DNA from: Candidatus Omnitrophota bacterium
GTDB taxonomy: Bacteria; Omnitrophota; Gorgyraeia; VGKN01
Length of the DNA: 40,071 bases
Direction: 5' to 3'
Assembly (NCBI GenBank): GCA_020052955.1
Contig: JAGVOB010000152.1
Location: forward strand, 1-40,071
Shown here: one piece after another, positions 1 through 40,071 of the stretch
How the letters are laid out: each line of letters begins with the position of its first letter
Numbering within the stretch: the first letter of the stretch is position 1
Translations under genes and position numbers: made by a program
Notes under the pieces: generated by a model
The model's database searches: none
Told to the model about the DNA's origin: nothing
The model's input: only the letters and a program-made list of their open reading frames with translations

Positions 1-83
1 ATCATTATCTTCTTCATCTAATAAACCTCCGGATTATTACTGGTCAAACCAGTGGCTTACCTATCTTTGAGTTATAGGGTTCT

Positions 84-130
84 ACTCAATAAACCCAATA
101 ACTCTATAAACTCAATGAACTCAAGTAACT
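84..130. repeat. Short 9-nt-period tandem array, copy 1
   Basis: ACTCAATAA ACCCAATA ACTCTATAA ACTCAATGA ACTCAAGTA ACT. Confidence 0.88.
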
Positions 131-182
131 TTCTTTTATTCACTATTTATTTCCCCCAATTCCCCCTACTCTTCATTGCAAA

Positions 183-1412
183 TTAACTGATAGCATCGGG
201 AGGAATAATAAATAAATCCTTGCTTAAAGGGCAGGCTTGATGAGTCGGAGCAAGGACTGCGCCATTACCTATGGTAAAATTTGTCTTTTTTAGAAAAGTT
301 ATACCTTTTATATCGCCTGAACGCACTGAAGAAGAAAGTTTAATCTCAACTGGTAAGAGTTTTCCATTCTTTTCTATCAGAAGGTCAACCTCAATTTTTT
401 CCTTAGTTCGAAAATAAAAAATTCGCGGCTCTATCCCGCGATGCAAATAGCTTTTAACAATTTCTCCAATCAAAAAAGTTTCAAACAGCTGTCCGGCAAA
501 AGCTCCTCCAGACGCAGTCTGTGAGTCTCTCCAACCAGTTAGATAACAGACTAATCCGGTATCCAAAAAGTAAAGTTTTGGCGCCTTAATAAGGCGCTTG
601 GTAATATTTTTATAATATGGCCTCAACAGAAAAATTTGACCGCCAGATTCCAACAAACTCAACCACTCCTTGGCAGTGTTTACGCTTATATCGCTGTCAC
701 GCGCTAAATCTGACAGATTCAAAACTGACGCTGTGCGGGCAGCACAAACTCTTATAAATTTATCAAAACTTGAAAGGGATGAAACTTTCACTAAATCCCT
801 GAGATCCCTATCAATGTATGTCTGCACATAAGAACCATAAAAAGCATCGAGTCCGGGCGCATTTCTATGTAAAAGCCTGGGAAAAGAACCGCGGACTATT
901 TTTTTGAAAATTTGTAATATACTTATTGACTCATAGTCTTTGCTTACTTTTATTCTATCCGGGCTCCACGGACATTTTTCAAATGGGGCCTCTTTTTCCT
1001 CTGCCTGGGATATACCAAGTAATTTTACGATACCCACTCTTCCTGCCAAAGATTCGGAAACATTCTTCATCAAATGAAACTGTTGTGAGCCGGTAAGCCA
1101 GTAAGAACCCATCTTCTTCTTACGCTCAACCTCCGCTTTGAGGTAGGGAAAAAGTTGAGGGGCATATTGTATCTCATCAATTATCAAGGGAGCGGGAAAC
1201 CGCTGAAGAAATAGGCCTGGGTCGTTCTTTGCCAAAGAACGTATCTCAAATTCATCTAAACTGACATAATGATGTTTTAAAAACGGGGTTTGCTGGCTGA
1301 TGTGTTTTAAAAGCGTGGTCTTCCCTACCTGCCTTGCCCCGGTTAAAAGGAGTATCGGAAAGGTTTTTGATAAGTTTATAATCTGAGACTCTAAGTAGCG
1401 CCTTTTATACAT
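183..1412 (-). CDS. AAA ATPase with C-terminal DUF4143-like/nuclease-fold region (ATP-binding protein)
   Basis: Walker A LLLTGARQVGKTTLL, Walker B APLIIDEIQYAP, SYWLTGSQQF sensor-like segment, C-terminal FYFRTKEKIEVDLLIEKNGKLLPVEIKLSSS typical of DUF4143 ATPases. Confidence 0.93.
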   Translation of the reverse strand: MYKRRYLESQIINLSKTFPILLLTGARQVGKTTLLKHISQQTPFLKHHYVSLDEFEIRSLAKNDPGLFLQRFPAPLIIDEIQYAPQLFPYLKAEVERKKKMGSYWLTGSQQFHLMKNVSESLAGRVGIVKLLGISQAEEKEAPFEKCPWSPDRIKVSKDYESISILQIFKKIVRGSFPRLLHRNAPGLDAFYGSYVQTYIDRDLRDLVKVSSLSSFDKFIRVCAARTASVLNLSDLARDSDISVNTAKEWLSLLESGGQIFLLRPYYKNITKRLIKAPKLYFLDTGLVCYLTGWRDSQTASGGAFAGQLFETFLIGEIVKSYLHRGIEPRIFYFRTKEKIEVDLLIEKNGKLLPVEIKLSSSVRSGDIKGITFLKKTNFTIGNGAVLAPTHQACPLSKDLFIIPPDAIS

Positions 1413-1443
1413 ACGACTATTTTATAGTATAACTGCAAATTAG

Positions 1444-1713
1444 TCAAATAAATTTTAAAATCTCACAGGCCTTTGCAGGGCCAAGCCCGGAGAAATTTTT
1501 TAACTCTTTATAGGTTAAATTTGGTAAATTCTCTGCCTTATGCTTTTTGAGGAGCTTATTAGCTAAATCAATTACGTTTTCACCTTTTTTACCTGAGCGT
1601 AGAATTATTGCCAGGAGTTCTGAATTAGAAAGGTGTTCTGGCCCATATTGTATAAGTTTCTCCCTCGGCCTTTCAATTCTGGGTATATCCTTTATTCTTT
1701 GTTTATATTCCAT
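1444..1713 (-). CDS. Short RadC-like protein: UPF0758 N-terminal helix-hairpin-helix only, no JAB/MPN domain
   Basis: IKDIPRIERPREKLIQYGPEHLSNSELLAIILRSGKKGENVIDLANKLL...LTYKELKNFSGLGPAKACEILKFI matches the RadC N-terminus; stop at the point where the JAB domain would begin. Confidence 0.85.
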   Translation of the reverse strand: MEYKQRIKDIPRIERPREKLIQYGPEHLSNSELLAIILRSGKKGENVIDLANKLLKKHKAENLPNLTYKELKNFSGLGPAKACEILKFI

Positions 1714-1812
1714 TATAAATTAGTTTTTAACAAGATAATTGTCTCATCTCGTAGGTGGGATTTTAGAAAAATTAATTCATAATTTTTGTAATTCATCGCA
1801 AAATAACCCATC

Positions 1813-1867
1813 GCTCAATCACTCAATCGACTCAATGAACTCTATTAACTCAAGTAACTCAATAACT
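1813..1867. repeat. Short 9-nt-period tandem array, copy 2 (runs into the last codons of the RND gene)
   Basis: GCTCAATC ACTCAATCG ACTCAATGA ACTCTATTA ACTCAAGTA ACTCAATAA CT. Confidence 0.9.
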
Positions 1868-4800
1868 ATCCTTTTTTACTAATTCATAATACCTTCCCAC
1901 TGCAAGTGGTCCACGGCCAACAATAAGGCCCCTGCCCGTTAAATCTTTTAAATCTCTTGCCGCAGTGGGGATGGAGGTCTTAAAAATTTTTGCGTAGTCT
2001 TTTCTTGTAACCGTGCCATATTGTTTTAAATACTCAAGCGCCCTGCGCTGTCTCTTATTCAACCGTTTAATATATTTTTCTTCTTTGTATATTTTCAAGC
2101 CCTCATAAAGTGAGGTTCTTTTCGCCAATTCTTTTTCTTCCTCAAGGGGCTTTTCTTCTACCGGAGGCATAAACAGCTTATCCTCTTCTGAGACCTTCTC
2201 TTCAGGTAGAGGCGGCGCTACAGGAGGCTGCTCTGTTAATTCCTGGGGGGGTGGCTCTTCGGGCTTTTCCAATTCGGGGAGTGGTTCTTCGGTTTCCTCA
2301 ACAATGGGCTTTTCTTCTACCGGAGGTACAAACAGTTTATCCCCTCTCGCGGTCTTTTCTTCCTCGGCTGCAGGAGGAACTAAAGAAGGTTGTTCTGTTA
2401 ATTCCTGAGACGGCGGCTCTTCGGGTTTTTCCTGGGGTTCTTCCTTCTCTTCCTGCTCAGGCTCTAATTCTAATGGCTTTTCTTCGGCCTCTTTTGGTAT
2501 TTCTTCTATTTGAGCTTCTGATTTTAATTCCGGTGGAATAATTTCAGCGGGCATTTCCCTTTTTTCTTCAAGTTCGAGCAGTTTAATCTCTTCTGGGACC
2601 GAAGTCTTTGCTTCGGTAGGCATTATCTCGGGAGGAACTTCGGGCTCGGTTTCTATTTTTGGTTCTTCAATTTCCCCAACAGGTTTAACTTCCGGCTCAA
2701 CAGGCGTAATCTCCAAAGGTTTCTGGAGTTCTACTTTTGTCTCTGGCGGCAGAGTTTCTTCAGTGGGTTTAATCTCCGGCTCTATAGGCGTAATTTCCGA
2801 AGGCAGTTCCTCTTCTTTAATTTCAGGCAATCCTACTTCCTCCGGTTCCATCGGTATAATTTCAAGCGGAGTTTCCCTTTGCGGTTCAGATTTTATTTCG
2901 GGTTCTTTGACCTCCAGAGGAGGTTGTTCTGCCTTTGGTTCTTCGATTATCTGAGGTTCTTTGGTTTCTTCAGGTGCTTCGGGTTTTTCTTCGATCTCTT
3001 CCTTTTCGGGCTCCAATTCTATGGGCTTTTCTAATTCAGGGACTGCCGGCTCTTTGGCTTCTTCTGTGGGAGGCGGCTCTACTGTCTCTTCTTCGATGGG
3101 CTTTTCTTCTACCGGAGGCATAAACAGCTTATCCTCTTCTTGCACTTTCTCTTCTTCGGCTACAGGAGGCACTAAGGGAAGCTGCTCCGGCAATTCCTTA
3201 AGGGATATCTCTTCGGGTTTTTCCTTCTCTTCTGCCGGAAGCACTTTCTCTTTCTCGAGCTCTGGTTCTGCGGGTTTTTCCAATTCAGGGAGATGTTCTT
3301 CAACTTCCTCTACAGGAGGCGGCTCTACTGTTTTTTCCTCCGCGGGCTTTTCTTCCACAGGAGGTACAAGCAGTTTATCCTCTCTCGCGGTTTTCTCTTC
3401 TTCGACTGCAGGAGGCACTAAAGAAGGCTGTTCTGTTAACTCCCCAGACAATGGCTCTTCGGTTTTTTCCTGGGGTTCTTCCTTCTCTTCCAGCTCAGGC
3501 TCTAATTCTATAGGCTTTTCTAATCCAGGGAGAGGCTCTTTGGTTTCCTCAACGGGAGGCGGCTCTACTGTTTCTTCTTCGAGCTTGGGTAAAATATCTA
3601 CGGGAGCGCCCTTTCTTTTCTTAAAAATAGACTCCATTATTCTTGAAGAGGAGAGGTAGAGAGCCGGTATCACAAGTAGGGTTAAAAATGTGGCTGAGAG
3701 AAGGCCGCCCATAGTAGTTTTTGCAAGGGGCGCATCAAGCTCTGAGCCCTCAGAAAGGCCCAGTGCAAGCGGCAATAAACCTATGATAGAGGTTGATGCT
3801 GTCATAAGAATTGGCCTTAAGCGAACCTTTCCTGCCCTAATGGCGGCATCATATACTTCAATGCCGCGATTACGGAGGATGTTGGTATAATCTATCAGTA
3901 TAATGCCGTTATTTACAACTATACCGCCCTGCATGATTATGCCTAATAACACAACTACGCTTAAGGCGGTATGAGTAATATGCAATGTCCATACTATTCC
4001 GATAAGAGACAGCGGTATGGTAAACATTATTAGAAACGGCTGCCACAAAGATTCAAACTGGGCAGCCATAATCATATATACCAATAAAACCGCCAGCGCC
4101 AGCGCGAACATAAGGCTATTGAAAGACTCCTTCATCTTTTCGGTCTCTCCTGTCAGCGTAATGCTGTAGCCTTTGGGAATTTTAAAAGAACTCAACAATT
4201 TATTTAATTCATCCTGCACCTCATTTAAAGAGCGCTTATAAACATTGGCGGTTACCAGAACGGTTCTCTGCTGGTTCATCCTTCTAATTTCAGAGGGGCC
4301 CCTGCCTATCCCTATATACGCAACTTCTTTTAAGGGTAACTGCATCCCCGAGGGAGCACTCAACAATATATTCCCTATCTTTGAGATATCCCTTCTATCC
4401 TCCTTCCTTAATCTTACTCTTATGTCTATTTCCTTGCCGGATTCCTTGAATTTTGTTGCAATATATCCCTTGAGAGCAACCTGCGCAGTCGCTGCCATAT
4501 CCTTCACCGATATGCCATACGAGGACGCCCTATCTTTTAATACCCATATCTTTGTCTCGGGGGAAGACTCGGCAAGGTTATGCTTTACTCCATAAAGACC
4601 GCCTACCCTCTTAAGCAGAACTTGTATATTGTTTGTCGTTGTCCTTAAAACCCCTATATCGGGGCCTTTGATTTCAAGCACAACCGGCGCGCTTGACTCA
4701 AATGCAGTTTTTAGAGCACTCTCCTGAACTATATACTGTATCTCGGCATTGGAAAGATCTATTTGCGATAATTTATCCTTTAAACTCTGTATAAAATCAG

Positions 4801-6832
4801 ACGTTGAAACACGCCTTTCTTTCCTGAGGTTTACCATAATCTGGGCCTGATGCGAACCGAGGGTTTCAATGCCTTCGCCTTTTGCGCGCTCACGGCTAGA
4901 ACCTATGTTCAAGGCGGCCTCTTCAACGTAAGCATCAGTTAAAAGAAGGTTCTCTATCTTTTTAACAACCGCGTCGGTCATAGAAAGCTTTGTCCCCGGC
5001 GACAAATCCATCTTTATTACAAATTGCCCCTGGTCTATTTTAGGCATAAACTCCTTATCCATAATAGAAAACCTGCTTATGCTGAAGAAGAATACCGCTA
5101 GAATTATCAACATATACAAAAATCTGTGCCTTAAAAAACCTTCTATAACATGCGAGTATACATTTTCAATTAAATCTACGGGTTTTCCTATAAATTCCCA
5201 AAATCTATTCTTTGGCAATGCGTCAAACGCCCCGGTTTCATCTTCTGCGTCTATGGGTTTTTCTATTTTTTTAACGGGCGCCTTTCCTTTAATCTGCGAT
5301 ACAAGACAGGGTATAAGCATGAAGGCTATTATAAGAGAGACTACCTGCGTAACAATAACAACCCAGGCCAGCTCCTTAAACAGCTGGCCGGCAATACCTA
5401 TAACGAATACCATCGGGAAAAACACGCATATTGTCGTAAGAGTTGACGCTATCATCGGGGCTATTACTTCATTGCTGCCTACGACAGCTGCCTCCTTTGC
5501 GGAAAATCCCTGCTTTCTGTACCTAAAGATACTTTCAACTACGACTATGGCATTATCTATAAGCATGCCAACGCCTATTGCCATCCCACCCAGAGACATC
5601 ATATTTAAAGTAATGCCTCTAAAATACATAAGACTAAAACATGCCAGAATCGATATCGGAGTGATTGTGATAACTACAGCGGAAAGCCATAAATTCTTTA
5701 GAAAGATGACCAAAACCAAAAATGCCAAAATGCCGCCCTGCACCGCGGCATCCCTTACCCCCTTTATTGACTGCCTGATAAACAAAGACTGGTCATATAC
5801 TATTTTTACCCTTACATCCTTGGGAAGATTCTGATTTATGTCCTTGAGCGTCTTTTTTACCTTATCTGCTACCTGAAGAGTAAAACTACCGGCCTGTTTT
5901 TGAATTGAGAGAGAGATATTGTCAGAGCCGTTATAGCGTGAAATGCTTGTCTTTTCCTTTAAGGTATCTCTTATCTCACCTATATCTGATAGCAGAATAA
6001 ACCTCTTAAGCCCCTCTTTTTTATTTATAGCCGATTCCTGTTCGAGCTCTGAAAGGGATTTCAGCTCTTTGAGCGCCGCCTCTTTCCTGTCTTCCACTTC
6101 TATAACCGTGTCCTTTATATCGGACACCTTCTGATACTCTCCCATCGTCCTTATCAGGTACTCGTATAAGCTTTCTTTTATCGTTCCTGCCGGATAGTTT
6201 ATATTTGATTTATTCAACGCGTCTAAAATAGTTAATAGCGAGATTCCTGACGCCTGAAGCCTGCCCTGGTCTATTTCAACCAGTATCTCTCTTTCAAGCC
6301 CACCCGATAGGCTGCACGAGGCAACCCCCTCTATTTTTTCCAACTCATCCTTAATGACCTTTTTTGTTATAGCAAGCAGCTCCTGCGGACCCTCTGCGCC
6401 TGTAATGCTTAAAATAATAATCGGGAGCTCAAACGGGTTGAATTTCATAACAATAGGTTCTTCAGAGTCCCGCGGCAGGCGCCCCTTAATAAGGTCTATC
6501 TTTTCTCTCATCCCCAGGGCAGCGAAGTCCATATTCGTTCCCCAGTTAAACTCCGCCATAACGAGAGAGGTGCCCTCTTTTGAGATAGAACTAATGCTTT
6601 TTATATTGGGGACGGTTGCAACAGCCTCTTCTATCGGCCTTGTAATTAGGAGTTCAACTTCTTCCGGCGCGGCATTCTCATAGTTTGCGACAACCGATAG
6701 CTGTGGGTACGTAATAGGAGGGTAAAGTTCCTGCGGCAGGCGGTTTAACGATATTATGCCCAGGATAACCACGCCTGTAAATATCATTACAGTAGTGACA
6801 GGCCTTCTTACTGAAAAATCGGGTAAGCCCAT
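1859..6832 (-). CDS. RND (AcrB/HAE1-type) efflux transporter with long Pro/Glu repeat C-terminal extension and terminal winged-helix domain
   Basis: MGLPDFSVRRPVTTVMIFTGVVILGIISLNRLPQELYPPITYPQLSVVANYENAAPEEVE, GMAIGVGMLIDNAIVVVESIFRYR, GIIMQGGIVVNNGIILIDYTN, RAGKVRLRPILMTASTSIIGLLPLALGLSEGSELDAPLA are RND hallmarks; tail is P/E-rich then LNKRQRRALEYLKQYGTVTRKDYAKIFKTSIPTAARDLKDLTGRGLIVGRG. Confidence 0.95.
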   Translation of the reverse strand: MGLPDFSVRRPVTTVMIFTGVVILGIISLNRLPQELYPPITYPQLSVVANYENAAPEEVELLITRPIEEAVATVPNIKSISSISKEGTSLVMAEFNWGTNMDFAALGMREKIDLIKGRLPRDSEEPIVMKFNPFELPIIILSITGAEGPQELLAITKKVIKDELEKIEGVASCSLSGGLEREILVEIDQGRLQASGISLLTILDALNKSNINYPAGTIKESLYEYLIRTMGEYQKVSDIKDTVIEVEDRKEAALKELKSLSELEQESAINKKEGLKRFILLSDIGEIRDTLKEKTSISRYNGSDNISLSIQKQAGSFTLQVADKVKKTLKDINQNLPKDVRVKIVYDQSLFIRQSIKGVRDAAVQGGILAFLVLVIFLKNLWLSAVVITITPISILACFSLMYFRGITLNMMSLGGMAIGVGMLIDNAIVVVESIFRYRKQGFSAKEAAVVGSNEVIAPMIASTLTTICVFFPMVFVIGIAGQLFKELAWVVIVTQVVSLIIAFMLIPCLVSQIKGKAPVKKIEKPIDAEDETGAFDALPKNRFWEFIGKPVDLIENVYSHVIEGFLRHRFLYMLIILAVFFFSISRFSIMDKEFMPKIDQGQFVIKMDLSPGTKLSMTDAVVKKIENLLLTDAYVEEAALNIGSSRERAKGEGIETLGSHQAQIMVNLRKERRVSTSDFIQSLKDKLSQIDLSNAEIQYIVQESALKTAFESSAPVVLEIKGPDIGVLRTTTNNIQVLLKRVGGLYGVKHNLAESSPETKIWVLKDRASSYGISVKDMAATAQVALKGYIATKFKESGKEIDIRVRLRKEDRRDISKIGNILLSAPSGMQLPLKEVAYIGIGRGPSEIRRMNQQRTVLVTANVYKRSLNEVQDELNKLLSSFKIPKGYSITLTGETEKMKESFNSLMFALALAVLLVYMIMAAQFESLWQPFLIMFTIPLSLIGIVWTLHITHTALSVVVLLGIIMQGGIVVNNGIILIDYTNILRNRGIEVYDAAIRAGKVRLRPILMTASTSIIGLLPLALGLSEGSELDAPLAKTTMGGLLSATFLTLLVIPALYLSSSRIMESIFKKRKGAPVDILPKLEEETVEPPPVEETKEPLPGLEKPIELEPELEEKEEPQEKTEEPLSGELTEQPSLVPPAVEEEKTAREDKLLVPPVEEKPAEEKTVEPPPVEEVEEHLPELEKPAEPELEKEKVLPAEEKEKPEEISLKELPEQLPLVPPVAEEEKVQEEDKLFMPPVEEKPIEEETVEPPPTEEAKEPAVPELEKPIELEPEKEEIEEKPEAPEETKEPQIIEEPKAEQPPLEVKEPEIKSEPQRETPLEIIPMEPEEVGLPEIKEEELPSEITPIEPEIKPTEETLPPETKVELQKPLEITPVEPEVKPVGEIEEPKIETEPEVPPEIMPTEAKTSVPEEIKLLELEEKREMPAEIIPPELKSEAQIEEIPKEAEEKPLELEPEQEEKEEPQEKPEEPPSQELTEQPSLVPPAAEEEKTARGDKLFVPPVEEKPIVEETEEPLPELEKPEEPPPQELTEQPPVAPPLPEEKVSEEDKLFMPPVEEKPLEEEKELAKRTSLYEGLKIYKEEKYIKRLNKRQRRALEYLKQYGTVTRKDYAKIFKTSIPTAARDLKDLTGRGLIVGRGPLAVGRYYELVKKDSY
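1868..2095 (-). other. C-terminal winged helix-turn-helix domain of the RND protein (DeoR/Fic-type wHTH)
   Basis: LNKRQRRALEYLKQYGTVTRKDYAKIFKTSIPTAARDLKDLTGRGLIVGRGPLAVGRYYEL: HTH with 'tRDLkdL..rGli' recognition helix and wing. Confidence 0.8.
2100..3590 (-). repeat. Pro/Glu-rich low-complexity repeat region in RND C-terminal tail
   Basis: Recurrent DKLFMPPVEEKP / DKLLVPPVEEKP / DKLFVPPVEEKP / DKLFMPPVEEKP, ELTEQPSLVPP and LEKPIELEPE units; matching recurrent DNA such as gggcttttcttctaccggagg. Confidence 0.95.
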
Positions 6833-6904
6833 ATAAAGTTATGAGTTATTGGTTATTAGTTATTAAGTGCGATGTGCTTTCTTCAAGTTAAATTTACAGA
6901 AATA

Positions 6905-7044
6905 ATAATTAGGCAACGGCCAGGGTAACGATACCCGTTTCGTTAGGCGTCTTTGGGTTACGTCTTAAGTCTTATTAACCGAACAACGTAACCGTCAGAC
7001 GATACGGGCTTCCTTGCCATAACCGAAAGCCTTAACCTAATTAT
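6905..7044. repeat. Intergenic 140-bp element with terminal inverted repeats ATAATTAGG...CCTAATTAT and internal hairpin potential
   Basis: ataattagg at 6905-6913 and cctaattat at 7036-7044; internal GGGTA-acga-TACCC hairpin and GC content visibly higher than adjacent spacer. Confidence 0.55.
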
Positions 7045-7057
7045 GCACACTGCTTAA

Positions 7058-7648
7058 TCAATTTAACGTAAATTCTGAAAAGCCTTCTTTAGCGCTATTT
7101 AGCCCGGATTCCAATTCGTTTATGAGGAATTTTAACTGCGCAATATCCGGCTGGGATTTTGTCAATTCCGCCTTAATAGATTCTACGGCTGTTAAACTCT
7201 TGGCGGTTAATTGTTCCGGTTTTTTAAGTTTCTCTTTAAGGGAAAACGTCATGTCATTTATCTGCTGGGCAAGATCCTGAAGCTCGTCTGTCTTTCTTAG
7301 TTTTACGCTCAAAGAGAGATTCCCCTTTCCTATATCCTGCAAGCTTCTTTCTATCCTTACCAGCGGCCCCGCTATCCTGTGCGAAACAATAACGGTCGCC
7401 ACAGTTATAAGGATAATGGCCAACAAAAATCCCGCCGCAAGCCTTAAATTCAATTCGTTTACTATAGCCATTAGCCTGTGTTGCGGAAAAACCTTTGAGA
7501 GCTTTCCAACTAAGACCGTCATGCTGGAGTTGTATACGATAAATCCGCATACCAGGCCTATTAACAGCATAAATAATAAAACAAAGGCTGCAAATTTTAA
7601 CTGGAATTTCCTTACAATAAATATCCTTCTGACGTTCTTATCCGGCAT
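7058..7648 (-). CDS. Membrane protein with two TM segments, HAMP domain and short coiled-coil; no output domain
   Basis: FAAFVLLFMLLIGLVCGFIVY, LAAGFLLAIILITVATVIVSHRIAGPLVRIERSLQDIGKGNLSLSVKLRKTDELQDLAQQINDM (HAMP); SD aggaggtgagaaaATG. Confidence 0.88.
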   Translation of the reverse strand: MPDKNVRRIFIVRKFQLKFAAFVLLFMLLIGLVCGFIVYNSSMTVLVGKLSKVFPQHRLMAIVNELNLRLAAGFLLAIILITVATVIVSHRIAGPLVRIERSLQDIGKGNLSLSVKLRKTDELQDLAQQINDMTFSLKEKLKKPEQLTAKSLTAVESIKAELTKSQPDIAQLKFLINELESGLNSAKEGFSEFTLN

Positions 7649-7652
7649 TTTC

Positions 7653-7755
7653 TCACCTCCTCAATGACCCTGCACCGTATGGTGCAGGGGAATTGATCCC
7701 GAGTCCGCCATAATTTGTGGCGGACGAGGGATCTATCTTATTTAATAATCCCTAA
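7653..7755 (-). repeat. Modular hairpin intergenic repeat, copy B (two stem-loops, ends in Shine-Dalgarno)
   Basis: Plus strand: cctcctcaatga [CCCTGCACCgtatGGTGCAGGG] gaattgatcccga [GTCCGCCataatttgtGGCGGAC] gagggatctatcttatttaataatccctaa; scaffold shared with 10217-10305. Confidence 0.9.
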
Positions 7756-7893
7756 ACTATACTGGAAATTTCATAGCTGTCCGCTAAAAATTTCAAGTAT
7801 GACTAAGCAAGGGACAATTGCGATTATAAATTATGTATTATGGATTAAGTGAAATTTAACTCATAATCTATAATCAGTAACTAATAACTATTT

Positions 7894-8973
7894 TCATTCC
7901 TTTCTTATTAAAGAAATTTCTCTTCTTATTAAAAGCTTTAGCGGGCCCTCCCTTGCCTTTTCCTGCGCCAAGGCCCTTACCTTATCAAGGCCCGTATACC
8001 TTATCTGGTCGTCATTTATCTTATATATGATATCGCCGTTGTTGATGCCGGCCTCTGAGGCGGGGCTATTTTCGGGAATATCCGACGCCCTGAAACCTTG
8101 TTCATCCAGTATAATATTAAACCCAAGCTGTCTCTCAATGTCATTTGCTGAAACACTCACCGGCAATATAATTTCCCTCTGGATAATAAGCCTCAATTCT
8201 TTATATTTAGGGTCAAGCAGCAGTCTCTCTATATCTTCTTCGCTGGAATAACCTATAAGATTCCCCCATATAGAGACTATTAAATCGCCACCCTTTAATC
8301 CGGAGATTTCTGCAGGAGAACCCTTCAGCAATTGTTTTATCATAACCCCCTCTGTATTCTTTTCGTATGTAACGCCTATTGTCTCTCTTATCCTCTCGCG
8401 GGCGGTTTTTATTCCGGAATTTTTCTTGGGGGTAACAACGCCTGAAATCTCCGCTCTTCTTATTATCTCTTCCTTCTTTTCAAATTCCTTTCTTCTCAGC
8501 TTAAGCGTTGTAACCAGGCTTATTGCATCCCTGGCTTCCTTAAAATTAGGCTTCTCTGCCAAGGCCTTTTTATAATATTCAATCGCCTTGTCTAAATTAT
8601 CCTTCTCTTTATAAAGATTACCGATCACCAAAAAGTTTTGCTCTTTGGTGTCATAAATTATCTCCTGGATATCCTTTTTTAAGATTTGAGCCTCTCCCTC
8701 TTCCTGGCTAAATACAATTCTATCGGAATACCTTTCTATCACTACGCCTTTCTCTTCCCTGCCATCTTTAAGCCTGACGGTATCAGAAAAGGCACTCTCA
8801 CAAAGAACGAAATGAATTGTAGCACTAATCCAAATAGCAAAAATCCCTGCCTTGCCGGCAGGCAGGAAAATCCCCACCTGCCGAAGCAAAGCAGCGGACA
8901 GGCAAAATGACATATCAAAATGTAAAATTTTTAAACAATTTTGGATTTTTAATTGTAATTTTGATTTTTGCAT
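7894..8973 (-). CDS. Periplasmic/secreted TPR plus tandem PDZ-domain protein
   Basis: TVRLKDGREEKGVVIERYSDRIVF; TPR NLYKEKDNLDKAIEYYKKALAEKPNFKEAR; PDZ GVMIKQLLKGSPAEISGLKGGDLIVSI and FRASDIPENSPASEAGINNGDIIYKINDDQI. True start may be downstream of 8973 (see findings). Confidence 0.85.
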   Translation of the reverse strand: MQKSKLQLKIQNCLKILHFDMSFCLSAALLRQVGIFLPAGKAGIFAIWISATIHFVLCESAFSDTVRLKDGREEKGVVIERYSDRIVFSQEEGEAQILKKDIQEIIYDTKEQNFLVIGNLYKEKDNLDKAIEYYKKALAEKPNFKEARDAISLVTTLKLRRKEFEKKEEIIRRAEISGVVTPKKNSGIKTARERIRETIGVTYEKNTEGVMIKQLLKGSPAEISGLKGGDLIVSIWGNLIGYSSEEDIERLLLDPKYKELRLIIQREIILPVSVSANDIERQLGFNIILDEQGFRASDIPENSPASEAGINNGDIIYKINDDQIRYTGLDKVRALAQEKAREGPLKLLIRREISLIRKE

Positions 8974-8990
8974 TTTGATTTTTGGATTAA
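8840..8990. repeat. AT-rich tandem-like tract plus palindromic CCTGCC-rich hairpin repeat at the 5' end of the PDZ gene
   Basis: cctgccttgccggcaggcagg (8846-8866), cctgccgaagcaaagcagcggacagg (8878-8903), then ttttggatttttaattgtaattttgatttttgcattttgatttttgg. Confidence 0.7.
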
Positions 8991-8994
8991 ACCA

Positions 8995-10215
8995 TCATGT
9001 CTCCTGCTCCTCAAGTGATGGTTTCTTAATTTCTTCTTCGGGTTTTTGCTCCTCGTCAGCCTCTCCCTGAACTTCCAACACCTCGCATAGGCTATTATCC
9101 TTTAATTCGCCCTGCGATTCCGTAATCACCAGTTCTCCGTCGTTAAGACCCTCTTCTATAACCGCGTATTCTATCGTCCGATAGCCCGGCTTGATAGAAC
9201 GCTGTTCGGCCGTATCTTTTTTGCCTTCCTCTTTTTTTACAACAAATACATAATATGCGTCTTCCTTCTTTCTAATCGCTCCTGTCGGCAAAAGAATGGC
9301 GCCTTCCTTCTCGTAAACGCTTATCGATGCCCTGGCAAACATACCCGGCTTAATAAGCATGTCCTTATTGTCGAGCTTTATCTTTACGGTCATGGTCCTG
9401 CTTCTTCCTTCAATCTGCGGGAATACCTTGTCAACGGCCCCGAAAAAGTCCTTATCCGGGTAGGTATCTACGTTAACCTTCGCGGATTGCCCCAGCTTTA
9501 TCTTCTCTATATCCTTTTCGGTTATGCCGATTTCTACATAAACAGCGCTTATATCCATAAGAGTTGCAACCTTTATATTCGGGTTTACAAGCTCTCCCGC
9601 CTCGGCGTCCTTTGAGGTGAGCACGCTGTCTATCGGCGCAAACAGGGATGTCTTATCAAGCTCGTTTTCGGAATGTTCCACCTCGAGCTTAGACGTCTCA
9701 ACCTTTGACTTTGCAACCTCATATTCCTGGCTGACCTCGTCCAGCTTTGCTTTTATAATCGAGCCTGCCTCGTACAGTTTTTGGTACACCTCCAACTTCT
9801 TCTTTCCGGCTTGCATCTCTGCCTGGGCCGTCTTTAGCTTTGACTTGTTGTATTCAATATTCAATTGGGCTTCCTTCTGATTCAAGGCGGCTATCACCTC
9901 GCCCTTTTTTACTATATCGCCCACCTTAAAATTTATCGCCTCAATTATACCCGTTGACTCAAATTTCAAATTTACCTCAGACACCCCTTTTACCGTGCCC
10001 ATGCTGGGGAAGGTATCAACAAAATCAATTTTAGTAACTTTGAATGCGCGCACAGGTATAACCTGCTCTTCCTTCTGTATCTCTTCCTTCAGCTGCGCCT
10101 GTTCTAAGTGAGGCAGTTTTGGTTTTCTCGCAAAAATACTGTACGCATACAATATGACAACGCCCGTAATAATAATCAGGACCATAAGCGTGAACTTCTG
10201 TTTTTTTTGCGGCAT
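8995..10215 (-). CDS. RND efflux periplasmic adaptor (membrane fusion protein, HlyD/AcrA family)
   Basis: VGDIVKKGEVIAALNQKEAQLNIEYNKSKLKTAQAEMQ...DKTSLFAPIDSVLTSKDAEAGELVNPNIKVATLMDISAVYVEIGITEKDIEKIKLGQSAKVNVD; SD gaggaggttcaaATG. Confidence 0.95.
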   Translation of the reverse strand: MPQKKQKFTLMVLIIITGVVILYAYSIFARKPKLPHLEQAQLKEEIQKEEQVIPVRAFKVTKIDFVDTFPSMGTVKGVSEVNLKFESTGIIEAINFKVGDIVKKGEVIAALNQKEAQLNIEYNKSKLKTAQAEMQAGKKKLEVYQKLYEAGSIIKAKLDEVSQEYEVAKSKVETSKLEVEHSENELDKTSLFAPIDSVLTSKDAEAGELVNPNIKVATLMDISAVYVEIGITEKDIEKIKLGQSAKVNVDTYPDKDFFGAVDKVFPQIEGRSRTMTVKIKLDNKDMLIKPGMFARASISVYEKEGAILLPTGAIRKKEDAYYVFVVKKEEGKKDTAEQRSIKPGYRTIEYAVIEEGLNDGELVITESQGELKDNSLCEVLEVQGEADEEQKPEEEIKKPSLEEQET

Positions 10216-10216
10216 T

Positions 10217-10305
10217 TGAACCTCCTCAATGAGTCCGCCATAGGCGGACGAATTGATCCCGAAGCTTAAGCGAGGGATCTATCTTATTTAATAATCTCTA
10301 AGCTT
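10217..10305 (-). repeat. Modular hairpin intergenic repeat, copy A (ends in Shine-Dalgarno)
   Basis: Plus strand: cctcctcaatga [GTCCGCCataGGCGGAC] gaattgatcccga [aGCTTAAGC] gagggatctatcttatttaataatctctaa; same scaffold as 7653-7755. Confidence 0.9.
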
Positions 10306-12692
10306 TATTTGAGTTTCTTTTCTCCCGCTACCTTAGTTTTCTCTAGTGGCTGTGGCGTTTCCACATTATAAAAACCGCTTAACCCTATCGCCTTATTTAT
10401 GCTTGATATAGCTGCAAAATAACTGTTGATGGCGTTCAAATAGGAGACCTTTTCATCCGTAAGCTTTATCTTGTTTTCAAGCAGCTCTGATAAAAGCGCC
10501 TCATCCACATCCACCTTTATCTGATTTACCACGATTTCCTTCTGCCTCAGCTGAATCTTTATAACAGAACCGTCCACCTGCATAATAGCCTTTTCATATC
10601 TGAAAAACGCCTCCCTTACCTCGCTGGATATGCTCTTTTTTACCTCGTTTAATTCGTTCAGGGCCTTTTTAAGGTCTATCTGGGCATTCTTTTCTTCTGA
10701 ATAGCGCGTAATATTGTTCAAGAGATTAAACTCCCAGCTCTGCGAAGAGGACCCTGTCCTTGTAGTCTGACCGAGTCTGGGCGATGTTTGATCCTTGCTC
10801 ATGTTATAGCTTAGGGTATTTCCGCCCAGTGGCTTTGTAAGCATAACGCCTCCATACCAGGTTTCGCCGAGTTCTAGACTCTCTGTCTTATAGGCTCCCC
10901 CGCCCTTCCCGTAAGAGCCTGTAAAGTCCACCTTAAACTGATTTTTATTCCTGGTGATTTTCTCCTCAAGCTCTTTTACCCTTACAGTAAGCTCGTTTAT
11001 AAATAACTCCGGCCTATTTTCATAGGCAAACTGCACGCTCTTTTCCAGATCTATATCTATCTTTGCATACTGAAGGGGCTCTTTTACCTCTATTTCATAG
11101 GAAGATGTGTCCAGATTTAATTCATGCTCCAGCTGCAATTTGCTAGAGCCCATCTCCATCTGCGCCACATTTATCTGGTAGAGTATTTGGGCGTAGAGGT
11201 TCTGAAGGTTCAGGTATTCCACCTCTGTAGAAAGCCCTACATCATATCTCCTCTTTGCAATTCCCAATATGTGTTCTGCCTCTGCCTTAAGCTCCTCCTG
11301 CGCCGCCAATACCATCTGCGCTCCGACGTAACTATAGAAAGCCATCTCAACCTTCGCTATAAAATCCGCCTTAATTTTATTATAGTTACGCTTTGCTATT
11401 TCAAGGTTAAGCTCGGCTTTCCTGACGGCATCGCGTAGCCTTCCGCCGTAATAGAGGGGCTGTTCCATCCTCAGCGTATATTCCCTCTCAAGAAAATCCA
11501 CATCATATATATCCCCTTCTGTTTTTACATTTTTAAAAGACGCCGACGGGAAAAGCGCTCTCTTAGCCTCCGTTACCTTAAGCTCCGCGAGCTTTACCTC
11601 GTCAAGGGCTATCTTTGCGCTCATATAATTATCAAGGCCAATATCAATACACTCTCTTAGGTTGGTTATCTTTTTCTTGGGCTTCTTTTCCTCTTTCGCG
11701 GGAGCTTGCGGCGCACCTACGAGCCTCCTCTCTTCCTCGCCCTTCCTGACAAGCTCTTCAACAGTAGGAGGTTTCTCAGCTAACTTTTGCGGTTCTTCCT
11801 TGAATTTTTCTTTCTGCGATCCCTCCTGTAGGCTCATCAGCTCCTCTGTCATCGCATAATCCCGGCCTTCTAATGGCTGCTTCTCTTTTTTTGCCTCAAG
11901 CTGTTTTTTTCTTATTTCTTCTTCTTTTTGCCTTCGGCTTTCAAACCGGCCTTTCTTCTGGGGCATAACCTCTACCGCTTTAACCAGGCCTGAGGGTTCC
12001 TTTTTTTGAGAGGGCGCTTCTTTAATTTTAACTGCCTCTTTAGGTTTCTTCTTTCTCTCCGATTCCTTTAACTTTTCGGCCTCTTTAGCTAAAATACGGT
12101 CCTGCTTTTCTTCCTCTAAAATATCTATTAATTCTTTTTGTTTGGCCTCATCAAGTGCCTCAGACATGAGCTCTTCACTTATTCTCCCTGCCTCGACAGT
12201 TTCCTTTTCCTCGCTTGGCTGTGCCAGCCTCGCAGCTAGGCTGGCAACTACAACCTTGGGCACTTCAATATCAACATTTAAAACTGTATCATTTTCTGCA
12301 TAAATACTATATTTGGGCTTTTGTTTAAACTCCACGATTATTCTCAGGATTTTAGGCGGGCTGGAAAGATAGTCAAAAAACTGGTGGAACCTTACCTCTT
12401 TAATATTCGCCGTATTCATCTGCCTTGTCATATACCGCTCGTCTGTAAAGGCGAGCTCCGCCTCCGGAATACTTATTATAAGCGTAGGGGGGTCTTCAAA
12501 CTCACTTGTGTCATAATAAGATATGGGCTTATCAGAAGTGATAACTATCCTGATTACGCCTTTCAGGGTTTTGAAGTTTACCTCTTTAATTCTTACGGGC
12601 TGGTATTCTTCTGAAAAGGAATTGAAAGGAACTATTAATATAAAAAGGAGCGCGGTAAAGATACTTATCAGGAAGGAATATTTTTTACTCAA
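10305..12692 (-). CDS. TolC-family outer membrane efflux protein with N-terminal AMIN domain and Lys/Glu-rich linker
   Basis: AMIN-like VRIKEVNFKTLKGVIRIVITSDKPISYYDTSEFEDPPTLIISIPEAEL...ILRIIVEFKQKPKYSIYAENDTVLNVDIE; TolC-like ITNLRECIDIGLDNYMSAKIALDEVKLAELKVTEAKRALFPSASF and GLSTEVEYLNLQNLYAQILYQINVAQ. Start codon is TTG. Confidence 0.9.
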   Translation of the reverse strand: MSKKYSFLISIFTALLFILIVPFNSFSEEYQPVRIKEVNFKTLKGVIRIVITSDKPISYYDTSEFEDPPTLIISIPEAELAFTDERYMTRQMNTANIKEVRFHQFFDYLSSPPKILRIIVEFKQKPKYSIYAENDTVLNVDIEVPKVVVASLAARLAQPSEEKETVEAGRISEELMSEALDEAKQKELIDILEEEKQDRILAKEAEKLKESERKKKPKEAVKIKEAPSQKKEPSGLVKAVEVMPQKKGRFESRRQKEEEIRKKQLEAKKEKQPLEGRDYAMTEELMSLQEGSQKEKFKEEPQKLAEKPPTVEELVRKGEEERRLVGAPQAPAKEEKKPKKKITNLRECIDIGLDNYMSAKIALDEVKLAELKVTEAKRALFPSASFKNVKTEGDIYDVDFLEREYTLRMEQPLYYGGRLRDAVRKAELNLEIAKRNYNKIKADFIAKVEMAFYSYVGAQMVLAAQEELKAEAEHILGIAKRRYDVGLSTEVEYLNLQNLYAQILYQINVAQMEMGSSKLQLEHELNLDTSSYEIEVKEPLQYAKIDIDLEKSVQFAYENRPELFINELTVRVKELEEKITRNKNQFKVDFTGSYGKGGGAYKTESLELGETWYGGVMLTKPLGGNTLSYNMSKDQTSPRLGQTTRTGSSSQSWEFNLLNNITRYSEEKNAQIDLKKALNELNEVKKSISSEVREAFFRYEKAIMQVDGSVIKIQLRQKEIVVNQIKVDVDEALLSELLENKIKLTDEKVSYLNAINSYFAAISSINKAIGLSGFYNVETPQPLEKTKVAGEKKLK

Positions 12693-12736
12693 TAAACAAA
12701 TCCTTTTTTACGGATATGTTATTCAAAATTTATACT

Positions 12737-12765
12737 ATTATATTTTCCTCCTTTCTTTTTGTCAA
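12737..12765 (-). promoter_or_regulatory. Consensus sigma70-type promoter upstream of AMIN-TolC operon
   Basis: Minus strand TTGACA-aaaagaaaggaggaaaa (17 nt)-TATAAT; -35 at 12760-12765, -10 at 12737-12742, 45 nt upstream of the TTG start. Confidence 0.8.
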
Positions 12766-12843
12766 GTAAATTCAGCCTTTTTTGATACTGTTTTGATATC
12801 GTTTTCTCATACCATATCAACTTTTTTAATCTAATTTAAAAAG

Positions 12844-15800
12844 TTAAGCAACCCTATCTAAAATAGCCTGCGGAAATTCCATATGTGGTATACCCAGGCT
12901 ATTCAACCATGCATTAGTCAATATAAAAAACCTTAAATAGCCATCTCCTAATGCTCTCAGATTTCTCATTTGCTCATAGGTCAACAATGCTATACAAGAA
13001 CTGTTCTGCCAGGCTCTATCAAAATGCCATATGCTAACATAAAAAATTCTTCCCGTCTTAATCTCTTCGCATTCAATTTTTCCTGTATATTGCTCGTTAA
13101 ATCGCTTATAAACCCTGAACCAACCTGTTATAATTTCTCCGTTGTCAGAATAGACATTTCTAAGATACACCGTACAACTTGTATTTAATCTCATAATCTG
13201 CTGAAGTTCCCAAAAACCTACAGGTTCGCCTTTTGCACTTGTTATGCGCACCAGCCCTGCAGTCTTAAGTATTCCATGCCCTCCTGAAATAACACAGACT
13301 CTCTGTTTCTTAAAAGCATCATATATAAGATTAGTTACTACGCCGGTTTCTGCTCTATCAATATCCATCCTTTCGCCAATTGCACGGCTTAGATACGCCT
13401 CTGGAGAATACGCTGGCACAGGATTTCTTCTACATTCATCGCCGCCTATAACAATCGTTTCGTCGCCAACTCTAAGAAGCGTGATAATATCCGCTATTGT
13501 ATGCCGGGCTTGTCCAAGGTATCTGCCCTCATTATCATAAATACCAAATAAGTTTTTCTTTTTTTCTCTGACAGCCCTGCCGCCTAAAACAGATATATCA
13601 GCAGCGGCGAATTTTTGCTGATATAATAATACAAAATTTTCATCTAACTCCTTCACATGGACTTCCCCGCTTTTTTCAAAATACTCTAAGCAGCCAAAGG
13701 CGCCAAGTTCCTTCGAAAGCAAGTCAAATTCCCGTATATTAAAACCGGATAGCATGCCGCTAAAGCGCGAAATCTCTTTCTGCAACCTGCTTCCTGCGAT
13801 GTGGATTTTTCCAAAGATATACCTTGCTCCGCGGTCATTTACCATCTCCTTCGTCCTCGGATGAAGTCTGAATATAATATGCTTCCCAGCACTTAAGCCT
13901 TCTTCAAAAAACTCCCTTGCGAGACTCACCGCAAAATGGTCCGTATCCGGATGGTCTAACCATATCTCTACGATATTTGAGGCGTTTATGCCGTGTTTGG
14001 CAAGGACTATTTTAAGCGCTCTATGGTGCGAGGTCCAGCCAAGCCCGATAATAATGAAGCGGCCCTTTTCTATCTCTATGACACGCGTATTTCCTCCTGC
14101 AGGTGGCATTATCTGCAAAAATCTTAAGCCGTTCCCAAGTTCAACTTCTTCTACAGCATACCTTGCCATAATATCATCAGTCTTCTCAAAATCTATACTC
14201 GGCTCTTTTAATTTGGAACTAACTGCGAGCTGAGAATCTAATAAAATAAATGTGCCCTTGATAAAATTTTCATACACCTCTTTGCTATTTTTTTGTCCTT
14301 TAGCAAAGAAATGCGCTGATATGACAATTTGCAGTACTTTATTAAAAATATCTTTTAATCCAGCGTTATTTATTTGTTCCATTTGATGTCTTATATATCG
14401 CGTAAGTGCTTTTTGTTTTCGCCTATCCAAAGGACCTGCCCCGGCAAGAGTTTCCTTAAGATAAACCAGTCTTCTGCGCATCATATTTATATCATCAACA
14501 GGGGTATTTATATCTGGATTAGATTCCATTTTCCCAACTGTTTTATTTCGCCTATCTTTAATCGGTGCAAAAATTGCGGGAAAAGTGTTAAAAATTTTTA
14601 AACCCCAAAGAATCGCAACGCGTCCATAATCCGGTTTTCCTTTTAACCGTCCTGTCTGCTGTAGGCGACTGTGCCATTTTGTTATTACCCAGTTGGAAAT
14701 ATCTACAAGAGCGGTTCCTTTTTTAAACAGTAAACCTAACATTCCAATAGATAAAACAACGAGCACAAAAGTAGACTCTGCCATAAAGGAATTTAAAACA
14801 AATATGGCATATCCTGCGGCAAGCAGGGACATAATACCAAACACTAATATGGCCATATTAGTAAGCCGTGCCCTATGAGCTTTCTGAATAATCATCGGTT
14901 TAAACCGTCTTGCGTCCCCCTTGAGAATGGAAACAATATCTTCAACCGCCTCTCTTGCTCTATCTTGACTTAAGGCGCCGTAAACATCAAAGTAAGAAAA
15001 ACGCCCTTCTCTCGGCTCTACTGAGGTAAGTGCATTTGTTAAATCATCCCCTGTCAGACCAACATCCTCCAGCGAAACAGGGAGTCCTAACGTCTCAGCC
15101 AGATGCTTAAGATACATCACATCAAGGCCATATAAATATCCCATAACAATTGTTGCTATGCCGACTTGTTCGCCATGAAGAATCTTTCCCCCTTCTTTAA
15201 GCACTCTTCTATGAGTAACCCTTTCAAGCTCATCGGAAAGAATATGTTCGCTCCCTGCTTTTGGCCGGCCAGACCAGAACAGCGTCATTAGATAAGAAAT
15301 CTCTCTGCCCAACTCTGCTGCAATGCGTATACCCTCTTTGGAGTTCGAGGCAATCTCTGCCGCAGAGGTGCTTAAACGCTGTAATATCCGTATAGTCTGA
15401 AGATATACAAACGGATCTGCCCGTTCCTCGCCATATTTAAGCGCTAATTCCCAATCCTTAAGCGCTACCCAGCAGCTGGCTAAATCGCCTGCGCCAGAAA
15501 TATTTCCTGTAGCATTAAGCTGGATAAATCCTAAGTCAATCAGTACCTTCTTCGCTGCGCCAACTGGAGCACCGTAGACTTCAAAGGACTCTCCGTGGGC
15601 GCCATATCCAAAACCATCACGTATAGCAACATTTGCCGTCCACATGGCATTGGTAGATATCGTGCTGGGAAAAAGATATACCTCGGTATTAAATTTATGG
15701 CCAAGAATCTTAGCCCAATCCATCACCGAACCTGCGCCAATACCGACGATAATAGGCGCTTTTGCGACAACCGATTCGTCGCGGACGCGCATTGCTTCCT

Positions 15801-18800
15801 GCTGCCTGATTATTTCTCGGGCTTTCTCATAAAGATTTTCAGAATAAACCCTCTGTTCGGAGGGGCGACCTTCAAAGTCCTCTTCGCTCCTTAAACCGTC
15901 ATAATGTACCATACCAACCGATATATACCCCTTCGACAAAAGCTCATCTACCGGAACGCCCCATTCTCTCATCTGCTGGACAACCTTCGGAGACGTCACG
16001 AGCACAAAAGTCCTGCCGCTTTCAAGCAACTCTTCGATATAAGGCTTTAGTACCCCATCTCTGATTTCGACTTCTTCCGGATCAAATAGAGTGATCCTTC
16101 TTTCTGGATCCTCTGATGCAATAAGTGTTTTATGCTGCCTTATTTGTTTATAGAATGTTGCTTCCAGACCTTGTTTAACAGGAACAGCCGTATCGGTAAT
16201 AAATTTTTCAAAATATCGTTTCACTACATCCTGCCAGTCTGTAACCGACATAGCAAAGATAAGATTAATTAGAATAGCGGGGATAAGATATGAGGAGTAT
16301 TGAGGTTGGATTAATGACAGTATGAGGTATATAACTGCTGATAATGCGGTAAGTTTTAGACTTGCCTTTATGCCGGATATTCCTTCAGAGTCAGGAACAC
16401 TTATACCAATTGGGGTTATTTTGAGATTTCTCCATTCCAATCTTAATCCGGCATCCTTCAGATGGGCCCTTTCATGATACACGAAGGAGATATAATAGAT
16501 AAAACTTACTATGGCCATGCTTGGTAGGTTCAGGTTAGCCGGCTGTATGAGCCAGAATATAACGGCTATTATTGCTCCGATAAGATTAGACCAGGAGAGG
16601 GCAGAATGCGGTTTTTTACCTGATAAATCATGACGGATTTCACCCAATTCCACCTCTTTATCCTGAATTTCTAAAAGCAGGTTAAATATATCTCGTAATC
16701 CTGCTATGTGTTCCTCGGTTAATTTTCTTTCCCAGTATGCTGCAAATTCTTTTTCGTCGAAAACTCTTTTCAAAACAAGGCGTTCTAAGGTAGTTTCTAA
16801 ATCTGCTACGGGAACTTTAGAAGCACGCGAAATTCTGTTTATCAAGGTAGTTTTTGTCCTTTTTAAATCGCCAATCTCTTCTTCAAGTATTCGGCTTTCT
16901 ATTCCTAAATCCATTCTTTTCCTATTGTCTATAACACTTGCGAAAACCATTGCGCCGAAAATAAATCCCATATTCCCGAATACGTTATCAATATATGAAA
17001 AGCTTGCTAAAACAGCTATTATCAATAAAATGGTTATAAGAGCCATTAAAACCAGACGGTAAATCATCGGTTTCCTTGCGCCGGAGATTTCTACCTTGTG
17101 GACTTTATATCCCTGCGTACTAAGGGCTTTTGTTACGAGCGTCCTGGCTTCTCTTTCGTCTACCTGTGTCTTTTTGCCATATGGGATAACATCGCTTATC
17201 TCAAGTAGCGCTCTTACGCCTCCTTCTATAATTTCTCTTTTACCAAACAGAGTAACAGTTGCTCTGTAGCGCGGCCTCTGCACTATCATCGGCTTGCCGA
17301 ATAGAATCCTGGAAGCAAGCCGAAATATAATAAATGCAAATATAGCTGCTGCAGCTTTAAGCGCAGAAATCACAATAAGCGCTATAAAAGAAAAAGATGA
17401 TGATTGTAATGTATTTAATGTTCCAATATGTAAACCGGATAAACCTACAGGCAGCACATTTAAGATTCCGAAAGTAACGGCTACCCCCGTTATTCCTAAC
17501 ATTGGCCCTCCGCCTCTTGGCAGCAGAAAGGCATGAGTGCCTGCCTGCGCAGCGCCAGTCACGGAATATACAACCAACATGAATATGGCGCAGCTGATAA
17601 CTAAGATCGCTCCGATAATAAAGATAAATAATTTTCCATTGCCTCTCATCCACCTAGAGAATGAAGTAACTAGAAACCTTATTTGAAGTTTAATAACCAG
17701 CTCATTATACAGGCCTGGGACAGCCCACCTGTATATATCACCTACGATATAAAATATTTCTTCACGCGATAAACCTCTCCTTATTAAACACCCAATAATA
17801 GTATCAACAGATAAATCGCGCTCCGTAGTTAGGTCAAGTATGGCTAATCTATATAATGATGGAAATAACTTTATTGCTTCTTGCAAAGGCATAAAAACAC
17901 CATCTTCTGGTGTATTGAGTGCGGTAAACAAACAGGCTGCTTCATCAGCAACAAAAATCACGCCATGGAATTTAAATTCCAAAAACCATTGGATCTCAGA
18001 TAGCGACTGCATAACATGCACATCAGAAATTCCATGCTTAAAACCATAGCGTTTGGCAATGGCAACGTATTCTTGCAGATATGGTTTCCCTGCTCTAGCC
18101 TTATCACTACAGCCGTCCTTAACAGACACGCCGAGTTGCTTCTCTAGCCTTCTCCTTACTGGTAGCCAAAATTCTGCCTTACGAGGAGTGAATTCAGAAA
18201 ATACTTCTTTTACTATCCGTTTCATCTGTCGTCTTGGAATACTTTTCTCCAAGTCTGCTATCTCTCTTAATGGGTCTTCGGAAGACAAAATTATTCTTAT
18301 TTCGTCTTCTTCTTTGGTTTGGTCAGCGGCCTGCGGCGCGGCGGGACCAGTATCATTATTATCTAAATCAGAACCGTCCCCTTTTTTAAAACCTTCTGCA
18401 TCCGCAACCTCAGCAGGAACCAATGCGTCATCTTCTTTTTTGACACCTTTAATCACAAATTCATATCCGAACTTTCGAGAAACCCATCGATTTGTTATTG
18501 TATCGATGGCACAAAGAACTGGATCAAGAATTCGCACCGCGACCTGTAGCAACGGCGCATACCAGGGATAAATCGCTCTTTGATGTTCGTTATCCCATCG
18601 GTACACTCCAAATCCGTAGAGCGGAGCAAAACCATCCAGTTCAATGTTTGCCAAACCTAATTGCTCAAAGAGCTCTTTAAAAACCTCGGGTTTTTGTGGT
18701 TGTTCATAGCCATAACGCCATCGCCCCGGCGTTCTGCTCACGTCACGATAATCTACTCCATTCCACCACAAGGCAAATCGTAAAGAAAAGGAGTAATAAT

Positions 18801-21800
18801 TCGGTACGGCAACGATCACACTGCCTCCGGGCCTGGTTACCCGTATCATTTCTGCAAGAAGGTGCGGAATTTCCTGAGATGGGTAATGTTCAAGCACTCC
18901 TTCATTAAAGACTGTATCAAAACTGCCATCAGCTAAAGGCAGGGTATCTGATGTGTCATATTCCATGAACTGGACTTGTTTGCCCACCCCGCGCAACGCA
19001 GCACTTCTCTGGCTAGTTATCAAAGCTCTTCTGGCCACATCTATACCAACTGCTACTCTATTGGGATCTTCCTGAGCCCAGCGGATCAGGTTCTTCGCAG
19101 ATCCTGTCCCGACTTCAAGAATCTTATGGGCATCTGATGGGAATAGATTAGTAATCCGTCTATAAGCAGATCGGGTAAAGTTATTTAATTCGGTGTCGGT
19201 CGTGCGTAACACAGCAGCATCCTCCTGAACACTAAATCGATCTCCCCAAATCTCTCGTAGATTCCATGCCCGCCTATGACGAAAAGCATCAGGATCAACA
19301 CCCTCAATCACCACAACAAGATATCCTTCTTTCTGCGCCTGAAATAAAGCCCACGCGAACAGGGCATGATCAATTCCTTGTCGCAAGACTGATAGATCAA
19401 CTCGTATTACTGTTATAGTAACGCTGATATCTTTGCGTTCTATGCCAACAAAACCCAAGACTCTCCCTTCATGCTCTAAAACCCAGTATGCTGGCTGTGC
19501 CTGGATGATAACATCAGGAGAGACCGGCAGTACTCTCTGAAGGGTTTGGAATGGGTAAGCGGGGTACAATCGGGCGATATCATTAAGGTCATCCTGCCTG
19601 GCGGGCCGTATACTTCTCCATAATTCAGCCGGAATCCAATACTTTCCATTATAGATATTGAATTCTAGGATATCACCGGATAAGTGCAAAATTGGCCCTT
19701 GGGCAGCGATGGATTGCCTACTTTCATCAAGCACCTTGATATTTTTGTAATTTACTCCCTTTCGGTCGAGGTGGAGGGCGGAGGTGGGTGTTGGCGCGGT
19801 GGGGTCGGTTTGCAGCGTAGCGAGATTATCAGCAGCGTGCGCCAGTCTATCTATTGCATTTTTCAATTCTGGTTCTCGTAAAGGCGGTAATTCATTATTA
19901 TCTATGTAAAGCAATCTGCTAAGAAGCCTCTCATTAAGCAAATTAACAAGCACATATTGGCGTTTAGCAAGCAACAGATAAAGCGCCTCTTTCAGTTCTG
20001 CCTGCTTTTCTTCGTTAAGCAGCTCAATATCTAAGAAGAATTGTGCTGCTCCGACACTATAATATGCCTGTCCGAGACCACGAATAAATATTAAAGTGGG
20101 CTCTCTTAAAGAGGGGGATATCACCGCTGCTTCCTCGCTGAGATGCATCTGTTCAAGTATCTCTGTCCGTGCTGTTTTGAACGCTTCTCTGATGCCGGGG
20201 ATACTGTTCAGTCTTCTTAATTGCTCCTCATTCAGCTGTATAAGCTGTTGAGTCGGGCTGTAACACGTAAAATTACAACCTACAAAATCTGAGCCATGAC
20301 TTATCAATGCCGAACGATAATCGTAGAATAAAAATGAACTTTGTTCAGACCCATCCGTTCCATAAGGCATCCTAACGGCAGCAAAATTGCCGCTTCTTAA
20401 TGCGGAGTCTATTGCCGCCACTTGGGTATAATCATCTCCCGGGAGCATGCCGGCTGGCGGCCCTTCGTCTTCGCTCAGGGCAGGCGCGGCGGGGGATGCT
20501 GATAAATCTATCCTTTTAGGGGGATTGAGGATATGGTGTCCCCATGCCAAAATATTCCATATAACAAACCGCAATGGATTAGCTAAACGCTTCTGCCCCG
20601 CTAACGGGTCATAGACGTTATCGCTGCTAACGGGATAGAATTCAATATTCGGAAAAGCAATCTTAAATAGGAATAAAACCCTGGGCAGATGCATCGGGTG
20701 CGCCACAACAATAACCTTTTTGGGCAACGCTAATCCGGGATTTTCTTTAAAAATCTGGGCAAAAGAGCGGGGTTGAACTTGAGTACCTTTTTCTTGCGTA
20801 TCGGAAGGGGCGTGGTCAAGCCATATATTTTCTTTTATACCGCTTTGCTCAAGAACCCTGCACATCGCCTCTGCCTCTCTCGTACCGTTTTGTTCGTACC
20901 AACCACTTAAAATAATCCTATCGGCTTTCCCTTTTCTAAAAAGTTCTGCAACTTTTTTCGCTACGGCTTCTGTGGGCGCGCTTGGAGTGCCGTTTTTTCT
21001 CACGGATTCACCGAAAGCTAAAATGAAATCCGCTTTTTCTTCGGGTAAGCGTGTTTTAGAGAAATGCACGCTGATTATGCTTTTTAAAGCGACTTTCAAA
21101 ATAGCAAATAGGGATGGGGCAGAATCAGAATCAACTGGTGTAGCGTCTTTTCCCATAAGGCATGCAGTAATTACACTTATAGTGCCTATGATAAAGGTAA
21201 TAGGATAAAACAGAAATTCAACACCGTGGATAATAGGATCATTGAAGTCTAAGGAGAGATAGCCAATCTTTATAACTGGAATAGAAATCAGGTTATGTAA
21301 TAATCCATGGCTGCGGATGAATATATTGGAAGATGCCAGTTCTTCATCCACTGTAAGCTTGGGTGGACGGCCTATTACCTTAAACCCAAAAGCTATAACA
21401 TTGCCTGCTAGCAATAAACCTCCTAGAACAAGAGCTCCAATACCTATATATTGGCTTAAAAATACTGCAAAACCTGCTGTCAGGACTATAGCTAGGAAAT
21501 CAAAACTATCTCCTTTTCGATCGAGGTGGAGGCTAAAGGTGGGTGCTGGCGCGGCGGGGTCGGTTTGCGGAGCCAAAGGCAATTTTATGGTAAAAGTTGC
21601 GCCATCCGCATTATTCTCAGCAGTAATATCGCCTCCGTAGAATCTGGCAAGCCATCTGCTTTTTGCCAAGCCAAGGCCAAATCCGCCAAATCCTAGAGGG
21701 ACAGCAAAACGATCTGATAACGAATATCTCTCTGGAGATATAAAATTTACATAGAATCGTTCGCTTATAAGCTCTGGGTTAGCGGTAAAACCTGTATCAA

Positions 21801-24800
21801 ATATCCTGGGCAGCATATCCAAAGGAATACCGCCGGCATTATCAATAACCCTAAATACGATATTATCTTCTTCCTGTCCTATAGAAATTACTACGCTGGG
21901 ATTTATTTTATCTTTTTCAGTAAATTGGGTTACGGAATTCTTAAATAACTCTTCAAGCATGATAAAAATATCCCAACTAGCAGCAATAACAGGAGAAGGG
22001 GTGTCACTAATTTCAGCTTCAATTTTTATGCCCAATGGCAACCCGTTCTCCTTTGATCTTGCGGAGCGGTAGGTTTCAACAACACACCCTAAGATTCTTT
22101 TGAGTTCTTCTCCTGATAAGATATTTAATGAAAGTTCACGGTAAAAATAAAGGCCATAGGTAAAATTAAAAAATTCAGCTAATTCAAAGGAAAGGGAATA
22201 AGCCTGATTCAAGAGTTCCTGAGTTTCTCTATTTTGGGTAAGATACGCAGCACAAGAAGAAATCTTGGCAAAAAATTCTCTGAATAACAGATTGGAATCT
22301 CCTGTCTTAGATAAGTAGGGATTAATATAAATGGCTTTTAATGATTGGATGAATGCACAAAATTCTCTTACAACTATCCTTTCCTCTTCATGGCCTTCAG
22401 GCAATCTAGTCTTAGCTAAATTTGGGTAATCAGCACAGCTGCTCAAAGCGAATAATTCAGATACTGCTTTTTTGAAACCGTCAAAATCTTCCTCCGGTAA
22501 TTGAGGAATTACGGCAGTAAAGATGCGCTGCAAATCTCTTATCTTTTGAATAACTGTCCTATATGCCCTAGGCGCTATCTTGGCATAAAACGCCATCCTT
22601 GCTTGATCGTCTAAATTTGCGTACTCAAATTTTTTAGCCAATGCATAAAAATCTTTCGCTGTGCAGGGGATTACTGAGCCGGTCAGTCTTGTAATCTCAT
22701 CCAATTTCTCCGATACCTCATCTGAATCGGGCCTATTATCTGCCATATATTCAAGGGTTTTGGATATAATTTCTAACAATTCATCGTATAAATCGCCGAA
22801 TTTCTCCCATTCCTCTTTTTGTATGTTAAAGCGCTGGCCAATAATATCTCTGGTCAATTTATAAGTATTAAAACTAAACGGCTCTATTTTTTGCGGATGT
22901 TTTGTATGCAGAAGCGCCCATAATACCACGCCCAAGGCATACACATCCGAGCGGGGCTGGGGATGTGATTTACCTTCTCGCAGGTACATCTCAGGCGCGC
23001 TATAGCCTTCGGTTCCGGCGACTTCCTTACATACATAGCCTTTCTTATATCCAGTAAGAACCAGTCCAAAATCTATAAGAACCGGCCTTTTCGTTTTCTT
23101 TTCTATAATAATATTTGGAAGTTTTATATCTCTGTAAACTATATTTTGTCGGTGCAGATAGACAAGGACATCGCAAATCTCCTTAGCCCATCTTAATACA
23201 TCCAAAACCGTATAATCAACCGCCTCCTTATGCCCCTCAAGGGTTTTGCCGTCAATATATTCCATTGTAAAATAAGGCCTGTCCTCATAGGTGCCTTGCT
23301 CAAACACCTTCACAACATTGGGATGGTCTAAAGAGCACAATACTTCGTATTCCTTGCGCATCATATCGTGTAAATTATCCACGTCAAATACTAAGGCTTG
23401 TTTAGGGCTTATTTTTAAAACCACGGTTTTCTTCTCTTTTATATCTACGCACTTATAGATTTCTGCCATGCCGCCTGCTTTCATAAATTCAACCACTCTA
23501 TATCTGCCGTCAATAACACTGCCTAAGGGTATAGTAGCGGCCGAACTTGATGAATAAAACTGAGAAGCTGCAGAGAGATAACCCTCCTCCTTAACCAAAA
23601 AGCTCATATTTGTGGTGTAGTACTCGTGCGAATAATTAAAACCATTGCAGAGAAAATAGGTCAGTCTGGCATCTATTGCAAGCCGCTCATCTTCGTCCAT
23701 ATCCTCAAACGCCTCATGGCTTAATTCATGGAGGATTGCTGCTGAAAGGGCAATGAGGAAGGTATGCGCTGAGATTCTATTGTTTTTATACGATTCGAAT
23801 AACGATTTATTTATACCGATAAGGCCGTCTTTTCTGCAGTTTTCACCGAGGTTTTCGGATTTATCCAAGAGAGAGAGGATGAGTTCATTGGATTTTCTTT
23901 CTTTTAAGGCACTGATAAGGCTATCTTTGTAATCGGGGTCTATATTTCCTAACTCAGAGAGGGAATAGTCAAGAAGGCTGGAGAGGTCATATATCTCCTC
24001 TCTATTTATTGCTTTAAATGCCTGATTTAATAGCGCGCCGTATGCGCCGTCAGTATCGCTGACTATGCGCCAGTCTGCTGTCAGGTTTATGCCTGCCTTC
24101 TCAAGCGTAATCGGCTCTATATCCTTTTGCCTGTTTTCATTTAATACTGCCTCTTTTATAGCTTGGGGAGTTTGAATACCATTTCTGTCTATCGCGCCTT
24201 TAAGGTAGCAGTCTTGGTCTTTTATGGGGGAGGGGAGGTGGGATAAAACGCTTTCAGCACTAACTTCCAGAAGTTGTAATTTCTCTCTGGCCGAAGCTGT
24301 TATCTCCTCTGTAAAATCTTTAGCAACTTCGTTAAACACATTCCGCACTAACTCGGGAGCGCGGGTTATATTCTCATGCATAGATAAATCTGTTTCTTCA
24401 TCGCGGCGAGGTCTTCTTCTACCTTTTTTGCCCTTTGGCGTTTTTCTTCCTCTTTGCAGCCTGCCGCCCTCCCATTCATCATCATCTCCTCTAACCATTG
24501 TAAAAGGGGCTACTGCGCTAACCATAAATCCGATATTGCGCCAGGTATGAGCGTCAATGCCTAAGAACAAACCACCATTCGCCTGCGCCAAGAGCGAGAA
24601 TATAAACGGCAAAAAAGCGATAAGGTATATCAGGAGAAATGATGTTAAAAGCCTGGGGACTCTTGGCGCCAGTTTTGGGAGATAAATTTTAACCGGTTTA
24701 AAGAAGGTGTCATCAGGTTGTATTACACCCAATTCTATTAAAGAGCTCTTTAAAGAGACGGCTGCCTTAGTTAATATTGAGTCTCTTTTATCTGTGCATA

Positions 24801-27800
24801 AAATCACCTCTTTTTTTAAGCGGGCGCCATAGCCGCTCACTAATACGACAATCAGGCCTCTAAATTTGCTTCTTAACTCAAAATCTTCGTGCGCTCCTTT
24901 TTCGCCGATAAGCACAATCCTGCCTTCATCATCAATAGCCACAATATCAGGCAGGGGGATTTTTGAATAAGTGGGGATTAGAATCAGCTGTTTGGGGTCA
25001 GGGTCATCCACGGGGCAAAGCATAACAATCTCCGGGGCTTCTTTAAAACGGCTTACAAAATAGAACCTGCCATAGCTTCCGTATGAACTTATAAGATTTA
25101 AGGCAAACTGTTCTTCTCTTATAGCGGTATCTCTATGGCGTGTATCTTTACCTTCAAAAATAACTACCGGCGGCAGGGTTTTTACAGGTGAGTCTGTAAA
25201 AGGCAAGCCCCGGTGCAACTCTTCGTAATAGCGCCTTGCCTCCTCCATAGAAGAAGCCCAATCTGTTTTTTCCAAGCGCTCTCTTTCTCTATAAAAATCC
25301 GATAACATTCTTGCGTTACTTTTTTGTTCTAAAATAATTCTATATATGTCGCATATAGCGTCATATATTTGGACAAATCTACCGCTTTCTGGTGTTTTTA
25401 GGGCGTAGGATTTTGGAACCGCCGCAGGTTTCAGCATAGCCCTAATTTTACCAAGTCCCCTATCTGAAGACCTGATAAACAAAGAGACTGTGCTCTGATA
25501 AAATCCAGAGCTTTTTCCTCCAAACGCCTCAGCGTGCTCTCCGTCTACTTCAATGGAAATCCCGCCGCGCCCTAAAACAGCATCTCTGACGCGGCTTCTG
25601 TCCTCAGTTGATAAAACCCTATCGCCTGATTCGCCGATATGGAGTATGGGCACTTCTATCTTAGCCAAATCATCGGCCGTATTCCTTCCTGGCGCTATTT
25701 CTTCTTTCTTTGTCAGAATCCTCCAACCCTTGCCAACGAGCTTGAGGGCTTCTTCCGCCCAGTTTAAAAAATCATTGGCAGTAAGTTTAGGATATAGTTG
25801 CCTTAATTCACTGGCAAATGTATCTTCTATGCGCAGTCTAAACCAGTTTGTAATAGCATCTTTCTGGATGAATGGGCCAGATTGGTATATAAAACGTTCT
25901 ACATACTCTTGGATATCCTCATGCAACGCCAAAACAGCTGAGGAAATAACAGCGCCTTGGCATATGGCGTGAGGTATTAAGGGTTTCTCTATATCTTTTA
26001 AATCTTCCCTGCTAATCAATTGCCTAAATACGCTTTCTATGTATTTTATATGGCTATCAAGCGGGGGGTTAAAGTTACCATCGCTTAAACCCTGGCCGCA
26101 TAAGTCAAGTAAAAGAACGTGCTTAGAGGGATTTTTCCTTTGATACATCAAAACATAATCCTTGAAATCCGAACTTACCTTTGCGTATGGCGGCACAAGG
26201 ATAATAATTCCTGTTGGTTTTTCCTTTGCCTTGAATAACTGGCCGCGTATCATGATGCCGTCTGCCATTTTAAACTCGGCTATCTCTGCGCCTTCGAGTT
26301 TCACGGCTTTTGTTGAAGGCATAAGATATTCTGCCGCCATCATCAGCGATATAAGCCGGCCTGTCTCCGCAGGATTTTCTGGCAACTTGCGATGTCTAAT
26401 TATCCGTCCAAGCTCGCCAATGAGTTTTATATCATCCCTGCCAAAAACCCTGCACATCTTTCTGGATTTAAGGACCAGCGCTTTAAATATCAATCCCGCT
26501 GTTTCATCAAGGCTCTTTAAGTAAAATAACCTGATAAGCCTGGTTAAGGTTTTTGACTGGGTGGGTAAAAACGCGTCTAACCAAAATGCCAAAGACATGA
26601 AAATATTCGGAACAAACGACAAAAATGGGGACGTTTTTATTTTTCTCCCATTTCTAATTGCTTCATACCAGTCGCCTCTTTTTAATATTTCTGACACCAG
26701 AATATCTAAGATTAACAGGGTAAGGTTGGATATAGCAATGGCTATTAAGGGTATTTCAATGGCAGGGGCTATAGAAATATCAAACCGATTGGATACAATG
26801 TGAACGCCAAGATAAAGGATAAATGTAAGGATAGAGGTTATAAAGTTTGCATAAAGGCCTGCTAATTTTACCTCTGGCGGTGAGCGCCCTGTAGTTACAT
26901 TGCCTGTAAAGAAATCTTTTACCCCTACAGAGGTTTCAATGCCCATCTTCTTTGCCTTTAGATAGTGCCCAAGTTCCTGAACAGGAATTGCCAAAATTAA
27001 TAAAATTCTTTGAAACCAGTTAAGTTTCTCATATTTACCCGTAAAGATATTCGCGGTTATGGACTGGGTAGATACTTTTCGTTTAGACAGCTCTGGGATA
27101 GTAATCTGGCCTGTGCCAAGGGCAATATAGAGTTGTTCCTCTGATTTAAAACCAAAAAAATCCTTTCTTAATTGAATTTTTAACTTTGTAAATATAGTCC
27201 TGCCGAGTTCTAATGCTTCTTTCTTTATCTCTGATAAATCAGATAATCTTTCTTTCATTGCTCTATCATCGGCATCCGCTAAGGCAAGGCAGATATATAA
27301 CTCATCCGCATTGGCTAACACATTTCTTCTGACAAATGGCCTTAGAAAACCGCGCATTTCGCGGTCTCTTTTAATTTCTATACCCAATGCTTGCGCAAGG
27401 ACTTTTTTACCTTTAGCCACTTTTTCCCTTCTATATTCTTCGGGGTCAGTTTCAGTCATCAGCCTAAGTAAAAGAATTGTGCGGGCATGTTTGCATGTCT
27501 TTTCAATTTCGCTGCGACGCAGAGCGCCTTCACGACCTAAGAGATAACCGTCCTCTTCACAAATGGCTGTTACCGATTCTTCAGGAGAAACCTGATAATT
27601 CAAACCTTGCAAACGGGCTGGCGCTGAGCCAATTGTATAAACCTCGCCATCTTGAAATTCATCTGGCAATCTAAAAGCAACATGGAATTTACTGGTTGAT
27701 ATACCTTTGAAATCAGCGCTAAAGCGCTTATCTCCGGGTAAGTAGGGCAAAGCGGCAAAATCAGCGCTTGTTGCACCTTTCTTCAGCTGAAATGTGTGCA

Positions 27801-30800
27801 TATTCCGATGATACATCACATAAACCCAATCTCTAAAAGTTAAAGAACTGTCAATAGTATCAGAATCTTTAAAGAAATCCCCTGTCAATTCAACGGCCAT
27901 AACTTTTCCCCCTACTTCAACCATATCAGGGTAAAATTTCTGGCCTGTTTCATCTGTAGCTCTAACTACCCAGCGGGCAAATTCACCTGTTCTTTCTTTA
28001 ATATATTCATCTTTATCCCAGAATATCTGGATTTCAATATATCTTCCCTGCTTATCTTGCAAATTATAGTGATATACTAAATACCTCTTACTTTTTACCT
28101 CTGCATCAACTGCTATTCCGCCATAGCGGGTCCCCAGAAACTCCATAACAGCGCCGAGATGTTCTTTAGAATTAATCAAAATCTTGAGGCCAAATATATC
28201 TCTTTCATCTTCCGGATTTTGGTATTTATCAGATTTACGCTGGGTCTTTTCCCGGATAGAATATATATTTTTAACCCTTAGGCTGAGTCTTTCGATTTTA
28301 AGCCCTTCTACCTGAGTTTCCAAGCTCTTCAAAGCCTGACTAAGCTGATTTTTCTCATCTATTTCCCATTTCCGCTTTGCCTCTTCATAATCTGCTCCTT
28401 TCCCGAACATCTGGTATCTTACCAATCTTTCTCTTAGAACCATATAGAGTTCTCTATTTTCTAGGAAGAATATTCTCTCTCTTAACTCGCTTGATAAATC
28501 AGATAATCCAACCCTTTCAGCAAGAGGGATATAAATCTGTTTTGTTTCCTTAAAAATATACTCGCGAAAACGGGGAGGAACCTTTTCATTGCCCAATATT
28601 GATGTATTAGCCAGCTGGTCGCAAAGCGCCAAAAGCCTTACCTCTGGCGAGCCTGTGGTGCGCTGAAGAATCAAATTACGCTGCGTCCGCTGCATAACTA
28701 AGTTCATATGATAGTAGATATTATCTCTTCCTGCTAACTCAGAAGGGAGGTAGGGTATGCTTATAGCATCTTTTAATTTAATAACAAGTTGGGTAAGGCG
28801 CTCTGCCTTTTCTTTATCAATGCCGCCTTGCGTAATTAAACATTTTTTTAAGTCCTCTTCTTTTTGCTCTATGCCATGAAGCAAGGCAACACATATCAGG
28901 TCTTCCTGTATAGAAGTTTCTAAATCAAGTTTTTCAGCATATTGGCGCGCATATTCAGCCAAAATCATAGCATGGTCAATATAGCTCTGCGCGCCCAAGA
29001 AGTAATGGCCATGGTAGGCTGTTTGGGCAATCTCTAAAATCTTGGCGATAGTTTCATTTTCTTTAGCCAGAGACCTTATGGGGCTTGTATCGGGTATAAA
29101 TGATAACGCTATTTCATCTGGTTTAATTTGTAGCTGGGGTTGAGTGAGTTTTATTAAGGCTTTAATCAAAAAGGTTTTTCTTCTATCTGTTGGGTTGATT
29201 AAATAAGAAAGAAGGAGCGCAACCAAGGGATGATTAATCTTATTTTCTTTAAGGGCTGTTTCGGCAAGAGACTTTCCCGCCACTTTTACAAAATCCGTCC
29301 GTTCTACCAATTTGATAATCTCCTTAACCGCTTCTTCCTGGTTTAGATTTTCAATGGGGACACCTGAAAAATAACGGTCTATACATATAGCAAGTAAGGT
29401 AGTATCGGGTTGTATGTTCTGTTTCTGTGAAAATTCCCAGAATAAATCCCAGAATTTACTATTTTTATCTTCAATTAAATCTACGAGCGAACGATATTTT
29501 TCTTCTAAAATAGTACCTTCTTTGTCTATCGCCCTTTTTAAAAATATTGTTTTCCAGAAGTGCCACATAAGCCCTTTAAAGCCATCTTTATAATAAATAA
29601 TTATGTACTCTTTTATTCTCATCGCGGTTTCTAAATCATCTTTTGATAACTCTTGCCCGGAAAATACTGCATCATATAAAAGCGGATTTCCTAAAATTAC
29701 GGCTATATGTAATTCTCTATATAATTTATGTATACCCAAATAATCAGATTTATCATCACATTCAATGCCCCAGCTTTTACCCAGCAATGATAATGTTATA
29801 AGTTCAGCTTTTCTCATTTTTATGGCAAATGTTCCCATATAGTGCAGGGTTTTATCAATAGCCTCTTCTATCTTTTGGCCAGAGATACCCGCTAAAGACA
29901 ATTCTTTTTTTAAAAAATCTTTTATTCCCTCTGCTTCCGGGGAAGTTTTTATAATATCTGTTAATCCTAGACAATCTTTTATATTCCTTCTTAACATCCT
30001 TTCTGTATCTCTATCTTTACGGTGGGGAATAAAAGTAGCAGCTGCAAGAATTACCCTTTCTCTGCCCAATGGCTGATGTTTTTCAACAAAATCTTTAAGA
30101 GATTTTATATCCGGTTGTGGTATCATAAACATATCTTTATATCTATCTTCAAATCCGCTTGGTTCCATAAGCATTGCCAACTTGGCAAAGATTTCACTAA
30201 TATCATCAAAATTCTCTTCTCTCATTAATTGAGATTTGCAATCAAGGGCATTGCTAAAGATAATGGCTACCTCAAGCAGGGGCCAGTTTGATTTTACTGA
30301 CTCAGGAATAGGATGCTGGCGTGGACCTTGCGCCAAATGATATGCCTCCAGTATATTTTTTATTGCGGTTTGTTTCTTTGCCCTGCTTACGCCGGGTGGT
30401 TCTTTTTGCAAATTCCTAAAATTCGCCTCGGCAAGGAACATATAATCCAGTGTTTTGGGGATTGAAATGCAGTTACCTTTAAATGCGCCCTCGTGAAATT
30501 CCGCAAGTTTTTCAATTGCTTTTAGTCTTTCTTTAGGATAGGCTAACTTATTAAGTTCTTCTTGAGATAAACTGTAAGCCTCAAGGCGACTATAATTTTC
30601 ATAAAACTTCTTTCTAAGGTTATCCAAGACATCATTAAAAAGGGCTTTTTCTAAGCTTTCATTATATTTATATATAGATAAATATGCACAAGAAGCAATA
30701 AGTATTAGAGAAACTGTCTCATCAAGATACTCTATCTGGCGTTTTATATCGGGTTTTCCTTGTTCATTTTTAAAGGCATCTATTGTTTCAAGATTGCTCA

Positions 30801-33800
30801 TTCTATCTTCAAGTTTTATAAGTATACTCGGTAATCCCCATGGTTCGCCTTTCTGTCCAGGTCTATGTATCCCGCTATATAATCTTTCCAGATAACGCCT
30901 ATCGCGTCTTGCCTCCTGCTGCTCTAGTTCCCTAGGAGAAAGATTTTCATCCACACTATCTTTAGTCAATAATTGCATGTAATAACGAACTCTTTTACCA
31001 AATCTTTGTTCAATCTCATCCAAAGTTGCCTGTTTAGATTCTACTATATCATGCAGTAAACTGGCTGCTAACAGTTCATCTTCAAAATTAAAAGCTTTTT
31101 CTTTATCAGAATATCCTTCAGGTATTATCCAGCGTAGATTGGGATGTCTTTCTTTTACCGTCTTGATTCTACTGGCCAGTCTATCAGCTACATCTATCTC
31201 ATGAAAGATAGTAAGGTCCCCGCTATCCCGGAAAAATCCTGGTTTTTGTATAGAAATAGCTGACCTTTCAATAAGAAAATCAAATGCGTTGCGCGTAAGC
31301 GGCATTTTAGACTCAGAAGGAAAGTGCTCTTTAAGATGTTCGTATTGGCCCATTTCAAACCCGCGCTTTGAAATTTTCCGGAGTAGGTTTTTCACAATAT
31401 AAAACAAAAGAATGCTGTTAACTACGGCTATACTTACGCCGATAACAAATAAAAGCGTCGTGGATGCGTTCATCAGGACATATATGAAGAAAAGAATATT
31501 TAACACGAAAAGCTTGGGGCGCAAAAACCTGATTGAGTCCACAATCAGGTTGCGATAAAAAGGAGAATATGCCTGTTTGAACAATCCCGGGCCGTGTTCA
31601 TCCAAAATTATCTTCATTGTCTGCTGTTGGACGAAAGTTGACCATAGCAATTTTTCAATCCATCTGTTTATTATAGAATTAGTTACGCCGAAGGTTATAA
31701 ACCTGCGGGCATTATGACTTTTATTTACATAAACAGAATCTGCCCATTTTTTGATAAATGAGGGCATTACCGGCAATGTCAAAAAATAATAAACCGGGTG
31801 ATGAATAATAAGAAATACCCAGTTTTTATAGTAAAATCTTTCCCAGTTTTTCTTATTCAGACTTGTGGCAAATTTTCCCGGCTCAATCTTATAATAAGGA
31901 AACTGAAGCAGTTTAAACAGGGGCCAACCTATAATCGGATTAAAAGGCGTGAAGAATAAGGTAATAAGCGCAAATATGGCTAGCATAAGCGTTATACCTT
32001 TATCGGGCGAAACAAACGTGTAACCCGATAAAAACAGCGCAACTGTTACCAATAAAATAATCATTAGGGTGGAGAGGGGTAATTGAGAAACTTCCATATC
32101 AAATGGAGGAAAGGAATTATTTTCAAGAAAAAGTGCTAATTTTCGCCACTTTCCTTCTTTATTTTTTATTGCTCTCTCAACTTCAGAAAAATCTCTATAT
32201 ACTGCGTTGAGATAATTAATAATGGCACTTCTCGACCCTCCTGACCTATTCAAAATAAAGAACCAAATATCAATTGATTCCATTATTCCTTTTGATTTGG
32301 TATGACGTAGAACTGGGGCAACGGTAGAAATTACAGCGTCTGTAGTAGCCGTTGGGCTTGAGGCGGATGTGGCTTCCCCTGGAGAAATTACTACCCTTGG
32401 CGTTTTTAAAGATTTATCCCTTTTACCCAAAACATTTCCATGGCCGGGCCAGATGCGCACATTTTGTAAATTCAATAAAATCTCTTCTATTTTCTTTAAA
32501 GCATCCTCGTCAAAATTAAGTTTTCCGGATAATCTTTTAAGCATAGTTACAAAACGCGCCTGAGTAGGGTCTATCCGGGAAATACCTATATCTCCGCTTA
32601 CTACCTCAAGCAGGCTATAATCTTGGTCTGTAAGCATAATGAGTATGCTGTCTGGGGTATGAGCGCCTACTTTAAACACTAAAATCTTAAGGTCTCCAAA
32701 ATCGCTTTCGCTTAAGATTTTGTCAAATTTTATAGGCGTATCTTCGTCTGTTTTAATCTCTACCGCTTTAAAAGACTCTTCATAAAAAACGGGTTTAACC
32801 TTTGGCTCTCTAAAATCGCACATAATCTTAAATATCATTGTGTCAAGGTAATCTAAGGGCCATTCAGGGGTTGTTTCGGGGAATCTGCTCTTTAGGACGG
32901 AATCAAAATTCTTATGGCTGTATAAAGGTATGTCAAATTCTTCGGCAAGTTCTAAAGCGCCTCCTGAGTGGTCCGTATCCGCATGGGTAAGTATGATTTT
33001 TTGTATCTTCGGAATTTCTATCCCGAGCGCCTCAAGGACTTTCTTTAAGGCAGGGTAAGTTACGGTTATTGAACCATCTATCATGATAAATTCCCTGTCT
33101 TTTCTTTTGCCCCTGGCAAGTATATACACATTTGAACCGTCATCAAACCTTATCTGGATAATCTCGGCATCAGGAGAAACCATTTTTCTTTCTGCAAAGA
33201 CAAAGGGTTTACCGCTTCTATCTACAAGTTCAACATTAACATCTGTATCTGATATTTGAGTTTCTTTTAGAGTAAAGCCTGCTTCTATTTTCTCCATAAA
33301 ATCATCTATTCTATTCACAGAGTCATCTAAGGACTTTGCAATCTTATCAGCTATAGCCTCTGGGTCTGAGGCAGCGCCCGGGCGGTTCATCCTGAGCGGG
33401 GCGATAAGGCGGGAGAATGTTTTTATAAAAATCCTGAGGAAGGTATTTCTTTCCCTGCCAAAATAGTGCTTATCTCTTAAAAGATAATATAAACTTAAAA
33501 GAAATTCTCCGATGTCAACCGCTTCTGGCGGAGCGCGGTTCTTTAGTTTACTGCATATCTCATCCAATTCTTTTTCATCTACTTCACCCTTAGCTATAGC
33601 ATTGACTGTCAGATTAAAAATGTCATTTAGTATATCCGAAAAACCAGACCTGATAAGTTTAGCTCTCATATTGTCGTCATTTAAAATTTTAAGTCTTACA
33701 TATGCGCTGTAAAGTCTTCCTCCTTCTTGAATATCTTCGTTACCAGCAAGATTTTCCAGATACCATTTTATCTCCTTGTAATATATCGGCACATTCGCAT

Positions 33801-36800
33801 GACCCGCCTCATAATCCTCTAGCCTTGACTTAAGCTTAACAGGGCCAACAACAGGAACCATTCCCTTGGTTAGCGCTTTGTTACAATGAAACCAGATTGT
33901 ATCATCAAAAACCCTGTATTCAGGATACTCAAGCAGGAATAAGCCAAAGTATTTGTGCGTCTCTTCAATTTTATAATTATGTTCTTTTAGCCAGAAGAAA
34001 TAAGCAAAGAGTTCTTCAAAATCTGCTTTATATTTATCCTTTGTTTCTTTTTTAACAACAACATACGTATAAAAAGGTATACTATTTCTACTTTCCCAAA
34101 ACTCTCTAAACTCCCTAAAGAAGCTTGACGAGAAATCATCAAAATTACTTCTCATTACCTCTCTATCAAACCTTATAAATTCCTTTGCCCTGCTGTATGC
34201 GGCTATTACTATATGAATTTTATCGCCCAGGATAGATTTAAGATGCCTCATATACTCAATAACTGCATCTATAGTCTCGTGGCCCATACCTATTAATTCC
34301 ACTTCTTCCCAACTCGGCCTTTCTATCCCGCGGCCAAACCTTAAGATAAATCCTGCCCATTTTCTTATATATATTAGCAATGCCTCAAGTCTAAGGGATA
34401 TAGTCCTTGCAAATATCCAGTAACACCAGAGAGTAGCTTCTCCTTCCCCTTTGTTTAAAAAGTCCAAAGTCTCTGGCTCATCCCTAAGGTCGCTATATTT
34501 ATCCGGCGTATATTCCTCGCCAATACCCTCTTTAAGATAGGTTACAACTCCGTTAACAAGCCTTTTGCCATTTTTGCTGATTAATTCACAGACTATAACC
34601 CTCTCCGTGTCAAGCGAAGAGATATGTTCTTTTCTAAGTGCGAGCTCGCCGACTCCGTTCTGTGCCGAGCCGTCAACATTCAGCTGATAGACCTCTTTAT
34701 TCTTAAGCTCTCTTAAAAGCGCTGTTCTTGAAATAAGCGTTCCTCTTTTATCGCGCTTTATGGAAATATAGATTAGGCCCTTTAGCAGCAGGTATCTATT
34801 TGATTCTAATCCAGTAGGATAGACCATCCTAGTACCTTTAGTCCAGAAAGGATAGGCCAACCTCTTTCCATTAAGGTTGGGCCTTAAGGATGGGTCTAAC
34901 TTAGCAAACTTTATTGCTGTTCTTGGGTTTACCTCTTCGGTGATATCGAAAGGATTTATATAAACTTTATCCAAAGCATCCGGATTCTGGCGGGCGACTT
35001 CATAATAAACTTCTTTTATAACCTCAAAATTATTAGTCCCTGTTAAAATTACCTTTTTATCTTCTGAGATAGCCTTTAAAACACTATTAACAGTAAGACA
35101 TAGCCAAATAGCACGTGGTATAAACGGCGGCGCCCTGACTTTAATTTCTGCAAATGAATCCTCATGCGGCGTTAAGGTTTCAGTAATTTTTAATGCTTCG
35201 CCTTGTACTCTAATAACATCCTTGGTCTTATCCGCTTGTGGACTTACGCTATGGTAGTATCTTACAACCAATGCCCGCATTTCCTCTTGCATATCAATAC
35301 CCCATTTGTCCTTTAATAATTTATATATTCCCAGCCCTATCAATTCCTCGTGAGCCGCTTCAGGAGCAAGTGCTTTTTCGATTACCCTAACTACTTGCGC
35401 GCATAGAGCCTGCTTAACTTGAGAGTTAATTTCTTGCTGTTCATTTCTTATTTTTTCAATTGTATTAATAACTAAGCGATAATCATGCTCCAAAATTTTA
35501 AGATTAAACTCATGTTTCAAACGTAATAAACGCAAAATACGTCCTAAAGTAAAATTACCGCCGTCTCCAACTACTCTTACTATCCCTCTTTCAAAATCCT
35601 CTAATGCGTGAACACGTCCATATATATTTCCTTTACAGTCTATTGCCATCTGTAATAATGCCGGCCCTGTGCCTTGCGAATATAAAATTCCAGTCTCAGC
35701 ATCAACGAAACACCTCTTCAAGAAAATCCTTTCTCCTTCAGGAGATATAATTGATACTGGACCGGAATATTGTATCTGTACTTCTCCATATTCACTTTTC
35801 CACATGATGCGGTTTTCATCACTGGGAGGCTTAAGGAATAGTCTGTAATCTATGCCCAATGCATCTGCTAATAATCTGAGTTTCTCTATAGCATATTGAT
35901 ACACTCTTTCGTTTGTAAGACTGAGAGTTCCTAAGAATTCTAGTCTTTCTTCCTCTCTTAAGGAAACTTTTATGGTTATATCTAAATCATTGAGCTTTCC
36001 CCCGGTATAAGCATCTCTTACTCCCCCGCCAAAGACTACTATGTCATCACTTAACCCTACTTCTCCTAACCAACGTAAAAATGCAACTAATCTCTTGTCT
36101 TTTAACTGAGTTAAATCAAGATGCGTTTCTCTTATCCTCGCATGAAGCTTTTCAAAAAGCCTGTCTATTGCTTGAGGGACTTTTTGTCTAATAAAATGCT
36201 GCCCTTCACTTGCTTCAATAAGTGCAACGCGCCCATCCCAATTGTCAAGTCTTTCAACCGGGTTCGTATAAGAAACTATGCTATCATGATCGTCATAGAT
36301 ATAGAAAACCTGTGTCTGGGGAGATCCTATCAAAACCTCATGTAAAAGAAATATGGTATCCTCATCACCTAACTCTACTAATACCTCCAATGTTCGCTCT
36401 CTTTCTTGAACGCTAACCTCTGGCTTTTCTTCGTCTGGTACTGTTAAATGATTTATCAATGGACCTACGGCGCGGTTATCTCCTATTGCGCTCAATAGGC
36501 CCAAGGTTATAATTCGGACAGACGAAGCTGGGTCATCCAGCGCCTTTATTAAACCATCCACTGCGTAATAACCACCTATTGAACCTAATGCTTTAACCGT
36601 TGTTTCGCGCATCCATATAGCAAACTGATCATTCACATATGAAGCTTCATAATCTAATAATTTTATCAATCCATCAATGGCACGAGGATCTCTAATTTTT
36701 CCTAACGCCTCTGCCGCAGCATCGCGTACAAATAACTTTTCATCCTTTAATAAATTTAATAACACATCCACTGCGGCTAAATTTTCAGTATTCCCTAAAG

Positions 36801-39800
36801 CCCTTGCTACGTGCAAACGCACTGAGGGGTCTTCATCTCTTGTTGCTTCAGATAAGGCATCTAATACAGAAGGGCTTCTTATATATCCTAAGGAATCGGC
36901 AACAGCACAACGAAGGTTTTTTAAATCTATTGCTAAATCAATATCGCTCCTTGAAGGTTTGCCTTCAAGTAATTTTCTTTCCCTGCTGTTATCTAATAAA
37001 ATTCTTGCTAGCCCTTTTACTGCACTACTATGGCCAATTTCTCCCAATAACTTCACCGCACCAATACGAGTTTTTATAGGTAAATTGTTATTCTCTGCGA
37101 TTTTCAGGACTCCGTATACTACTATATATACTTCATAATAAGGTTTTATACTCTCTTTTAATCTTGCTGCAGCATTGCTCCGCACCCAACTATTATCATC
37201 TTGCAGTTCTTGTAAACGTAACCTTAATTCATCCCTAAGTTTTATTTTATAATAAACCCCTTCTAAATCTCCCTCAGGATGAAATGCAGAGACTAGGTTT
37301 GCAAGATAGAAGCCGATATGGGGGATAACGAGGAATATTGCGATTAATGCCTTGGCAAATACGGGTAAGTCAATATGAATACCTAATAATTGGACGACAG
37401 CAAAGACTGGAAGTCCGATTATAAGAGCTGGAAGGATAATTGGACCTGCTATTGGCGCAAGTTCTTTAAAGAGAAATAAAGGCGGGAGGGGTTTCTTTGT
37501 TTGTTTGCCTTCAGGAGGGGCAAGGATTTGGACTGAACCTTCTAGTATGTCAGATAGGCTTTTTGCGCTTACATCATAGCCGGCTAGCCTACCTGCGAGA
37601 TGCCAGAGCTCTTCCCATATCCCGGCAAATAGCGCTGAGAGAATCCAGAGAGCGCCCCAAAATCCTTTCTTAATTCCATTGGCTTCTTTAAATTTACTAT
37701 GCAGACCTGACACAAGCACAGAGCGGAGGGCTACAACCTCTTGGGCATCCTCTACATGCTCTATCAATTCAATGAGTATTCTTGCTTCAGTAGCTCTTGG
37801 ATGTATAAAGGCAATTTTGTCGCCACGCGAATTTTCACTTACTGTTGTTTTAAGTACTTCTGGCACTATTTCATTAACAACTGCTAATGTATCTTCTATT
37901 CGGGCTGTCTTTAGTGCAACGTGGTGGATAAGAGTATCTTTTTTCTGTGCCTCTAAAAATCCAGCTACTTTTTCACCCTCTGGATGTCTTTCAATCGGCT
38001 GGATTATCTCAATTCCATAGGCAGTCCTTAGCGCATACACTCCTTCCGTACTCTCCTCTACCACTTCTGCGCCAAGGCGCCCTGCGATATCGTTGATACC
38101 TCCCCTGACCGCTATGGCTATGTGGTCTATATCGCCGATATTTTCTAAGCCTCCAAGTACCGGTTTAAGGTGCTTTTTCCATGCCTCAACTCTTAGTCGG
38201 GCAAAAACCTTTAATCTTTCAGCGGCTTCTTTTCTTTCCCTGGCGTTTTCAGAATTTATGAATAAACTGATAAGTAAATCCTCCAATGATACTTTTTTGG
38301 CTTTAAGATATTCTGCTATGGGTTTTCCTCCCTCGGTAATCCAGGACATTAACTCATCGTCAATTGCGCCATTTGCGTCTAATGGGAATATGGGTAAACT
38401 AAAGAACATAAGGCCTGTGATATCAATACCGTCTTCAAATAATTTATACACAAGGCGTGGGTCATCCTCATGCAGGGAAACAGCAAACCAGCTATAAATC
38501 TGGGCGTCTAAATACCTAACCCTCTCTTCTTTCTTTTTCTTCTTATTCTCGCTCCATCCGTGAGGTAAATCTACGCCATTTGCACTACACCAATTTTCAA
38601 TCATAGCTTCAATATCTTTCATACCTCTTAGATACGGCCTCTTGCCTCTATACATACCTTTAACAAGCCCTGTTTTTATATGCCCTATATCTTTCATAAT
38701 CTCTTCGCTGCTTTGCTCTATATACTCAATAAGGCTTCCTGCTGTATCAGTCGGTAGTTCTCTCCACCGGTCTATCTTAAGATTCAATATGCCGTGCGCA
38801 TGCGCCCAGCGTATAATCTTTTTGCCGAATATAAAGTTCGGCCTGTTTATATTGCCTATCGGCATTGTGGTTGTGTCCTTAAGCATAAGACCTACACTGC
38901 CTGCTTCGTCCATAGAAACAATGCCTTTTACCTTAGGCAGAGAAAATTTTTCCTTAAAATACAGGAAGGTCCTTTCAATGCCCTCTTCAATTGAAACCCG
39001 CGGCTCAAAGTCAAGGCGCTCCCTTGCGCGGGCGATATCGGGCTGGCGCTGGCGGGGGTCGCTTGCGTCCGCATTAGGTCTTTTTTCAATTCTAACCCCG
39101 CGCGCCAAATGTTTCTGGCTTAATTTATCTACTATTTCGGCAAACCGGCTTATGGAATAATGCATATCGGGATTTCCTATATTAAAAACCCGCCCATCAA
39201 TCGCTGTTTGAATTGTGATGCCTTCGGCGTTCAATAACTTTATAATACCTGAAATCGTATCGTCTATATAAGCGAAGCTACGCGTCTGTAAACCATCTCC
39301 ATATATAAGCAGGGGTCTATTTTCCAATGCGGCAACGATAAAATTGCTAACCACCCTGCCGTCATCCGGCCGCATTAACGGGCCGTATGTATTAAATATC
39401 CTTGCTATTCGGGCATCTAAGCCGTATTTCTTAAAGTAAAGGCCTATTAGCGTCTCAGCCCCGCGCTTGGACTCATCATACTGGGAGCGTTTTCCTGTGG
39501 GGTTTACATTGCCCGGATAGTCTTCCGGCTGGGGATTTACTGCTGGCTCGCCGTATACCTCGGATGTAGACGTAAATAGATAGCGCGCATTTTTCCTTTT
39601 AGCGAGCTCTAAGGTATTCCGGGTACCCTGTAGTCCCGTAGAAAGCGTTTCAAGCGGCCTTGTATAATAAAAAACCGGGCTTGCAATAGATGCCAGATGC
39701 ATAACCACGTCCACATTGCCTTCTATGTCAAACGACTGCGAGACATCGAGTTTATGGTAATAAAAATTTGGATTTTGTTGGAAGTCAGCCAGATTTTCCA

Positions 39801-40062
39801 AGCTGCCGCTTGCCAGATTATCCAGCACAATAACCTGATTGCCCTCTTTAAGAAGCTCTCTTACAAGGTGGCTTCCTATAAACCCTGCGCCGCCTGTTAT
39901 TACAATTCTTTTTTTGCCTGGTTGCAATTGCGGGAGGTTTGGTTCTACTAAAGTTACCTGACCAGCTGGAACTTCACGTCCAACTTCTGGGCGGTGGGGT
40001 TCTACCCTAAGGCGGGCAGCAGCTAGTGCTTTCTCCACCTCTAAATCGCTCAGTTGAAACAT
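12844..40062 (-). CDS. Giant multidomain, multi-pass membrane protein (at least 9,072 aa; possibly continues beyond the window)
   Basis: Single open frame over 27.2 kb; recognisable domain motifs throughout (listed separately); codons upstream of the ATG (GAG AAG CGA) are open so the N-terminus is not certain. Confidence 0.93.
   Translation of the reverse strand: [9072 protein letters not shown]
13530..14165 (-). other. Domain: metallo-beta-lactamase fold 2
   Basis: [76 protein letters not shown]; metal-ligand-like downstream acidic/His residues. Confidence 0.75.
14930..16060 (-). other. Domain: glycerol-1-phosphate dehydrogenase-like (AraM/EgsA, iron-containing ADH superfamily)
   Basis: [98 protein letters not shown]. 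Confidence 0.85.
18440..19180 (-). other. Domain: SAM-dependent methyltransferase (class I)
   Basis: [37 protein letters not shown]...[48 protein letters not shown]. Confidence 0.93.
19215..19640 (-). other. Domain: GNAT N-acetyltransferase-like
   Basis: [23 protein letters not shown]...[63 protein letters not shown]. Confidence 0.7.
19755..19813 (-). repeat. 59-bp in-frame linker repeat, copy 1 ([19 protein letters not shown])
   Basis: ctccctttcggtcgaggtggagggcggaggtgggtgttggcgcggtggggtcggtttgc; 8 mismatches to copy 2 by hand alignment. Confidence 0.92.
20580..21050 (-). other. Domain: DUF218/YdcF-ElyC-like
   Basis: [18 protein letters not shown]...[39 protein letters not shown]...[31 protein letters not shown]. 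Confidence 0.85.
21510..21568 (-). repeat. 59-bp in-frame linker repeat, copy 2 ([19 protein letters not shown])
   Basis: ctccttttcgatcgaggtggaggctaaaggtgggtgctggcgcggcggggtcggtttgc. Confidence 0.92.
21570..22160 (-). other. Domain: histidine-kinase-type ATPase (HATPase_c)
   Basis: [16 protein letters not shown] (N box), [25 protein letters not shown] (G1/F), [42 protein letters not shown] (G2). Confidence 0.93.
22690..23530 (-). other. Domain: Ser/Thr protein kinase (Hanks-type)
   Basis: [84 protein letters not shown]. Confidence 0.95.
23570..23980 (-). other. Domain: putative zinc metalloprotease-like (HELSH)
   Basis: [37 protein letters not shown]: HExxH plus downstream acidic residues. 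Confidence 0.55.
25450..26310 (-). other. Domain: alpha/beta hydrolase
   Basis: [21 protein letters not shown]...[14 protein letters not shown]...[13 protein letters not shown]...[15 protein letters not shown]...[12 protein letters not shown]. Confidence 0.8.
26600..27010 (-). other. Domain: M50-like integral membrane segment with degenerate zinc motif
   Basis: [26 protein letters not shown] followed by hydrophobic helices and [15 protein letters not shown]; QELGH in place of HExxH. Confidence 0.5.
27720..29060 (-). other. Domains: degenerate HD + RelA/SpoT (p)ppGpp synthetase + TGS-like
   Basis: [13 protein letters not shown]...[11 protein letters not shown] (HD to HG); [16 protein letters not shown]...[14 protein letters not shown]...[44 protein letters not shown] (TGS-like). 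Confidence 0.85.
30560..31250 (-). other. Domain: intact HD phosphohydrolase, SpoT-hydrolase-like
   Basis: [61 protein letters not shown]. Confidence 0.82.
32390..33290 (-). other. Domain: metallo-beta-lactamase fold 1
   Basis: [55 protein letters not shown]. Confidence 0.88.
35270..36170 (-). other. Domain: polyA polymerase/CCA-adding-enzyme head-like nucleotidyltransferase
   Basis: [28 protein letters not shown] followed by [17 protein letters not shown] typical of the head/neck region. Confidence 0.78.
36330..37250 (-). other. Domain: HEAT/PBS-lyase-like repeats
   Basis: Repeated units [62 protein letters not shown]...[31 protein letters not shown]. Confidence 0.92.
37745..38155 (-). 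other. Domain: VOC/glyoxalase fold (methylmalonyl-CoA epimerase-like)
   Basis: [17 protein letters not shown]...[14 protein letters not shown]...[20 protein letters not shown]...[21 protein letters not shown]. Confidence 0.8.
38950..39930 (-). other. Domain: extended SDR, UDP-glucuronate decarboxylase/NDP-sugar epimerase-like
   Basis: [47 protein letters not shown] (YxxxK); [22 protein letters not shown]. Confidence 0.93.
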
Positions 40063-40071
40063 TCGCTTCTC

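Follow-up and report, generated by a model that had tools for sequence, protein, structure and literature searches.

A probable mobile double-hairpin element family at the 5' edges of genes across the Omnitrophota

We describe a family of double-hairpin elements, large, phylum-wide in Omnitrophota and not previously described, which is probably a non-autonomous, dispersed mobile element that settles at the 5' edges of genes. The genome analysed here carries about 80 copies, copy numbers per genome in the phylum range up to about 80, and the 3' edge of the unit lies overwhelmingly directly 5' of a Shine–Dalgarno sequence (SD). Near-identical units at unrelated loci, tandem and nested copies, mixing of hairpins between copies, presence and absence between species of one genus and a fixed 3' edge at gene boundaries are all directly observed. 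We weight mobility above a leader function because the presence of the unit is so patchy within a single genus.

Two copies in an efflux gene cluster and their common scaffold

The window (the whole stretch of DNA that was analysed, 40,071 nt) contains two copies of the unit at the positions given in the initial annotation, each recovered by sequence, exact pattern and covariance model. That annotation wrote the scaffold on the plus strand; the scaffold is real, but the genes lie on the minus strand and the functional reading therefore runs there, where both copies have the layout GATCCC-TC-[slot 2]-TC-GGGATC-AATTC-[slot 1]-TC-ATTGA-GGAGG, followed after 5 to 7 nt by ATG. Copy A (7656–7733, minus strand, as are all features of both copies and the genes 3' of them; 57.9 bits, E 1.1e-9) has an outer stem, GATCCC (7728–7733) pairing with GGGATC (7695–7700) around slot 2, which had been proposed earlier and is seen in the predicted fold, the same stem covarying in other genomes. 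By sequence and fold, slot 2 of copy A holds the hairpin GTCCGCC-ACAAATTAT-GGCGGAC (7703–7725) and slot 1 the hairpin CCCTGCACC-ATAC-GGTGCAGGG (7668–7689), the latter shared with the copy that precedes the gene for PPDK on contig C177. Copy B (10221–10279; 61.9 bits, E 1.4e-10) occupies most of the gap between a TolC-like gene (10305–12692) and a gene for an RND efflux periplasmic adaptor (8995–10215; TIGR01730, 240 bits), with a minimal hairpin, GCTTAAGC, in slot 2 (10264–10271) and GTCCGCC-TAT-GGCGGAC in slot 1 (10233–10249). The GTCCGCC/GGCGGAC hairpin, whose loop is 9 nt in copy A and 3 nt in copy B, had been assigned to slot 1 of copy A and slot 2 of copy B, which is the reverse of the actual arrangement. 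The proposed 5'-UTR placement holds: GAGGAGG lies 7 nt 5' of the ATG (7648–7646) of a gene for a HAMP-domain (PF00672) membrane protein (7058–7648) in copy A (7656–7662) and 5 nt 5' of the ATG (10215–10213) of the adaptor gene in copy B (10221–10227).

The slot-2 half matches exactly at 7690–7733 and 10250–10279, where shuffles give an expectation of 0, and TCCGCC..GGCGGA occurs at two sites in the whole window, both within these copies (0.01 expected). The surroundings are an RND efflux cluster beside a 9072-aa ORF, a single minus-strand open frame at 12844–40062. Elsewhere in the window, degenerate CTCAATnAACT-type tandem repeats (repeat family D5) lie between genes at 76–139 and 1805–1859, and GC-rich inverted repeats CTGCC..GGCAGG, a separate dispersed repeat type, lie in the 5' part of a PDZ/TPR gene at 8846–8915.

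Across the family, the scaffold consists of two adjoining hairpins, (A/G)TCCC-[slot 2]-GGGAT and then TYAATTC-[slot 1]-TCATTRA, of which the first (P1) pairs (A/G)TCCC with GGGA(T) around slot 2 and the second (P3) pairs TYAAT with ATTRA around slot 1. Slot hairpins are generally flanked by TC on both sides, and the slot-1 hairpin is so flanked in 135 of 147 parsed matches. The Y/R pair of P3 is C-G in 49, T-A in 53, T-G in 4 and C-A in 1 of 107 pattern-found copies, and P1 occurs as ATCCC/GGGAT, ACTCC/GGAGT, GTTCC/GGAAT and other variants. In 91 model matches taken from seven further genomes, pairing holds in 97.5% of cells and the covariation score reaches 0.486; shuffled alignments give 0.179 (0 of 500 reaching 0.486), and sliding the partners gives at most 0.083. 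This alignment leans to the model, and an independent MAFFT alignment agrees. Covariation and folds together indicate that the P1 and P3 stem-loops, side by side, form one dispersed unit.

Abundance, exchange of hairpins and patchy occupancy

Further copies, on which the initial annotation had staked its proposal, are plentiful. In the own genome, an exact slot-1-half pattern gives 37 copies and the reversed pattern gives none. A covariance model built from 31 diverse copies yields 89 matches there with an E cutoff of 1, of which about 76 fall under E 0.001; own-genome matches near 30–42 bits (for example L288, L295, L299, L302, L303 and L305) resemble other repeats, and matches of this type were kept in the denominator of 165 used below and unused as evidence. 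The model matches in at least 58 of 99 class relatives and in at least 118 of 286 genomes sampled phylum-wide (E up to 1e-4). A pattern scan of GTDB representatives returned at least 88 stretches, roughly two in three from MAGs bearing the name Omnitrophota, and a MAG labelled Nitrospirota, a label that is uncertain, holds at least 35 copies. Well-formed copies also stand on contigs not named Omnitrophota (L509 from IMG/VR, L118 from a Deltaproteobacteria MAG, L127 and L172 from Nitrospirota MAGs) and could mean that the family is wider, that it has spread horizontally or that bins carry the wrong label; two pattern matches fall on viral contigs, L509 alone having the full scaffold features. 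Scattered pattern matches in other groups, among them Pelagibacteraceae, Vibrio and Bacteroidota, have no P1 stem and were set aside as chance. None of 4227 Rfam families matches the window, the sole Rfam match in six element-bearing loci is an adjoining tmRNA gene, and no relevant family appears at permissive or curated thresholds; the open literature, which leaves subscription papers outside its reach, gave analogues only and no earlier account of such elements in Omnitrophota.

The proposal of interchangeable hairpins in a fixed scaffold, together with mobility, is borne out by mixed slots, a duplicated unit, tandem and nested copies, and sites that are occupied in one species and empty in another of the same genus. 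Over an 81-nt stretch that begins just outside P1 and runs to the SD, copy A shares 98% identity with the unit preceding PPDK, the flanks being unrelated. The slot 2 of copy A is 91–98% identical over about 45 nt to sequence at about 17 further loci, and its hairpin is near-identical in about 20 other copies of the own genome. Slots combine freely among 41 own-genome copies, slot-2 type A, for one, being paired with five slot-1 types (a to e). Nesting of one hairpin in another is common, and so are head-to-tail units, for example at L009, L023, L024, L027 and L039. Preferred hairpins differ by genome (GTCCGCC-TNN-GGCGGAC in the own genome, GTCCGCCAACGAACTTTGGCGGAC in JADHWR, GACTAAGCATTTTTTAG.. 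in JAHJHM), and at an orthologous Lrp-family locus in two genomes of one genus, G044 and G091, slot 2 is kept and the stem base of the slot-1 hairpin is almost wholly changed. A cloverleaf-like three-hairpin module, CCC-[hairpin]-GGGACTAAGTCC-[hairpin]-GGG, is found repeatedly in several Omnitrophota genomes, both within slots and outside them (L026, L057, L075, L076, L320, L325 and L506, inside slot 2), and may be another mobile palindrome.

Same-genus comparisons reveal filled and empty sites of the kind known for miniature elements (MITEs). Eleven copy-bearing genes of G044 have in G091 a copy in three cases (Lrp, pfkA and a PAPS-reductase-like gene), a plain leader with its own SD in five, a remnant in one (rpmA) and other sequence in two. 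At a pilT-like gene, the empty site in G091 reads TAG-CTATTATTAAGGAGGAATA-ATG and the filled site in G044 reads TGA-GTTT[GTCCC..TCATT]GAGGAGAAATAAAA-ATG. At rpmE in another same-genus pair, G092/G045, the empty site is TTTAAAGAAAGGAAATAGTAAA-ATG and the filled site TTTAAAGGAA[TTTCC..TCATT]AAGGAGAAGAAAA-ATG, with AAAGGAA 5' and AAGGAG 3' of the unit against a single AAAGGAAA at the empty site, a pattern that would fit duplication of AAGGA. These pairs are between species, and therefore deletion and gain are incompletely separated. In the rph leader (L417), the position taken by the double-hairpin unit in G044 is filled in G091 by a repeat of another kind, CCCCGTTAGAGAT..ATCTCTAACGGGG.

We hypothesize that the unit moves as DNA or via an RNA intermediate and that it would insert at or just 5' of an SD-like AAGGAG, sometimes leaving a duplicate; the gene would thereby retain its ribosome-binding site, and the insertion would be tolerated as a structured 5' UTR, with an effect on expression that is probably neutral or mildly stabilising. 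Slot exchange may proceed by recombination or template switching between palindromic copies, of which there are many, or by insertion of one hairpin into the tip of another. Target duplication at insertion is suggested by SD-like motifs upstream of P1 in 9 of 10 copies in G092, 19 of 69 own copies and 32 of 140 overall, against 7 of 140 in a more distant interval; AAGGA flanks are absent in G044 and G003 and rare in G070 and G099, hence such duplication is not general. No transposase or autonomous partner for the double-hairpin unit was identified. The Y1 transposase (PF01797, TnpA_REP) is not a convincing mobiliser: it is encoded in 79 of 99 genomes, many of them without copies, the correlation between its count and the number of copies is weak (rho 0.25, p 0.011), and the count is zero in the copy-rich, incomplete genomes G051 and G059.

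Position at gene starts and competing readings

Most copies sit at ribosome-binding sites, as the initial annotation had expected. The 3' end is no more than a few nt from a start codon in 132 of 165 non-redundant model matches (117 of them ATG), whereas random positions taken from the same loci give 10% (ATG, 4%), with the qualification that the model includes AGGAGG and is slightly biased towards SDs. There are exceptions: one copy ends at the first base of a tRNA-Leu gene (0 nt gap), one lies directly 5' of tmRNA, several adjoin an ATG without an SD, the 3' edges of L300 and L283 touch the stop codon of an ORF on the other strand, and at L329 such an opposite-strand ORF extends into the unit. 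Because of these exceptions, we take the scaffold to end at ATTRA and the SD to be the neighbour's own in at least some cases; an SD integral to the scaffold is ruled out by the tRNA, tmRNA and SD-less examples. The earlier claim that the 3' end supplies the SD is unsupported as stated, since the same neighbours are adjoined and empty sites have an SD at similar spacing. Likewise, of the suggestion of a mobile or translation-control element, mobility stands, whereas translation control is unsupported as stated, given these neighbours and an SD left unpaired in the predicted folds; the family is not simply an RNA translation switch. At infC, the start codon right after the unit's SD is apparently ATT or ATA, as in other bacteria (L068, L153, L431, L433).

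Housekeeping genes that recurrently carry copies include rpmE, PPDK, dnaK, HU, infC, glnA and clpP, and copy-bearing genes are mostly conserved and probably highly expressed. Orthologous genes carrying copies in different families were found for 42 genome pairs, where at most about 10 would be expected with all of some 1500 genes having the same chance of carrying a copy. Such sharing is not something that a purely selfish element would require; it fits a target preference for strong SDs as well as a selected leader function, both being possible, and the enrichment 5' of conserved housekeeping genes leaves room for a functional leader role.

The leading alternative, which we consider unlikely though worth serious weight, is a functional 5' leader RNA, in which the double hairpin is selected, for example for nuclease protection or to keep the SD accessible to ribosomes, the slots vary since any stem suffices, and copies spread by gene conversion. 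The position before start codons, the strong covariation that collapses when partners are slid, the recurrence of housekeeping genes and the unpaired SD in the predicted folds of both window copies would all follow, as would the rpmA copy of G044 downstream of an ordinary TTGACA/TATAAT promoter. The presence of that promoter in relatives without the full unit speaks for the mobile reading. Selection for a leader is difficult to reconcile with patchiness even inside one genus, with a survey of infC, rpmE and rpmA in 29 copy-rich genomes, where a minority of the leaders carry the unit, and with units adjoining tRNA, tmRNA and gene 3' ends as well; moreover, template-switch repair can also yield covariation in DNA palindromes. 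Against the mobile reading, the orientation and position of the unit are stricter than those of most MITEs.

A cis-regulatory switch of one regulon (riboswitch, protein-binding element or thermosensor) could account for the conservation of TC/TC pairs that stay single-stranded and for a AAAATTCTCTTCGATAATTTT tip that recurs on hairpins, but the downstream genes have no common theme, Rfam matches are absent, slot sequences vary between genomes and the predicted folds of both window copies do not sequester the SD, in keeping with a tolerated leader more than with a switch; this already disfavoured reading is very improbable. Slighter still is the chance of a promoter-plus-leader cassette, suggested by a AAGGAGATGATACAATAACAG block with a -10-like TACAAT before P1 in many own-genome copies, since the upstream flank elsewhere is merely AT-rich with no -10/-35 at fixed spacing, the rpmA promoter lies about 60 nt further upstream, and a promoter within the unit was rejected on upstream logos that contain no general -10/-35.

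Relation to known repeats and implications

REP/BIME and REPIN sequences are short palindromic intergenic repeats, Y1/RAYT-associated, that reach tens to hundreds of copies and form tandem and composite arrays. The Omnitrophota units are likewise short, palindromic, intergenic, many-copy and tandem or composite; however, REP-type repeats lie mostly 3' of genes, whereas the Omnitrophota unit lies 5' of starts, has two hairpins and is weakly related to Y1 counts. MITEs such as ERIC, YPAL, NEMIS/Correia and RUP/BOX are non-autonomous, intergenic and transcribed into stable stem-loops, with filled and empty sites (PMC2229807, PMC10969869), and the 2024 review among these sources makes no mention of ribosome binding, Shine–Dalgarno or start codon. 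The Omnitrophota unit shares their non-autonomy, intergenic location, stem-loops and filled and empty sites, but its side-by-side hairpins leave no inverted repeat joining the unit ends and hence no terminal inverted repeats spanning it, target duplication is inconsistent, and its adjacency to the SD is fixed. The TAACTGA direct repeats of marine Beggiatoaceae are also abundant, intergenic and a few nt from start codons, including those of ribosomal protein genes, but they are short heptamers without hairpin slots, in genomes where canonical SDs are rare (PMC4679880).

Mitochondrial double-hairpin, or repetitive hairpin-forming, elements of Allomyces and sponges (Paquin et al. 2000, as cited in PMC2800124) resemble the Omnitrophota family in joining two adjacent stem-loops as one dispersed unit. 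They are short, hairpin-forming, mostly intergenic and many per genome, their numbers vary between close relatives, and their mobility is inferred by comparison. The Omnitrophota family differs in residing in bacterial chromosomes with a scaffold conserved in sequence across a phylum, in a 3' edge fixed at gene starts beside the SD and in exchangeable hairpins in defined slots, and the likeness is one of form. By analogy, the unit appears to behave like mitochondrial double-hairpin elements and REP/MITE repeats while fully matching the definition of none of them.

A further-reaching possibility, which we advance only tentatively, is that phylum-wide mobile DNA targets Shine–Dalgarno sites, landing 5' of AAGGAG or duplicating it, and gives dozens of housekeeping mRNAs in each genome hairpin-capped leaders with exchangeable cassettes, that is, a shared, evolvable 5'-UTR module. 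If the mobile reading is right, mobile repeats across a whole phylum would have overcome the difficulty of inserting into a gene-dense genome by making the ribosome-binding site their landing place, and the leaders of numerous essential genes would have gained a strong structure from them. The family would then offer a natural replicated experiment on leader structure versus expression, a caution that covarying stems by themselves are no proof of a regulatory RNA, and a bacterial counterpart of organellar double-hairpin elements.
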